Shown here: positions 1 to 64,000 of the stretch, piece after piece | Position numbering within the stretch: position 1 is the first letter of the stretch | Layout: each line of letters starts with the position of its first letter | Assembly: GCF_004001245.1 (NCBI RefSeq) | Contig: NZ_AP018724.1 | Location: forward strand, 2,534,501-2,598,500 | Direction of reading: 5' to 3' | DNA length: 64,000 nucleotides | Source of the DNA: Sulfurivermis fontis | GTDB taxonomy: Bacteria; Pseudomonadota; Gammaproteobacteria; Thiohalomonadales; Thiohalomonadaceae | Made by a program: the position numbers and the translations under genes | Notes under the pieces: generated by a model | What the model saw: the letters and a program-made list of their open reading frames with translations, nothing else | Databases searched by the model: none | What the model was told of the DNA's origin: nothing

Positions 1-441
1 CAGGGTGACGCGGCCGGCCGGCAGGTCGTAGCCGATGAGCAGGGCGTAGTGCCAGCGCGGATACCAGGACAGGCCGAGGTTCTGCAACACCAGTACCGGC
101 CGTCCCGCCGCCACTTCGCGCAGGGCGGCTTCCAGATCGGGCTCCAGCACGTAGGCCAGGCGGCCCGCCGCACGCGCCGCTGCCAGCAGTTCCAGTTGCA
201 GGCTGCCCTCGCGCCCCGGCAGATAGACCTGGGGCGCCAACGCCTCCGGCGTGGTCGTCACGCCGGCGGCGCCGAGCGCGCCCGCCAGGGCAGCGGGACC
301 GCAGTGATGGATCTCCTGGGCAAAAAACGGGGTTTCCACATAGGCCTGGGGCGGCAGACCCTGCCCCGGGCGCGGGGTCAGGGTGCCGCAGCCGGCCAGC
401 AGCAGACTCGCCAGCGCCAGGGCGGCGAGGCGCCCGCTCAC
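1..441 (-). CDS. PA2778-family cysteine peptidase lipoprotein, 3' part missing (window edge)
   Basis: Reading leftwards from a GTG that overlaps the stop of the preceding gene (GTGA), the product starts with a short hydrophobic signal and a lipobox (LLAGC, Cys about residue 18). It continues with the papain-like C39-type elements: a CGPAAL motif carrying the presumed catalytic Cys and, about 100 residues on, RWHYALLIGYD with the presumed catalytic His. This matches the PA2778 family of outer-membrane-anchored C39-like peptidases, which usually carry C-terminal TPRs; those would lie outside the window. Overlap with the PA2779-type gene implies translational coupling, as these two families commonly occur together. 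Substrate unknown. Confidence 0.75.
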   Translation of the reverse strand, partial: MSGRLAALALASLLLAGCGTLTPRPGQGLPPQAYVETPFFAQEIHHCGPAALAGALGAAGVTTTPEALAPQVYLPGREGSLQLELLAAARAAGRLAYVLEPDLEAALREVAAGRPVLVLQNLGLSWYPRWHYALLIGYDLPAGRVTL

Positions 442-857
442 TTGCGGCTGCCGTCGGCGGTCTTTTTCACGAAGGGGAAGATATCCGTGTAACCCAGGAT
501 ATCGGTCAGCAGCAACACCAGGAACACGAACACCGCCAGGCCGAGCACGTCGCCGCCCGCCGGCAACCGCTCGATCTGGCCGTTGAGCTGCATCACCTCG
601 GCGTCGCTCAGGGCGGCCACCCGCTCACGCGCCTGCCCGGCGTCGACGCCGTGGCGCTGCAAGGCCGCCGCCACGTCGTCACGCGCCAGCATGGCCGCCA
701 GGCGTTCGCGCGCCGCGTCCGCCGCCTGCCGCTCCGTTGCCCCCGCCAGCACCTGCTCGGTCCCCACCAGGGCCGCCCGGGCCAGCGGCGCATGGAGAGA
801 GCCGCCCGTCAGGGCCAGCGCCAGCACACCACAGACCACTCGTTTCATAGGCATCAT
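438..857 (-). CDS. PA2779-family small exported membrane protein
   Basis: About 139 aa: a signal peptide ending near ARAA, a charged helical middle rich in Ala/Arg/Glu, then one strong C-terminal transmembrane helix (GLAVFVFLVLLLTDILG) and a short polar tail. This is the layout of the PA2779 family, whose function is not known. I chose the ATG at 857 (or 854) because a GGAGGG ribosome binding site lies 4-7 nt upstream; a longer reading from 875 would put this site inside the coding region. Its stop overlaps the GTG of the C39-type peptidase gene, so the two are probably made together. Confidence 0.75.
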   Translation of the reverse strand: MMPMKRVVCGVLALALTGGSLHAPLARAALVGTEQVLAGATERQAADAARERLAAMLARDDVAAALQRHGVDAGQARERVAALSDAEVMQLNGQIERLPAGGDVLGLAVFVFLVLLLTDILGYTDIFPFVKKTADGSRK

Positions 858-961
858 GTTTCCCTCCGCTGTCATGGATGGTCATAGCATGACTCAGCGC
901 CGCGCCGCTTGCCATGCGCTGAATCACACAGCCCGGCGCCGCGCTGGTAAACTGCGCCGCC

Positions 962-2863
<1,902 letters not shown>

Positions 2864-2969
2864 GTCGGGGCAGCGCAGCGTGCTGTCGACATTCAGCCGC
2901 CCAGGCCATTGCGGCCACCCGCCAAGTTGAGTAGCTTGGAACCATGGACGGACACGACGGCCACTGCCG

Positions 2970-4088
2970 ATGAAGAACTGGCTCATCCAACTGCGGGCCG
3001 GACGGCTGATCTTCGCCACGGTGGCCTTTTCCGTGGTGCTGGCCGAGATCCTGGTTGCACTGTTCAGCCTGTGGCTGCACGGCGAAATCCGTAACGACTT
3101 TCTGCTCACCGGGTTCATCACCACCACCATCGTCTCCTTCATTGTGGTGGCAATCATCCAGTCCATCGTACGCGCCCTGCAGCGCGCCGACGAACAACTG
3201 CTGGAGCGCACGCTGTATCTGGACAGCATCCTGCATTCCACCGGCGATACCCTGATCATCGCCCTCGACACCGCCTTCCGCGTCAAATACCTCAACGCGA
3301 TGGCCGAACGCGTACTGGACATCAATGTCGAGCGCGCCCAGGGCCACCGCATCGCCGAACTGGTCGACGGTGTGCGGCGTGAACACTTCGAACAGGCCAT
3401 GCGTGCCGTCAGCCCCGGCCACGGCCACAACTTTGAATTCAGCTACGAACTCGACGGCAGCATGCACCACTTCGAGGCCACGCTTACGGAGATCCTGCAC
3501 CGCCGCCAACTGGCCGGCTTCCTGCTGGTGGCCCACGACACCACCGATCGCAAGCGGCTGGAGGAAACCCTGCGCAACCTGTCCTACCAGGACGGCCTTA
3601 CCGGCATCGCCAACCGGCGCCGCTTCGATGAAAAGCTGGAACAGGAGTGGCGCCGCGCCGCGCGTGAGCACCAACCCATCTCCCTCATCATGCTCGACAT
3701 CGACTTCTTCAAGAAATACAACGACCTCTACGGCCATCCCGCCGGCGACGAATGTCTGAAGAGGATCGCCCATGTCCTGGCCGAGACCGTGGCCCGTCCG
3801 GGCGACATTGCCGCCCGCTACGGCGGCGAGGAATTTGCGGCCATCCTGCCCAACACTTCGATGCTCGGCGCCGAGAAGCTGGCGGAACAGATCCGCGCCA
3901 AAATCGAGGGGCTGGAACTGCCCCATGCCGACTCCGGCATCAGCCCCTGGGTCACCGTCAGCATCGGCCTCGCCACCCGCATTCCGGGCAACGACGAGGA
4001 ACACACCACCCTGCTGGAAGGCGCCGACCGTGCCCTCTACAAGGCCAAGCAACAGGGCCGCAACCGGGTGGTGATCGACCACCACTAG
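2970..4088 (+). CDS. membrane PAS-GGDEF diguanylate cyclase
   Basis: A 372-aa inner-membrane protein predicted to make c-di-GMP from two GTP. Two N-terminal transmembrane helices (~13-35 and ~43-66), a PAS domain (~75-195) and a GGDEF domain (~205-372). The active-site signature is GGEEF at 285-289, an accepted catalytic variant, and the inhibitory I-site RxxD (RPGD, 276-279) sits the usual five residues before it, so product inhibition is expected. It is followed by slyX 51 bp downstream. The signal sensed by PAS or the membrane part is unknown. Confidence 0.9.
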   Translation: MKNWLIQLRAGRLIFATVAFSVVLAEILVALFSLWLHGEIRNDFLLTGFITTTIVSFIVVAIIQSIVRALQRADEQLLERTLYLDSILHSTGDTLIIALDTAFRVKYLNAMAERVLDINVERAQGHRIAELVDGVRREHFEQAMRAVSPGHGHNFEFSYELDGSMHHFEATLTEILHRRQLAGFLLVAHDTTDRKRLEETLRNLSYQDGLTGIANRRRFDEKLEQEWRRAAREHQPISLIMLDIDFFKKYNDLYGHPAGDECLKRIAHVLAETVARPGDIAARYGGEEFAAILPNTSMLGAEKLAEQIRAKIEGLELPHADSGISPWVTVSIGLATRIPGNDEEHTTLLEGADRALYKAKQQGRNRVVIDHH

Positions 4089-4139
4089 CCCGCAACGAAA
4101 TCCGCGCAACGCCCCAGGCCCTGCGGTATCCTATGCGGC

Positions 4140-4343
4140 ATGGACGAACGACTCACCGATCTCGAAATCCGCCTCGCCCACCTGGAGGCCGCCATCGATG
4201 AACTGACGCAGACCGTGCTGCGCCAGCAGCAGGCCCTGAGCGCCACCGAGGAACAGTTGGAGTTCGTCAAATCCCTGCTCGGTGAACTGAGTCCGGCGGC
4301 GGTACGCCCGCTGTCGGAAGAGACGCCGCCGCCGCATTATTAA
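4140..4343 (+). CDS. slyX: SlyX family protein
   Basis: A 67-aa protein, nearly all one amphipathic coiled-coil helix, ending in EETPPPHY, the hallmark C-terminus of SlyX. E. coli SlyX (72 aa) has the same layout; its function is unknown despite the historical link to the slyD lysis locus. The gene lies between a diguanylate cyclase and rlmKL, all in the same direction. Confidence 0.9.
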   Translation: MDERLTDLEIRLAHLEAAIDELTQTVLRQQQALSATEEQLEFVKSLLGELSPAAVRPLSEETPPPHY

Positions 4344-4345
4344 CC

Positions 4346-4407
4346 CCAGTGACAAGTCGCAAGTGAAAGACCTCTTCTTGCCACTTGTCACTTGTCACTT
4401 GAAACTG
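4346..4407. repeat. intercistronic 7-mer hairpin element (E1)
   Basis: Fills the gap between slyX and rlmKL. The left arm carries CAAGT words about 7 nt apart (gaCAAGTcgCAAGTga), the right arm the complement (ccACTTGtcACTTGtcACTTGaa), with a short spacer (agacctcttct). The arms can pair into an imperfect stem-loop ending 8 nt before the rlmKL start codon. One of ten related elements in this window, see findings. Confidence 0.75.
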
Positions 4408-4414
4408 GTTTTCC

Positions 4415-6553
4415 ATGAAATTCTTCGCCACCGCCCCGCGCGGCCTGACCGCCGCCCTCGCCGATGAACTGCGCCGTCTCGGCGCGGCGAAGGTACAGCC
4501 CGGCGGCTCCGGCGTCACCTTCGAAGGCAGCCTGGAAACCGCCTACCGCGTCTGCCTGTGGTCGCGTCTGGCCAACCGCGTGCTGCTGCCCATCACCACC
4601 GTGCGCGCGCCGACGCCGGAGTGGCTGTACGAGGCGGTGAAGGAAATCCGCTGGGAGAAACACCTGCGTTCCAGCGGCAGCCTGGCCATCGACATCACCG
4701 CCACCGACGCCGCCATCAGCCACAGCCAGTACGCCGTTCTCAAAACCAAGGATGCCATCGTCGACCGCTTCCGTGATCTGTTCGGCGAACGCCCCTCCAT
4801 CGACACCGACATCCCCGACCTGCGCCTGCACCTGCACCTGCGCGGCGAGCAGGCGCGCATCTCCATCGACCTGTCCGGCGGCAGCCTGCACCGGCGCGGC
4901 TACCGCCGCGACAGCGTGACGGCGCCGCTGAAGGAAAACCTCGCCGCCGGCATCCTGCAACTGGCCGGCTGGCCCGCCATCGCCGCCCGCGGCGGCGCCC
5001 TGCTCGACCCCATGTGCGGCTCCGGCACCCTGCTCATCGAGGGCGCCCTGATGGCGGCGGACATCGCGCCGGGCCTGCAACGCGACTATTTCGGCTTCAT
5101 GTACTGGCGCCGCCACGAGCGCGAGGTGTGGGAGAAATTGCTGGAGGAGGCGAAACAGCGCCGCGCCGCAGGACTGAAAAACCTGCCGCCCATCTACGGC
5201 TGGGACCAGGACGCGGCGGCGGTGGCGGCGGCACGCGCCAACATCGACGAGGCCGGCCTGTCCGATTACATCCAGGTGGAGCGCCGCGCCCTCGCCCCCG
5301 GCCTGCGCGCGCTGCTGCCGGAAGACCTCCAGCCCGGCCTGCTGGCGGTGAATCCGCCCTACGGCGAACGCATCGGCGAGGTCAACGCGCTGCGCGCCGA
5401 CTATGCGCGCCTGGGCGAGATCGTGCGCGACGAGCTGCCCGGCTTCCACCTCAGCCTGTTCACCGGCAACCCGGAGCTGGCGGGCTACCTGCCGCTGGCG
5501 CAGCAACTCAGCATCGCCTTGTACAACGGCCCCATCGAGTGCCAGTTGTTCAACTACGCGCCGGCCGGCACCGCGGGCGAAAAACCGGCGCTGTCCGCCG
5601 GCGCCGAGAGCTTCGCCAACCGCCTGCGCAAGAACCTGAAACACCTGGGCCGCTGGGCCGAACGCAACGGCGTCGACTGCTACCGCCTGTACGATGCCGA
5701 CCTGCCCGAATATGCCATCGCCGTCGATCTCTATCACAGCGAAAGGCTGTGGGTGCACGTGCAGGAATACCAGGCGCCGAAGAGCGTCGAGCCGTCCCGC
5801 GCGCAGCAGCGCCTGCGCGAGGCCCTCAGTGTCATCCCGACACTGCTTCACATTCCGCCGACGCAAATGCACTTCAAGGTGCGCCAGCCGCAGAAGGGAC
5901 GCGCCCAATACGAAAAGCTGGCCGCGCGTGGCCGCTTTCACGAGGTACGCGAGGGCAAGTGCCGCCTGCTGGTGAACTTCACCGACTACCTCGACACCGG
6001 CCTGTTCCTCGATCACCGCATCACGCGCCAGATGATCGAGGACGAGGCCAAGGGCAAGCGCTTCCTCAACCTGTTCGCCTACACCGGCAGCGCCAGCGTG
6101 CACGCCGCCATGGGCGGTGCCGTTGCCACCACCACCGTGGACATGTCGAAAACCTATCTGGGCTGGGCCGAGCGCAACATGCAGCTGAACGGTTTTACCG
6201 GCAGAGAGCACGAATACATCCAGGCCGACTGCACCACCTGGCTGCAGGATGAAGCCGCGCTGGGCAAGCGCAAATACGATCTGATCTTCATCGACCCGCC
6301 CACCTTCTCCAACTCCAAGCGCATGGCGAACGTCTTCGACGTGCAGCGCGATCACGTCTGGCTCATCCGCCAGGCGCTGCAACTGCTGGCGCCGGGCGGC
6401 ACACTCTATTTCTCCAACAACTACCGCAAGTTCAGGCTGGACGAACAGGCACTGGCCGGGATTGCCATCGAGGACATCACCGCCCACACCATTCCGGAAG
6501 ACTTCAAACGCAACCACCGCATTCACCAGTGCTGGCGCATCACACGCGGCTAG
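4415..6553 (+). CDS. rlmL: bifunctional 23S rRNA methyltransferase RlmKL (m2G2445 / m7G2069)
   Basis: A 712-aa cytosolic enzyme with two SAM-dependent methyltransferase units, methylating 23S rRNA at G2445 (N2, N-terminal RlmL half) and G2069 (N7, C-terminal RlmK half) in E. coli numbering. N-terminal THUMP region (~1-160), first methyltransferase with DPMCGSGTLL (~197) and catalytic NPPYGERIG (~313), then the second with NLFAYTGSAS (~553) and DPPTFSNSKRM (~629). Length matches the fused gammaproteobacterial enzyme (E. coli 702 aa). The ATG at 4415 gives the canonical MKFFATAPRGL start. No clear Shine-Dalgarno is visible; hairpin element E1 stands immediately before the start. Confidence 0.95.
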   Translation: MKFFATAPRGLTAALADELRRLGAAKVQPGGSGVTFEGSLETAYRVCLWSRLANRVLLPITTVRAPTPEWLYEAVKEIRWEKHLRSSGSLAIDITATDAAISHSQYAVLKTKDAIVDRFRDLFGERPSIDTDIPDLRLHLHLRGEQARISIDLSGGSLHRRGYRRDSVTAPLKENLAAGILQLAGWPAIAARGGALLDPMCGSGTLLIEGALMAADIAPGLQRDYFGFMYWRRHEREVWEKLLEEAKQRRAAGLKNLPPIYGWDQDAAAVAAARANIDEAGLSDYIQVERRALAPGLRALLPEDLQPGLLAVNPPYGERIGEVNALRADYARLGEIVRDELPGFHLSLFTGNPELAGYLPLAQQLSIALYNGPIECQLFNYAPAGTAGEKPALSAGAESFANRLRKNLKHLGRWAERNGVDCYRLYDADLPEYAIAVDLYHSERLWVHVQEYQAPKSVEPSRAQQRLREALSVIPTLLHIPPTQMHFKVRQPQKGRAQYEKLAARGRFHEVREGKCRLLVNFTDYLDTGLFLDHRITRQMIEDEAKGKRFLNLFAYTGSASVHAAMGGAVATTTVDMSKTYLGWAERNMQLNGFTGREHEYIQADCTTWLQDEAALGKRKYDLIFIDPPTFSNSKRMANVFDVQRDHVWLIRQALQLLAPGGTLYFSNNYRKFRLDEQALAGIAIEDITAHTIPEDFKRNHRIHQCWRITRG

Positions 6554-6735
6554 CGCTTTTCGTTGCATGGGTCGGGCGGCCACCCGACATTTATCAACGG
6601 CCACACCGACCCACGACGCCATTACCGAGAATTACGCTGAACCAAACGCTATCCATGGCATCCTACCCTTCGGCAACGCACCGCCAATAACCATACAAAC
6701 GAAGCGCCATCCCGCAGGGCGCAAAGGAAACCGAC

Positions 6736-6969
6736 ATGAAACGTCATCTGGGCCAGAAGATCGCCTTCGCCTTCGCCATCCTCTGCTATATCGCCGCCGT
6801 CGGCTGTGCCGTCACCGCCTTCATGCTGCCGGGCGATATCAACGATCCGATCCGCGGTGCCTTCATGGCCTCGGTGGTGTTCTTCGTCGGCTGCGGTATC
6901 GTGCTGCACGTCATCGGTACCGCCCGCCTGAAAGGCATCATCTCCGGCAACAACCCCGACGCCGGCTGA
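6736..6969 (+). CDS. small two-helix membrane protein, function unknown
   Basis: 77 aa with two hydrophobic helices (~9-31 and ~41-63) joined by a short polar loop and a short charged tail: an inner-membrane hairpin protein. AAGGAAA lies 7 nt before the ATG. I do not recognise a family. It stands alone 180 bp after rlmKL and 144 bp before the antiporter gene. Confidence 0.65.
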   Translation: MKRHLGQKIAFAFAILCYIAAVGCAVTAFMLPGDINDPIRGAFMASVVFFVGCGIVLHVIGTARLKGIISGNNPDAG

Positions 6970-7113
6970 CCTCGCCGGGCAGCCATCGGGAGCGCGGCGT
7001 CGCGCCCCCACCAGGGGCGCGGCTGTGATATCGTTTGCGCCAGCCGGCAGCGTACCGGCACACCAAATCAAAAGTTCTCCAATCCCGATTCAGAGCGAGC
7101 ACCGGAGTCAACC

Positions 7114-8853
7114 GTGGAAAGCCATGGCATTCCCCACCTGCGCGAGATCGTGCTGTTCCTCGTTGCCACCGGCATCGTGGTTCCGCTGTTCCACCGCTTC
7201 CGCATCAGCCCGGTCCTGGGCTACCTCATCGTCGGCGGCATCATCGGCCCGTATGGCCTGGGCCTGTTCGTGGAGGACATCGGCTGGCTGTCCTACGCGG
7301 TGATCAGCGACATCCACGGCGTGCAGGCGCTGGCCGAACTGGGGGTGATCTTCCTGATGTTCATGATCGGCCTCGACCTGTCGCTGGACCGGCTGTGGGC
7401 GATGCGGCGCTGGGTATTCGGCCTCGGCAGCCTGCAGGTAGTGGTGACCGCCACGGTGATCGGCGCCATTGCCTGGGGGTTTGGCAACACACCGGGGGCG
7501 TCGATGGTGCTGGGCGCCTGCCTGGCCCTGTCCTCCACCGCCATCGTCATGCAGCTGCTCATCGAACGGCGCCAGCTCGGCACGCCATTGGGGCGTTCCA
7601 GCTTTTCCATCCTGCTGATGCAAGACCTCGCCGTGGTGCCGATCCTGTTCCTGGTCGGCGTGCTCGGCACCAAGCTGGAGGGTGGCCTGGAGCTGGCCCT
7701 GCTCATGGCCCTGGGCAAGGCGGTGGTGGTAATCGTCGGCATCTATCTCATCGGCCGCATGGTGCTGCGGCCGCTGTTTCACATGGTGGCGCGCACACGC
7801 AACGTGGAGATGTTCATGGCCGCCACCCTGCTGATGGTGATCGGCTCCTCCGCCCTCACCGGCATGGCCGGGCTGTCCATGGCGCTGGGCGCCTTCCTTG
7901 CCGGCCTGCTGCTGGCGGAAACCGAATTCCGCCACGAGATCGAAGTGGACATCGAGCCGTTCAAGGGCCTGCTGCTCGGCCTGTTCTTCATGTCGGTAGG
8001 CATGGGCATCGACTACCGCGTGGTGGGTCAGGAGGCGTTCTGGATCGCCGCCTCGGTACTGGGCCTGTTCGTACTCAAATCGGTGATCACGGCCGGTCTG
8101 TGCCTGGCCTTCGGCCTGCCGCGCCACACCTCGCTGGAAACCGGCCTGCTGCTCGGCCAGGGCGGCGAATTCGCCTTCGTGGTCGTGGGACTGGCCATGA
8201 CGCTCAAGCTGATCCCGGGTGAGGTCGGCCAGTTCATGCTCATCGTCACCGGCCTGACCATGGTGGTGACACCGCTGGTGGCGCATACCGCCGGCAAGCT
8301 GGCGGCGAAGCTGGAGCCGCCCGCCACCACGGCGGCACAGGAAGGCGATCTGCAAGGTGTCGGCGGCCTGGAAGGTCACGTGGTCATCGCCGGCTTCGGC
8401 CGCGTCGGCCGCATTCTCGGCCGCACCCTGGATGCCGACGGCATCCCCTATCTGGCACTGGACACCGATGCCAACGGCGTGGCCGATGCGCGCGGCAAGG
8501 GCATGCCGGTGTACTACGGTGATGCCGCGCGACTGGAGATGCTGCGCCGCGCCCACGCCCATACCGCGCGCGCCCTGGTAGTCACCATGGACAACCCCGG
8601 TGCGGCGGAGCATGTGGTACGCGTGGTGCACGCCGAATGGCCGCACCTGCCCATCGTCGCCCGCGCCCGTGACTCGGCCCACGGCTCACGCCTGCTCGCC
8701 TTCGGTGCCACCGACGTGATCCTGGAAACGGTGGAGGCCAGCCTGCAGCTGTCCGGCCGCATCCTGCAACTGGCCGGCACGCCGGAAGAGGTGGCGCGGC
8801 GCCGCATCGACGCACAGCGCGAGATGGAGCTGGCGGCGGTGCGCCGCACCTGA
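7114..8853 (+). CDS. CPA2-family cation:proton antiporter with RCK/TrkA-N domain (KefB/YbaL-like)
   Basis: A 579-aa inner-membrane transporter: about 12 transmembrane helices (~8-385) of the Na+/H+ exchanger type, with FMIGLDLSLDRL and LALSSTAIVMQLL as typical conserved stretches, then a cytosolic TrkA-N/RCK domain (~420-540) with the Rossmann motif GFGRVGR and DTDANG, binding NAD(H) or nucleotide. Family knowledge suggests K+ or Na+ export in exchange for H+. The start is a GTG (7114) with CGGAG a few bases upstream; no ATG is nearby in frame. It converges on ychJ with a 6-bp gap and no room for a separate terminator. Confidence 0.88.
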   Translation: MESHGIPHLREIVLFLVATGIVVPLFHRFRISPVLGYLIVGGIIGPYGLGLFVEDIGWLSYAVISDIHGVQALAELGVIFLMFMIGLDLSLDRLWAMRRWVFGLGSLQVVVTATVIGAIAWGFGNTPGASMVLGACLALSSTAIVMQLLIERRQLGTPLGRSSFSILLMQDLAVVPILFLVGVLGTKLEGGLELALLMALGKAVVVIVGIYLIGRMVLRPLFHMVARTRNVEMFMAATLLMVIGSSALTGMAGLSMALGAFLAGLLLAETEFRHEIEVDIEPFKGLLLGLFFMSVGMGIDYRVVGQEAFWIAASVLGLFVLKSVITAGLCLAFGLPRHTSLETGLLLGQGGEFAFVVVGLAMTLKLIPGEVGQFMLIVTGLTMVVTPLVAHTAGKLAAKLEPPATTAAQEGDLQGVGGLEGHVVIAGFGRVGRILGRTLDADGIPYLALDTDANGVADARGKGMPVYYGDAARLEMLRRAHAHTARALVVTMDNPGAAEHVVRVVHAEWPHLPIVARARDSAHGSRLLAFGATDVILETVEASLQLSGRILQLAGTPEEVARRRIDAQREMELAAVRRT

Positions 8854-8859
8854 TCCCCG

Positions 8860-9255
8860 TCAACGGCGGCGCGACTTGCCCTCCTGCATCACGCCAGCGA
8901 CGTAATACCAGCGTCCCTCCTCGCACACGAAGCGGCTCACCTCGTGCAGCCGTCCCGCCTTGCCGTTGAGCTTGCAGCGGGCGACAAATTCCACCTCGCC
9001 CTCACTGTCGCCGCCGCGGCTATGGCGCACCTCCAGCCCCAGCCAGCGCAGCCGCGCATCCAGCACCAGTTCCGCCGGCCGCGTCGAGGGGTGCCAGGTA
9101 GCCAGCAGATAGTCCACCTTCGCCAGCACGAAGGCCGCATAGCGCGAGCGCATCAAGGTCTCCGGCGTCGGTGCCGCAAGTCCCTCATGATAAGGAGCAC
9201 AACAGTCTGCGTAGGGTCTGCCGCTGCCGCAGGGGCAGTCTGCCGCCTGCACCAT
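8860..9255 (-). CDS. ychJ: YchJ family protein (UPF0225) with SEC-C motif
   Basis: 131 aa. The N-terminal CPCGSGRPYADCC is a SEC-C type zinc-binding motif; the rest is the NTF2-like YchJ fold (RSRYAAFV, LATWHPSTRP, GRWYYV). Function unknown. It starts 2 nt after the stop of the ABC permease gene, so it is the third gene of that operon, an arrangement suggesting cotranscription rather than a known functional link. E. coli YchJ is slightly longer (152 aa) and has a second SEC-C motif that is absent here. Confidence 0.85.
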   Translation of the reverse strand: MVQAADCPCGSGRPYADCCAPYHEGLAAPTPETLMRSRYAAFVLAKVDYLLATWHPSTRPAELVLDARLRWLGLEVRHSRGGDSEGEVEFVARCKLNGKAGRLHEVSRFVCEEGRWYYVAGVMQEGKSRRR

Positions 9256-9257
9256 GA

Positions 9258-10253
9258 TTACTCCCAACGGAACAGCCAGGCGCCGAGGGCGAGAAAGCCG
9301 GCGGTCATCGCCAGCAGCACGCCGAGCTGCGGCGCGATGGCGGCGAGGCCGGCGCCATCGAGCATCACGGCGCGCGCGGCATCGATCATGTGGGTGAGGG
9401 GAAAGACCTGCGCCAGTTGCTGCACCAGCGGGTGGGTGCCCTCGAGCGAAAACCACACGCCGGAGAGAAACATCATCGGCCAGCTGATCAGGTTGAGCAG
9501 TCCCTCGGCCAGCTCTTCGCTGGCGATGCGCGCGGCAATCACCAGCCCCATGCTGATCATGCAGATCCCCCCCATGGCGAAGGCTATGAACAGGGTGAGA
9601 TAGTCGCCGTACATGGTGAAGTCGACGAACAGGTGGGTGCCGAAGAACACCACCACCACGACCGCGACGATCAGCCACAGACGCGAAACGATTTGCGCGG
9701 CGAGAAACTCGATGGCCGACAGCGGCGTGGCCTTGAGGCGCTTGAGCACACCGTTCTTGCGGTAGCGCACGATGACATAACCGACACCGTACAGTGCGCT
9801 GAACATGATGTTCATGCCCAGTACACCGGGGATCAGCCAGTCCACATAACGGATGATGCGGCCGCTCACCGCCTGCTTCTGCAGCGCGCCTCCGCCGCTG
9901 CCCAGCAGCAGCCGCTCCAGCAACTGGCCGCGCGGCGATTCGTCGTTCACCCAGTAACGGCCCCCGGTCGCGTCCACCAGCAGGTCCAGCCGGTGCCGCT
10001 CGACCTTGGTGACGGCGACGGCGAGGTCGTCCACGGCGATGAACTGCACCTGCGGGGTGGAGAAGAAACCGCTCTGCGGCGTGTGGCCGACGACGCCCAC
10101 CTTGTACAGCGGCGCCGGCTCGCCGGAGAAGGCGAAGGCAAATCCGGCGACGATCAATACCGGAAACAGCAGATTCCAGCCCAGCGCGGCACGGTCGCGC
10201 AGGAACTCCTTGTTGCGCGCGACGAATACCGCCAGCAGACGCCTGAGCATCAT
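9258..10253 (-). CDS. ABC-2 type transporter permease
   Basis: 331 aa: one N-terminal transmembrane helix (~20-40, LLFPVLIVAGFAFAF), a ~130-residue periplasmic domain, then five or six C-terminal helices. This is the ABC-2/YhfI-type exporter layout. The ATG at 10253 overlaps the stop of the ATPase gene (ATGA), so subunits are translationally coupled. Substrate cannot be told from sequence; ABC-2 systems of this kind move drugs, lipids or polysaccharide precursors. Confidence 0.87.
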   Translation of the reverse strand: MMLRRLLAVFVARNKEFLRDRAALGWNLLFPVLIVAGFAFAFSGEPAPLYKVGVVGHTPQSGFFSTPQVQFIAVDDLAVAVTKVERHRLDLLVDATGGRYWVNDESPRGQLLERLLLGSGGGALQKQAVSGRIIRYVDWLIPGVLGMNIMFSALYGVGYVIVRYRKNGVLKRLKATPLSAIEFLAAQIVSRLWLIVAVVVVVFFGTHLFVDFTMYGDYLTLFIAFAMGGICMISMGLVIAARIASEELAEGLLNLISWPMMFLSGVWFSLEGTHPLVQQLAQVFPLTHMIDAARAVMLDGAGLAAIAPQLGVLLAMTAGFLALGAWLFRWE

Positions 10254-11131
10254 GGCCGCAGCTCCTTGCCGGTGAGTTCCAGAAACAGGTCGTCGAGGGT
10301 GCGGGCGCGGATGCGCAGCCGATCCAGCGACACGCCGCCGGCGAGCAGACGTTGTACCGTTTCCGTCACGGCACTGGTGAGGATTTCCACGCTGTCGCCG
10401 CAATCGAGCACGGTCAGATCTGCCACGCCGCCGGCGTTGAAGTCGCTTTTTGGCAGTTGCAGCACCACATCACGGAAATGACGCGTCAGCAGATCATCGG
10501 GCGAGCCCTGGGCGATGATGCGGCCATGATCCATGATGATGATCTCGTCGCACAGCTCGTAGGCCTCTTCCATGTAGTGCGTGGTGAGCAGCACGGTCTT
10601 GCCACGTGCCTTGATGGCGCGCACCAGCTCCCACAACAGGCGCCGCGCCTGCGGGTCGAGGCCGGTGGTGGGCTCGTCGAGAAACACCACCTCCGGGTCG
10701 TTCACCAGAGCGATGGCCAGCAACAGGCGCTGGCGCTGGCCGCCGGAAAGTTTGCGCGTATCGCGGTCGAGAAAGGCGTGCAGGGCGCAGGCGTCGATGA
10801 GTTCGTCCAGCGCTGCGCCATGATCGTACAGGCTGCGGAACATGCGCAGTGTCTCGCGCACGGTGATGAACTCCTGCAGCGCGGTGGACTGGAACATGAT
10901 GCCGGCCTCACGGCGGAATTGCGCGCCGAGCGGCGCGCCCTTGTAACGGATGCTGCCCGCGGTGGGCGGCTTGATACCTTCCAGCATCTCGACCGTGGTG
11001 GTCTTGCCGGCACCGTTGGGACCGAGCAGGCCGAAACAGGCGCCGCGCGGAATGGTGAAGCTGATGCCATCCACCGCACGCACGCCCTGATAGTGCTTCA
11101 CCAGATTGTCGACTTCGATCAGTGCGGACAT
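10250..11131 (-). CDS. ABC transporter ATP-binding protein (exporter type)
   Basis: 293 aa cytosolic ATPase: Walker A GPNGAGKTTT (~39-48), Q-loop region MFQSTALQEF, signature LSGGQRQRL, Walker B VVFLDEPTTGLDP, H-loop LLTTHYMEEA, plus a C-terminal extension usual in DrrA/CcmA-like exporters. I start it at 11131 (MSALIEVDN), where homologues begin; a reading from 11188 would add an unconserved leader. No good ribosome binding site is visible. First gene of the ATPase-permease-ychJ operon. Confidence 0.9.
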   Translation of the reverse strand: MSALIEVDNLVKHYQGVRAVDGISFTIPRGACFGLLGPNGAGKTTTVEMLEGIKPPTAGSIRYKGAPLGAQFRREAGIMFQSTALQEFITVRETLRMFRSLYDHGAALDELIDACALHAFLDRDTRKLSGGQRQRLLLAIALVNDPEVVFLDEPTTGLDPQARRLLWELVRAIKARGKTVLLTTHYMEEAYELCDEIIIMDHGRIIAQGSPDDLLTRHFRDVVLQLPKSDFNAGGVADLTVLDCGDSVEILTSAVTETVQRLLAGGVSLDRLRIRARTLDDLFLELTGKELRP

Positions 11132-11184
11132 GGCAGGGACGGGCAGAAAAAGGAGGCCAAGTCTTGCCCGCCACGCCGTCCCTG

Positions 11185-12993
11185 TCAACCGCGCCGGGGG
11201 CCCTGATTGTAGCGACTGGCGGCGAAAAGAGTGGCCATCTGCGGGCGGAAATACTGGTAGTTGTTGCGGCCGGCCTGCTTGGCCGCATACATCGCCGCAT
11301 CGGCATGGCGCAGTAGCATCGCCTCGTCATGGGCGTCGCCGGGGAACAGGGCGATGCCGATACTGACGCCCACCGACAGCTCGCGCCCCTCCACCTGGAA
11401 CGGCTGCGCAAAGGCCGCGATGATCTTGTCCGCTACCTGGGCGGCATCAGCGCTGCCATTCACACCGGTGAGGATGACGGTGAACTCGTCGCCGCCGAGC
11501 CGCGCCACCGTGTCGCTCTCGCGCACGCACAGGCGCAACACGTCGGCGATCACCCGCAGCAGGCTGTCGCCGACGGCATGGCCATGGACATCATTGACCG
11601 GCTTGAAGCGGTCCACATCGAGAAACAGCAACGCCATCTGCCGCTGCTCACGCCGCGCCTGCACCAGCGCATTGTGCAGGCGGTCGTGAAACAGCTCGCG
11701 GTTGGGCAGGTCGGTGAGCGCATCGTAATAGGCCAGACTGTGCAGACGCTTGCGCACGTGCTCCTGGGTGACGATATCGGAAAATATTCCGGCATAGTTC
11801 TGCACCTCACCCTGACTGTCACGGATGGCGATGATGTTGAGCCACTCCAGATAGATCTCGCCGTTCTTGCGCCGATTCCATATCTCGCCCTGCCAGCGCC
11901 CCCCCTGGGCGATCTGCCGCCACATGGCCTGATAGAAGTCGGCGTCGTGCCGGCCCGAGGCGAGCAGGCGCGGCGTCTTGCCCAGCACCTCGTCCTCGCG
12001 GTAGCCGGTGGTGGCGGTAAAGGCCGGATTGACCGAACGGATGTGCAGATCGGCATCGGTGATCATCACACCGTCCGGGGTGTTGTCGATGACCTTGGCG
12101 GCCAGCTGCAACTCTTCCTGCGCCTCGCGCCGTTCGTGGGTGGCGGCAATCAGAATCAGCCCGGTCACCGACCCCAGCACGGTGAAACCCTGCAGGCCGA
12201 GCTGGGTGAACAGTTCCGACGGGCCGACGAGGGGACCGAGGCCGCGCCCCGTGTAGTAAGCCGCGACGAGAGCGGTGAGCAGGGTCAGGGTGGCCATGCC
12301 GCGCACCTCCAGCCGCAGTGCCGCCCAGATGAAGAACACCAGCAACACGAACTCCAGTGAACCGGAGGACGGTGCCACGCTGAAAACCCACTGGCTGACC
12401 AGTACGGCCAGCACGGTCAGCAGCGCCAGCTCCGCCCCCCGGCCCGCTGGCGGCGCATAGGCGCGATTGCTCCACGCCAGGACAAAGGGAGTGAACAGCA
12501 GGATTCCCGCCATGTTGCCCAGCCAGCATTCCGGCACCGCCTGCCAGCCTGCATGCCCAAACTCGTCGCGCAACAGCCCGCCCTCGAACAGGGCGACGGG
12601 CAGGGTCGCCAGGACCACGGCCAGGATAGCGCGCATGATGTCGCTGATATGACAGAGCGGCAGCTCGCTGTTCACCCAGCGGCGGATCAGCCAGGTCGCC
12701 AGCATCGCCTGCGCCACCGCACCAGGTGCCAGCCACGCCATTGTATCGGGCAGGGAAGCAAGCAGCGGGGGGGACAGGACGGCACCGAGGGCGATCCCCG
12801 GCCAGGCCTGGTAACCCAATCGCAGCATGACGGCCACGGCAAGACCGGCCGGCAACCACAACGGCACCACCGTGACGCGCTCCGGGGCCAGATACAGGCT
12901 CAGCCATCCCAACGCGACATAAGCGCCCGCCACGGCCAGCCACCACATGGGTAACCGGATGCCCTTGCCCTGCACCATGCCGCGCACAGCCAT
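11185..12993 (-). CDS. MASE1-PAS-GGDEF diguanylate cyclase
   Basis: 602 aa. The N-terminal ~290 residues form the MASE1 multi-helix sensor, with PLWLPAGLAVAVMLRLG and GNMAGILLFTPF characteristic. A PAS domain follows (~303-425: DNTPDGVMITD, NPAFTATTGY) and then GGDEF (~435-590) with GGDEF at 500-504 and RESD as I-site at 491-494. All catalytic elements for c-di-GMP synthesis and product inhibition are present and there is no EAL domain. A G-rich Shine-Dalgarno lies just before the ATG. Upstream are two tandem MITE copies, which may affect its promoter. Confidence 0.92.
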   Translation of the reverse strand: MAVRGMVQGKGIRLPMWWLAVAGAYVALGWLSLYLAPERVTVVPLWLPAGLAVAVMLRLGYQAWPGIALGAVLSPPLLASLPDTMAWLAPGAVAQAMLATWLIRRWVNSELPLCHISDIMRAILAVVLATLPVALFEGGLLRDEFGHAGWQAVPECWLGNMAGILLFTPFVLAWSNRAYAPPAGRGAELALLTVLAVLVSQWVFSVAPSSGSLEFVLLVFFIWAALRLEVRGMATLTLLTALVAAYYTGRGLGPLVGPSELFTQLGLQGFTVLGSVTGLILIAATHERREAQEELQLAAKVIDNTPDGVMITDADLHIRSVNPAFTATTGYREDEVLGKTPRLLASGRHDADFYQAMWRQIAQGGRWQGEIWNRRKNGEIYLEWLNIIAIRDSQGEVQNYAGIFSDIVTQEHVRKRLHSLAYYDALTDLPNRELFHDRLHNALVQARREQRQMALLFLDVDRFKPVNDVHGHAVGDSLLRVIADVLRLCVRESDTVARLGGDEFTVILTGVNGSADAAQVADKIIAAFAQPFQVEGRELSVGVSIGIALFPGDAHDEAMLLRHADAAMYAAKQAGRNNYQYFRPQMATLFAASRYNQGPRRG

Positions 12994-13023
12994 GTGCCCC
13001 CCCTTTTTCGGCCCGCTATTTCT

Positions 13024-13181
13024 AGGGAAGGTCTGAATAAGTCCATCCTGGACTTTTCAGACCACGCCAAGCGAACAGTGTGATTTTCGCTTGGCTTCAT
13101 TTTTCAACGACTTATCGTCGTTGAAAAATGGCGGCACATCCCTGTGCCGCGGAAGCTCTGAACTTATTCAGAGCTTCCCTA
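13024..13181. mobile_element. MITE-like palindromic element, copy 1 of a tandem pair
   Basis: A ~157-bp element with imperfect 21-bp terminal inverted repeats (AGGGAAGGTCTGAATAAGTCC outer form, 19 of 21 matching the other end), flanked by CTAG. Inside are four more hairpins: GTCCA/TGGAC, CCAAGCGA/TCGCTTGG, TTCAACGA/TCGTTGAA and CGGCACA/TGTGCCG. It has no gene. It shares its final A with copy 2 in a head-to-tail pair. Confidence 0.85.
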
Positions 13182-13338
13182 GGGAAGGCCTGAATAAGTC
13201 CATCCTGGACTTCTCAGACCACGCCAAGCGAACAGTGTGATTTTCGCTTGGCTTCATTTTTCAACGACTTATCGTCGTTGAAAAATGGCGGCACATTCCT
13301 GTGCCGCGGAAGCTCTGAACTTATTCAGAGCTTCCCTA
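13181..13338. mobile_element. MITE-like palindromic element, copy 2 of a tandem pair
   Basis: Differs from copy 1 at only a few positions (GGCCTG for GGTCTG, CTTCTC for CTTTTC, CATTCC for CATCCC). Repeat period is 157 bp. The remaining ~126 bp up to the selO start holds no gene or strong promoter that I can see, so the full gap from 12994 to 13464 is mostly this repeat pair. Confidence 0.85.
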
Positions 13339-13464
13339 GCTGGGGATGAAACACCCGCTTTTATTCCAATAGTAGACTCTTTTACCTGGTTAAAAAGACC
13401 GACAGCGCAAAGCCCCAGACGCAGCGCGGTTGAATGCCATCCGCCCCGCCGCCATGTGAACGCC

Positions 13465-14949
13465 ATGCGCCGCCTCGAAAAGCTCAATCTCACCAACAGC
13501 TACGCCCGCCTGCCGCAGCCTTTCCATACCCGCCTGCAGCCCACGCCGCTGGCAGGTACACGTCTGCTCAGCTTCAATCCGGCGGCGGCGGAACTGCTCG
13601 ACCTCGATCCGCTGGAGGCGCTGCGCCCGGAGTTCACCGCCTGGCTGTCGGGACAGGCCCCGCTGCCGGGCAGCGAGCCGCTGGCAGCGCTCTATGCCGG
13701 CCACCAGTTCGGCCACTACGTGCCGCAACTGGGGGACGGCCGCGCCATCCTGCTCGGCGAGGTGCAGAACGATCGGGGCGAACGCTGGGAGGTACAGTTG
13801 AAGGGCGCCGGGTTGACGCCCTATTCGCGCCGCGGCGACGGCCGCGCCGTGCTGCGCTCGACCATCCGCGAATACCTGTGCAGCGAGGCGATACACGGCC
13901 TCGGCATACCCACCACCCGCGCCCTGTGCCTGTTCGGCAGCGACGAGGAGGTGTGGCGCGAGGAGCCGGAAAGCGGTGCCCTGCTGGTGCGCCTCGCCCC
14001 CAGCCATGTGCGCTTCGGCTCCTTCGAGGTGTTCTACTACCGCCGCCAGTTCGACCACCTGCGCCGTCTGGCCGACTACGTCATCACCCACCACTACCCG
14101 GAGCTGGCAGAGGAAAAGAATCCCTATCTGGGACTGTTCCGCACGGTGACGGAGCGCACCGCGCGCCTCATCGCCCAGTGGCAGGCCGTTGGTTTCGCCC
14201 ACGGCGTGATGAACACCGACAACATGTCCATCCTCGGCCTGACCCTGGACTACGGCCCCTTTGCCTTCCTCGACGATTTCGCTCCCGGCCTGGTCTGCAA
14301 TCACTCCGACTACGAGGGCCGCTACGCCTTCGACCGCCAGCCGAATATTGCCCATTGGAACCTGAGCTGCCTGGGCCAGGCCCTGCTCCCCCTGCTGGGC
14401 GAACCGGTGGAGGCAGCGGTGGAACATGACAACGCCGTGTTGGAGGAATACGCCCCGGCCTTTCATGCCCACTATCAGGAGCTGATGCAGCACAAGCTGG
14501 GGCTGCGCGAACCGCGCCCCGGCGATGCGCAACTGCTGTACGACCTGCTGCAGCTGCTCGCCGCCCAGCACATCGACTACAGCAACTTCTTCCGCGCCCT
14601 GAGCCGCTTCGACAGCACGCCGGGGGCGCGCAACACGGCCCTGCGCGACATGTTCCCGGACCGCGCCGCCTTCGAGCGCTGGGCGGCGGGCTACCGTGAC
14701 CGCCTCGCTGCCGAGCAGAGCGACGATGCCGCCCGCGGCGATGCCATGCGCCGGGTCAACCCGAAATACATCCTGCGCAACTATCTGGCCCAGCAGGCCA
14801 TCACCCGGGCGCAGCAGGGTGACAACGATGAAATCGACACCCTGCTGCGCCTGCTGCACCACCCGTTCGACGAGCATCCGGGCTACGAGGACTACGCCGC
14901 ACCACCGCCGGACTGGGGCCGCCGCCTGGCCATCAGCTGCTCCTCCTGA
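13465..14949 (+). CDS. selO: protein adenylyltransferase SelO (YdiU/UPF0061)
   Basis: 494 aa pseudokinase-fold enzyme that transfers AMP from ATP to Ser/Thr/Tyr of target proteins (family knowledge). Conserved stretches include YAGHQFGHYVPQLGDGRA, KGAGLTPYSRRGDGRAVLRS, MNTDNMSILGLTLDYGPF and FDRQPNIAHWN. It ends ISCSS, the conserved C-terminal CSS that carries selenocysteine in some eukaryotic members. I start at the ATG 13465 (MRRLEK); the frame stays open back into the second MITE copy, but that extension is repeat sequence. A GTG at 13456 is a possible alternative. Confidence 0.93.
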   Translation: MRRLEKLNLTNSYARLPQPFHTRLQPTPLAGTRLLSFNPAAAELLDLDPLEALRPEFTAWLSGQAPLPGSEPLAALYAGHQFGHYVPQLGDGRAILLGEVQNDRGERWEVQLKGAGLTPYSRRGDGRAVLRSTIREYLCSEAIHGLGIPTTRALCLFGSDEEVWREEPESGALLVRLAPSHVRFGSFEVFYYRRQFDHLRRLADYVITHHYPELAEEKNPYLGLFRTVTERTARLIAQWQAVGFAHGVMNTDNMSILGLTLDYGPFAFLDDFAPGLVCNHSDYEGRYAFDRQPNIAHWNLSCLGQALLPLLGEPVEAAVEHDNAVLEEYAPAFHAHYQELMQHKLGLREPRPGDAQLLYDLLQLLAAQHIDYSNFFRALSRFDSTPGARNTALRDMFPDRAAFERWAAGYRDRLAAEQSDDAARGDAMRRVNPKYILRNYLAQQAITRAQQGDNDEIDTLLRLLHHPFDEHPGYEDYAAPPPDWGRRLAISCSS

Positions 14950-15023
14950 GCCGGTATGGGCGCTGGAAAACCCCATGCGTTTGGGCTGATAATCGGATTT
15001 CCCCACGCCTGTGGAGCACGCCG

Positions 15024-15497
15024 ATGCAACAGACCCTGCGCAAGCTGCTCGACCACCCGGAATTCCAGGAAGGGCGCGACTGGCACCGCCTGCGCTGGCC
15101 GGCCAACGAGTACATCTTCCGGGAAGGTGATCCGGCCGATCGGCTGTACCTGCTGGTATCGGGCCAGGTGCGCATCATCGCCGACCTGGAGCTGGAGGCC
15201 GGGCGCCACATCCACCCGGGGGTGTGTGACCTGGAAGCGGGGGAAGTCTTCGGCGAGCTGGCGCTGTTCGACAGGCAGGCGCGCTCCGCCTCGGCCATGG
15301 CCATCAGCGACTGCGAGGTCATTGGCCTGGACGGCCAGCAGTTGCTGGCCTTCCTCGACGCCCACCCGGACATCGGCTATGCGGTGCTGCGCGAACTCAT
15401 CACCGCCCTGGTGGGCCGGCTGCGCAACACCAACCGCAAGCTGTTCTCCATCCTGGCCTGGGGCCTCAAGGCCCACGGCCTGGAACAGCATCTCTAG
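15024..15497 (+). CDS. cyclic nucleotide-binding domain protein
   Basis: 157 aa consisting of one cNMP-binding (CRP-like) beta-barrel: YIFREGDPADRLYLLVSGQVRI, a long loop, then GEVFGELALFDRQARSASAMA, the phosphate-binding cassette with the usual GE and RSA positions. A final helix follows but no DNA-binding HTH, so it is not a CRP-type transcription factor. Ligand and partner are unknown. It follows selO by 74 bp in the same direction and converges on the VIT1-like gene. Confidence 0.85.
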   Translation: MQQTLRKLLDHPEFQEGRDWHRLRWPANEYIFREGDPADRLYLLVSGQVRIIADLELEAGRHIHPGVCDLEAGEVFGELALFDRQARSASAMAISDCEVIGLDGQQLLAFLDAHPDIGYAVLRELITALVGRLRNTNRKLFSILAWGLKAHGLEQHL

Positions 15498-15515
15498 CCG
15501 TCTGCTGGCACCACA

Positions 15516-16094
15516 TCACTCCAGCAACAGCACCAAACCCATCGTCAGCAGGGCGATGAACAGGGTCTGCAGACCGCTGCGCAGCCAATGCTGGCCGGAA
15601 ACCCGCCCGAGAAACACCCCCAGCAGGAATACCGCGACAACGGCACAGCCCAGCGCCGTGTGCAGGGGCAGCCAGGGCAGCGCCACCCCGGCGCGCGCCA
15701 GCCACAGGGGCAGCAGGATGAACAGCGAGATGAACAGCGGTGCGGCACCGTTGACCAGGGCAATCAGCAGCGGCACCCAGCGTGCCGCATGACCGTGGGC
15801 GCTGTCGCCCAGTTCCTTGCCCATCGCCGCCTCCAGCTCGGCCAGCGCCTTACGCCGCTCCGCCGCCTCGCTGACATAGGCACTGCTCACCCCGCTGACG
15901 CCCAGCGCAATGGCCGCGCCGAGACAGGCATTCAGCACGACGGAGAGATCACTGGCGCCGCTGATCGCAAACCCCATGATCAGTCCCAGCATGGTCAGGG
16001 CACCGTCAAAACCATTGACGACGAAATAGCGCCGCGCGATGCCCTGCGAGCGGGTGATGTCCAGCCACAGGCGGGCACGGTGCAGCCAGTGCAC
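15516..16094 (-). CDS. VIT1/CCC1-type transporter family membrane protein
   Basis: 192 aa with about five transmembrane helices. RRYFVVNGFDGALTMLGLIMGF near the N-terminus is the typical start of VIT1/CCC1 (TIGR00267-like) proteins, vacuolar iron/manganese transporters and their prokaryotic relatives. The middle acidic/charged loop (EAAERRKALAELEAAMG) fits the cytosolic metal-binding region. The start is GTG, 1 nt after the stop of the DUF211 gene, indicating one operon. Metal specificity is inference only. Confidence 0.75.
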   Translation of the reverse strand: MHWLHRARLWLDITRSQGIARRYFVVNGFDGALTMLGLIMGFAISGASDLSVVLNACLGAAIALGVSGVSSAYVSEAAERRKALAELEAAMGKELGDSAHGHAARWVPLLIALVNGAAPLFISLFILLPLWLARAGVALPWLPLHTALGCAVVAVFLLGVFLGRVSGQHWLRSGLQTLFIALLTMGLVLLLE

Positions 16095-16095
16095 G

Positions 16096-16362
16096 TCAAG
16101 CCCCGCCGTCGCTGCACACCTCGACCTCGTCGATGCTGTGCAGGGAGCCGCCGCACTGGCCGATGGCCTCGTGCACGCGCCCGAAGTCCAGCGCGCTGCC
16201 CGTCACCTCCACCCTCAGGGTCTCGGTCTTCTCATCCACCTCCAACACCGTCACCTGCACCCGACAGTCCGGACCGGTGGCGGCAATGGCATGGGCGAAC
16301 TCCAGTGCATTGGGGTGGTGTGGCTTGAGTACATCCAGCACCAAGCGTTTGACATTGATCAT
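16096..16362 (-). CDS. DUF211 family protein
   Basis: 88 aa: RLVLDVLKPHHP at the start and SLHSIDEVEV at the end match DUF211, a small ferredoxin-like fold family found mostly in archaea and some proteobacteria. Function unknown. GGAGC precedes the ATG. It is the first gene of a two-gene operon with the VIT1-like transporter, so a role in metal handling is possible (inference). Confidence 0.8.
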   Translation of the reverse strand: MINVKRLVLDVLKPHHPNALEFAHAIAATGPDCRVQVTVLEVDEKTETLRVEVTGSALDFGRVHEAIGQCGGSLHSIDEVEVCSDGGA

Positions 16363-16482
16363 GGCGGGCTCCAGGCGGCATTCGACATGCTTGACGCGAA
16401 GTTATCCTAACGCAGCCGGTGACGGGTGGCATAACCGTCCGCAATGGCGTTACAGTGGGAGCCTGCGCCAAGCCAGTGAATC

Positions 16483-16836
16483 ATGACCATGCACCGCATC
16501 CGACATTTCGCCCTCGCACTGCCCGGCCTGCTGCTGGCCCTCGATGCCGCCGCCTTCAGTCCGGTGCAGCATGAAACCGTGATCCGCCTTGGCGAACTCA
16601 ACGGCGTTGCATTGCAGTGTGGCTACAACGCCGACATGCGCCGCATGAAACAGGCCCTCGTCGACACCGTGCCCAAAGTCAGCCAGCTCGGGGAGCTGTT
16701 CGAGCAGGAAACGCGGAAGTCCTTCCTGCGCATGGTGGAGAAGCGCCAGCCCTGTCCCAATCCGGCCCCCTTCCGCAGCGAGGTGGACGGCGCCATCAGT
16801 GCCCTGCACCGCGCCTTTGCCGGCACCCGACCTTAA
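16483..16836 (+). CDS. exported protein of unknown function
   Basis: 117 aa (115 if the second ATG at 16489 is used) with a clear signal peptide (HFALALPGLLLALDAAAFS). The mature part has two Cys (around LQCGYN and QPCPNP) that could form a disulfide. No family recognised. The senC-like gene starts 13 bp downstream, so the two may be cotranscribed. Confidence 0.65.
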   Translation: MTMHRIRHFALALPGLLLALDAAAFSPVQHETVIRLGELNGVALQCGYNADMRRMKQALVDTVPKVSQLGELFEQETRKSFLRMVEKRQPCPNPAPFRSEVDGAISALHRAFAGTRP

Positions 16837-16849
16837 GGGAGTTCACATC

Positions 16850-17401
16850 ATGACACGCACGCTGCTGCTGTTGGCACTGTTACTGCCCGCGCTACTGTCC
16901 GCGGCGGAAAACGAATCGCCCATCAATGGCCGCTTCATGTTGATGAACCATTACGGCGAAATGGTCACCGACCGCGACTTCGGCAACCGCTACCAGCTCA
17001 TCTACTTCGGCTACACCTTCTGTCCCGACGTCTGTCCCTCGTCACTGATGGTCATCACCCAGGCGCTGAAACTGCTCGGCGACGACGCCGCGCGCATCCA
17101 GCCACTGTTCATCAGCGTCGACCCGGAACGCGACACGCCGCAGGTGCTGCGCGAGTACGTCTCCTATTTCCACCCCAGCATCATCGGCCTCACCGGCTCA
17201 CCGGAACTAATCGCCCGCACGGCACAGAATTTCCGCGTCAGCTATGAAAAGGTACTGGTCCCCGGCATGCCGCCCGACCAGTACCAGATGGACCACTCCG
17301 CCGGGGTGTTCCTGCTCGCGCCCGACGGCCGCCTGCTGGTCAAGTTCGCCCACGGCATCCTGGCCAAGGACATGGCGGCGCGCATCAAGGACTTTCTGTA
17401 A
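16850..17401 (+). CDS. SCO1/SenC/PrrC family protein (copper chaperone / thioredoxin fold)
   Basis: 183 aa with a signal peptide (to about residue 18) and a thioredoxin-like domain. The copper-binding CPDVC (Cys58, Cys62) and distal His149 (MDHSAG) are all present, so Cu delivery to cytochrome c oxidase or a redox role is expected in the periplasm. AAGGGA precedes the ATG at 16850. Length is slightly short for the family but complete. Confidence 0.9.
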   Translation: MTRTLLLLALLLPALLSAAENESPINGRFMLMNHYGEMVTDRDFGNRYQLIYFGYTFCPDVCPSSLMVITQALKLLGDDAARIQPLFISVDPERDTPQVLREYVSYFHPSIIGLTGSPELIARTAQNFRVSYEKVLVPGMPPDQYQMDHSAGVFLLAPDGRLLVKFAHGILAKDMAARIKDFL

Positions 17402-17411
17402 GAAACCCGCG

Positions 17412-17440
17412 TCATCCGCACTGCAAGCCAGCGCGGATGA
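17412..17440. terminator. hairpin between convergent genes
   Basis: TCATCCGC pairs with GCGGATGA, with further CTG/CAG pairing inside. It lies between the stops of the SCO gene (+) and the DsrE-like gene (-). There is no U-tract on either strand, so a role in termination is tentative. Confidence 0.4.
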
Positions 17441-17445
17441 TGTGC

Positions 17446-17979
17446 CTACTCGATCTTGATGTAGGCAAAGCCCTCTTCCTGCTGCAACTGCGCCAGCCGT
17501 ACCACCCCCGAGGGAATCAGCTCCACGGCACTGTACAGCTTGTCCTCCGCCAAGCCGATCTGGCTGCGCGTGATGTTGCACAGCTCCAGCTTGACGTTGT
17601 GTATCTCCGCCAGGGTGAGCAGGCGACCACGCAGATTCTCGCGCAGCTCGGCCAGCGGCTTGTCCTCGGCGAAGGGCGTGCCGGCCAGCTTGTCGTCGGT
17701 GACGAAGCGTATGCCGTGGGCAACGAACACGATGCGCACGTCGTACTCGATGAACTCGTTGGCGTAGTAATTGACCATGTTGTTGATGCTGGTCAGCATC
17801 GCGCTGAAGCGCCGCGGATCGGCAAAGTCGGCGTGATAGACCACCTTCGCCATGCCCTCGGCACGCGCCTGTGGCACCGCCACGCAGGCCAGCAGCACCA
17901 ATGCGAACAGTATCAACCAGCCGGCGCGGCGGCCGGAGGTCGGGGCATGGACTCGGGAAAGAGGGTGAATATGCAGCAT
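17446..17979 (-). CDS. exported DsrE-family-fold protein
   Basis: 177 aa: N-terminal signal peptide (WLILFALVLLACVAVPQARAEG), then a DsrE/DsrF-like domain with KVVYHADFAD, a long helix (FSAMLTSINNMVNYYANE), VRIVFVAHGIRFV and VKLELCNIT, where the single Cys occupies the position usual for these proteins. A periplasmic DsrE-like protein of unknown role; it does not imply dissimilatory sulfur metabolism. Confidence 0.8.
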   Translation of the reverse strand: MLHIHPLSRVHAPTSGRRAGWLILFALVLLACVAVPQARAEGMAKVVYHADFADPRRFSAMLTSINNMVNYYANEFIEYDVRIVFVAHGIRFVTDDKLAGTPFAEDKPLAELRENLRGRLLTLAEIHNVKLELCNITRSQIGLAEDKLYSAVELIPSGVVRLAQLQQEEGFAYIKIE

Positions 17980-18079
17980 GGCGTTGTTCTCCTCCTGTCG
18001 GGCATGGGGGACACGGACGCCCCCTTACCGTGAAGGTGCAGCAGACGGGCATTTCATTCCCGAATCCGGGGAGGCAACA

Positions 18080-18110
18080 AAGAAAAAGGGCCGCATTGGC
18101 TTGCGGCCCT
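18080..18110 (-). terminator. rho-independent terminator of tRNA-Met
   Basis: Read on the minus strand: AGGGCCGC stem, 8-nt loop, GCGGCCCT stem, then TTTTTCTTTG. A classic intrinsic terminator located 25 bp after the tRNA-Met 3' end. Confidence 0.85.
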
Positions 18111-18134
18111 GGTTTCCCTGAGGGAATATCTGAA

Positions 18135-18211
18135 TGGTGGCTACGCTCAGAATCGAACTGAGGACCCCAGCATTATGAGTGCTGTGCTCTAACCAGCTGA
18201 GCTACGTAGCC
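18135..18211 (-). tRNA. tRNA-Met (anticodon CAU, elongator type)
   Basis: A 77-nt cloverleaf on the minus strand: acceptor GGCTACG pairs with CGTAGCC, then A73 and encoded CCA; D-arm AGCTCAGCTGGTTAGAGC; anticodon loop CTCATAA; T-arm with GTTCGATTC. A G1-C72 pair fits an elongator rather than an initiator tRNA (C-A mismatch expected). It has its own promoter and terminator. Confidence 0.95.
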
Positions 18212-18229
18212 TTGGCGCGAAGAGGCGGC

Positions 18230-18258
18230 ATTCTCCAATCTTCCCCCCGTCCTGTCAA
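18230..18258 (-). promoter_or_regulatory. sigma-70 promoter of tRNA-Met
   Basis: On the minus strand: TTGACA (18258-18253), exactly 17 nt, then GAGAAT (18235-18230), followed by GC-rich discriminator-like sequence and the tRNA about 18 nt downstream. A perfect -35 with a weaker -10 is common for stable RNA promoters. Confidence 0.8.
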
Positions 18259-18296
18259 CCCTATAGACTGCTCGGCAGGAACCAGAAGGCAACGGG

Positions 18297-19388
18297 ATGT
18301 TACGGAAAATCCAGCAGTTTCTCGCCGGCGGCAAGGAGCACGATCGGACCACGCACAACTACCGCCTGATCTTCTTCCACAACGCCACCAGCATGGTGGG
18401 ACTGGTGGCGGGTGTCTTGCTGCTGCCGATCAATTTCTACCACGGCCACCTGGCCATCGCCGGGATGCTGGTGCTCGTCCTGGCCGCCACCCTGCACAAC
18501 CTCTACGCGGTGCGCCGCCTGCACCGCATCGAGCGCGCCAACATCATCACCCTGGCAACCCTGCTGCCGCTGTTCGTGGTCCTGGCGGCGGAAGGCGGAA
18601 TCGAGGGCAGCGGTCCCTACTGGCTCGGGCTCTACCCGCTGATCACCTTCTTCGTCGCCGGGCTGCGCGGCGGCCTGTTCTGGAACAGCCTGTTTCTGCT
18701 GCTCCTGTTCGGCATGGCGCTACTGCGCGCCGACGGCGCCGAGTTCATCGCCCCCAGCACAATGCAACTGGTGCTGATGGCCGCGGCCTACCTGTTTTTC
18801 ACCCTGTTCTGCGCCGTCTACGAATACTTCCGCCAGGCCACCGAGGAGGCGTTGCGCCAGTCGCGGGAGCGCCTGCATCACCAGGCCATGTACGACCCGC
18901 TTACCGGCCTGCCCAACCGCACCCTGCTGTACGACCGGCTGAAGACCCTGGTGGAGCAATCGCAACGCTATCAGCGCCGCTTCGCGCTGCTGTTCATCGA
19001 TCTGGACGGTTTCAAGGACGTCAACGACGCCCATGGCCACATGGCGGGCGATACGGTGCTACGGGTGATGGGGGAGCGCCTGCGCGACCTGTCGCGCCTG
19101 GCCGACACGGTAGCCCGCCACGGCGGCGATGAATTCGTCTGGCTGCTGGAGGAGTCCGGCGATGAGGCCGCCGCGACCGAGGTAGCACGGCGCTGCATCG
19201 AGGAACTGAGCCGCCCGCTGCCGCTGAACAGCCATCATGTCAGCCTCGGCGCCAGCATCGGCATCGCCCGCTACCCCGAGCACGGCGACAATGCCGATGC
19301 CCTGATCCAGGCCGCGGACGCAGCCATGTACGCGGCCAAGCGCGCCGGCCGCAACGCCTGGCGCATGGCGGGACCGCGTGCCGCCTAG
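18297..19388 (+). CDS. membrane-bound GGDEF diguanylate cyclase
   Basis: 363 aa: six hydrophobic helices in the first ~185 residues (an unnamed membrane sensor) and a GGDEF domain (~195-358) opening with YDPLTGLPNRTLLYDRL. Active site GGDEF at 276-280 and I-site RLAD at 267-270 are intact. Makes c-di-GMP (family knowledge). It is the third cyclase in the window and stands alone between tRNA-Met and ychF. Confidence 0.92.
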   Translation: MLRKIQQFLAGGKEHDRTTHNYRLIFFHNATSMVGLVAGVLLLPINFYHGHLAIAGMLVLVLAATLHNLYAVRRLHRIERANIITLATLLPLFVVLAAEGGIEGSGPYWLGLYPLITFFVAGLRGGLFWNSLFLLLLFGMALLRADGAEFIAPSTMQLVLMAAAYLFFTLFCAVYEYFRQATEEALRQSRERLHHQAMYDPLTGLPNRTLLYDRLKTLVEQSQRYQRRFALLFIDLDGFKDVNDAHGHMAGDTVLRVMGERLRDLSRLADTVARHGGDEFVWLLEESGDEAAATEVARRCIEELSRPLPLNSHHVSLGASIGIARYPEHGDNADALIQAADAAMYAAKRAGRNAWRMAGPRAA

Positions 19389-19402
19389 AGAACGAAACGA
19401 AA

Positions 19403-20494
19403 TCAGACGTTGAAGCGGAAGTGCATGACGTCGCCGTCCTGCACGATGTAGTCCTTGCCCTCCAGGCGCAGCTTGCCGGCCTCCTTGGCGCCCTGCTCAC
19501 CGTTGTACTTGATGAAGTCCTCGTAGGCGATCACCTCGGCGCGAATGAAGCCGCGCTCGAAATCGGTATGGATGACACCGGCGGCCTGCGGCGCGGTGGC
19601 GCCGATGGGCACGGTCCAGGCGCGCACCTCCTTCACGCCGGCGGTGAAGTAAGTCTGCAGGCCGAGCAGCTTGTAGCCGGCACGGATGACGCGGTTCAGG
19701 CCCGGCTCCTCCAGCCCCATCTCGGCGAGGAACACCTCTTTCTCCTCGTCATCCAGATCCACCAGCTCCGACTCGATGGCAGCACACACCGCCACCACCA
19801 CCGCCCCCTCGGCGGCGGCATAGGCACGCACCGCGTCGAGGTGCGGGTTGTTCTCGAAACCGTCCTCCGCGACATTGGCAATGTACATGGTGGGCTTCAC
19901 GGTCAGCAGGTGCAAATCGTACAGGTGCGCCAGTTCCTCCTTGGCCAGGCCCATGGCCCGCACCGGTTTGGCGCTGTCCAGATGCACCTTGACGCGCTCC
20001 AGCAGCGCCAGCTTGACCTTGGCTTCCTTGTCGCCGCTCTTGGCCACCTTGGCGACGCGCAGGATCCCCTTCTCCACCGACTCCATGTCCGCCAGAGCCA
20101 GCTCGGTGTTGATCACCTCGATATCGTCGAGCGGATGCACCTTGCCGGCAACGTGGACCACGTTGCTGTCTTCGAAGCAGCGCACGACGTGGGCGATGGC
20201 GTCAGTCTCGCGGATGTTGGCCAGAAACTTGTTGCCCAGGCCTTCGCCCTTGGAGGCGCCGGCCACCAGACCGGCGATATCGACGAATTCCATGGTGGTG
20301 GGCAACACGCGCTGCGGCTTGACGATCGCCGCCAGCTTGTCCATGCGCGGATCCGGCACCGGCACGATGCCGACATTGGGTTCGATGGTGCAGAACGGAT
20401 AGTTGGCCGCCTCGATGCCCGCCTTGGTCAGCGCATTGAACAGCGTGGACTTGCCGACATTGGGCAGACCGACGATACCGCATTTGAATCCCAT
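19403..20494 (-). CDS. ychF: ribosome-associated GTPase/ATPase YchF (Obg family)
   Basis: 363 aa, the same length as E. coli YchF. G1 GLPNVGKST near the start, a helical coiled-coil insertion, and a C-terminal TGS domain with [13 protein letters not shown] and [18 protein letters not shown]. YchF prefers ATP and binds the ribosome. Start placed at MGFKCG (20494), as in homologues; the codons upstream belong to repeat element E2. Last gene of the prs-rplY-pth-ychF series. Confidence 0.95.
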
Positions 20495-20502
20495 AGAATC
20501 AG

Positions 20503-20589
20503 TTCCAAGTAATGAAGTTACAAGTGACAAGTTACAAGTGGCAAGTAAAGGCTCTTTAATCTTGCAACTTGTAACTTGGAACTTGTCAC
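20503..20589. repeat. intercistronic 7-mer hairpin element (E2)
   Basis: Between pth and ychF. Left arm has repeated CAAGT words at 7-nt steps (taCAAGTgaCAAGTtaCAAG), right arm the complementary ACTTG words; spacer ctctttaat. It begins just after the ychF start (minus strand) and contains the pth stop codon at its other edge. Confidence 0.8.
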
Positions 20590-21167
20590 TTCGTAGAGTG
20601 CAATCTATTCATGGCGCGCGCCATCTCGCCCTGCATGATCCACGGCAGGGTTGCGACCGCGGCGGCGATTGCCTCTTCAATCAGAACGCGCTCGCTCTGC
20701 GGTGGTTTGCCCAGCACGAAGCCAGTGACCTGGCTGGCGTGACCGGGGTGGCCGATGCCGATGCGCAGACGCAGAAAATTATTGCCGCCCATCAGGCTGC
20801 CGATGTCACGCAGACCATTGTGGCCGGCATGGCCGCCGCCCTGCTTGAGTCGTGCGACTCCGGGCAGCAGGTCCAGTTCGTCGTGGGCGACCAGGATGTT
20901 TTCCAGGGGGATCTTGTAGAACCGTGCCAGCGCCGCCACGGCCTGGCCGCTGCGATTCATGAAGGTCATCGGCTTGAGCAGCCAGACCTCGTGGCCGTCG
21001 AGGCGCACCTTGCATGTCTCGCCGTGAAACTTGGACTCCTGCCTGAGGTTGCCGCCGGCGCTGCGTGCGACGGCATCCACAAACCAGAAACCGGCGTTGT
21101 GCCGCGTCTGTTCGTACTCGGCCCCGGGATTGCCGAGACCGACGATGAGCTGAACAGGCGCGGACAC
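20586..21167 (-). CDS. pth: peptidyl-tRNA hydrolase
   Basis: 193 aa: [23 protein letters not shown] with catalytic His23, [13 protein letters not shown], the DELDLLPG aspartate region and [13 protein letters not shown] are all in place. Cleaves the ester bond of peptidyl-tRNA released from stalled ribosomes. Family length. Its TGA falls in repeat element E2. It follows rplY by 36 bp, as in many Gammaproteobacteria. Confidence 0.95.
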
Positions 21168-21203
21168 AGACGCCGGCTTTGGCAGTGCGTTGCGCGAAGG
21201 CGA

Positions 21204-21830
21204 TCAGGCGCCTTCACCCTCCGCCGTTGCCGCACCGCCTTCCTCGGAGACACTGCCGCGAGTGGCGTGTACGCCACCGACCGGCAGATCGTGACCGTGG
21301 GCCAGCTCGACCAGCTCGACACCGGCGGGCAGCTTCAACTCGGACATATGGATGGAGTGGTTCAGCGCACAGTTGGACAGGTCCACCTCGATGAACTCCG
21401 GCAGGTCCTTGGGCAGGCAGCTCACTTCCACTTCGTTCATGTTGTGGGTGACGATGCCGCCGCCGACCTTCACGCCCGGAGCAACATCGCCACCGACGAA
21501 GTGCAACGGTACGTGCACGCGAATCTTTTCCGTGGCGCTGACGCGCTGGAAGTCGATGTGCATGATGAGCGGCTTCACCGGATGACGCTGCAGATCCTTC
21601 AGCACGGCCTGCTCGGCCTTGCCGTCCACATTGATGGTGATGATGTGGGAGTAGAAGGCTTCGTTCTCCAGGTGGTGAAACAGGTCATTGTGATCCATGG
21701 TCAGGGGCGCAGCTTCCTTGTGACCGCCATACAGCACGGCAGGAACCTTGCCTTCGCGACGCAGGCGGCGGCTCGCACCTTTCCCCAGATCGCTGCGCAG
21801 GCTGGCTTCCAGTACAAAATCATTCTTCAT
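21204..21830 (-). CDS. rplY: 50S ribosomal protein L25/Ctc
   Basis: 208 aa, the long Ctc form: an N-terminal 5S rRNA-binding L25 domain (LGKGASRRLRREGKVPAVLYG) and a C-terminal TL5 beta domain (IHMSELKLPAGVEL), ending in an acidic Ala/Glu/Gly tail. The short E. coli L25 lacks the second domain. Lies between prs and pth in the usual order. Confidence 0.95.
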   Translation of the reverse strand: MKNDFVLEASLRSDLGKGASRRLRREGKVPAVLYGGHKEAAPLTMDHNDLFHHLENEAFYSHIITINVDGKAEQAVLKDLQRHPVKPLIMHIDFQRVSATEKIRVHVPLHFVGGDVAPGVKVGGGIVTHNMNEVEVSCLPKDLPEFIEVDLSNCALNHSIHMSELKLPAGVELVELAHGHDLPVGGVHATRGSVSEEGGAATAEGEGA

Positions 21831-21915
21831 TACGATTGCTCCAGGTTGCTATTACCACGGCCCGGCGTCACCACCGGGCCAAACTGCCTCCCCCGCGACC
21901 AAGGAAGGCTGACAA

Positions 21916-21988
21916 GGTACGAGATTCGAGATGCGAGGTACGAAAAACCCTGTTTTCGTACCTTGTTCCTCGTACCTCGTACCTGGGA
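21916..21988. repeat. intercistronic hairpin element, GGTACGAG word type (E6)
   Basis: Between prs and rplY. Left arm: GGTACGAG-ATTCGAG-ATGCGAG-GTACGAAAA type words; right arm TTTTCGTACC... CTCGTACCTCGTACC; spacer ccctg. Same build as the CAAGT elements but a different word. The remaining sequence of the prs-rplY gap (21831-21915) shows nothing further. Confidence 0.75.
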
Positions 21989-22003
21989 CCAGCGCCTATG
22001 GCG

Positions 22004-22963
22004 CTAGTCCATATACAGCGAACTGACCGACTCCTCGTTGTTGATGCGGCGCATGGTCTCCGCCAGCATCTCGGCGATGGACAGCACGCGGATGCGACTG
22101 CAGGCGCGCGCCTCGGGCCGCAATGGTATGGTGTCGGTCACCACCAGCTCGTCGAGCTGGGAGTTTTCTATATTCTGCACCGCCGGACCGGACAGCACAG
22201 CGTGGGTGGAATAGGCCGTCACCTTGGCGGCGCCGTGTTCTTTCAGCGCCTTGGCGGCCTTGCACAGGGTGCCGGCGGTATCCACCAGGTCGTCGACCAG
22301 GATACAGGTACGCCCTTCCACCTCACCGATGATATGCATCACCTGCGACTCATTGGCACGCGGACGGCGCTTGTCGATAATCGCCAGGTCCGCATCGTCC
22401 AGCCGCTTGGCCAGGGCGCGGGCGCGCACCACGCCACCCACGTCGGGTGACACCACCACCACGTCTTCCTTGTGGTTGTTCTTTCTGCGCCACACGTCGC
22501 CGAGCAGGATCGGCGAGGCATACACATTGTCCACCGGGATATCGAAGAAGCCCTGGATTTGGTCGGCGTGCAGATCCACGGTCAGCATGCGATCCACTCC
22601 GACACCGGTCAGCATGTTGGCCACCACCTTGGCGGTGATGGGCACACGCGCCGAGCGCGGACGGCGATCCTGGCGTGCATAGCCGAAATACGGCACCACT
22701 GCCGTGATGCGGCCGGCCGAGGCACGGCGCAACGCATCCACTATCACCATCAACTCCATCAGATGGTCATTGGTCGGCGCGCAGGTGGGCTGAACCACGA
22801 ACACATTCTTGCCGCGCACATTCTCCAGGATTTCCACCATGATCTCGCCATCGCTGAACTGGCCGACCACAGCCTTGCCCAGCCGCAGACCGAGATAGGC
22901 TGCGATGTCTTGTGCCAACTGCGGGTTGGCGTTACCCGCGAAGACCATCATTTCGGAAACCAT
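22004..22963 (-). CDS. prs: ribose-phosphate pyrophosphokinase
   Basis: 319 aa: [10 protein letters not shown], the catalytic-loop region [31 protein letters not shown], and the PRPP-binding motif [14 protein letters not shown]. Makes PRPP from ribose 5-phosphate and ATP for nucleotide, His, Trp and NAD synthesis. AGAGGA lies just before the ATG. Sits downstream of tRNA-Gln and ispE, the usual gammaproteobacterial arrangement. Confidence 0.96.
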
Positions 22964-22998
22964 GGTTCCTCTGCTCTTGAGTGCACGGCGAAGTCAGC

Positions 22999-23165
22999 TG
23001 GCTGGGGCGCTAGGATTACTCGGGGCTTCCGCCCCTCGCCCTGCGGGCCAGCGTCGCTGCGCTCCGCTGTTCCGGTTCGCCGCCGCGAACCGGTCGAACC
23101 TTACGGTTCAAATCCTGGCCGCCCAGCAACATGTTCCAGACCGCCTGCGGCGGCCTGAGTTTAGA
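22999..23165. repeat. tRNA-linked (rtT-like) repeat downstream of tRNA-Gln
   Basis: The last 19 nt of tRNA-Gln including CCA (23166-23184) recur exactly at 22999-23017, so the unit has a 167-bp period. The intervening 148 bp is GC-rich and palindromic (GGGGCTTCCGCCCC; GTTCGCCGCCGCGAAC; CGCCTGCGGCG). The second copy cannot be a tRNA because only the 3' end is present. Confidence 0.8.
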
Positions 23166-23240
23166 TGGCTGGGGCGCTAGGATTCGAACCTAGGTATGAC
23201 GGGATCAAAACCCGTTGCCTTACCGCTTGGCGACGCCCCA
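23166..23240 (-). tRNA. tRNA-Gln (anticodon UUG)
   Basis: A 75-nt cloverleaf on the minus strand with acceptor TGGGGCG pairing to CGCCCCA, discriminator G and encoded CCA; anticodon loop TTTTGAT; T-loop TTCGAAT. U1-A72 is typical of glutamine tRNA. Located between ispE and prs. Confidence 0.95.
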
Positions 23241-23248
23241 AAAAACAA

Positions 23249-23309
23249 AAATGTTGAATTTTGAATTCTGGCCGTCCGAAGGCGGACAAAACTCATAATT
23301 CAACATTCT
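23249..23309. repeat. intercistronic hairpin element, AT-rich word type (E10)
   Basis: Between ispE and tRNA-Gln. Left arm aatgTTGAATTTTGAATT, right arm AATTCAACATT, with a second GTCCG/CGGAC stem in the loop. An AT-rich version of the same build; might instead serve as ispE terminator or tRNA leader. Confidence 0.55.
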
Positions 23310-23334
23310 TCCCAACGCCCGTCCGAACCCGCGG

Positions 23335-24201
23335 TCAGCACACGCCCTGCGCCAGACGCTCCAGCAATGGCGAGCGGTTGCGCCCCCGGGCTACAAAGCC
23401 ACGCCACCCCGCGGGTAACCGCGCAGCCACCGCACGCGCCGCATTTTCATCGGCAAAGGCGGCGAACACGCAGCAGCCGGTGCCGGTCATGCGGGCCGGG
23501 GCAAAGCGGCCCAGCCAGTCCAATGCCTCGGCAACGGCGGGGAAACGTGCCCGCACCACCGGTTCGCAGACGTTGCCACCCCTACCCGCAAGAAAGTCGC
23601 GTATTGTGATGGGCGGGCAATCCCGTGTCAATTCCGGGGCCCCGAACACCGCAGCGGTGGCCACCGCCACCGGGGGCACCAGCACCAGATACCAGGGCTC
23701 CGGCAAGTCCACCGGTTCCAGCCGCTCCCCCACCCCCTCGGCCCAGGCGGCCCGGCCGCGCACGAACACCGGCACGTCAGCCCCCAGGCGCAGGCCCAGG
23801 GCGGCCAGCCGGTCTTCCTCCAGACCGAGGCGCCACAGGGCATTGAGGGCCACCAGGGTGGTGGCGGCATCGGAACTGCCGCCGCCCAGGCCGCCGCCCA
23901 TGGGCAGGACCTTCTCCACTGTGATGTCGGCGCCGAGCCCACAGCCGGTCTCCGCCTGCAACAGGCGCGCGGCACGCACCACCAAATCGGACTCCGCCGC
24001 GACCCCCGGCAGATCGCTGACACGCCGCACCGCACCGTCGTCCCGCACGGTGAAATGCAGGACATCCCCGTAGTCGAGGAACTGGAACACGGTCTGCAAC
24101 AGGTGGAAGCCGTCGGCCCGGCGGCCCGTGACGTGCAGGAACAGGTTGAGCTTGGCCGGGGCCGGCCAGGGGGCATGCGTATGGGATGAGACGGGATTCA
24201 C
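23335..24201 (-). CDS. ispE: 4-diphosphocytidyl-2-C-methyl-D-erythritol kinase
   Basis: 288 aa GHMP kinase of the non-mevalonate isoprenoid pathway. [19 protein letters not shown] at the start, ATP-binding [14 protein letters not shown], and the C-terminal [12 protein letters not shown] motif. E. coli IspE is 283 aa. Follows lolB by ~30 bp in the same operon. Confidence 0.95.
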
Positions 24202-24232
24202 GACGTGATTTCAGCGCGTAGGCACGCAACCG

Positions 24233-24817
24233 TCAGAGCCGTTCCCAACGATCCACTACCAGGCGGATCTGGGCGCGGTGGTTGCTGATGAACAGGCGCC
24301 CGGGCAAGGTCAGTTCGCCATGCCGGGCGTAGTCGCGGAACTCGATGCTCCAGCCGGACTGGCGCAACCGCGCCAGCAGCCCCTGCGGATTGAGCTCCTG
24401 TTCGGCGGCCCCCGGCGCCGGCAGGCCCAGCGCCCAATAGCGCAGGGCGGCCACCGGGACGCGCCAACCCATCTCGCGGTACAACAGGGACTCGGCATCC
24501 TCATCCACCAGGGTGCTCTCGCCGTCGCTCAGCGAGACGAAGTGGCCATCGCCCTGCAGATGCACGCTGCCCTGGCCCAGCGGGCCGGTGAGATGTATGG
24601 CGTAGTCCTGCCCCTCCTGACGCCAGTCGATGCCGGCCTGCCAGCCTTCATCTTCGGTACGGATGGCGATACGGCCGCCCAGCACCCAGGCGGTGACACC
24701 GGCGAGCTGGTGCTGGTGCGCGCTCCAGGCCTGCACCGGATCGGCGACCGGCGGCAGTACCGGCGCGGAGCTACAGCCCGCCAGCAGCAGGAGCCCGAGG
24801 AGAAGCAGGGTACGCAT
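24233..24817 (-). CDS. lolB: outer-membrane lipoprotein receptor LolB
   Basis: 194 aa with lipobox LLAGC (Cys15 from the ATG at 24817). Mature part shows the LolB beta-barrel pattern: WVLGGRIAIRTEDEGWQAGIDWRQ, LTGPLGQGSVHLQG, GWRVPVAALRYWALG. Accepts lipoproteins from LolA and inserts them in the outer membrane. The ATG overlaps the stop of the TPR gene (TGATG); a GTG one codon earlier is possible. Confidence 0.92.
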   Translation of the reverse strand: MRTLLLLGLLLLAGCSSAPVLPPVADPVQAWSAHQHQLAGVTAWVLGGRIAIRTEDEGWQAGIDWRQEGQDYAIHLTGPLGQGSVHLQGDGHFVSLSDGESTLVDEDAESLLYREMGWRVPVAALRYWALGLPAPGAAEQELNPQGLLARLRQSGWSIEFRDYARHGELTLPGRLFISNHRAQIRLVVDRWERL

Positions 24818-26556
24818 CACGGCCGGGTGTAGCGTTCCATTACCCGCTTGAGCAGGGCGTGGTCAGGGGCACGCCGCAGGGCGTCCTGCCAGACCTGGCG
24901 CGCCTCATCGCGGCGGCCCAGCACCCACAGCACCTCGCCGAGATGGGCGGCGATCTCGCCATCAAAGTGCTTGTCCAGGGCACGGCGCAGGTGGTGTTCG
25001 GCCTCCTCCAGCCGGCCCAGGCGGTAGAGCACCCAGCCCATGCTGTCCATGATGGCCGGGTCGTCCGGACGCTGCTCGTAGGCGCGGCGCACCAGGTCGT
25101 AGGCCTCCTGGTAGCGATCGGTGCGGTCGGCCAGGGTGTAGCCCAGGGCATTGAGGGCCTGCACATTGTCCGGTTCCTGCTTGAGGATCGCATTGAGGTC
25201 GCGTTCCAGCAGATCGAGACGTCCCATGCCCTCGGCATTCATGGCGCGGGCATAGAGCAGTTCGATATTGTCGGGAAACTCCGCCAGCGCCTCGTCGTAA
25301 ACCTGCTGCGCCGCCTCCGCCTGCCCTGCATCGCGCAGCAGTTCACCCTCCACCAGGCGCAGGCGCAACTCCTGCTGCGAAGTCTGCGGCACGATGCCGC
25401 GCAGGTAGGCACGCGCCGCCTCCAGCCCCTGCTGGCGATGGATGAGCACGGCCGAGCGCACCATGGCATCGAGATAGTTGTTGCCGTCCGTCACCTGCTG
25501 ATACCAGCGCAGGGCCTCGTCCGGGCGCTCGCGGTTTTCGGCAATCTGGCCCAGGGCATAAGCGGCCTCGTCGACGCGCTGGCCCAGCTTGAGCAGGCGC
25601 TTGAAGTGCTTTTCCGCCTGCGCCAGGTCCCCGGCCTGCATCGCCAGCAGACCTTCGGCATAGGCCACGTCGGCATTGTCCGGCAGCTCTTTGCCGAGCA
25701 GGCGGAACTGTTCACGGGCCTCCGGCAGGCGCTCCATGTCTACCAGCATGCGCGCATACCCGAGGCGCAGGGCGCTGTCCTTGGGCAAGGTCTCCAGGGC
25801 GCGGCGGTAGGCCGCCAGGGCCTCCTCGTCGCGCCCCATCTTGCGCAGCACATTGGCCTTCAGCACCAGGGCGCGCGGCAGCTTCGGCTGCATGGCCAGC
25901 AGGCGGTCCACCTGCTGCATGGCTCGGGGGAACTCCTCCACCAGATAGGCCAGATTGGCGTAGGCAAACACGGCATTGACATCATCGCTGCGCGGGGCCA
26001 CCAGGGCCTCCATCACCTGCAGGGCACGGCGCTTGTCCTGCTCGCGGGCGAGGATGTTGGTCACCAGCATGAAGCCGTGGGCGGTGCCGTCAGGAGAGAG
26101 AGTGAGCAGTTTTTCCAGATGGATCATGGCCTCGTCGGCCTGGCCCCGGCGGATCAGCAGGGCGGCCAGCGACTGCTGCGCCTCCACCGCCTCCGGCGAC
26201 AGTTCCACCCACAGGCGGGCGGCCTTGAGCGCAGTGGTGTAATCCTGGGCATAGACGGCAATCTGGGTGGCGCGCCGGGCCAGGCGGGGGTCACGGGTAT
26301 AGGCCGCGGCTTGCTGGTAGGCATGGGCCGACATCTCCAGCTCACCGCGCTGGGCGGCCACTTCACCCACCAACAGCTGGTACAGCAGACCGGAACTGAG
26401 CTCCACCGGCGGTGCCTTTTCCGACTCGGCCCCCGGGAACGGCACCTCTTCCTGTACCACTTCATCCGCGGGCAACGCAGCCTCGTCACGCGGCGCCACG
26501 GCAGTACAGCCCGCCAACACCCAGACTCCCGCCATCAGCATCAAGATACGCTTCAT
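24817..26556 (-). CDS. TPR-repeat lipoprotein (PA4667-like)
   Basis: 579 aa with a lipobox (VLAGC, Cys17) followed by about twelve TPR-type helical repeats through to the end (for example LARRATQIAVYAQDY, ALGYTLADRTDRYQEAYDLV, AEHHLRRALDKHFDG). Long TPR lipoproteins next to lolB and divergent from hemA are conserved in pseudomonads and relatives; role unknown, probably a protein-interaction scaffold at the outer membrane. Translationally coupled to lolB. Confidence 0.85.
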   Translation of the reverse strand: MKRILMLMAGVWVLAGCTAVAPRDEAALPADEVVQEEVPFPGAESEKAPPVELSSGLLYQLLVGEVAAQRGELEMSAHAYQQAAAYTRDPRLARRATQIAVYAQDYTTALKAARLWVELSPEAVEAQQSLAALLIRRGQADEAMIHLEKLLTLSPDGTAHGFMLVTNILAREQDKRRALQVMEALVAPRSDDVNAVFAYANLAYLVEEFPRAMQQVDRLLAMQPKLPRALVLKANVLRKMGRDEEALAAYRRALETLPKDSALRLGYARMLVDMERLPEAREQFRLLGKELPDNADVAYAEGLLAMQAGDLAQAEKHFKRLLKLGQRVDEAAYALGQIAENRERPDEALRWYQQVTDGNNYLDAMVRSAVLIHRQQGLEAARAYLRGIVPQTSQQELRLRLVEGELLRDAGQAEAAQQVYDEALAEFPDNIELLYARAMNAEGMGRLDLLERDLNAILKQEPDNVQALNALGYTLADRTDRYQEAYDLVRRAYEQRPDDPAIMDSMGWVLYRLGRLEEAEHHLRRALDKHFDGEIAAHLGEVLWVLGRRDEARQVWQDALRRAPDHALLKRVMERYTRP

Positions 26557-26607
26557 CTACCCACACTCCAGACCAGATGTCCGCCAACTATACCCGACTT
26601 GCCGTCG

Positions 26608-26636
26608 CTTTTGCCCGGCGCGCCGAACCCTATACT
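26608..26636 (+). promoter_or_regulatory. possible hemA promoter
   Basis: TATACT at 26631-26636 is a good -10, but the -35 with 17-bp spacing (CTTTTG at 26608) is poor. The 140-bp divergent region between the TPR gene and hemA must hold promoters for both; a TATAGT on the other strand (26592-26587) is a candidate for the TPR-lolB-ispE operon. Confidence 0.35.
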
Positions 26637-26696
26637 TGATATTCCCATGGCCTGTCCCGCAGAATTGCAAACCCGCCCATGCCCTGCAAACGACAC

Positions 26697-27953
26697 ATGA
26701 CACTGCTCGCCCTCGGCCTGAATCACCGCACTGCGCCCGTGGAGATTCGGGAGCGGGTGGCGTTCGCTCCCGAGAAGGTACCGCAGGCCCTGCAGGAACT
26801 GACCGGCAGCGGCCCGGTACGCGAGGCGGTGATCCTCTCCACCTGCAACCGCACCGAGGTGTATTGCGGCATCGAGGGCGAGGAAAAGGGACCGGTGCTG
26901 GAGTGGTTCCGCGACTTCCACCGTCTCAGCGCGCAGGAAGTGGACCCCTATCTCTACACCCACCCGGACAGCCAGGCGGTGCGCCACATCCTGCGCGTCG
27001 CCAGCGGCCTCGATTCCCTGGTGCTGGGCGAACCGCAGATCCTCGGCCAGATCAAGCAGGCCTACGGCACCGCGCTGCAGGCCGGCTGCATTGGCCAACT
27101 GCTCAACAAGCTGTTCCAGCACACCTTCTCGGTGGCCAAGCAGGTGCGCACCGACACGGCCATCGGCGCCAGTCCCGTGTCCGTCGCCTTCGCCGCGGTC
27201 AGCCTGGCCAGGCAGATCTTCTCCGACCTGAACAAACACACCGCCCTGCTCGTCGGCGCCGGCGAGACCATCGAACTGGTGGCGCGCCACCTGCACGAAC
27301 AGGGCATCGGCCGCATCATCATCGCCAACCGCACGGTGGAGCGCGCCCACAACCTGGCGCAGGAATTCGGCGGCTACGCCATCGCCCTGCCGGAGATCCC
27401 GGCCCACCTGGCCGAGGCCGACATCGTCATCTCCTCCACCGCCAGCCCCCTGCCGATCCTCGGCAAGGGCATGGTGGAGAGCGCGCTCAAGGCGCGCAAG
27501 CGCCGCCCCATGCTGCTGGTGGACATCGCCGTGCCGCGCGACATCGAACCGGAAGTGGCCGGCCTCGACGACATCTATCTCTATACCGTCGATGACCTCT
27601 CCGAGATCATCCAGGAAAACCTGCAGTCACGGCAGCAGGCCGCCCTGCAGGCGGAAGAGATCATCGACACCCAGGTCAGCCACTTCATGGGCTGGCTGCA
27701 ATCGCTGGAGGCGGTGGACACCATCCGCGCCTTCCGCTGCACCGCCGAGGAGATCCGCGACCAGGTGCTGGAACACTGCATGCGCCAGCTCGCCGCCGGC
27801 AAGGACCCCGACCATGTGATGCGCGAAATGGCGCGTCTGCTCACCAACAAGCTGATCCACGAACCCACCGCCCAGCTCAACCGTGCCGGCTTCGAAGGCC
27901 GCAAAGAGCTGCTGGACGCCGCCCGCGTCCTGTTCAATCTGAAGCAAAACTAG
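26697..27953 (+). CDS. hemA: glutamyl-tRNA reductase
   Basis: 418 aa, equal to the E. coli enzyme. Catalytic Cys50 in [29 protein letters not shown]-binding [16 protein letters not shown], and C-terminal dimerisation helices. Reduces glutamyl-tRNA to glutamate-1-semialdehyde, the first step of haem synthesis. I start at [14 protein letters not shown] (26697); an earlier ATG at 26679 lacks conservation. prfA starts 5 nt after its stop. Confidence 0.96.
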
Positions 27954-27957
27954 CCCC

Positions 27958-29043
27958 GTGAAACCGTCCATCCTCAGCAAGCTGGAGAATCTCTCCGAGC
28001 GGCTGCAGGAGCTCAATGCCCTGCTCGCCGATCCGGATACCATCACCAATCAGGACCGCTTCCGCGCCCTGTCGCAGGAGTACGCCCAGCTCACCCCGGT
28101 GGTGGATTGCTACAACAGCTATCGCGCCGCCCTGGCCGACATCGAAGCCGCCGACGAGATGATGCGCGGCAGCGACCCGGAGCTGCGCGAACTGGGCCAG
28201 CTGGAGCTGGAGGCGGCGCGCGAGAAACGCGATGCCCTGGAGCTGGAGCTGAACAAACTGCTGCTGCCCAAGGATCCCAACGACGCCAAGAACATCTTCC
28301 TCGAAATCCGCGCCGGCACCGGCGGTGACGAGGCGGCGCTCTTCGCCGGCGACCTGTTCCGCATGTACAGCCGCTACGCCGAGCTGCGCCGCTGGCAGGT
28401 GGAGGTGGTCTCGGAAAGCCTCGGCGAACACGGCGGCTACAAGGAGATCATCGCCCGCGTCATCGGCCAGGGCGCCTACTCGCGCCTCAAGTTCGAGTCC
28501 GGCGGCCACCGCGTGCAGCGCGTGCCGGAAACCGAGTCGCAGGGCCGCATCCACACCTCCGCCTGCACCGTGGCGGTGATGCCGGAGGTGGACGAAGTGG
28601 AGGCGCAGGAGATCAATCCCGCCGACCTCAAGGTGGACACCTATCGCGCCTCCGGCGCCGGCGGCCAGCACGTCAACCGCACCGAATCGGCCATCCGCAT
28701 CACCCACCTGCCGACCGGCATCGTGGTGGAATGCCAGGACGAGCGCTCGCAGCACAAGAACCGCGCCCGCGCCATGTCGGTGCTGGCCTCCAAGCTGCTC
28801 GCCGCCGAACAGGAAAAACAACAAAGCGAACAATCCGCCACGCGCAAGCTGTTGGTGGGCAGCGGCGACCGCTCCGAACGCATCCGCACCTACAACTTCC
28901 CCCAGGGCCGCGTCACCGACCACCGCATCAACCTCACCTTGTACAAGCTGGAGGACGTGATGGCCGGCAATCTCGATCAGCTGATCGAGCCGCTGATCAG
29001 CGAATACCAGGCCGACCAGCTCGCTGCCATGAGCGCGGAATGA
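27958..29043 (+). CDS. prfA: peptide chain release factor 1
   Basis: 361 aa. GGQ at 235-237 for peptidyl-tRNA hydrolysis and the RF1-type PxT element (VPETESQGR) for UAG/UAA reading. Starts with GTG 4 nt after hemA. Followed by prmC, whose product methylates the GGQ glutamine, the classic hemA-prfA-prmC operon. Confidence 0.96.
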
Positions 29044-29107
29044 AAACCATATTCCAGCATCGGCCCCGACCTGTCGCCGAGGCGGGTGTCAGGTTGGCCG
29101 TGTAGTC

Positions 29108-30016
29108 ATGCCGACGGTGGCGGAGGCGCTTGCCGCGGCGCAGTTGACCTTGACGGGCAGCGATACACCGCGCCTGGACGCCGAGCTGCTGCTGTGCCAC
29201 GTGCTGGACAAAAACCGCGCCTGGCTGCGCACCTGGCCGGAGCGTGCGCTCACTGCCGATGAACAGGCCACCTTCGCAGAACTCGTCGCGCGGCGCGCGG
29301 CCGGCACACCGGTGGCCTATCTCACCGGCCACTGCGGCTTCTGGTCGCTGGAACTGAGGGTTACCCCCGCCACCCTGATCCCGCGGCCGGACACCGAAAC
29401 CCTGGTGGAGTGGGCGCTGGAGCTGATCCCGGCGGACGCGGCCTGGTCCATCGCCGACCTCGGTACCGGCAGCGGCGCCATCGCCCTGGCCATCGGCCGT
29501 GAGCGGCCCCGCTGCCGCATCGTCGCCACCGACGCCTCGGCCGACGCCCTGGCCGTGGCACAGGAAAACGCCACGCTGAATCAGGTGAACAACGTGGCAT
29601 TCCGCCACGGCGCCTGGTTCACGCCGCTGGCCGGCGAGCGCCACCACCTCATCGTCAGCAACCCGCCCTACATCGCCGAACACGACCCGCACCTGGCCGG
29701 CCTGCGCCACGAACCGCGCAGCGCCCTCAGCGCCGGCCCCGACGGCCTGGACGACATCCGGCTGCTCATCGCCGGCGCCCCGCACCATCTGCCCCCCGAC
29801 GGCTGGCTGTTGCTGGAGCACGGCTGGGACCAGGGTGCGGCGGTACGCGAGCTGCTGCAGCGGCACGGCTACCGTCAGGTGCAAACCCGCCGCGACGGCG
29901 CCGGTCACGAGCGCATCAGCGGCGGACAATGCCCCCTGATCACTGCCGCAGGGCACGGATGTGGTTATACTTGGGCAACGTCAAGAGATGCAGCGGGCTG
30001 GAAACAGCCGGGGTGA
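29108..30016 (+). CDS. prmC: release factor glutamine methyltransferase PrmC
   Basis: 302 aa: N-terminal helical domain, SAM site ADLGTGSGAIALAIG and catalytic NPPY (185-188). Methylates Gln of the GGQ loop of RF1/RF2. It runs about 25 residues past the usual end (after ISGGQ), through sequence with a TATACT-like motif, into the leader of the next gene. This tail may be a simple read-on rather than a conserved part. Confidence 0.93.
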   Translation: MPTVAEALAAAQLTLTGSDTPRLDAELLLCHVLDKNRAWLRTWPERALTADEQATFAELVARRAAGTPVAYLTGHCGFWSLELRVTPATLIPRPDTETLVEWALELIPADAAWSIADLGTGSGAIALAIGRERPRCRIVATDASADALAVAQENATLNQVNNVAFRHGAWFTPLAGERHHLIVSNPPYIAEHDPHLAGLRHEPRSALSAGPDGLDDIRLLIAGAPHHLPPDGWLLLEHGWDQGAAVRELLQRHGYRQVQTRRDGAGHERISGGQCPLITAAGHGCGYTWATSRDAAGWKQPG

Positions 30017-30021
30017 ACGGC

Positions 30022-30432
30022 ATGCCGCAGGAAAACAGCGAATTTCTCAAAATCCGTGACGTCACCTTCTGTACCCTCAACCCGGATCCCAAGCAGGCCC
30101 ACACCGCCACCCTGCTGCTCACCGGCATGGAGGGCATCGTCGACGCCCACCCGCAGGCGGATCACATCATGCAGGTGCGCTACGACATCACCCTGATCAC
30201 CCTGCGCGCCATCGAGGAAGTACTCAGCGAGGTCGGCTTCCATCTCGCCAACAACCTGATGTGCAAACTCAAGCGCGCGCTGTACTACTACACCGAGGAC
30301 ACCCAGCGCGCCAACCTCGGCCTCGACGGCCACGCCGCCCCCAAGGACGTGAAGGTCTACGTCAAGCGTTATGAACAACTACGCCACGGCTGCCGCGACG
30401 ACCGACCGGAGCACTGGCGCAACTATCTGTAG
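30022..30432 (+). CDS. conserved-looking hypothetical protein, 136 aa
   Basis: I do not recognise this family with certainty. The pattern beta-(TATLLLTGMEGIVDA)-beta (HIMQVRYDIT)-helix-beta resembles a ferredoxin-like alpha/beta fold as in heavy-metal-associated domains, but the metal-binding CxxC is missing. The C-terminal half is basic (KLKRALYYYTED, KVYVKRYEQLRHG). Start at ATG 30022, 5 nt after prmC. Upstream of the moeB-JAMM pair and separated from it by element E3. Confidence 0.7.
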   Translation: MPQENSEFLKIRDVTFCTLNPDPKQAHTATLLLTGMEGIVDAHPQADHIMQVRYDITLITLRAIEEVLSEVGFHLANNLMCKLKRALYYYTEDTQRANLGLDGHAAPKDVKVYVKRYEQLRHGCRDDRPEHWRNYL

Positions 30433-30433
30433 A

Positions 30434-30520
30434 GTCGCAAGTTACAAGTCACAAGTGGCAAGCGAAAATCCTTTTCTTGCCACTTGCCACTTGTGACTTG
30501 TAACTCGTAACTTGTAACTT
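30434..30520. repeat. intercistronic 7-mer hairpin element (E3)
   Basis: Occupies the whole gap between the 136-aa gene and moeB. Left arm cgCAAGTtaCAAGTcaCAAG, right arm of about seven ACTTG/ACTCG words up to 8 nt before the moeB ATG. Spacer cgaaaatccttttc. The longest and cleanest of the CAAGT class here. Confidence 0.85.
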
Positions 30521-30527
30521 TCCTGCC

Positions 30528-31283
30528 ATGAACGACGACCAACTCCAGCGCTACAGCCGCCACATCACCCTGCCGCAGGTGGACGCCGCCGGGCAGCGCA
30601 GGCTGATGGGAGCGCGCGTGCTGATCATCGGCATGGGCGGCCTCGGCTCGCCCATCGCCATCTATCTCGCCGCCGCCGGTGTCGGCACCCTGGTGCTGGT
30701 GGACTACGACACGGTGGAACTGTCCAACCTGCAGCGCCAGGTGGTACACCGCACCGCCGACGTCGGCCGGCCCAAGGTGGAGTCGGCGCGCGATCATCTG
30801 CTGGAGCTCAATCCGCACATCGACGTCATCGCCATCAACGGCCAGCTCACCGACGATGCCCTGGACGAACAGGTGCGCCTGGCCGATGTGGTGGTGGATG
30901 CCAGCGACAACTTCGAGACCCGCTTCGAACTCAACGCCGCCTGTGTACGCCAGCGCACCCCGCTGGTATCCGGTGCCGCCATCCGCATGGAGGGGCAGGT
31001 CACCGTGTTCCACAACGAGCTGCCCGATGCCCCCTGCTACCGCTGCCTGTACCGCGACGAGGAGGGCGGCGGCGACACCTGCGCCCTCACCGGTGTGCTG
31101 GCGCCGGTGGTCGGCATCATCGGCACGGTGCAGGCAACGGAGGTGCTCAAGGTGCTGCTCGGTATCGGCGCCACCCTGGGCGGCCGCCTGCTGCTGCTCG
31201 ACGCCTTGAGCATGGAGTGGCGCACGCTGAAGCTGCGCAAGGACCCGCACTGCCCGGTGTGCGGTGCGGCAGATCGAAGATGA
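30528..31283 (+). CDS. moeB: E1-like adenylyltransferase, MoeB/ThiF family
   Basis: 251 aa: RYSRHITLPQVDAAGQRRL, nucleotide-binding IIGMGGLGSP, QRQVVHRTADVG, DASDNFETR and two zinc CxxC pairs (CYRC and CPVC near the end). Adenylates the C-terminal Gly of a sulfur carrier (MoaD or ThiS). Which carrier is served cannot be told; none is encoded nearby. The adjacent JAMM peptidase gene suggests a carrier-processing unit. Confidence 0.9.
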   Translation: MNDDQLQRYSRHITLPQVDAAGQRRLMGARVLIIGMGGLGSPIAIYLAAAGVGTLVLVDYDTVELSNLQRQVVHRTADVGRPKVESARDHLLELNPHIDVIAINGQLTDDALDEQVRLADVVVDASDNFETRFELNAACVRQRTPLVSGAAIRMEGQVTVFHNELPDAPCYRCLYRDEEGGGDTCALTGVLAPVVGIIGTVQATEVLKVLLGIGATLGGRLLLLDALSMEWRTLKLRKDPHCPVCGAADRR

Positions 31284-31366
31284 AAGGGACAAGAGAAAAG
31301 CGCACCGTAATAAGCGTGCCGCGTACCACCGGCACTTGTATCTTCCCTCTTGTATCTTGTCTCTGA
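31284..31366. repeat. intercistronic hairpin element, GATACAAG word type (E7)
   Basis: Between moeB and the JAMM gene. Left arm GGGACAAGAGAAAAG, right arm CTTGTATCTTCCCTCTTGTATCTTGTCTC; spacer holds another palindrome (CGGTGG-like around ccgcgtaccaccgg). Ends 3 nt before the next ATG. Confidence 0.65.
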
Positions 31367-31369
31367 ACC

Positions 31370-31780
31370 ATGCCCATCCACATCGCTCGCCCCCTCGTCA
31401 ACCGGATCCTGGGCCAGGCATTGTGCGCGCCGGAGCAGGAAATATGCGGCCTCATCGGCGCGCGTGACGGTACGCCGCAGACGGTGTATCCGGTAGCCAA
31501 CGTCGCCGCCGAACGCGACCGTTTGTTCGCCATGGACCCGCAGCAGCAGATCGATGCCATGCGCCGCATGCGCGAGAACGACGAAACGCTGTTCGCCATC
31601 TATCACTCCCACCCCCACGCCCCGGCCGTGCCTTCGGCACTGGACCTGGCACAGGCCGCCTACCCGGAGGTGCTGTATCTGATCGTCTCGCTCAACACCA
31701 AGGGCGTGCTGGAGATGCAGGGCTACCGCCTGCGCGGCCGGCATATGGAGCCGGTCGAGCTGGCGATGATTACCGATTGA
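31370..31780 (+). CDS. JAMM/M67-family metallopeptidase
   Basis: 136 aa with a complete JAMM zinc site: Glu24 (EICGLIG), His79 and His81 (YHSHPH), Ser89 and Asp92 (SALD). Bacterial members remove residues from the C-terminus of ubiquitin-like sulfur carriers (as Mec does for CysO) or act as isopeptidases. Placement directly behind the E1-like moeB supports this (inference). Confidence 0.88.
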   Translation: MPIHIARPLVNRILGQALCAPEQEICGLIGARDGTPQTVYPVANVAAERDRLFAMDPQQQIDAMRRMRENDETLFAIYHSHPHAPAVPSALDLAQAAYPEVLYLIVSLNTKGVLEMQGYRLRGRHMEPVELAMITD

Positions 31781-31883
31781 CCCATCACGGCCTCGACCTC
31801 GCACACTCCCGCCACCCGACCTATGCTTTACCAGGAAGGGCAGCTGTCGCTCTCAACAACCATACGCATGAAAGGGGAGTGTC

Positions 31884-32114
31884 ATGAGTGAAAAACTTAT
31901 CAAAGAAGCGCGCAAGGTGCTGGACGGCAAGAGTGGCCCGCTGGACGACGAGGAGCTGGAATTTCTTGCCCGTGACATCACCAAGCTGGGCTTCAAGCTC
32001 GGTTTCGCCCGTGCCTATGCCAGCGGTCCGCAATTGGTGGAAAAACTGGTGGACGAACTGGAGCGCAAGGAAAAACTGCTGGATCAACTCCGCGCCATGC
32101 TGAAGGCACACTAG
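31884..32114 (+). CDS. small helical protein, function unknown
   Basis: 76 aa, predicted mostly alpha-helical with charged Lys/Glu repeats (LVDELERKEKLLDQLRAML). AAAGGGGAG lies 8 nt before the ATG, so it is likely expressed. No family recognised. Its TAG stop is formed by the CTAG at the left end of a MITE, so the original C-terminus may have been different. Confidence 0.65.
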   Translation: MSEKLIKEARKVLDGKSGPLDDEELEFLARDITKLGFKLGFARAYASGPQLVEKLVDELERKEKLLDQLRAMLKAH

Positions 32115-32270
32115 GGAAGGTCTGAATAAGTCCATCCTGGACTTCTCAGACCACGCCAAGCGAAAAGTGTGATTTTCGCTTGGCTTCATTTTTCAACGAC
32201 TTATCGTCGTTGAAAAATGGCGGCACATCCCTGTGCCGCGGAAGCTCTGAACTTATTCAGAGCTTCCCTA
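32113..32270. mobile_element. MITE-like palindromic element, full copy
   Basis: Third full-length copy of the 157-bp element, nearly identical to those at 13.0-13.3 kb (GCGAAAAGTGTG for GCGAACAGTGTG). Flanked by CTAG on both sides. Its left end supplies the stop codon of the 76-aa gene. Confidence 0.85.
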
Positions 32271-32279
32271 GAACACCGG

Positions 32280-32336
32280 ACTACGCGGCACTGAATCCGG
32301 CCCTCCGGCGGAGGGCCGGATTCAGTGCCGCGTAGT
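32280..32336. terminator. perfect 27-bp palindrome at the end of hslO
   Basis: ACTACGCGGCACTGAATCCG... and its exact reverse complement, 27 bp per arm, with a 3-nt loop (GGC at 32307-32309). The hslO stop codon lies in the right arm. Probably works as a terminator for both strands although neither side has a U-tract. It begins 9 bp after the MITE. Confidence 0.7.
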
Positions 32337-33182
32337 GCCCATATCCGGCGCCGACGGCACAAACAACTGCCCTGCATCCACGGCATCAAAATGATAGCGC
32401 TGGTTGCAGAACTCGCAGGTCACCTCGATCACACCCTCGCTGTGCAGAATATCCTGCACCTCGGACTCGCCGAGATTGTGCAGCATGCCAGCCACCCGCT
32501 CGCGCGAGCAGGAGCAGTGAAAGCTGACCGGCTCGGCATCGAACAATCGCACATCCTCCTCATGAAACAGGCGATGGATGATTTCCCGTGCCTGGAGGGT
32601 CAGCAACTCCTCCGCCGCAACCGTGGCCCCCAGTGCCTGCACCCGCCCCCAGGCATCGGCGTCCTGCTCCGTACCCGGCAGCTTCTGCAACAGGAGTCCC
32701 GCTGCGTAACGGCTATCGGCCGCCAGCCACATGCGCGTCGGCAGCTGCTCCGAGCGCTCCAGATAGGCATCGATGGCATCCGCCAGGCTGTGCCCTTCCA
32801 GCGCCACGACACCCTGGTAGCGTTCGCCGCTACCCGCATCGATGGTGATGGTCAGGCGACCGGAACCGAACTGGGCCTGCAGGTCAGCCGCGACCACCTC
32901 ACCCTGCCACTGTGCCATGCCGCGCACGGTGCGCCATGCCGTAGCCTCCACCACCATCAGGTTGATCGGGCCATCACCCTGTAGCTGCATGGTGACCGCC
33001 CCCTTGAACTTGAGTGTGGCCGACAACAGCAGGCAGGCCGCCATCATCTCCCCCAACCGCGCGCGCACCACCGGCGGGTAGTCGCGCCGCGACAGCACTT
33101 CCTGCCAGGCGGTGTCGAGGCGCACCACCTCGCCGCGGATCGGCGTGTGTTCAAACAGAAAACGTTGCAGGATGTCGTTCAT
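32322..33182 (-). CDS. hslO: redox-regulated chaperone Hsp33
   Basis: 286 aa. C-terminal redox switch with CSC (Cys222, Cys224) and CEFC (Cys256, Cys259), the four zinc ligands whose oxidation activates the chaperone. GEMMAACLLLSATLKFKG and FHEEDVRLFDAEPVSFHC match the family. Start at MNDILQRF (33182). A TATAAT lies 37 bp upstream. Confidence 0.95.
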   Translation of the reverse strand: MNDILQRFLFEHTPIRGEVVRLDTAWQEVLSRRDYPPVVRARLGEMMAACLLLSATLKFKGAVTMQLQGDGPINLMVVEATAWRTVRGMAQWQGEVVAADLQAQFGSGRLTITIDAGSGERYQGVVALEGHSLADAIDAYLERSEQLPTRMWLAADSRYAAGLLLQKLPGTEQDADAWGRVQALGATVAAEELLTLQAREIIHRLFHEEDVRLFDAEPVSFHCSCSRERVAGMLHNLGESEVQDILHSEGVIEVTCEFCNQRYHFDAVDAGQLFVPSAPDMGTTRH

Positions 33183-33218
33183 GGCAGACCGGCTATTGAT
33201 TGATGCATGCGGGACGCA

Positions 33219-33224
33219 ATTATA
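33219..33224 (-). promoter_or_regulatory. -10 box upstream of hslO
   Basis: TATAAT on the minus strand, predicting a ~30-nt leader. No matching -35 at 16-18 bp spacing. It sits at the edge of the broken histidine kinase gene. Confidence 0.5.
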
Positions 33225-33227
33225 GCC

Positions 33228-33795
33228 GGGCGGCGGGTGTACGCGGAGCCTCGCCGCCGCCATTGCTGGGCAGCCAGACCCGGAACGTCGTGCTTGCTCC
33301 CGGCGAACTCTTTACCTCGCCATGCTTGTGCACGATACCGAACGAAAGGGACAGGCCGAGGCCAGTATCACGCGCCTCGAACCAGGTCCGGTCATCCTGG
33401 CAACCGGTACGGGGCGTGTTCGAAACAGTTGCGCAGATCTGATCACTGCCACTCGCCGCTGTCGGCATGGGAGAACGCCTTCAGGTCCTGCACGATCTGG
33501 CGCACACGATTCATGCCCGCACGTGACTCGCGCAACTCCACGGGCAGTGCTGGATGGCTTTCCCGAAGGCGGTTTCGGCCCAGTTCTTCGTCAGGCCGGG
33601 GATGTGCCTGCGGTGTTCGCACCGTACCCACTGCGCCGCTCCCCATGCCATCAAGGTCCAAAACACGTCCACCAGCGCGGCATGGCGCCAGAGGCGCCGC
33701 ACCACTGCGGCCGGCCGCCTGTTCTCCGTATCCGCCACTGACTCTCCCCCTGCGCTTTCGCTCAGTTCAAGCGGCAGGCGCGCACGGACGCACAA
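33228..33795 (-). pseudogene. remnant of a sensor histidine kinase
   Basis: Two pieces in different frames: NRVRQIVQDLKAFSHADSGEW (33452-33520 region), the dimerisation helix just after the phospho-acceptor part, and DTGLGLSLSFGIVHKHG plus TTFRVWLP (33245-33345), the G2 box and end of the ATPase domain. The segment between, which should hold the N and G1 boxes (about 80-100 residues), is gone. Farther upstream fragments show no intact domain. No other gene is visible in the 668 bp between hslO and gatB. Confidence 0.75.
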
Positions 33796-33850
33796 AGGGG
33801 GCCGTGCGGCCCCCCTTTGCTTTGTACCAGCTGCGGAACAACACGACGGC

Positions 33851-35287
33851 TCAGCCGGACAGCTTCTTCTTCAGCAGTTCATTGAGCTGCTGCGGATTGG
33901 CCTTGCCCTGGGTGGCCTTCATCACCTGACCGACGAAGAAGCCGAACAGCTTGTCCTTGCCGCTGCGGTAGGCGGTGACGTTGTCCGGATTGGCGGCCAG
34001 AATGTCGTCGATGATCTTCTCGATGGCGCCGCTGTCGGTGATCTGCCTGAGGCCCTTCTTGTCGATCACCGCGTCGGCATCCCCCTCGCCGTGCCACATC
34101 GCCTCGAACACCTCCTTGGCGATCTTGCCGGAGATGGTGCTGTCGAGGATGCGCCGGATCATGCCGGCCAGTTGCTCGGCCGACACCGGCGAATCGGCGA
34201 TCTCCTTGCCGTCGCGGTTGAGGTTGGCGGACAGTTCGCCCATCACCCAGTTGGCGCACAGCTTGGCCTCGCCGCCGACGCTCTTCACCACCGCCTCGTA
34301 GTAGTCGGCCAGCGGGCGGCTGGCGGTGAGGAAATCGGCGTCATAATTCGACAGACCGTACTCGCTGACGAAGCGCTTGCGCCGTGCCTCGGGCAGCTCC
34401 GGCAGGGTGGCGCGCACCGCCTCGATGAAGGACGGTTCGAGTACCACCGGCAGCAGGTCCGGGTCGGGGAAATAGCGGTAGTCGTTGGCCTCCTCCTTGG
34501 CGCGCATGGAGCGGGTTTCGTTCCTGTCCGGGTCGTACAGGCGCGTCTCCTGCACCACCTTGCCGCCGGATTCGATGAGCGCAATCTGACGCTCGACCTC
34601 GTACTCGATGGCCTTCTCCACGAAGCGGAAGGAGTTGATGTTCTTCAGCTCGGTGCGGGTGCCGAACTCCTTTTGTCCCTTCGGGCGCACCGATACGTTG
34701 GCATCGCAGCGGAAGGAGCCTTCCTGCATGTTGCCGTCGCAGATCTCGATGTAACGCACCAGCTCGTGGATGCGCTTCATATAGGCCACCGCCTCCTGGG
34801 CCGAACGCATGTCCGGCTCGGAGACGATCTCCAGCAACGGTGTGCCGGCGCGATTCAGATCGATGCCGGTCATACCGTGGAAGTCCTCGTGCAGCGACTT
34901 GCCGGCATCCTCTTCCAGATGGGCGCGAGTGATGCCGATGCGCTTCGTCGTACCGTCAGCCAACTCGATGTCGATATGGCCGTTGGCGACGATCGGCAGT
35001 TCGTATTGGGATATCTGGTAGCCCTTGGGAAGATCGGGATAAAAGTAGTTCTTGCGCGCGAACACCGAGCGCCCGGCCACGGTGGCGTTGATGGCAAGAC
35101 CGAACTTGGTCGCCATGCGCACCGCCTCCTTGTTCAGCACCGGCAGCACGCCGGGCAGACCGAGGTCCACCGCGCAGGCCTGGGTGTTGGGCGCCGCGCC
35201 GAAGGCGGTGGAGGCACCGGAAAAGATCTTGCTTCGGGTGGCCAGTTGGGCATGGATCTCCAGCCCGATGACAGTTTCCCATTCCAT
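33851..35287 (-). CDS. gatB: Asp-tRNA(Asn)/Glu-tRNA(Gln) amidotransferase subunit B
   Basis: 478 aa. [13 protein letters not shown] at the start, [35 protein letters not shown], and a C-terminal YqeY-like tail domain. Binds and activates the mischarged tRNA. Started at MEWETV (35287) because the codons upstream fall in element E4. Last of gatC-gatA-gatB. Confidence 0.96.
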
Positions 35288-35295
35288 AACTTCAG

Positions 35296-35360
35296 TCTCA
35301 AGTTGCAAGTTACAAGTGAAAAGCAGCGTTGTTTTCTTGCTACTTGTCACTTGAAACTTC
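35296..35360. repeat. intercistronic 7-mer hairpin element (E4)
   Basis: Between gatA and gatB. Left arm tcAAGTtgCAAGTtaCAAGTga, right arm ttgctACTTGtcACTTGaaACTT; spacer aaaagcagcgttgtttt. Lies directly before the gatB start on the minus strand. Confidence 0.8.
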
Positions 35361-35361
35361 G

Positions 35362-36816
<1,455 letters not shown>

Positions 36817-36825
36817 GGTCAATCC

Positions 36826-36905
36826 AGTGGCAAGTTACAAGTTACGAGTCGCAAGTGATTGGGTAGCAAGCCGCTTTCTTGCAACTTGCCACTTGTCACT
36901 TGCTA
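36826..36905. repeat. intercistronic 7-mer hairpin element (E5)
   Basis: Between gatC and gatA. Left arm ggCAAGTtaCAAGTtaCGAGTcgCAAGT, right arm cttgcaACTTGccACTTGtcACTTGctACT; spacer gattgggtagcaagccgctt. It overlaps the gatC stop codon at one edge. Confidence 0.8.
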
Positions 36906-37190
36906 CTCGATCACCTTCGGAACCAGGTACAGCCCGGCCTCGACGGCGGGAGCGATGGCCTGGAAGTGATCGCGCTGATCGGTCTCGGTGACCTCGTCCT
37001 CGCGCAGGCGCTGGGCTGCGTCCAGGGGATGGGCCATGGGGTGCACCCCGCTGGTGTCCACGGTGCGCATCTGCTCCACCAAGGCCAGAATGCTGGACAG
37101 ATTGCGGGCGTATTCCGGGATGTCCGCCTCGCTGATGGCCAGGCGGGCCAGATGGGCGATGTTCTCGACGTCTTTACGTTCCAGGGCCAC
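36903..37190 (-). CDS. gatC: Asp-tRNA(Asn)/Glu-tRNA(Gln) amidotransferase subunit C
   Basis: 95 aa. [14 protein letters not shown] and [18 protein letters not shown] match GatC, which wraps around GatA and stabilises the complex. GTG start with AGGAGC just upstream. First gene of gatCAB, divergent from mreB. Its presence implies indirect Asn-tRNA and/or Gln-tRNA synthesis. Confidence 0.93.
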
Positions 37191-37351
37191 GGCTTGCTCC
37201 TGATTTTTACCGGGAGAAATAAAAGGCGAAACTTATCACAGATACCCTGCCGCCCGCAGCCCCGCCCATTGCGAAACCCCTAGGCCATTGCTAGAGTACC
37301 GAAGTTTTTTCAAGGAAACCCGCCCGTTGCCACTCCGGGCACGCATAATAA

Positions 37352-38419
<1,068 letters not shown>

Positions 38420-38504
38420 AGCGGGGCTGCGCGCGGTCCCCGGCGGGTTGCGGCAAAAACATCCGGTACGACAAGCAATCGCCTATTAACAGAGGGTCTT
38501 CGGT

Positions 38505-39341
38505 ATCAAACGCCTGTTCATCCAGGGGCCACCCATCACCATCCGTCTACTGCTGCTGATGCTCACGTCCGTAGCATTGATGACGGTGGATCACCGCCAG
38601 AATCACCTGGATACCATCCGTGCCGGCCTCTCCCTGGTGGTCTATCCGCTGCAATATCTGGTCGATCTGCCCAGTGCCATTGCCCATTGGGCCAGCGACA
38701 ACCTGTCCGCCCGCACCACCCTGGTAGAGGAAAATCAGCAGTTGCACGCGCGCCAGTTGCTGCTGGAAGTGCGCCTGCAGAAGCTCTACGCCCTGGAGGC
38801 GGAAAACGCCCGTCTGCGCGAACTGCTCAACTCCGCCAGCAAGGTGGGAGAGCAGGTGTTGATCGGCGAACTGCTGGCGGTGGATCAGGACCCGTTCCGC
38901 CGCCGCGTACTGATCAACAAGGGCAGCGATGACGGCGTGTTCGAGGGCCAGCCGCTGCTCGATGCCTACGGCGTGCTGGGGCAGGTGGTAGAAGTGACGC
39001 CGTTCACCAGCAGCGCCCTGCTCATTACCGACCCCAGCCATGCCATCCCGGTGCAGGTCAACCGCAACGGCCTGCGTGCCATCGCCCTCGGCACCGGCGA
39101 GGCGGAGCGGCTGGAGATCCCGCACATCCCCAACAACGCCGACATCCAGGTAGGCGACCTGCTAATCACCTCCGGCCTGGGCCGCCGCTTCCCGCCTGGC
39201 TACCCGGTGGCCACCATCACCGAATTCGAGAAAGATCCCAGCCAGCCCTATGCGCGCGTGGTGGCTGAACCGGCCGCCCACCTGGAACGCAGCCGCGAGG
39301 TGCTGCTGGTGTCGCGCACCGCCGAGGAGCCATCGCCATGA
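38505..39341 (+). CDS. mreC: cell-shape protein MreC (apparent AUC start)
   Basis: Inner-membrane protein with periplasmic coiled coil (~50-95) and the beta-domain pair. The family expects a short basic N-terminus with ...F.QGP then a transmembrane helix. Here KRLFIQGPPITIRLLLLMLTSVALMTVDHR is encoded, but the frame between an in-frame TAA and the first ATG (38559) has no ATG, GTG or TTG. AGAGGG at 38491-38496 lies 8 nt before an ATC at 38505, giving 278 aa. Starting at 38559 would cut the membrane helix in half. Confidence 0.8.
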   Translation: MKRLFIQGPPITIRLLLLMLTSVALMTVDHRQNHLDTIRAGLSLVVYPLQYLVDLPSAIAHWASDNLSARTTLVEENQQLHARQLLLEVRLQKLYALEAENARLRELLNSASKVGEQVLIGELLAVDQDPFRRRVLINKGSDDGVFEGQPLLDAYGVLGQVVEVTPFTSSALLITDPSHAIPVQVNRNGLRAIALGTGEAERLEIPHIPNNADIQVGDLLITSGLGRRFPPGYPVATITEFEKDPSQPYARVVAEPAAHLERSREVLLVSRTAEEPSP

Positions 39342-39826
39342 CCCTGGTACGGCATCACGGCGGCTGGGTCATCACCTTTACCTTCGTGGCGGCGCTGATG
39401 CTCACCATGCTGCCACTGCCCGACTGGGCGGCGCTGTTCCGTCCGGAGTGGGTGGCGATGGTACTGATCTACTGGTGTATGGCGCTGCCCGATCGGGTCG
39501 GCGTCGGCATCGGCTGGATGGCGGGTTTGCTGCTCGACGTGATCAAGGGCGCGCTGCTCGGCCAGCACGCCCTGGCCCTGGCCCTGGTGGCCTATCTGAC
39601 CATTCACCTGCATCAGCGCATCCGCGTCTTCCCGCTGTGGCAGCAGGCCCTGTTCGTGCTGCTGATGGTGGCCCTCAACCAGATGCTGGTGCTGTGGGTG
39701 AAGGGCATCATCGGTCAGCCGCCGGGCAGTTGGTTGTACTGGCTCCCCTCCCTTACCAGCATGCTGCTGTGGCCCTGGGCCTTTCTGATCCTGCGCGACC
39801 TGCGCCGCACGTTCCAGGTGCGCTGA
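39338..39826 (+). CDS. mreD: rod-shape membrane protein MreD
   Basis: 162 aa with five or six transmembrane helices; RPEWVAMVLIYWCMALPDRVGVGIGWMAGLL is typical. Partner of MreC in the elongasome. The start overlaps the mreC stop (ATGA). Confidence 0.93.
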   Translation: MTLVRHHGGWVITFTFVAALMLTMLPLPDWAALFRPEWVAMVLIYWCMALPDRVGVGIGWMAGLLLDVIKGALLGQHALALALVAYLTIHLHQRIRVFPLWQQALFVLLMVALNQMLVLWVKGIIGQPPGSWLYWLPSLTSMLLWPWAFLILRDLRRTFQVR

Positions 39827-39827
39827 G

Positions 39828-41699
39828 ATGTTTCGCGGCGCGCCGCTCCGAAATCCGCAATGGGAAAACTATCTGTTCCGCCGCCGCGTCATCGTCGCGG
39901 CGGCGTTCAGTATCGCCCTGCTCACCTTCGTCATCATCCGCCTGTTCTATCTACAGGTGGTGAACCATGAGCATTACACCACCCTGTCGCGCAACAACCG
40001 CGTCGACATCCTGCCCATCGCCCCGACCCGCGGCCTGATCTATGACCGCAACGGCGTCATCGTGGCGGAAAACCAGCCCACCTTCAGCCTCGAAATCGTG
40101 CCGGAGCGCGTCGAGGACATGGAGGCCACCCTGGCGGCCGTCCGCGAACTGATCAGCGTCAGCGACAACGATCTGGAGCGCTTCCGCCAGATCCTGCGCC
40201 GCAAGCGCCGCTTCGAAGAGACGCCGCTGCGCCTGCGCCTGTCCGACGAGGAAGTGGCGCGGATTGCCGTCAACCGCTACCGCCTGCCCGGCGTGGAGAT
40301 CAAATCACGCCTGTCGCGCGCCTATCCGCTCGGCCCGCTGCTGGCGCATACCCTGGGCTATGTCGGACGCATCGATGAGCGCGAGCTGCAGCAGCTGGAC
40401 ATGTCCAACTATGCCGCCACCGCCCACATCGGCAAGATCGGAGTGGAAAAGACCTACGAAAGCGTACTGCACGGCGAGGTCGGCTACCAGCAGGTGGAAA
40501 CCAACGCCCGTGGCCGCATACTGCGCGTGCTGGAACGCACGCCGCCGGTACCGGGGCGCAACCTGTATCTCAACATCGACGTGCGCCTGCAGCAGGCCGC
40601 ACAAACCGCCTTCGGCACGGAGCGCGGCGCCCTGGTGGCCATCGATCCGAATACCGGCGCCGTCCTCGCCCTGGTCAGCCTACCCAGCTTCGACCCCAAC
40701 CTGTTCGTCAACGGCATCGACAACGTCAGTTACGACGCCCTGGCCAACTCCAAGGAACAACCGCTGTTCAACCGTGCCCTCAATGGCCAATACCCGCCCG
40801 GCTCCACCATCAAACCCATCTACGGCCTGCTCGGCATGGAAACCGGAGAGATCCGTCACGACACGCAGATATGGGATCCCGGCTTCTACATGCTGAAGGG
40901 CGACGAGCGCCGCTATCGCGACTGGCGCAAGGAAGGCCACGGCTGGGTGGATTTCAACAAATCCATCGTCGAATCCTGCGACACCTATTATTACGAGCTG
41001 GCCCTTACCCTCGGTATCGATCGCATGTCCGAATACATGCATACCTTCGGCTTCGGCCGCACCACCGGCATCGATCTCACCGGCGAATCCATCGGCCTGA
41101 TGCCCTCACGCGAATGGAAGCGCCGCGTCCATCGCCAGCCCTGGTTCCCCGGCGAAACCCTGATCACCGGTATCGGTCAGGGCTTCACCCTCGCCACGCC
41201 GCTGCAACTGGCGTCCGCAACCGCCACCCTCGCCAGCTTCGGACGCCGCCTGTCCCCCACCGTGGTCGGCGCTCTGGAAACACCGGACAGCGGTACGCGT
41301 ACTCCGGTGCAGGCCAAGGAACTCCCGCCGGTGCGCGTGGTCGACCTCAACAACTGGCAGCGCATGCACCGCGCCATGATCAACGTGGTACACAGTCCCA
41401 CCGGCACCGCGCGCAGCATCAACCGCCAACTGCCCTACACTATCGCCGGCAAGACCGGCACGGCGCAGGTGTTCGGCATCAAGCAGGATGAGGAGTACGT
41501 GGCGGAAGAAGTGGCCAAGCATCTGCGCGACCATGCCCTGTTCATCGCCTTCGCCCCGGCGGAACGCCCACGCATTGCCGTGGCGGTGATCGTGCAAAAC
41601 GGCGGCGGCGGCGGTGCGGTCGCCGCCCCCATCGCGCGCAAGGTGATGGATACCTACCTGCTCGACGACACCGGCAAACTGCGCGAGGAATTCCAGTGA
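39828..41699 (+). CDS. mrdA: penicillin-binding protein 2 (elongation transpeptidase)
   Basis: 623 aa: N-terminal transmembrane anchor (~22-42), pedestal domain, transpeptidase domain. Active sites: Ser326 in STIK (326-329), SCD at 383-385 in the SxN position (Asp is usual in PBP2) and KTG at 542-544. Cross-links peptidoglycan of the side wall with RodA. Starts 1 nt after mreD. Confidence 0.96.
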   Translation: MFRGAPLRNPQWENYLFRRRVIVAAAFSIALLTFVIIRLFYLQVVNHEHYTTLSRNNRVDILPIAPTRGLIYDRNGVIVAENQPTFSLEIVPERVEDMEATLAAVRELISVSDNDLERFRQILRRKRRFEETPLRLRLSDEEVARIAVNRYRLPGVEIKSRLSRAYPLGPLLAHTLGYVGRIDERELQQLDMSNYAATAHIGKIGVEKTYESVLHGEVGYQQVETNARGRILRVLERTPPVPGRNLYLNIDVRLQQAAQTAFGTERGALVAIDPNTGAVLALVSLPSFDPNLFVNGIDNVSYDALANSKEQPLFNRALNGQYPPGSTIKPIYGLLGMETGEIRHDTQIWDPGFYMLKGDERRYRDWRKEGHGWVDFNKSIVESCDTYYYELALTLGIDRMSEYMHTFGFGRTTGIDLTGESIGLMPSREWKRRVHRQPWFPGETLITGIGQGFTLATPLQLASATATLASFGRRLSPTVVGALETPDSGTRTPVQAKELPPVRVVDLNNWQRMHRAMINVVHSPTGTARSINRQLPYTIAGKTGTAQVFGIKQDEEYVAEEVAKHLRDHALFIAFAPAERPRIAVAVIVQNGGGGGAVAAPIARKVMDTYLLDDTGKLREEFQ

Positions 41700-42814
41700 T
41701 GCTGCTCGACGCCCCGCAACAGTCACGCCGCCCCCGGCTGCCGCGCCTGCACATGGACTGGCCCCTGTTCGGCGGTCTGGTGCTGCTGGCCGTCTGCGGC
41801 CTGGTCGTGCTCTATTCCGCCTCCGGCGAAAGTGGTGACATGGTACTGAAGCAGGCCACCCGCCTTGCCGTCGCCTTCGGCCTGCTGTTTTTCTTCGCCC
41901 AGCTGCCACCGGAGACCCTGCGCCGCTGGACCCCGCTGCTGTTCGGTGTGGGCCTGAGTCTGCTCCTCGCCGTGCTGGTGCTGGGCGAGATCGGCAAGGG
42001 CGCGCAACGCTGGCTGGATGTCGGCTTCATCCGCTTCCAGCCGTCAGAGATGATGAAGATCGCCGTACCGCTGATGGTGGCCTGGTATCTAGCGGAAACG
42101 CCGCTGCCGCCGCCGCTGCGCCGCATCCTGGTCGGCCTGATGATCTTCCTGGTGCCGGCCGTGCTCATCGCCAAGCAGCCGGACCTGGGTACCGCCCTGC
42201 TCATCGCCAGTGCCGGCGCCTTCGTGCTGTTGTTCGCCGGCCTGCCCTGGCGCCTGGTCAGCTTCACCGCCCTGCTCGCCGTCCCCGTTGCACTGCTCCT
42301 GTGGCACTACGGCATGCACGACTACCAGCGCCGCCGCGTACTCACCTTCATCAACCCCGAGAGCGATCCCCTCGGCGCCGGTTACCACATCATCCAGTCC
42401 ACCATCGCCATCGGTTCCGGCGGCCTGTACGGCAAGGGCTGGCTCAACGGCACCCAGTCGCATCTGGAATTCCTCCCCGAACGCCATACCGACTTCATCT
42501 TCGCCGTCATCGGCGAGGAGTTCGGTCTGCTCGGCATCCTGCTGCTGCTGGCCCTGTATCTGTTCATCATCCTGCGCTGCCTGTACATCGCCAGCCGCGC
42601 CCAGGACACCTTCACCCGCCTGCTGGCCGGCGGCCTCACCATGACCTTCCTGGTCTACGTGTTCGTCAACATCGGCATGGTCACCGGCCTGCTGCCGGTG
42701 GTCGGCGTGCCCCTGCCGCTGGTAAGCTATGGTGGTAGTTCGATGGTGACCCTGATGGCATCGTTCGGTATCCTGATGTCCATCCACACGCACCGCAAAC
42801 TGCTGAGAACCTGA
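41699..42814 (+). CDS. mrdB: peptidoglycan glycosyltransferase RodA (SEDS family)
   Basis: 371 aa with ten transmembrane helices. WLDVGFIRFQPSEMMKIA, AKQPDLGTALLI, FLPERHTDFIFAVIGEEFG and GVPLPLVSYGGSS are SEDS hallmarks. Polymerises lipid II together with PBP2. The ATG overlaps the mrdA stop (TGATG). Confidence 0.96.
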   Translation: MLLDAPQQSRRPRLPRLHMDWPLFGGLVLLAVCGLVVLYSASGESGDMVLKQATRLAVAFGLLFFFAQLPPETLRRWTPLLFGVGLSLLLAVLVLGEIGKGAQRWLDVGFIRFQPSEMMKIAVPLMVAWYLAETPLPPPLRRILVGLMIFLVPAVLIAKQPDLGTALLIASAGAFVLLFAGLPWRLVSFTALLAVPVALLLWHYGMHDYQRRRVLTFINPESDPLGAGYHIIQSTIAIGSGGLYGKGWLNGTQSHLEFLPERHTDFIFAVIGEEFGLLGILLLLALYLFIILRCLYIASRAQDTFTRLLAGGLTMTFLVYVFVNIGMVTGLLPVVGVPLPLVSYGGSSMVTLMASFGILMSIHTHRKLLRT

Positions 42815-42818
42815 TGCG

Positions 42819-43832
42819 ATGAACCTGCGCCGGATATTTGCCGCCCTTCTGCTGTGCAGCGCCGCCTTCTCCTGCCACGGCCGCAGCGACCTGAACGAGC
42901 GCGCCGAAGTGCGCGCCTTCATCGATGAAATGGTGCAGCAACACGCCTTCTCGCGCAGCGAACTGGAGCAGCTGTTCCGCGCAGTGGAACTGCGTCCCGA
43001 CGTCATCGACACCATCACCCGCCCGGCAGAGAGCAAGCCCTGGCACACCTACCGCCCGATCTTCCTCACCACGGAACGCATCCGCGACGGTGTCGCCTTC
43101 TGGCGCGAACATGAGGCACTGTTGCAGGAGGCGCAGCAGCGCTATGGCGTGGCGCCGCAATACATCGTCGCCATCCTCGGCGTGGAAACCCGTTACGGCC
43201 GTTTCCGCGGCCGCCACCGCATCATGGATGCCCTGGCCACGCTGGCCTTCGACTATCCGCCGCGCAGCGGTTTCTTCCGCTCGGAATTGCAGCACTACCT
43301 GCTGATGACGCGCGAAGAGAGCATCGAACCACTCAGCCTCACCGGCTCCTATGCCGGCGCCATGGGCACGCCGCAGTTCATTCCCTCCAGCTTCCGCAAC
43401 TATGCCGTGGATTTCGACGGCGACGGCCACCGCGATCTGTTCAACAGCGCGCCCGACATCATCGGCAGCGTCGCAAACTACTTCAAGGTACACGGCTGGA
43501 TCAACGGCGGCACCATCACCGTACCGGCCACGGTGAGCGGCGAAGACTACAAACCGCTGCTCGCTGCCGGTCTCAAGCCGCACATCACCGCCGGCGAACT
43601 TGGCAACTACGGCATTACACCGCGCTGGGGCATCACGGCCAGTGCGCCAGTGGCGCTGCTGGCCCTGGAGGGCGAACAGGGCATGGAACACTGGGTCACC
43701 TTCAACAACTTCTACGTCATCACCCGCTACAACCGCAGCCCGCTGTACGCCATGGCGGTGCACCAGTTGAGCGAGGCGATCCGCAAGGCCAAGGACACCG
43801 ACACCGCGCTGGCGCAAAGCGATGTTCGCTAG
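42819..43832 (+). CDS. mltB: membrane-bound lytic murein transglycosylase B
   Basis: 337 aa with a signal peptide (Cys near SCHGR may be lipidated but the lipobox is weak). Catalytic Glu123 in GVETRYGRF; SYAGAMGTPQFIPSSFR and DFDGDGHRDL are typical. Cleaves the MurNAc-GlcNAc bond to 1,6-anhydro ends. Overlaps rlpA by 11 bp. Confidence 0.93.
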   Translation: MNLRRIFAALLLCSAAFSCHGRSDLNERAEVRAFIDEMVQQHAFSRSELEQLFRAVELRPDVIDTITRPAESKPWHTYRPIFLTTERIRDGVAFWREHEALLQEAQQRYGVAPQYIVAILGVETRYGRFRGRHRIMDALATLAFDYPPRSGFFRSELQHYLLMTREESIEPLSLTGSYAGAMGTPQFIPSSFRNYAVDFDGDGHRDLFNSAPDIIGSVANYFKVHGWINGGTITVPATVSGEDYKPLLAAGLKPHITAGELGNYGITPRWGITASAPVALLALEGEQGMEHWVTFNNFYVITRYNRSPLYAMAVHQLSEAIRKAKDTDTALAQSDVR

Positions 43833-44658
43833 ATTCCTGCCGCCGCTCGCCGCCGTCCTGCTGCTGAGCAGTTGTGCCCTCGGCGGGCGCGACGGCGGCC
43901 CGTCCCATTCCGCCGATCTGTCCCATGTGCCCGACCCGGTGCCGCGCGCCGAACCGCGCAGCCGCTACGGCAATCCCGACTCCTACGTGGTCAACGGCCG
44001 CCGCTACACCGTGCGCAGCAGCGCCGCCGGCTATGTCGAGCGCGGCATCGCCTCCTGGTACGGCACCAAGTTCCACGGCCGCCGCACCGCCAGTGGCGAA
44101 ATCTATGACATGCACGCCCTCACCGCGGCGCACACCACGCTGCCGCTGCCGACCTATGTCCGCGTCACCAACCTGAACAACGGCCGCAGCACGGTGGTGC
44201 GCGTCAATGATCGCGGCCCGTTCCACGACAACCGCCTCATCGACCTGTCCTACGCCGCCGCCAGCAAGCTCGGTATCGTCGAAACCGGCACAGGCCTGGT
44301 CGAGATCCGTGCGCTCACGCCCGGCGAGCCGGCGCCGCCCCCCGTCACCGTGGCCCAGAGCGCACCGGCAGCGGTGAGCAGCGGCGCCAATCTCGGCAGT
44401 GCGGCGGCCACCACCGCCCCGGTCGGCCTCTATCTGCAGGTGGGCGCCTTCGTCAGCCGCACCAATGCCGAACAACTGCGCAGCCGCCTCAGCAGCGAAC
44501 CGCTGCCGCCGATCCAGGTGCAACAGGGCGCCGATGCCAGCAACACCCTCATTTACCGTGTACGTATCGGTCCCATCGCCAGCGTGGACGAAGCCGACCG
44601 CCTGGCCTCACGTCTGGCCGCCCTCGGCATCGGCACGCCGCACGTGGTCATCGAGTGA
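43822..44658 (+). CDS. rlpA: RlpA family septal-ring lytic transglycosylase lipoprotein
   Basis: 278 aa with lipobox LSSC (Cys18), a double-psi beta-barrel domain (GIASWYGTKFHGRRTASGE, VRVNDRGPFHDNRLIDLSYAAA) with the catalytic Asp/His region and a C-terminal SPOR domain (~200-278) that binds denuded glycan at the septum. Family members in Pseudomonas cut glycan lacking stem peptides. Confidence 0.93.
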   Translation: MFARFLPPLAAVLLLSSCALGGRDGGPSHSADLSHVPDPVPRAEPRSRYGNPDSYVVNGRRYTVRSSAAGYVERGIASWYGTKFHGRRTASGEIYDMHALTAAHTTLPLPTYVRVTNLNNGRSTVVRVNDRGPFHDNRLIDLSYAAASKLGIVETGTGLVEIRALTPGEPAPPPVTVAQSAPAAVSSGANLGSAAATTAPVGLYLQVGAFVSRTNAEQLRSRLSSEPLPPIQVQQGADASNTLIYRVRIGPIASVDEADRLASRLAALGIGTPHVVIE

Positions 44659-44696
44659 ATACCGAGACTTGAACTTCGCCGGCCGGCTCCGGACCA

Positions 44697-44729
44697 AGGA
44701 AAGTCTGAACTTGTTCAGAGCTTCCCCAA
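44697..44729. repeat. MITE remnant
   Basis: GGAAAGTCTGAACTTGTTCAGAGCTTCC is an inverted repeat made from the two fused ends of the 157-bp element (compare AGGGAAGGTCTGAATAAG and CTTATTCAGAGCTTCCC), with everything between lost. It sits in the rlpA-dacA gap. Confidence 0.6.
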
Positions 44730-44807
44730 CTTGAAACTGCCGTGGCCGCGGCTTTTTCAGGTAAAATAACTGTGTTTTTTCCTCCGCCAACACTATTTCC
44801 GTGTGCC

Positions 44808-45947
44808 ATGAAACGTCTGCTGCCCCTATCCCTCGTTGCCCTCTTCGCCCTCGCTCACGGTGTCCACGCCACCCCGCGTCTGATCCCCGAGGCGCCGACA
44901 GTGGATGCGCGCGGCTACATCCTGCTGGATTACCACAGCGGCAACACACTGGCCGAGCGCAATGCCGACGAGCGCCTGGAGCCCGCCAGCCTGACCAAGA
45001 TGATGACCGCCTATGTGGTATTCCACGAACTGCGCGCCGGACACTTCCAACTCAGCGACACGGTACGCGTCAGCAAGAAGGCCTGGCGCATGCCCGGCTC
45101 GCGTATGTTCATCGAGGTCGGCACCCAGGTCTCCATCGAGGAACTGCTCAAGGGCATGATCATCCAGTCCGGCAATGACGCCAGCGTGGCCCTGGCCGAG
45201 TATGTCGCCGGCAGCGAAGAGACCTTCGCCGCACTGATGAACGAGCATGCCCGCAACATCGGCATGCACGGCACCCACTTCGTCAACGCCACCGGCCTGC
45301 CCGATCCGGATCACTACAGCACCGCACGCGATCTGGCGCGCCTGGCCGCGCAGCTGATCCACGAGTTCCCCGCGTACTACGCCTGGTACTCGGAAAAGGA
45401 ATACACCTACGGCGGCATCACGCAGGGCAACCGCAACCTGCTGCTGTACCGCGACAACACCGTCGACGGCATCAAAACCGGCCACACCGAAAGCGCCGGC
45501 TACTGCCTGGTCACCTCGGCCAAACGCGGCGAGATGCGCCTGATCTCGGTGGTGATGGGCACCAAGAGCGAAAACGCCCGCGCCAACGAAAGCCAGAAGC
45601 TGCTCAACTACGGTTTCCGCTTCTTTGAAACCCACAAGCTGTATGACGCCGCGCAGCCGCTCAAGGCCATGCGCGTGTGGAAGGGCGCCAGCGAAACGGT
45701 GCAACTGGGCCTGAACGAGCCACTGTACATCACCGTGCCGCGCGGCCAGTACAACAAGCTCAATGCCTCGCTCAGCGTGACCAGCGACATCATTGCGCCG
45801 ACGCAAAAGGGCCAGCACATCGGCACGTTGAATATCAAACTCGGCGACGAGGTGCTGGCAGAGCGCCCGCTCGTGGCCCTGGAGGACATCGCCGAAGGCA
45901 GTCTGTGGCAGCAGCTGCTCGACAACGTGCGCAGGCTGCTGCAGTGA
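44808..45947 (+). CDS. dacA: D-alanyl-D-alanine carboxypeptidase (PBP5/6 type)
   Basis: 379 aa: signal peptide to about residue 21, SLTK (61-64), SGN (121-123), KTG (223-225), then the PBP5 C-terminal beta domain and an amphipathic anchor helix (LWQQLLDNVRRLL). Removes the terminal D-Ala of pentapeptides. ATG at 44808 chosen for the signal peptide. Same position behind rlpA as in E. coli. Confidence 0.94.
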   Translation: MKRLLPLSLVALFALAHGVHATPRLIPEAPTVDARGYILLDYHSGNTLAERNADERLEPASLTKMMTAYVVFHELRAGHFQLSDTVRVSKKAWRMPGSRMFIEVGTQVSIEELLKGMIIQSGNDASVALAEYVAGSEETFAALMNEHARNIGMHGTHFVNATGLPDPDHYSTARDLARLAAQLIHEFPAYYAWYSEKEYTYGGITQGNRNLLLYRDNTVDGIKTGHTESAGYCLVTSAKRGEMRLISVVMGTKSENARANESQKLLNYGFRFFETHKLYDAAQPLKAMRVWKGASETVQLGLNEPLYITVPRGQYNKLNASLSVTSDIIAPTQKGQHIGTLNIKLGDEVLAERPLVALEDIAEGSLWQQLLDNVRRLLQ

Positions 45948-46813
45948 TGAGCGAAGAGATCGTCTATCTCAATGGCAGTTTTCTGCCGCTGCACGAGGCC
46001 CATGTCTCGGTGATGGACCGCGGCTTCCTGTTCGGCGATGGCGTGTACGAGGTCATCCCGGTCTACGGCGGCCGCGCCTTCCGCCTGGAACACCACCTGC
46101 AGCGCCTCGACCACAGCCTGCAGGGCGTGCGCATCGACAATCCGCTCGATCACGGTCAGTGGAGCGACGTTCTCACCGCACTGATCCGCCACAACGGCGG
46201 CGGCGATCAATCCCTCTACCTGCAGGTTACCCGCGGCGTCGCGCCCAGACGCGATCACGCCTTCCCGGCCGGAGTACAGCCCACCGTATTCGCCATGAGC
46301 ACCCCGCTCGGTGAGCCCGGCAACGCCGTGCAGAACGGCATCACTGCGGTTACCGTGGACGACATCCGCTGGAAGCACTGCAACATCAAGGCAATCACCC
46401 TGCTGCCCAACGTGCTGATGCGCCAGCAGGCCATCGACGCCGGCGCCGCCGAGGCGATCCTGCTGCGCGACGGTCATGCCACCGAGGGTTCGGCCAGCAA
46501 CGTGTTCATTGTGCGCGACGGCGTGGTGATCACGCCGCCCAAGAGCAACCTGCTGCTGCCCGGCATCACGCGCGACCTGGCGGTGGAGCTGTGCCACGCC
46601 AACAACATTCCCTGCCGCGAGGCTGACATCAGCGCGGCCGACTTGCGCAGCGCCGACGAAGTGTGGGTGACCAGCTCGACACGGGAAGTGGCCGCCGTGA
46701 CGCAGCTCGACGGCCAGCCGATAGGCGACGGCCGGCCCGGCCCGCTGTGGCAACGCATCAGCGCGCTGTATAGCGCTTACAAACAGGATTTCCGCGCCGG
46801 CAAGGTGCAGTGA
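45947..46813 (+). CDS. dat: D-amino acid aminotransferase (class IV, PLP)
   Basis: 288 aa fold-type IV aminotransferase: MDRGFLFGDGVYEVIPVYGG, PLP lysine in HCNIKAITLLPNVL, EGSASNVFIV, and LLPGITRD. Makes D-glutamate/D-Ala interconversion or a related reaction; branched-chain or 4-amino-4-deoxychorismate activity cannot be excluded. ATG overlaps the dacA stop (TGATG), consistent with D-amino acid supply or recycling. Confidence 0.85.
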   Translation: MSEEIVYLNGSFLPLHEAHVSVMDRGFLFGDGVYEVIPVYGGRAFRLEHHLQRLDHSLQGVRIDNPLDHGQWSDVLTALIRHNGGGDQSLYLQVTRGVAPRRDHAFPAGVQPTVFAMSTPLGEPGNAVQNGITAVTVDDIRWKHCNIKAITLLPNVLMRQQAIDAGAAEAILLRDGHATEGSASNVFIVRDGVVITPPKSNLLLPGITRDLAVELCHANNIPCREADISAADLRSADEVWVTSSTREVAAVTQLDGQPIGDGRPGPLWQRISALYSAYKQDFRAGKVQ

Positions 46814-47088
46814 GCCACGCCATGCAACCGGAAGAAACCCACCTCGAATTTCCCTGTACCTTTCCCGTCAAGGCCATGGGCCTCGCCGGCACCGACTTCG
46901 ACCTGCTGGTGGTGGAGATCGTCGGCCGCCATGCCGGCCCGCTGCGCGAAGGGGCCGTCAGCAGCCGCCCGAGCAGCAACGGCAAATATGTTTCCGTTAC
47001 CGTAGTGGTGCAGGCGCAGAGCAAGCAACAGCTCGACGCCATCTACAGCGAGCTCACCGCGCACGAGCGCGTGCTGATGGCGCTCTAA
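46810..47088 (+). CDS. ybeD: YbeD family protein (DUF493)
   Basis: 92 aa, ferredoxin-like fold: LEFPCTFPVKAMGLAG, then KYVSVTVVVQAQSKQQLDAIYSEL and HERVLMAL. Between dacA/dat and lipB as in E. coli. Proposed to regulate lipoate metabolism; unproven. GTG start overlaps the dat stop; ATG at 46822 is an alternative. Confidence 0.88.
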   Translation: MSHAMQPEETHLEFPCTFPVKAMGLAGTDFDLLVVEIVGRHAGPLREGAVSSRPSSNGKYVSVTVVVQAQSKQQLDAIYSELTAHERVLMAL

Positions 47089-47089
47089 G

Positions 47090-47217
47090 AAGACTGGGAC
47101 GAGGTACGGGGTGAAAGATACAAGGAGTGGAGTGCGCGGCGCACGCGACCGTATCGCCCGGCCTGCATGCGCCATCTCCCCCATCTCGCCCCTCGTGCCT
47201 CGTACCTGGCGCGCCCG
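47090..47217. repeat. intercistronic hairpin element, GGTACGAG word type (E8)
   Basis: Between ybeD and lipB. Left arm gACGAGGTACGGGGTGAAAGATAC, right arm CGCCCCTCGTGCCTCGTACCTGG, with an internal GCGCGGCGCACGCG palindrome and a longer loop than the other elements. Ends 4 nt before the lipB ATG. Confidence 0.6.
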
Positions 47218-47220
47218 CAC

Positions 47221-47832
47221 ATGAAACCACTCGTTACCAGACGTCTGGGCCGGTGCGACTACGCGCCCGTGTGGCGCGAGATGCAGCGCTTCACCGAGGA
47301 ACGCACGGCCGACACACCAGACGAACTGTGGCTGGTGGAGCATCCGCCGGTCTTCACCCTCGGCCTCAACGGCAAGGCGGAGCATCTGCTCAACCCCGGC
47401 GCCATCGATGTCATCCAGGTGGATCGCGGCGGCCAGGTGACCTACCACGGCCCCGGCCAGGTGGTACTGTACCTGCTCGTCGATCTGCGCCGCCGCGGCC
47501 TCGGCGTGCGTGCGCTGGTGCATCGCATGGAGCAGGCGGTGATCGCCCTGCTCGCCGGCTACGGCATCCCGGCCCGTGCGCGGCTGGATGCGCCCGGCGT
47601 CTACGTGGACGGCGCCAAGATCGCCTCCCTCGGACTGCGCGTGCGCCGCGGCTGCAGCTATCACGGCCTGGCGCTCAACGTGGACATGGATCTGGAGCCG
47701 TTCAGCCGCATCAACCCTTGCGGTTATCCGGGACTCGCGGTGACACAGCTGCGGGACCTGGGCGTGACCGACGATCTGGCGACGACAGGCGAGAAACTGC
47801 TGGTGCAGATGGAGGAAAACCTCAACCCGTAG
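47221..47832 (+). CDS. lipB: lipoyl(octanoyl) transferase
   Basis: 203 aa. [30 protein letters not shown] with the catalytic Lys, and INPCGYPGL with the catalytic Cys. Moves octanoate from ACP to lipoyl domains. ATG at 47221 ([10 protein letters not shown]) chosen since sequence upstream is element E8. Confidence 0.95.
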
Positions 47833-47900
47833 GAGCGAATCGTATTCGCGATAGCCCGTCCCGCGTCGGCGCTGTATCGCGCATACGATTCACTCCTGCG
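47829..47900. repeat. REPIN-like hairpin (TAGGAGCG type)
   Basis: TAGGAGCGAATCGTATTCGCGATA and, inverted, TATCGCGCATACGATTCACTCCT, 21 of 23 positions complementary, spacer of ~23 nt. Resembles the REP sequences (GTAGGAGCGGC...) common in pseudomonads and relatives. Located between convergent lipB and the FHA gene. The lipB TAG overlaps its first bases. Confidence 0.75.
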
Positions 47901-47910
47901 GCGGGCCGGG

Positions 47911-48297
47911 CTATTTCTTCTCGGTGGTGATGTACACGCCGGGGATGATGGTCTTCTTGATCACCTTGGTCTCTGCCGCATCGCCCTGCTCGTGCAGGGC
48001 AAAGCGCAGGAAGGTCTGCCCCAGGCGGATCACGTCACCATCGTTGAGCGCCTGCTCGCTCACCTGCTTGTGATTGACGAAGGTGCCGTTGGTGCTGCCG
48101 AGATCGCGGATGATATAGCGCACCTCGTCCGGCTTGCCCAGCACGACCACACGTTCGAGCAGGGCATGCTCGCGGCTGGCCAGATCGTCATTGACCACGA
48201 TGTCGTTGCCATCGCCGCGTCCCAGGCTGTAGCTGTCCCCCGACAGCAACACCTTCACCCCCTCGACGTTGTTGCGAATCTGGATCAATGCCGCCAT
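47911..48297 (-). CDS. FHA-domain protein
   Basis: 128 aa, a single FHA phosphothreonine-binding domain: [23 protein letters not shown] and [11 protein letters not shown] carry the conserved Gly-Arg, Ser-Arg-His and Asn. A short C-terminal tail follows. Partner kinase not in the window. Confidence 0.88.
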
Positions 48298-48384
48298 ATC
48301 ACACCCCTGGTCCCGGAAAATACGTGCAGTGGGGAATATACTGCAATCGCCCCGGATTTAAAAAACCACGTCACAGGCCACGCT

Positions 48385-49344
48385 ATGCACGATGACGAAC
48401 CGCCCATCGTTCCGCCCAATCCGCTCAAGGGCGCCGGCAAGGTTTCCCGCATCCCGGTCAAGGTGGCGCCGCCGGCCGCGCCGCTGACGAAACCGCACTG
48501 GATCCGCGCCCGCGCGCCCAACAGCCCCGAGGCGCTGCGCCTCAAGGCGATCCTGCGCGAGCAAAAGCTGCACACCGTGTGCGAGGAGGCCGCCTGCCCC
48601 AATCTGGGCGAGTGCTTCGGCCACGGCACGGCCACCTTCATGATCATGGGCGGCATCTGCACCCGGCGCTGCCCCTTCTGCGACGTGGCCCACGGCCGGC
48701 CGGAGCCGCTGGATGCGGAGGAGCCGCAACACCTGGCCGCCGCCATCGCCGCCATGGGCCTGCGCTTCGTGGTGATCACCTCGGTGGATCGCGACGACCT
48801 GCGCGACGGCGGCGCCGCCCACTTCGCCGCCTGCATCCAGGCGGTGCGCGCCGCCACGCCCGCCACCGGCATCGAGATCCTGGTACCCGACTTCCGCGGC
48901 CGCGAGGACCGCGCACTGGCTGCCTTCGACGCCGCCCTGCCCGACGTGTTCAACCACAATCTGGAGACGGTGCCGCGCCTGTACCGGCAGGCGCGTCCCG
49001 GCGCCGACTATCACGGCTCCCTGCGCCTGCTGCACGATTTTCACCAACGCCATCCGCAGATCCCCACCAAGTCCGGCCTGATGCTCGGCCTCGGTGAGAG
49101 CAATGACGAGCTCGTCGAGGTACTGCAAGACCTGCGCGCCCACGGCTGTACCCACCTCACCCTAGGGCAATACCTGCAACCGTCGCCGCATCACCTGCCG
49201 GTGCAGCGCTACGTGCCGCCAGATGAGTTCAAACAACTGGGGGAGATCGCCCGGGGTCTGGGCTTCCGCAATGTCGCCAGCGGCCCGATGGTGCGCTCGT
49301 CCTATCAGGCGGAGCGGCAGGCGCGGGGGGAAGAGGTATCGTGA
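48385..49344 (+). CDS. lipA: lipoyl synthase (radical SAM)
   Basis: 319 aa. [12 protein letters not shown] binds the auxiliary cluster and CTRRCPFC (Cys92, Cys96, Cys99) the radical-SAM cluster; C-terminal RSSYQAE holds the serine ligand. Inserts sulfur at C6 and C8 of octanoyl chains. Start at MHDDEPP (48385). Confidence 0.95.
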
Positions 49345-49388
49345 GATCGGGGTTCGGCGCGCTCTCACCGGTCGCGCAGCGACACACT

Positions 49389-49474
49389 AGGGAAGGTCTG
49401 AATAAGTCCATCCTGGACTTTTCAGACCACATCCCTGTGCCGCGGAAGCTCTGAACTTATTCAGAGCTTCCCTA
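49389..49474. mobile_element. MITE-like element, internally deleted copy
   Basis: Both terminal repeats and the flanking CTAG are preserved, but about 72 bp are missing between TTTTCAGACCAC and ATCCCTGTGCCG. The lost part is exactly the two middle hairpins plus the left half of the fourth. Confidence 0.8.
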
Positions 49475-49496
49475 GACGATCTGCCGCCGCGCGTTT

Positions 49497-50831
49497 TCAG
49501 GCGCCGCCTTCGTATAGCACGCGCCAGCGACCGTCCTCGCGGGTGAGATACAGGCGCTTATCCATGTCACCGTTGAAGTTGTTGGAGCGGTAATGCTGGC
49601 GGAAGCTGGCCACCACCAGTTCGCGGCCGTTGCTGGCCGTCTGCGGGTAGGCGAACAGCGACAGATTGGACAGCGCCACCTGCTGGAAGGTCTTGCTGAC
49701 GGCGACGGCGCGCTTGCGCGCCTGCCACTTCTGCCGATCGAAGCCGGGACTCCAGAAATCCGTCGCATAGTGCGCCAGGTAACGCTCCACGTCGCCGCTG
49801 GTCCAGTCCGCCACCCAGCCGTCGAGCGCATCGAGCAGTTCCTGCCGCTCGCGGCGCCAGGTCGCCTCATCCACCCACTCCACGCGCGCGGTGATCACCA
49901 GCGGCGTCACGCCGGGGCGGATGAAGGCGGCCGCTTGATTCAGGTCGATATTGGGCAGTACCACACAGCCCTCGCTGTCCAGCGGCGGACGGCTGTAATA
50001 GGCGTTCTCGGTGCCGTGCAGCCAGATACCGTCGCCGGTCTTGCCGAGACGGCGGTCCAGCTCGTTGGGATAGTTGAGCGGAAAGGCGCCGCTGCCGTAC
50101 TTGTCGGGCAGGGCGCTGGACGGGATATGGCTAGTGATGAAGTACACGCCCTCCGGGGTGCGCAGGTCGCCGCGCAACACCTTGTTGCCGTTGGCGCGCC
50201 CGGTGCTGACGTAGTAGTCGCGCACCAACCGCGGCGGATGACCGTCGCCCTGGCGCGCGTAGATGTACAGGCGGTGATTTTCCTTGTCGACGACGATGGC
50301 GGTCTGCACCTCTTCACCCAGGGCCAGCAGGGCGCGCGGCAGGCGATCCTGCGGCAGGGCGTCGAGGTAGGCCCTGAGGCGCACCTCCGCCTCGGCGCGC
50401 AGCTGGGCCAGCGCCTCCTCCTCCGGCTGCAGCTGCGCCAGCAACGGCGTGGCGCCGATGTCGGTAACGCTCTGTGTCTGGGCCAGCAGCAGATCGCCCT
50501 GCACCAGATGGGCGAGATGGAATTTGGGGGCCCGGTCGGTCAGTTGCGCCAGTTCCTGCCGCGCCTCCTCCAGGCGGCCGGAACGGAACAGGATCAGCCC
50601 CTTCAGCAGGCTGGCCTCGTAATCCTCGGGATAGTGCGCCAGGCGCTCCTCCAGACGGGCCAGGGCACGCGGATACAGGGCCATGTCGCCGGATTCGCCC
50701 AGCTGGCTGCGCACGGTCAACGCCGCCGCCTCGCCGTCGGCATCTTGAAAGCGATGGGCGCCGTACAGGCCGACCGACAGGGTCAGCAGCACGGCGGCAG
50801 ACAGCAGTTTGGCGAGGCGGGAACGCGGCAT
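49497..50831 (-). CDS. L,D-transpeptidase (YkuD) with C-terminal NTF2-like domain
   Basis: 444 aa: N-terminal membrane anchor (~8-24), TPR-like helices (~50-165), YkuD domain (~175-320) with His272 (LHGTENA) and catalytic Cys289 (SEGCVVL), then an NTF2/SnoaL-like domain (~335-443). Makes 3-3 cross-links or attaches proteins to peptidoglycan (family knowledge). The gene downstream of the TPR-NTF2 gene by 6 nt, so one operon. Confidence 0.88.
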   Translation of the reverse strand: MPRSRLAKLLSAAVLLTLSVGLYGAHRFQDADGEAAALTVRSQLGESGDMALYPRALARLEERLAHYPEDYEASLLKGLILFRSGRLEEARQELAQLTDRAPKFHLAHLVQGDLLLAQTQSVTDIGATPLLAQLQPEEEALAQLRAEAEVRLRAYLDALPQDRLPRALLALGEEVQTAIVVDKENHRLYIYARQGDGHPPRLVRDYYVSTGRANGNKVLRGDLRTPEGVYFITSHIPSSALPDKYGSGAFPLNYPNELDRRLGKTGDGIWLHGTENAYYSRPPLDSEGCVVLPNIDLNQAAAFIRPGVTPLVITARVEWVDEATWRRERQELLDALDGWVADWTSGDVERYLAHYATDFWSPGFDRQKWQARKRAVAVSKTFQQVALSNLSLFAYPQTASNGRELVVASFRQHYRSNNFNGDMDKRLYLTREDGRWRVLYEGGA

Positions 50832-50837
50832 GGCGGT

Positions 50838-51923
50838 TTAGCGCAGTACCTTGAGATTGGTTTCCGAAGTGATCATCCAGTTACCATCCCGCAGCGCAAG
50901 GGTCATGCGCTTGAGGGTGATGTCCTTGTAGCCGGGCGACGCATAGCGCTGGCGCAGGTCGACTACCACGGTAGCGGGGGCCGGTGCCGCCACCTGCACG
51001 TCCTCCAGTTCGACCTTGATCCAGGCCGGGCGGCTGAGGCGGCTACGCCGCTCTTCTTCCCAGGCATGACGCGACATGCCTTCCGGCGCATAGGCGGCAT
51101 CATAATACGCCAGATAGGCGTCCACATTCTGCTGCGACCAGGCCCGTGCCCAGCCCTCCAAAGCGGTGACCACGGCCAGACGCAGGGCCTCCGGCACCTC
51201 GGCCACGGCCGGTTCGGCTGCAACGGGAGCGGCGGACGCGGGTTCCGGTTCGGACGCCACCATGGCGGGGGCCGGAGCGGCGACCGGGGCCGTGGAGACA
51301 GGCTGTAGCGGCGGTTCCGGTTCCGGCGGAACGGCGACCACGGCAGCCGCGGACGGGGCGGGCACCGTGACCGGCGCAGGGGGCGGGACCACGGCGGAAA
51401 CGGCGTCGGCCACCGGCAAGGGCGGCACCGCCTGCGGGACGGCGTCCAGTGCCGTCAACAACGCCAGCTGCGGCGGTTGTGCGCCGGACTCCAGACGCAG
51501 GGCCTTGGCATAGGAACTGCGCGCCATCTCCACATAAACCGTGCTCAGGTTTTCGTGCACCCGGGCATAGCGCTCATCGGTGCGCAGGGCGCGCTCCAAC
51601 AACTCCTTGGCCTCGTCCAGCCGGCCCTGGCGGGCGCGCAGGACGGCGAGATTGTTGTAGACCTCGGGCAGCCCCGGATGGGCGGCGATGAGACGCTCGA
51701 ACAGGGCGGCAGCTTCCTCCAGCTGACCGGTACCGGCCAGGGCCGTGGCGCGCAGGAACTGCGGCGCGGCGGCATCCGTTTCCGCCATACCATCGAGCGT
51801 CACCAGGGCCGCGCGATAATCGCCGGCCGCCACCTGAGCGGCCGCCGCCGCCAGCGTATCGGCCTGTACCGGCCCGCCTGCCAGCAAGACCAGACCCAGC
51901 ACCCAGTTCAGGCTCAGCCGCAT
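50838..51923 (-). CDS. TPR protein with Pro/Ala linker and C-terminal NTF2-like domain
   Basis: 361 aa, exported (signal peptide to ~21). Three or four TPRs (~22-150), a ~90-residue Pro/Ala/Val-rich linker, then a domain (~245-360) with WARAWSQQNVDAYLAYYDAAYAP that matches the C-terminus of the neighbouring L,D-transpeptidase (WVADWTSGDVERYLAHYATDF). Probably a periplasmic partner of that enzyme (inference). Confidence 0.8.
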   Translation of the reverse strand: MRLSLNWVLGLVLLAGGPVQADTLAAAAAQVAAGDYRAALVTLDGMAETDAAAPQFLRATALAGTGQLEEAAALFERLIAAHPGLPEVYNNLAVLRARQGRLDEAKELLERALRTDERYARVHENLSTVYVEMARSSYAKALRLESGAQPPQLALLTALDAVPQAVPPLPVADAVSAVVPPPAPVTVPAPSAAAVVAVPPEPEPPLQPVSTAPVAAPAPAMVASEPEPASAAPVAAEPAVAEVPEALRLAVVTALEGWARAWSQQNVDAYLAYYDAAYAPEGMSRHAWEEERRSRLSRPAWIKVELEDVQVAAPAPATVVVDLRQRYASPGYKDITLKRMTLALRDGNWMITSETNLKVLR

Positions 51924-52045
51924 CGTCTATCCTTTTGTTTAAATTAGGCAACCGGGCAGGGATTATATCAGTCTGGCGCGCCGTGTCATGGCGCGGCGCA
52001 TATCAGGGATACAATGAGCGCCAGGCGTCACGACAGGACACAGAC

Positions 52046-53656
52046 ATGGACCATCTGCTGGAACGCATCGAGAAACTCATCGACATCGGCATCGCCCTGT
52101 CGGCGGAGAGCAACATCGCCCGCCTGCTGGAGATGATCCTGCTCGGCGCCAAGGAGATCACCAACGCCGACGGCGGCACGCTGTACTCGGTGCAGGAGAA
52201 CCAGGCGGTGAAGATGGAGATCCTGCGCACCGACTCGCTCAACTTCGCCATGGGCGGCACCACCGGCACGGCGATCCCCTTCGCCCCCATCCCGCTGTAC
52301 GGCGCCGACGGCCAACCCAATCACCACAACGTCGTCACCCACGCGGTGCTCAACGACTGCACCATCAACATCCCCGACGCCTACAGCGCGGCGGGATTCG
52401 ACTTCACCGGCACGCGCGAGTTCGACCGCAAGACCGGCTACCGCTCCACCTCCTTCCTCACCGTACCGCTGAAGAATCACGAAGGCGATATCATCGGCGT
52501 GCTGCAACTGCTCAATGCCCAGAACGACGCCGGCCAGGTGATACCGTTCAGCGCCGAGGCGCAGCGGCTCACCGAGGCGCTGGCCTCGCAAGCGGCCGTC
52601 GCGCTGACCAACCGGCGCCTGATCGAAGACCTCAAGCACCTGTTCGAGTCCTTCATCAAACTCATCGCCGACGCCATCGACGAAAAATCGCCTTACACCG
52701 GCGGCCACTGCCGCCGCGTCCCGGTAATCACCATGCTGCTGGCCGACGCCGTGGCCAAGGTGCAGGACGGCCCGCTGCGCGACTTCACCATGAGCGAGGA
52801 CGACCGCTACGAACTGGAGATGGCGGCGTGGTTGCATGACTGCGGCAAGGTCACCACGCCGGAATACGTGGTGGACAAGTCCACCAAACTGGAGACCATC
52901 TACGATCGCATCCACGAGGTCGATGCACGTTTCGAGATACTGAAGCGCGACGCCGAGATCGCCTTGTTGCGCAAACGGGCGGAACACCCGACCCAGGCCG
53001 ACCTGCTGCTCAAGGAGTACCAGGACACGGTGCGCCAGCTGGAGGACGACCGCGACTTCATCCACCGCTCCAACCAGGGCGGTGAATTCATGCGCCCGGA
53101 GGACCAGGCGCGCATCGAGGCCCTCGCCCGACGCACCTGGATCGACGCCACCGGCGCGGTGCGCCCGCTGCTCACCGAGGACGAGGTGCGCAACCTCAAC
53201 ATCGCCAAGGGCACCCTCACCGACGACGAGCGCCAAGTGATCAACAACCACATCGTCGCCACCATCAACATGCTGGAGGCGCTGCCCTTCCCCAAGCACC
53301 TGAAGCGCGTGCCGGAATTCGCCGGCGGCCACCACGAACGCATCGACGGCCGCGGCTATCCGCGCGGCCTCACCCGCGAGCAGATGTCGGTGCAGGCACG
53401 CATCATGGCCATCGCCGACGTGTTCGAGGCCCTCACCGCCCGCGACCGTCCCTACAAGCCGGGCAAGAAGCTGTCCGAAACCCTGCGCATCATGGCCTGC
53501 ATGAAGCAGGACGGCCATCTCGACCCCGACCTCCTCGACGTGTTCATCAAGGAACGGGTGTTCCAGCAGTACGCCGAACAGTATCTCGATCCGGAGCAGG
53601 TGGACGCCGTCGATATCTCGCGCCTGCCGGGCTACGAGAACACAGGTACGAGGTAA
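52046..53656 (+). CDS. GAF-HD-GYP protein (c-di-GMP phosphodiesterase type)
   Basis: 536 aa cytosolic. GAF (~15-190), then HD-GYP (~215-520) with HD at 264-265 (HDCGK) and HHERIDGRGYP (GYP 437-439). A charged ~110-residue insertion lies between the HD and GYP motifs (FEILKRDAEIALLRKR, EFMRPEDQARIEAL), longer than usual. Hydrolyses c-di-GMP (family knowledge). Its last residues (GTR) are encoded by element E9. Confidence 0.88.
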   Translation: MDHLLERIEKLIDIGIALSAESNIARLLEMILLGAKEITNADGGTLYSVQENQAVKMEILRTDSLNFAMGGTTGTAIPFAPIPLYGADGQPNHHNVVTHAVLNDCTINIPDAYSAAGFDFTGTREFDRKTGYRSTSFLTVPLKNHEGDIIGVLQLLNAQNDAGQVIPFSAEAQRLTEALASQAAVALTNRRLIEDLKHLFESFIKLIADAIDEKSPYTGGHCRRVPVITMLLADAVAKVQDGPLRDFTMSEDDRYELEMAAWLHDCGKVTTPEYVVDKSTKLETIYDRIHEVDARFEILKRDAEIALLRKRAEHPTQADLLLKEYQDTVRQLEDDRDFIHRSNQGGEFMRPEDQARIEALARRTWIDATGAVRPLLTEDEVRNLNIAKGTLTDDERQVINNHIVATINMLEALPFPKHLKRVPEFAGGHHERIDGRGYPRGLTREQMSVQARIMAIADVFEALTARDRPYKPGKKLSETLRIMACMKQDGHLDPDLLDVFIKERVFQQYAEQYLDPEQVDAVDISRLPGYENTGTR

Positions 53657-53690
53657 AAGGCACGAAATACGAAAGACATGCCGTGCCGAG
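53643..53690. repeat. half element of GGTACGAG word type (E9)
   Basis: AGGTACGAGGTAAAAGGCACGAAATACGAAAGAC: three or four 8-mer-like words of the purine strand only; the complementary arm is absent. It supplies the stop codon of the GAF-HD-GYP gene and lies before the next HD-GYP gene. Confidence 0.5.
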
Positions 53691-53823
53691 CGCAGGCACA
53701 CATCAGCCCGACCGTCTTGCCGTAAGGAATCCGCCGCTTCAACCCTACAATCCTTGCTGTTATAGTTGTGCGCCATAAATGTCCGTGCTGCACGGGCGTA
53801 CAACAATAAACGGCCAGACCAAC

Positions 53824-56172
53824 ATGCAAGATTTTTCCAATCGCCCGGTCAGCGCGGTGATGAACCGCGACGTGGCCCGGGTGGAACCGCAGACGCCGCT
53901 GCGCGCGGCGCTGGAGCTGATGCGGGAACGCAGCATCAGCTCCGTGGTGGTGGCCAGCGATGGCATCGCCGTCGGCATCCTCACCGAGCGCGACGTCCTC
54001 GCCGCCCTCACCACCCTGCCACAGCAGCTCGACACCCCCTGCCACCGCTTCATGCACGGCCCGGTAATCACCATCCGCGGCGATGCCGGTTATCTCGACG
54101 CCTACCACCGCATGCTGGAACACGACATCCGTCACCTCGTCGTGCTCGACGACCAGGGCCGCATCGCCGGCATGGTGAGCGAGAGCGACATCGTGCGCGA
54201 GATCGGGCCGGAATATTTCATCCAGTTCCGCGATGTCGGCAGCGTGATGTCGGCGCACCTGTGTCTGCTCGCCGCCGGAACCAGCGTCGCCGCCGCCGCC
54301 GCGACCATGGCGCGGGACGGTCACGGCTGCGTCATCATCACCGATGCAGAACGCCGCCCGCAGGGCATCGTCACCGAGCGCGACGTCGTGCGCATCGGCC
54401 TGGAACAGCGCGACCCGCAGCAACTCACTCTCGCGGCGGTGATGACCAAGCCGGTGCTCACCATCAACGTGGATATCCCACTGCATGCCGCCATGGAGCG
54501 CATGAGCAGGAACGGACTGCGCCGCCTGGTGGTGGTGGACGGCGCAGGCCGCGTCTGCGGCCTGCTCGGCCAGCGCGACGTGACGCGCGGCCTGGAAAGC
54601 CGCTACGCCGCCTTCCTGCGCCGCGTCATCGACCGCCAGAACGAGGCGTTGCAGCAGCAGCGCTTCCGCACCATCTTCAACTCGGTCAACGACGCCATCT
54701 TCATCCACGACGCCGACAGTGGCGCCATCATCGACGCCAACCAGCGTGTCATCGAGATGTACGGTTACACCCTGGCGCAGCTCTGCCAGATCAATATCGA
54801 ACAGCTCTCCGCCGGCACACCGCCCTATACGCAACAGGAGGCGGTGCAGTATCTGCAACGCGCCGCTGCCGGCGAGCCGCAGACCTTCGAGTGGCAGGCG
54901 CGCCACCGCAATGGTCATCTGTTCTGGGTCGAGGTAAACATGCGCGCCGCGCTGGTGGAAGACAAAAAACGCATCCTGGTTTCGGTGCGCGACATCGGCG
55001 CGCGCAAGAAAAACGAGGAAAAGATGCGCCGCCTCAACTGGGCGCTGTCGGCCCTGAGCCGCGGCAACGCCGCCCTGGTGCACGCCGAAACCATCCAAGA
55101 GCTGTACGACACCGCCTGCGACGCCATCACCGATCAGGATGTCTATGCGCTGGCCTGGATCGGCATGCCGCAATACGATGCCGACAGAAGCGTGGAAATC
55201 GTCGCCCAGGCCGGCAGTGCGCATGCCTATCTGGACGGCCTCAAGGTGTCCTGGGGCGACAGCCCGCTGGGCCAGGGGCCGGTAGGCCGCGCCCTGCGCG
55301 GCAACACCACCATCGTCTACAACGACATGCTGCAGGAGGACAGCTTCAAACCCTGGGCCGAGCGTGCGCGCAAACACGGCCTCGCCTCCATCATCGCCGT
55401 GCCGCTGCGCAGCCGCGGCCAGATCAACGGCGTGCTGGCCGTGTACGCCGACGTCACCGACGCCTTCGGCCCGGACGAGGTGCGGCTGTTCGAGGAACTG
55501 GCCGACGACATCGGCTTCGGCATCGACAGCCACCGCACCCGCGCCGCCTACGAACAATCGCTGCTGGACCGCGAGCGCCACGCCTCACAATTGCAGGCCA
55601 CGCTGGAGCAGGCCATCGGCGCCCTCGCCGCCACCCTGGAAAAGCGCGATCCCTACACCGCCGGTCACGAACGCCGCGTCGCCGACCTCGCCGTCGCCAT
55701 CGGCCGCCACCTCGGCCTGGATGACAACCGTCTGCACGGCCTGCGTCTGGCCGGCTACATCCACGACATCGGCAAGGTACAAATCCCCTCCGAACTGCTG
55801 AGCAAACCGTCGAAACTCACGCCGGTGGAATTCGAACTCATCAAGCTGCATGCCGAGGCCGGCCACGACATCATCAAGGATATCGCCTTCCCCTGGCCCA
55901 TCGCCGACATGGTGCTGCAACACCACGAATGCCTCGACGGCAGCGGCTATCCGCACGGTATCACCGGCGACCAGATGCTGCAGGAATCCAAAATTCTCGC
56001 CGTCGCCGACATCGTCGAGGCCATGTCGTCGCACCGCCCCTACCGCCCGGCCCTCGGCGCCGAGCCGGCGCTGGAACAAATCACCCGGCTGCGCGGCAGC
56101 AAACTCGACCCCGCCGCGGTGGACGCCTGCCTGTACTTGTTCCGCGAAGCAGGCTATCAGTTTCCGGAGTAG
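53824..56172 (+). CDS. CBS(x4)-PAS-GAF-HD-GYP signalling protein
   Basis: 782 aa. Four CBS motifs in two tandem pairs (~5-260: SAVMNRDVARVEPQTPL, GILTERDVLA, GIVTERDVV, GLLGQRDV), PAS (~275-395), GAF (~410-575), HD-GYP (~590-782) with HD at 647-648 (HDIGK) and GYP at 708-710. CBS pairs sense adenine nucleotides, so this may link energy state to c-di-GMP breakdown (inference). Start at MQDFSN (53824); an ATG at 53779 is possible but neither has a strong ribosome binding site. Confidence 0.88.
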   Translation: MQDFSNRPVSAVMNRDVARVEPQTPLRAALELMRERSISSVVVASDGIAVGILTERDVLAALTTLPQQLDTPCHRFMHGPVITIRGDAGYLDAYHRMLEHDIRHLVVLDDQGRIAGMVSESDIVREIGPEYFIQFRDVGSVMSAHLCLLAAGTSVAAAAATMARDGHGCVIITDAERRPQGIVTERDVVRIGLEQRDPQQLTLAAVMTKPVLTINVDIPLHAAMERMSRNGLRRLVVVDGAGRVCGLLGQRDVTRGLESRYAAFLRRVIDRQNEALQQQRFRTIFNSVNDAIFIHDADSGAIIDANQRVIEMYGYTLAQLCQINIEQLSAGTPPYTQQEAVQYLQRAAAGEPQTFEWQARHRNGHLFWVEVNMRAALVEDKKRILVSVRDIGARKKNEEKMRRLNWALSALSRGNAALVHAETIQELYDTACDAITDQDVYALAWIGMPQYDADRSVEIVAQAGSAHAYLDGLKVSWGDSPLGQGPVGRALRGNTTIVYNDMLQEDSFKPWAERARKHGLASIIAVPLRSRGQINGVLAVYADVTDAFGPDEVRLFEELADDIGFGIDSHRTRAAYEQSLLDRERHASQLQATLEQAIGALAATLEKRDPYTAGHERRVADLAVAIGRHLGLDDNRLHGLRLAGYIHDIGKVQIPSELLSKPSKLTPVEFELIKLHAEAGHDIIKDIAFPWPIADMVLQHHECLDGSGYPHGITGDQMLQESKILAVADIVEAMSSHRPYRPALGAEPALEQITRLRGSKLDPAAVDACLYLFREAGYQFPE

Positions 56173-56224
56173 GGCGCGGCGTACACGGCGCGCCGGCCAT
56201 GAGCTCATGCACGAGGGAAACGCC

Positions 56225-56639
56225 ATGAAGCCACTGCTTGCCGCTACCTGCTGTCTCTTGCTGCTGTCCACTGCAGCCCGGGCACAGGACAGCGCCATCA
56301 AGACCGAGATACTGGCCCAGGCCAGCCGCAGCTGGGACTACAACCGGCTGCCGGCCTATCCGGACGGCGCGCCGGAGATCAGCGTGCTGCGCGTCGAGGT
56401 GGCTCCCGGCGCGCAGCTGCCGCTGCACCGCCATCCGGTGATCAACGCCGGCTACCTGCTCAGCGGTGCACTGACCGTGGTGAAGGAAAGCGGCGAAACC
56501 CTGCACCTCAAGGCCGGCGAAGCCGTCATCAAGGTGGTGAATACCTGGCACTACGGGAAGAACGAAGGCGACGTGCCGGCGGTGATCGTGGTTCTATGCC
56601 GGCACGCCGGGAACACCGCTCAGCGAACACAAGGAATAA
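56225..56639 (+). pseudogene. exported cupin protein, frameshifted near the C-terminus
   Basis: Signal peptide (LLAATCCLLLLSTAARAQ) and a cupin barrel with HRHPVINAGYLLSG and KAGEAVIKVVNTWHYGKNEG. At 56591-56594 the frame leaves the expected path: the 0 frame reads VVLCRHAGNT and runs to 56680, while the +1 frame reads FYAGTPGTPLSEHKE and stops at TAA 56637, which looks like the natural end. A one-base deletion or two-base insertion would explain it. Confidence 0.7.
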
Positions 56640-56652
56640 GTCGGCAGCGCCG

Positions 56653-56678
56653 ACGCTGCGGCAGGAATGCCGCAGCGT
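56653..56678. terminator. hairpin between convergent genes
   Basis: ACGCTGCGGCA-GGAA-TGCCGCAGCGT, a perfect 11-bp stem with a GGAA tetraloop, between the cupin gene and the Lrp-type gene. No U-tract; probably a bidirectional terminator. Confidence 0.6.
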
Positions 56679-56684
56679 GAAGCC

Positions 56685-56960
56685 TCACCCCCCTACCTCG
56701 AACATCGACTCCAGGTCGTGGCGCGAATACGCTTTGAAGGCCAGCAGGGTTTCCGTCTTGGTGATGGCATGGATGCTCTGCAAACGATGCGTCACCAGAT
56801 GCGCCAGGTCCTCCGCCGCCGGCACACGGGCGATGGCGATGATGTCGTACTGACCGCTCACCGAATACGCCTCGGTAATCCCGTCGATCCCCGCCAGATG
56901 CTCGGCCACCTCGTTGACCTTGTCGCGTTCGGCGTTGATGAGGATGATGGAAGTGACCAT
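56685..56960 (-). CDS. stand-alone Lrp/AsnC ligand-binding (RAM) domain
   Basis: 91 aa: VTSIILINAERDKVNEVAEHLAGIDGITEAYSVSGQYDIIAIA is the RAM effector domain of Lrp/AsnC regulators; the DNA-binding HTH is absent. Such proteins occur in many genomes and form octamer-like rings. Started at MVTSII (56960). Confidence 0.85.
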   Translation of the reverse strand: MVTSIILINAERDKVNEVAEHLAGIDGITEAYSVSGQYDIIAIARVPAAEDLAHLVTHRLQSIHAITKTETLLAFKAYSRHDLESMFEVGG

Positions 56961-57244
56961 GGCGTGACTATATGGACGCCTCCCGTTTGCCAAGGGCGAT
57001 TTTGGTGTGTTGGGACAGATAGGCTGCAGTTCTATATCCGGCCTGTTGTGCAGGAATAGACCTGCTGGCCCTGATGGAATCCGCTGACCCGCGCCTCATT
57101 CTCCTGAAGGACTCGAAGTCCTTACCGCCATACAGGTTTGGCGGGTCACGGTCTGACCTGTTTGCCATCACACTTTATCGACCTTGCGCAACCTTTACGG
57201 CGGCCACTCCTTTCTTCAAAGTGGTTGATACACTCGTCAGGCAC

Positions 57245-58270
57245 CTATGCCGGCTGACTGACGAATCCCTTTTGGTACGTCCGTTCATGGGCGAGCATCG
57301 CCCAGATCGTTCGCGCCATCTTGTTGGCCAGGGCCACGACCGCGACATTCAGCGGCCGGCGCTGGCGTAATTTCGTGACCCACGGGCCGGGGTCTTTGGC
57401 GTGGGTCAGCACGGATCGCGCACCGTGAATCAGCAAGGTGCGCAGGTAGGTGTCACCGCGCTTGCTGATGCCGAGCAGTTTGATGCGCCCACCAGTGCCC
57501 ACCTGTCGCGGCACCAGGCCGGCGAAGGCGGCGAACTCTCGCCCCGACTTGAAGGCTTTGGCGTCGCCCATGATGGCGACCGCCGCCGTGGCGGTCAGCG
57601 GCCCGACACCAGGAATTTCAGCGATTCGCTTGCAAGCTTCGTCTTGCTTGAGCCACAGCTGGATGCGCTGCTCGATGGCGGCGATTTCCCCATCCAGCTT
57701 CTCGATGCGCGCCCATTGCTCGCGCAACGTATCGATCACCATTGCCGGCAGCCGGTCTTCCAGTCTGGCCAAAGCCGCAGCAATTCCCTTCCTGACCCCC
57801 GCTTTGCCCTGCGGCATCACTTCACCGTATTCGGCGAGCAACCCCCGCAGGCCGTTAATCTGCGCGGTGCGGAACTTGACCAACTGGCTCCTCATGCGGT
57901 GCAGCGCCAGGATGGCCTGCTGTTCTTCCGTCTTGATCGCCACCGCCTTGACGTGCGGCTGCTGCACCGCTGTCCAGATCGCCCGCGCGTCCTGCCGGTC
58001 GTTCTTGTTGCCGGTGACGAACGGCTTCACCGCCTTGCCTGGCAGGAGCTTGACCTGGTGGCCCAGCGCCGTGAGTTTCCTCGCCCAGTGCTGCGCACCG
58101 CCGCAGGCTTCCATCCCAATGAGGCATGGTTGCCGGTTAGCGAAGTGTTCGAGGAACTTCTCGCGCTTGAGCTGCAGGCTCACGATCTCTCCGGTCTCCA
58201 TGTCGATCCAGTGCAACTGAAATACCCGCTTGGCGATATCCACGCCAACGACCGTTTTGCTACCATTCAT
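57245..58270 (-). CDS. IS110-family (IS1111-like) transposase
   Basis: 341 aa, full length. N-terminal RuvC-like DEDD domain (VGVDIAKRVFQLHW, GMEACGGAQHWARKL, NKNDRQDARAIW) and C-terminal transposase_20 domain with IPGVGPLTATA and the conserved Ser region GISKRGDTYLRTLLIHGARS. No frameshift. ATG at 58270 with GGAGGGTCC as Shine-Dalgarno. Confidence 0.93.
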   Translation of the reverse strand: MNGSKTVVGVDIAKRVFQLHWIDMETGEIVSLQLKREKFLEHFANRQPCLIGMEACGGAQHWARKLTALGHQVKLLPGKAVKPFVTGNKNDRQDARAIWTAVQQPHVKAVAIKTEEQQAILALHRMRSQLVKFRTAQINGLRGLLAEYGEVMPQGKAGVRKGIAAALARLEDRLPAMVIDTLREQWARIEKLDGEIAAIEQRIQLWLKQDEACKRIAEIPGVGPLTATAAVAIMGDAKAFKSGREFAAFAGLVPRQVGTGGRIKLLGISKRGDTYLRTLLIHGARSVLTHAKDPGPWVTKLRQRRPLNVAVVALANKMARTIWAMLAHERTYQKGFVSQPA

Positions 58271-58273
58271 TTC

Positions 58274-58351
58274 GGACCCTCCGGTTTGCCTGTGAAGACC
58301 TTCAGTATCTTCCACCTTGGGCACTTCGATGCCGTCGGCCCGTGAGGGTCC
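58274..58351 (-). promoter_or_regulatory. inverted repeat covering the transposase ribosome binding site
   Basis: On the minus strand GGACCCTC (58351-58344) and GAGGGTCC (58281-58274) are exact complements 62 nt apart. The second copy overlaps the GGAGGG Shine-Dalgarno just before the ATG. Folding of a long transcript would hide the ribosome binding site. Confidence 0.6.
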
Positions 58352-58579
58352 ACCTTCATCCCACCCACACCGCAAAGCTATCCACGGCGCCGGGCGCCGC
58401 AGGTCCCTCCATACCGAAGACGGCCAGCGCGCCGGATAACTCGTGTTCAGCGCTCACGGGGTGGGAGGCGTCCATTCAATTCTCCTTGGTGTGGGTTTGA
58501 TTGGTCGTTGGAGGATACCTGAGGGAGATGGGGCAGGCCAACGATCGGCGGAGGATTGTGCGCTGCGCGCGCTGATATC

Positions 58580-58655
58580 GATGCGGGGACCGCCCCGCGC
58601 GCGGGTCACTTTCGTTGTCCCGCCAACGAAAGTAACCAAAGGAAGGCGGCCCCGA
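58580..58655 (+). repeat. GCGGGTCACTTTC...GAAAGTAACC hairpin repeat, copy A
   Basis: CGCGCGGGTCACTTTCGTTG-TCCCG-CCAACGAAAGTAACC. A palindromic repeat type widely seen in Gamma- and Betaproteobacteria. Inverted relative to copy B, about 860 bp away. Confidence 0.7.
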
Positions 58656-58977
58656 TGTCTCGCCGCTATCGCGGTCCCCTGCGCTACTCGCCCGAGGCGG
58701 GTTCCTCCGACAGCACGTCCCTGTACTGACGGAGGAATGCGCGCCATCCATGGCGCGCCCCCTGCGGGCTATTCCGCCTCGGGCTGCGTTGCTCGGCGAG
58801 ACATAGGGGATTTCCTACAGGCTCGCCTGTCGGCATCGCGCTGTTCGGTGTGCGCTCCGCGCACACTTTCTTCCTCCTCCCCCACGGACGTGGGGGAGGC
58901 CGGGAGGGGGCGCGTGGGCCGGCACCATCCCTAACGCCCCTCCCCACCCCTCCCCACTTGAGTGGGGAGGGAGCCTC

Positions 58978-59057
58978 CCATAGGAGCGGCTCCGCCGCGA
59001 TTACGACCTGTGGCAAGGCTCAACGCCGAATCGCGCCAGAGGCGCTCCTACAGGTGT
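58978..59057. repeat. REPIN (TAGGAGCGGC type)
   Basis: ATAGGAGCGGCTCCGCCGCGATT and, inverted, AATCGCGCCAGAGGCGCTCCTAC around a ~33-nt spacer. Classical REP-doublet layout. Confidence 0.8.
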
Positions 59058-59515
59058 ACAAACACACACTGTCACCCATGTCCCTGGACCCATCTGTTAC
59101 CGATGTATTTAGATCACCAGCGCACAGCTCTCACGTGACTGAGCCCGGAAGGCGAAGGAGCCCCGGTAGCCGGGCCTTGGCGGGCGAAGCAGCCAAGGTG
59201 TGCCGGCGTAGAGTCATTTGTGGCCAGGGCCTCAACGAGGCCCGTGGGACGCAGGACGTGCCGGGGCTGCGCGAAGCGCATGTTTGTCCTGAGTCCGAAT
59301 GTTGCCAGGGCGACTTGAAAGTCCCGTGGCGATGTGATGAGGACCAGGACACGCTTGTTGTGTTCTATGTTTTTAATCCTTTGACTTTCCGCCCCTCCCG
59401 TCTGCCGCGCCGACGATTCGGCAGGATAGCCGAATCGCACAGCCGTAGGCTGCCCGAAGGGTGAGGCACAGGGATGTGCCGAATGAAGCCAGGGCACCCG
59501 CAGGGCGCGGCAATC

Positions 59516-59592
59516 GGGCCGACTTTCTTTGGTTACTTTCTTTGGCGGGACAAAGAAAGTGACCCGCGCGCGGGGCGGCTCCCCGCATCAAA
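59516..59592 (-). repeat. GCGGGTCACTTTC...GAAAGTAACC hairpin repeat, copy B
   Basis: Minus-strand reading CGCGCGGGTCACTTTCTTTG-TCCCG-CCAAAGAAAGTAACC, with flanking GCGGGG and CGGCCC also shared with copy A. Confidence 0.7.
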
Positions 59593-59777
59593 ATCAATCC
59601 GCGCGACAGCGCACAACAACCATCCTCTTGATCCAAATCCACGTTTGCGCGTTAATCGGTCACACAATCGGATATTTCCTTTGCTGTCGTGACAGGCCAA
59701 TGCGGCCGATCACCAATAGCATGTAATCATGCCTAATACACAGTTATAAACTTGAGAAAGATCGGAGGCCTTTCGTA

Positions 59778-60314
59778 ATGCCACTATTTGAGATGTCAGG
59801 GGAAAACCTTATTCCTGTGGAGCAAGCGAACTTCGCTCTGGAGAAGGAGCTACAAACCCTAATTGAGAGGAACCTTTCGGCAGTATTTAACTGCCGCTTT
59901 GTTGCCTCAGAGTTCTCAACGGGCGCATTACATGCCGGGCGCATAGACAGCCTCGCGCTGTCCGAGGATAACAATCCTGTAATCATTGAATACAAGAAGG
60001 TGGAATCTTCCGAGCTTATAAACCAAAGCCTGTTCTACCTGCACTGGATTCATGATCACAAGGGCGATTTCGAAATAGCCGTTCAGCGGTCACTAGGGAA
60101 CGGCGTCGAAGTTGACTGGTCCGATGTTCGGGTTATCTGCATTGCGCCGAACTATAAGAAATACGACCTTCATGCGGTTCAAGTGATGGGGGCAAATATA
60201 GAGCTGTGGAAGTACCGCCTGTTTAAGAACGGTTCCATTTATCTTGAAGAGGTGTTCCAGGCAACAAAGGTCACCGTGACTGGAGCCCAAATCTCGGACC
60301 ACCGGGTTCTTTAG
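59778..60314 (+). pseudogene. DUF5655-type nuclease protein, N-terminal fragment cut by an IS
   Basis: 178 codons. The first ~165 residues look like the N-terminal endonuclease-like domain of DUF5655 proteins: LEKELQTLIERNLSAVF, IDSLALSEDNNPVIIEYKK (the PD-(D/E)xK-like Asp and Glu-x-Lys) and VDWSDVRVICIAPNY. The final five codons belong to the IS3 end. AT-richer than its neighbours. Its C-terminal domain is found on the far side of the IS. Confidence 0.8.
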
Positions 60315-60323
60315 TTTCGCTCT

Positions 60324-61151
60324 CTAGACTACCTTCTTTGCCGGATAGGCGGTAGCCGGAGGCCGATAGTTCAAACGACTGTGCGGTCGTTGCTCGTTGT
60401 ACATCCGGCGCCATCTCTCGCTGATCACCTCAGCCTCCAGCAAGGTGTGAAACAGCTCCGCATCGAGCACTTCGCGGCGGTAGGTGGCCACCAGGCTTTC
60501 AGCCGCCCCGTTCTGCCAAGGCTTGCCAGGGTCGATGTGCGCCATGCGTATGCCACGACGCTGAGCCCAACGCTGCACCACGAAGGCGATGAACTGACCA
60601 CCGTTGTCACAGCGGACGAAATCGGGGCAGCCATATTGCTCCACCATCCGATCCAGCTCCCGCTCGACATCCACTGCCTTGAAGGAGCGCGCCACCGGCA
60701 GTCCCAGGCAATAGGCTGTCGCCTCGTCTTTGACGAGCAGGGTCTGAAAACGCCGGCCATTCTCTAAACGGTCCTCGGAGAAATCCATGCACCAGACGCT
60801 GTTCGGCCCATGGGGCGGCGGATCAAGGCGCGCGCCTGTACGCTTCTTCTTGCGGCGTTTACGCCAGTGGGCGGTATAGCCCTCCTGGCGCCACAACCGC
60901 CGCACGCGCTTCAGGCTCGCACTAGAACCATTCTCGCGCAGCCATCCGGCTACAAGACGGTAACCCCAGGCCGAGTGCGCCTTGGCAATGTCCTCAATGG
61001 CCTCACACAGTGCCTTGTCCTTCTCCGGCTGCCGATACCGATAGGTGACCATTGAGCGCGACACCCCCAGCAACCGGCAGGCCCGACGCTGCGAGATACC
61101 GCGTTCGGTCGCGTGCCGCACCGCTTCGAGGCGGTCCGGCACGCCTACCAT
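60324..61151 (-). CDS. IS3-family transposase OrfB (DDE integrase)
   Basis: About 275 aa from the ATG at 61151: HTH_21 region (ACRLLGVSRSMVTYRYRQP), then rve integrase with DDE residues in WCMDFSEDRL, VRCDNGGQFIA and AAESLVATYRREVLDAE. The frame is -1 relative to orfA, and a run of seven A (61157-61151, minus strand) at the end of orfA is a typical slippery site for an OrfAB fusion. Confidence 0.92.
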   Translation of the reverse strand: MVGVPDRLEAVRHATERGISQRRACRLLGVSRSMVTYRYRQPEKDKALCEAIEDIAKAHSAWGYRLVAGWLRENGSSASLKRVRRLWRQEGYTAHWRKRRKKKRTGARLDPPPHGPNSVWCMDFSEDRLENGRRFQTLLVKDEATAYCLGLPVARSFKAVDVERELDRMVEQYGCPDFVRCDNGGQFIAFVVQRWAQRRGIRMAHIDPGKPWQNGAAESLVATYRREVLDAELFHTLLEAEVISERWRRMYNEQRPHSRLNYRPPATAYPAKKVV

Positions 61152-61408
61152 TTTTTTGCCGCTATCTCCTTCATCACCTCGATTTCGAGGTCCCGCTCGG
61201 CCACCAGCTTTTTGAGGCGGGCATTCTCCTGCTGCAGCCGCTTCAGCTCCGTGACCTGGCTTGCCTCCATACCGCCATAGCGCTTGCGCCAGGTATACAG
61301 TGTTTGCTCCGAGACCTTGTGCTTGCGGGCGGTCTCCGTCACCCCATGGGCCTGGCTCTCCCGCACTATCCCAACGATCTGCTCTTCGGTGAATCTCGAC
61401 TTCTTCAT
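61145..61408 (-). CDS. IS3-family OrfA (HTH protein)
   Basis: 87 aa: SRFTEEQIVGIVRESQAHG helix-turn-helix and a leucine-zipper-like C-terminus (LKRLQQENARLKKLVAERDLEIEVMKE). Ends AAKKW just after the A7 slippery run. GGACCTATG start; overlaps orfB by 7 bp. Confidence 0.92.
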   Translation of the reverse strand: MKKSRFTEEQIVGIVRESQAHGVTETARKHKVSEQTLYTWRKRYGGMEASQVTELKRLQQENARLKKLVAERDLEIEVMKEIAAKKW

Positions 61409-61452
61409 AGGTCCTCCACTGGCTTATTATCCTCAACTAGCCAGTGGTCCGA

Positions 61453-61914
61453 AATTCGGGGAGCACTCCAACCGCATCGCCTTCCTCTGTCGATGCGGGA
61501 AAGAACCCAGTCATGGTAGAGGCCGGAAAAAAGGCAGCTCAGGTACGCGCTACAGCCACTTATGAATTCGACGATCACCTTGAGGGAAAACCTGCTCACA
61601 TTCAGTCACTTATGCACAGCATTCGGGAGTTCATTGTCGGGCTCGATCCTGCTGTCGAGGAAGTGCCAAAGAAATTTTACGTTGCCTACAAAATTTCTCA
61701 GAACATTGTTTGCATGGAACCGCAGAGTCGAAACATTAAGCTGTTCGTAAAACTTAGTGCTGCCGATGTTGGGTCACCGCCGAAATTCTATCGTGATGTC
61801 ACGGAAATCGGGCACTACGGCACAGGCGACGCTGAATTCACAATTGCGTCGGAGCAAGACTTTGAGTTGGTCAAGCCATACATTGAACTGGCGTACAACA
61901 AGGTTGGCGGGTAA
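61453..61914 (+). pseudogene. DUF5655 domain, C-terminal fragment of the IS-split gene
   Basis: In frame from the IS edge to 61914: a Ser/Pro/Ala-rich linker, then YEFDDHLEGKPAHIQSLMHSI, VPKKFYVAYKISQNIVCME and YGTGDAEFTIASEQDFELVKPYIELAY, the DUF5655 domain. An internal ATG at 61513 could restart it as a 133-aa protein. Removing the IS at its repeat ends does not rejoin the two frames exactly, so a small indel has also occurred or the ends are slightly misplaced. Confidence 0.75.
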
Positions 61915-61915
61915 C

Positions 61916-61988
61916 ACTTCTAACACGGCACACCAGCCAGCCGCTCAACCGCTGCGCGGGCTCGCGTCGGCTGAGCTAGGCGTTGAAC
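61916..61988 (+). other. attC-like (integron 59-base element) site
   Basis: Begins 2 nt after the DUF5655 stop. TTCTAAC (61918-61924, R''-like), GCTCAACCG (61943-61951, L''-like), a GC-rich loop, CGGCTGAGC (61968-61976, L'-like, 8 of 9 complementary to L''), a 5-nt spacer, GTTGAAC (61982-61988, fits GTTRRRY). The R''-L'' spacing (18 nt) is larger than normal, so it may be degenerate. The next start codon is 21 nt on, as in gene cassettes. Confidence 0.5.
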
Positions 61989-62009
61989 AGAAACTGAAAA
62001 GGACTTCCC

Positions 62010-62365
62010 ATGCCCCACCACACCGCCTCCTGCCACTGCGGCAAAGTAAAGTTCTCCTTCGACTGTCCGCCGATCACCAAGGGCCTGCGCTGCAACTGCT
62101 CCATCTGCGCGCGCAAGGGCGCGATGATGTCGCCCGAGCCGATTGCGCCGGAGCTGTTCAGGATTGAAGCGGAGGAAGGCGCGCTGGGGCTGTACCAGTT
62201 CGGCGCCGGGCGGCGAAGCACTACTTCTGCAGGCACTGCGGCATCTACACCTTCCACGAAACCGCACGCAAGATCGGCCACTTCCGCGCCAATCTAGGCT
62301 GCGTCGACGGCGTGGATACGTTCGCGCTGGAGGCGGACGTGTTCGACGGGAAACATCTGCTGTGA
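62010..62365 (+). pseudogene. GFA/CENP-V-type protein, frameshifted
   Basis: First part: SCHCGKVKFSFDCPP, LRCNCSICARKGAMMS and GLYQFGA, the zinc-cysteine start of the glutathione-dependent formaldehyde-activating family. Around 62205-62215 the frame slips by -1; the rest (KHYFCRHCGIYTFHETARK, GCVDGVDTF) follows in the other frame to TGA at 62363. Restoring one base gives the usual ~118 aa. GFA genes are frequent in integron cassettes. Confidence 0.8.
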
Positions 62366-62425
62366 TGGCAGGATACGCATTGCGTACCCTACGACCGCTG
62401 GAGCCTGTCGCCCCGTGAGTTGAGC

Positions 62426-62456
62426 CGCGCCTGACTGCCCCCGTCAGTCAGGCGCG
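62426..62456. terminator. hairpin downstream of the coiled-coil gene
   Basis: GCGCCTGACTG-CCCCCGT-CAGTCAGGCGC, extended by one C-G pair to 12 bp. Lies after the stop of the minus-strand gene at 62477 and after the GFA remnant, so it could end transcription from either side. No U-tract. Confidence 0.55.
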
Positions 62457-62476
62457 CTCACTTGAAGCAGCACCGA

Positions 62477-63244
62477 TCAGCGATTGCCCTTGCCGGCCTT
62501 CTTCTCTTCCTCGGCACCGGCCTTCTCGATGCCTTCCAGCGCGGCGACCTCCAGCGCCGGCAGCTCGGGCAGGCTCTTGGCGTCTTCCACCAGCGACTTG
62601 AGCTGGGCGTGCAGATCACTGCACAGGGTATACAGTTCGCGGTATTTCTCCGCCAGCTTGGCGGCGTTGTCCTGCGCGGCCTGCATGTTCTTTACCTGCT
62701 GCTCCAGGGCCTGCTTTTCCTTGCGCAGGGCGGCATTGGCGGCGGCGACTTCCTTACGCGCGTCGGCCTCGTCCATCTTTTCCTTCTTCAGGGCCTTCAG
62801 CTTTTTCACCACGTTTTCCGGCGTGTCGGCCAGGGCGGTGTTGATGGCCTTGATGGCGCGCTCCTTCTCGGCGACGGCGTCCTTCAGCTTCTTCACCTCG
62901 GCGGCGTGCTGGGCGCGCTCGGCGACCATTTGCTGTTCGAACTTCTCCAGCTTGGCCTGGGTTTCGGCGCGGGCGGCTTCGGCGATGTTGCGCGCCTTTT
63001 CACTGTCGGCCAGTTTCTTCTCCATGGTGGAGACGGCGACCTTGGCCTGCTCCTGCGCCTTGCTGACGCTGATGTCGGCCTCGATATAGCGCTTGATGGC
63101 GTTATCGAGGGCAGCCTTGAGTTCTTCCTGGGAACAATTCGGGTCCAGCTTGAGGGCATCGGTTGCGGCGCGCATCAGCACCTGCTTGCTGATGGCGAGG
63201 TCTTTCCAAACTTTCAATTGCAGTTCGAGATCTGCTTCAGCCAC
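62477..63244 (-). CDS. coiled-coil protein of unknown function
   Basis: 255 aa, no signal peptide, almost entirely charged alpha-helix: a short N-terminal globular part (LELQLKVWKDLAISKQVLMRAA, DPNCSQEELKAALD) and then about 180 residues of heptad pattern rich in Ala/Lys/Glu. GTG start at 63244 with AAGGAGAAC 8 nt upstream; a longer reading would bury this site. No family recognised. Confidence 0.75.
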   Translation of the reverse strand: MAEADLELQLKVWKDLAISKQVLMRAATDALKLDPNCSQEELKAALDNAIKRYIEADISVSKAQEQAKVAVSTMEKKLADSEKARNIAEAARAETQAKLEKFEQQMVAERAQHAAEVKKLKDAVAEKERAIKAINTALADTPENVVKKLKALKKEKMDEADARKEVAAANAALRKEKQALEQQVKNMQAAQDNAAKLAEKYRELYTLCSDLHAQLKSLVEDAKSLPELPALEVAALEGIEKAGAEEEKKAGKGNR

Positions 63245-63485
63245 ATGGTTCTCCTTGGAAAACTGTCGGGGGGTCAAATTTTGAGGGGGCACATATTAGT
63301 CGAAATCGCGGCAAATTGCTGATTTTTCCGTGGCCTACGGAGGAAGCCGGCTTGGGGAAGGAGGCCGTCGACAGGTGTATGGTGGCCCCAAAAGGCCTCT
63401 GCCGCACCGCGATGAGAGCAAGCAAACCCTTTTATATCAATTGGATACGAATACCCGGGCGTGATCGCTCGGTCGGCACGCCGGC

Positions 63486-63511
63486 TCCCTCTCCCCCCAG
63501 GAAGAGAGGGA
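63486..63511. repeat. small hairpin in the glgC-coiled-coil gap
   Basis: TCCCTCTC pairs with GAGAGGGA around CCCCCAGGAA. The 362 bp from 63245 to 63606 hold no gene I can support; this hairpin, about 95 bp after the glgC stop, may act as its terminator. Confidence 0.4.
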
Positions 63512-63606
63512 ACCCGGCGTCATGGTTTGGATGGAGGGCCGGTTTCGACGGCCCTACGGTACCGAACCGGCGCCGCGCACCGTGTCCCTCGTGCCCCCCG
63601 GAGGGG

Positions 63607-64000
63607 TCAGGCGAAGCGATAGCCCTTGGGCACCACCACGATGCCCTGCTCGCTGACGGTGAAGCGCTCGCGGTCGCGCTTGCCGTCGTAGCCGATCTGC
63701 TCGCGTGGCGGCACCACCACGTCCTTGTCGAGGATGCAGCGGCGCAGGCGCGCGCCGGCGCCGACGCGCACGCCCTGGAACAGGATGGCATCCTCGACGA
63801 AGGCGCCGTCGTCGATGAACACCTGGGGAAACAGGATCGAGTGCTGCACGCTGCCGCCGGCGATGACCACGCCGCCGGCAACGATGGAGTTGATGAAGAT
63901 GCCCTCGGTACCGGAGACGCCGGGCACGGTGCGCGCCGGCGGGGTCTGCATCTGGTAGGAGCGGATCGGCCAGTCGGCCTGGTACAGGTCCAGCGGCGGC
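63607..64000 (-). CDS. glgC: glucose-1-phosphate adenylyltransferase, C-terminal part (window edge)
   Basis: 131 codons of the left-handed beta-helix end of ADP-glucose pyrophosphorylase: DLYQADWPIRSYQ, GTEGIFINSIVAGGVVIAGG, ILDKDVVVPPREQIGYD, and the end IVVVPKGYRFA. Makes ADP-glucose for glycogen. The catalytic and regulatory N-terminal part lies outside the window. Confidence 0.92.
   Translation of the reverse strand, partial: PPLDLYQADWPIRSYQMQTPPARTVPGVSGTEGIFINSIVAGGVVIAGGSVQHSILFPQVFIDDGAFVEDAILFQGVRVGAGARLRRCILDKDVVVPPREQIGYDGKRDRERFTVSEQGIVVVPKGYRFA

Follow-up and report, generated by a model that had tools for sequence, protein, structure and literature searches.

Small repeated elements of several kinds come close to the one described here, and the closest are the RtT RNAs (Rfam RF00391), represented in Escherichia coli by the rtT repeats and rttR of tyrT/tyrV. 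In the portions of the literature available to us, RtT RNAs of Actinobacillus were detected on northern blots and described upstream of tRNA genes (PMC4986893), a 175-bp rtT variable repeat is tabulated for Salmonella (PMC2658671), and a tandem GA motif has been noted in RtT (PMC7657543). A link between RtT and dispersed repeats has already been noticed in part: the same kind of excerpted text places an enterobacterial attenuator cluster that resembles rtT among the BIMEs (PMC2965389) and lists rttR as REP-containing (PMC12306157). Among the matches listed in our literature search, in which subscription journals were mostly uncovered, none linked RtT to T-loop insertion or to copies in protein genes. 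Palindromic repeats without an obvious tie to tRNAs are also relevant. The CGTC-tagged REPs, as far as the accessible text describes them, are stems of 8-9 bp with loops of 4-5 nt, A-T in the first two stem positions and an unpaired CGTC (or TGTC) tag at one end; they have intragenic copies and no linked transposase (Di Nocera et al., 2013; PMC3733652). Rickettsia palindromic elements (RPE) are described in the available text as repeats of about 150 bp that lie in frame in protein genes (PMC10969869, PMC3733652).

The locus studied here lies in a window of 64 kb (the whole stretch of DNA that was analysed) in the gene order ispE, tRNA-Gln, prs; ispE was identified by eye, and its homologue in the related genome G015 has GHMP kinase domains. 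An earlier reading, made from the sequence only, had claimed that the last 19 nt of tRNA-Gln recur exactly at 22999-23017. A search with AATCCTAGCGCCCCAGCCA bears this out, placing it on the minus strand at 23184-23166 and 23017-22999, with a period of 167 bp and 148 bp separating the two copies; the window has no other exact copy, its next-best 19-mer differing at 6 positions. Along the tRNA strand the order is intact tRNA, 37-nt spacer, left module TGCTGGGCGGCCAGGATTTGAACC, GTAA, GGTTCGA, 76-nt core and AATCCTAGCGCCCCAGCCA. The T-loop GGTTCGA^ATCC is split by the core at nt 58/59, and what lies past the split is the 19-nt repeat. The features are given below. R1 is a covariance model of the core without tRNA flank, built from 13 cores, two of them from the genome of the window; its structure was written by hand because a sequence-only core alignment blurred P1 and P2.

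23166..23240, minus strand: intact tRNA-Gln(TTG)/(UUG) with encoded CCA (ARAGORN; also called by Rfam RF00005 at 23169-23240, minus, 62.4 bits)
23166..23184, minus strand: first copy of the tRNA 3' tail, nt 58-76, CCA included (sequence match)
23129..23165, minus strand: spacer of 37 nt from the tRNA CCA to the RtT left module, without counterpart in the empty site of genome G014
23105..23128, minus strand: RtT left module, a partial reverse complement of the distal tail, making the closing helix (sequence and fold)
23094..23100, minus strand: GGTTCGA, the half of the T-loop before the core (sequence)
23018..23093, minus strand: core of 76 nt with successive hairpins P1-P4 (R1, 58.1 bits, E 2.6e-9, this copy being one of the 13 that built R1)
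22999..23017, minus strand: distal tRNA-tail copy of 19 nt with CCA, the half of the T-loop after the core (exact match)
22999..23134, minus strand: entire RtT-like element (Rfam RF00391, model 1-130, 38.8 bits, E 2.7e-6, gathering score 45)
22007..22963, minus strand: prs (ribose-phosphate pyrophosphokinase), downstream (PF13793, 1.4e-52; PF14572, 6.2e-31)
59414..59484, plus strand: second, dispersed core copy in the window, away from tRNAs (R1, 44.0 bits, E 1.1e-6)

The sequence-only reading had drawn a parallel with E. coli tyrT. Three rtT units are indeed found in MG1655 (at 1586, 1408 and 1230 of locus L186, a spacing of 178), one between tyrT and tyrV and two after tyrV, and the unit ends carry 19 nt of tyrT and tyrV. 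The window element likewise lies 3' of a tRNA, ends in the last 19 nt of that tRNA and has a similar period, and it matches RF00391 over the full length of the model, which takes the comparison beyond analogy. It differs from the E. coli repeats in being a single copy and in its host, tRNA-Gln(UUG) rather than tRNA-Tyr; its left module reads GGATTTGAACC, against GGAUGAGAACC in the Rfam consensus, and its score falls below the gathering threshold. Copies at the same tRNA-Gln/prs locus in G017, G016 and G011 score 49.2, 50.9 and 69.3 bits, all over model positions 1-130 and all above 45. Since the Rfam RtT model aligns with the window as well as with these same-locus copies, the E. coli parallel is one of homology. 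By that homology we would class the window element as a newly found member of the RtT family, although it scores below the Rfam cut-off.

The relatives also answer the objection that the second tail copy might be an isolated, unconserved one. It is present at the locus in other genomes, and a further 19-nt tail copy stands behind tRNA-Arg(ACG) of the same genome (see below). The stretch in G017 is 95% identical to the window over a 256-nt query, and G015 has a diverged copy (L035) that is not among the listed RtT matches. In the sister genome G014 the site is empty: the tRNA runs directly into the sequence that in G016 and G017 follows the second copy. With G011 taken as outgroup, an unrooted tree of prs places G014 inside the carriers of the element and the carrier G015 outside. 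Therefore the simpler reading is a precise loss in G014, for which recombination of the direct repeat may be responsible. In the genome G000 the tRNA T-stem is CTAGG/CCTAG and the distal tail also reads CCTAG, against CCTGG in both copies of G016 and G017, and the left module of G000 retains the base that formed a pair with the earlier tail. Here the tail has followed the tRNA against the pairing of the element itself, which points to copying rather than to selection for the helix of the element. Homogenisation of tails is not universal, because the G015 tail differs from its own tRNA at 3/19 positions. The gap between ispE and tRNA-Gln in the window holds an imperfect 28-nt inverted repeat (23247-23310), perhaps a terminator, and a similar palindrome is found in sister genomes.

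The spacer had also been described as GC-rich and palindromic, and folding agrees. The RtT unit of the window reaches -78.3 kcal/mol (z -5.4), a value that none of 200 shuffled sequences equalled. In the predicted structure the left module and the tail form a closing helix around five hairpins, with the terminal CA unpaired. Such a conserved hairpin structure closed by a tail helix is what characterises RtT; in the window copy the helix has mismatches, while the unit of G016 (-91.4 kcal/mol, z -7.9) is closed by 16 unbroken pairs. A single E. coli rtT unit gives -49.8 kcal/mol (z -2.7). When a longer stretch is folded, the left module can pair with the tRNA's own 3' end instead. In these models the helix of left module and tail would imitate the acceptor and T-stem of a tRNA. 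In the alignment of 89 distinct cores, standard pairs fill 98.1% of pair cells, against 71.5% after shuffling, and changes on both sides occur in 22/23 core pairs, figures that are flattered because the alignment was fitted to the model. Sliding the partners by one to three columns lowers pairing among the 89 cores to 44.0% or less.

How general is the arrangement? In the genome of the window, among 41 tRNAs with fetched flanks plus the tRNA-Met of the window, a copied tail within 500 nt was found only at tRNA-Arg(ACG) (L072). There the 19-nt copy lies 170 nt downstream and comes with a core of like kind; the terminator is duplicated as well. Rfam AaHKsRNA22, perhaps a relative of RtT, is a weak match to this RtT-like copy (L072 811-908; 29.7 bits, cut-off 39.8). 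Gene content and the occurrence of RtT suggest that the window belongs to the class Gammaproteobacteria of the phylum Pseudomonadota. RtT matches at E <= 0.01 occur in 80/369 genomes of the class and exceed the gathering score in 23; E. coli was the only one of 14 control genomes to have a match. For a comparison of tails we took 109 RtT rows, among the matches listed and with the own-genome row left out, and set aside 24 that had no same-strand tRNA within 700 nt upstream (contig ends, interrupted tRNAs and orphans). For each row, the best match lying no more than 25 nt from the end of the RtT hit was taken as the tail. In the 85 remaining, still among the matches listed, it was identical to the end of the upstream tRNA in 56, had 1 mismatch in 13 and 2 in 4, and was worse in 12; 73/85 are thus within 2 mismatches of their own tRNA, while tails of tRNAs for other amino acids never came below 3, a count to be read knowing that the Rfam model includes the AUCC...CCA tail and so favours such matches. 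RtT usually has such a copied tail.

Copied tails stand behind tRNAs for Gln, Ser, Tyr, Glu and Arg, to which the core-only model adds Asp and Pro, so that the recurrence at other tRNAs expected by the sequence-only reading is found. A candidate target rule, by which only tRNAs with A59 (AATCC) would be hosts, described 60/62 hosts found by Rfam after collapsing copies at one tRNA. It was dropped because the tail within the Rfam model biases it and because the Asp hosts, found with the core-only model, read AGTCC. In 73 rows (the 12 with tails beyond 2 mismatches left out; 62 after collapsing), the left module complements the tail of its own host better than tails of tRNAs for other amino acids (8.68 against 6.18) and exceeds the mean of the others in 60/73. 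This preference is strong at Gln, slight at Ser(GGA) or Arg(CCG) and absent at the sole Arg(CCT). A second arrangement is seen at six loci (L033, L034, L042, L143, L150 and L162), in which the T-loop of a tRNA-Gln or tRNA-Ser is interrupted by the core; these copies are without a normal CCA end and are sited upstream of an intact copy. One of the six, L162 (G141:C1:490761-492311), has three tandem 213-bp units followed by one intact tRNA-Gln, each unit consisting of a leader and a tRNA-Gln that carries the core in its T-loop.

The core is a four-hairpin unit of about 72-76 nt that also lives apart from tRNAs. The family is too diverged for BLAST, and covariance models were used for this reason: BLAST of the window spacer against its own genome returned, above noise, only its own locus and short matches, and an exact 40-nt core pattern had 0 matches in a collection of genome contigs that may omit the window's own and near genomes. 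R1 finds the three E. coli rtT units, which were absent from its training set. In the genome of the window it finds 19 places, one of them the tRNA-Gln training copy and the other 18 more than 5 kb from any detected tRNA. These 18 do not match the Rfam RtT model, and their homology rests on R1. Matches to R1 extend to 77/398 genomes of the phylum, 32 in the class of the window's genome and 45 in other classes, and 6/20 family genomes have no match at E <= 0.1. Cores are alike when they share a genome, not when they share a type of tRNA. In the 73 rows, similarity averages 0.652 for the same genome at a different tRNA, 0.555 for the same isoacceptor in another genome and 0.554 when both differ; none of 2000 permutations reached the collapsed value of the genome effect, also after regression on GC and length, and isoacceptor is without effect (956/2000).

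We fetched 30 R1 loci, with one core match each and a bias to high scores. In half of them (15/30) a tRNA stands within 700 nt, arranged as sought, and 9/15 of the tails are within 2 mismatches. At L208, L209 and L292 (tRNA-Pro, tRNA-Leu and tRNA-Phe) the core lies antisense within a second copy of the tRNA end; the tail of L292 was measured (2 mismatches), those of L208 and L209 were read by eye. At L292 an adjoining intact copy displays the pre-insertion site, GGA^ATC. The core is preceded by the dinucleotide (G/C)A in 18/18 copies of the window's genome, with exceptions in a further set of copies, and no clear target-site duplication was seen at core copies. Four cores of this genome (L220, L221, L227 and L218) start directly after ATGA, an overlap of stop and start codons. 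At L220 this is the overlap of two open frames, so that the upstream stop and the downstream start are both preserved. The window core at 59414-59484 adjoins a short tract, CTTTCTTTGGTTACTTTCTTTG, which also follows several other copies in the genome. Four head-to-tail cores without tRNA flanks, with a period of 67-68 bp, occupy L223 401-670 (G000:C1:1407157-1407426, minus).

Protein genes contain the core as well. The ispE gene of G015 has an in-frame core, 72 extra nt, that is absent from G000, G016 and G017, while G014 ispE seems to retain a short 3' remnant of it. In valS of G015 the core is in frame and antisense, and none is found in the other four genomes of the genus; 123 extra nt are present at this site, of which the core match makes up 70, and the match to the anticodon-binding domain is broken at the insert. 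This valS gene (L307 / L212) has another in-frame extra stretch downstream, again relative to the other four genomes. In the genome of the window, two paralogues of a ParB-like gene, a label taken from a Pfam match that is weak and below its cut-off, carry an in-frame core at a site that is empty in the third. At two further loci with long open frames over cores, L216 and L197, the recognisable protein (by eye) begins after the element, and we do not count them as coding inserts. The open frame over the core at L297 (HsdS-like by eye) had no Pfam match, and we do not present it as a coding insert. The proposal that an element targets tRNA 3' ends thus stands in part: tails are copied behind tRNAs, but the core splits the T-loop and is also found far from tRNAs and in protein genes.

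Compared with the palindromic repeats named at the outset, the core resembles CGTC-tagged REPs, as the accessible text presents them, in its intragenic copies, in the lack of a linked transposase and in its first hairpin, with a P1 stem of 9 bp and a loop of 5 nt in 63/89 distinct cores, 4 nt in 1 and longer in 25. It is unlike them in having four hairpins over about 72 bp and in occupying tRNA T-loops (PMC3733652). Membership in that family was considered and rejected, as CGTC or TGTC occurs in only 18/89 cores and the first stem pair is C-G, not A-T, in 76/89. With RPE it shares a palindromic make-up and in-frame insertion in protein genes (ispE, valS and the ParB-like genes), and it differs in being shorter and tied to tRNA T-loops, a comparison made by description, not by sequence, and limited to what the accessible text gives (PMC10969869, PMC3733652). 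In its mode of working, the element has RtT RNA on one side and, on the other, palindromic repeats that lie in frame, RPE and the intragenic REPs among them, in so far as these partly available sources describe them.

The reading that we favour, with a probability of about 0.7, is an RtT-family element: a mobile palindromic core set in a T-loop, that of a partly duplicated tRNA-Gln 3' end, with a helix of tail and left module that would permit trimming. The 12/85 RtT tails, among the matches listed, that differ from their tRNA by more than 2 mismatches speak against it. So do the diverged G015 tail, the match of only 9/15 tails at core-only loci near a tRNA, the tail built into the Rfam model, the failure of the 18 dispersed cores to match that model, the want of a clear target-site duplication and the outcome of the Y1 search given below. 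Could the repeat be a simpler scar? A directly repeated tRNA 3' end is what a tyrosine integrase leaves as attL/attR, with the 19 bp as attachment-site repeat, but the copies here enclose no integrase-bearing element, only 148 bp, into which an integrase gene would not fit; the same architecture recurs behind many tRNAs, is found in E. coli and also forms tandem arrays, and cores are also found away from tRNAs, so that this origin is barely credible. Slippage or unequal exchange alone, with the spacer as ordinary terminator-like DNA, would agree with L072, L209 and L292, where sequence past CCA (flank or terminator) is also duplicated; it does not provide for the same covarying four-hairpin core at the sites compared, and we consider it very improbable.

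Alternatively, RtT may be primarily a small RNA that is conserved and processed in tRNA operons, its tail kept for a function in processing or in pairing competition with the adjacent tRNA and its likeness to dispersed repeats incidental or secondary. The recurring left module, its better fit to the host's own tail and the strong structure are in keeping with this, as are the RtT RNAs of Actinobacillus pleuropneumoniae that the accessible text reports on northern blots, including one that is conserved throughout the Pasteurellaceae (PMC4986893). The position of the Pasteurellaceae RtTs upstream of tRNA genes and the good conservation of one of them, as given in that text, suit a functional RNA better. 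Yet it is the genome, not the tRNA, by which cores group; ispE, valS and phage-like genes contain cores of clear similarity; G014 has an empty site at this locus; and the tail in G000 has followed the tRNA contrary to the pairing of the element; on balance we think a primarily functional RNA unlikely. Movement of a non-autonomous element by a Y1/HUH transposase, of the RAYT or IS200/IS605 type, is compatible with the favoured reading and would explain how the core moves. The palindromic core can fold as a single strand and has no clear target duplication, the left flank ends in (G/C)A in the copies noted above, again with exceptions in the further set, and Y1_Tnp genes are present in 18/20 family genomes. 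Nonetheless, no GTAG or CTAC occurs within 8 nt of the ends in 18/18 copies of the window's genome, and rather than flanking Y1 genes, a core match was near only 2/20 fetched Y1 loci, one of them weak; a search for a transposase partner through Y1_Tnp in the 20 family genomes and 20 Y1 loci found none. Such a transposase is possible, though we regard it as doubtful.

On the favoured reading of a mobile core in a duplicated tRNA end, a palindromic DNA element would insert at many places and, at tRNAs, would persist only where there is a duplicated 3' end to receive the insert or to make the gene whole again. In the transcript, tail and left module could re-form a helix like an acceptor and T-stem, ending in CCA. 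RNase P and tRNA 3' processing may then trim the RNA of the element and render the insert harmless; judged from the modelled helix, the tRNA-like shape probably lets the element RNA be processed away. The suggestion that the repeat is a putative processing signal giving a second RNA is plausible. The tail might be kept identical to the tRNA through gene conversion between the two or because the duplication is recent, and the short direct repeat would permit precise loss of the element.

The wider proposition is that RtT is the tRNA-borne face of a widespread proteobacterial mobile palindromic element and not primarily a regulatory RNA. Such an element would insert in either orientation in T-loops, at start-codon junctions and in protein genes, often in frame, and would survive at tRNAs through the captured 3' end of its host, its transcript being trimmed. 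We put this general form at even odds. Within the view that RtT is a mobile element in its tRNA form, homology and dispersal are well supported and mobility moderately so. RtT has so far been an Rfam curiosity of tRNA operons. If the core is mobile, then copied tRNA ends, repeat arrays of variable copy number and in-frame inserts would share one explanation, and the tolerance of a tRNA for an insert in its T-loop would become testable.
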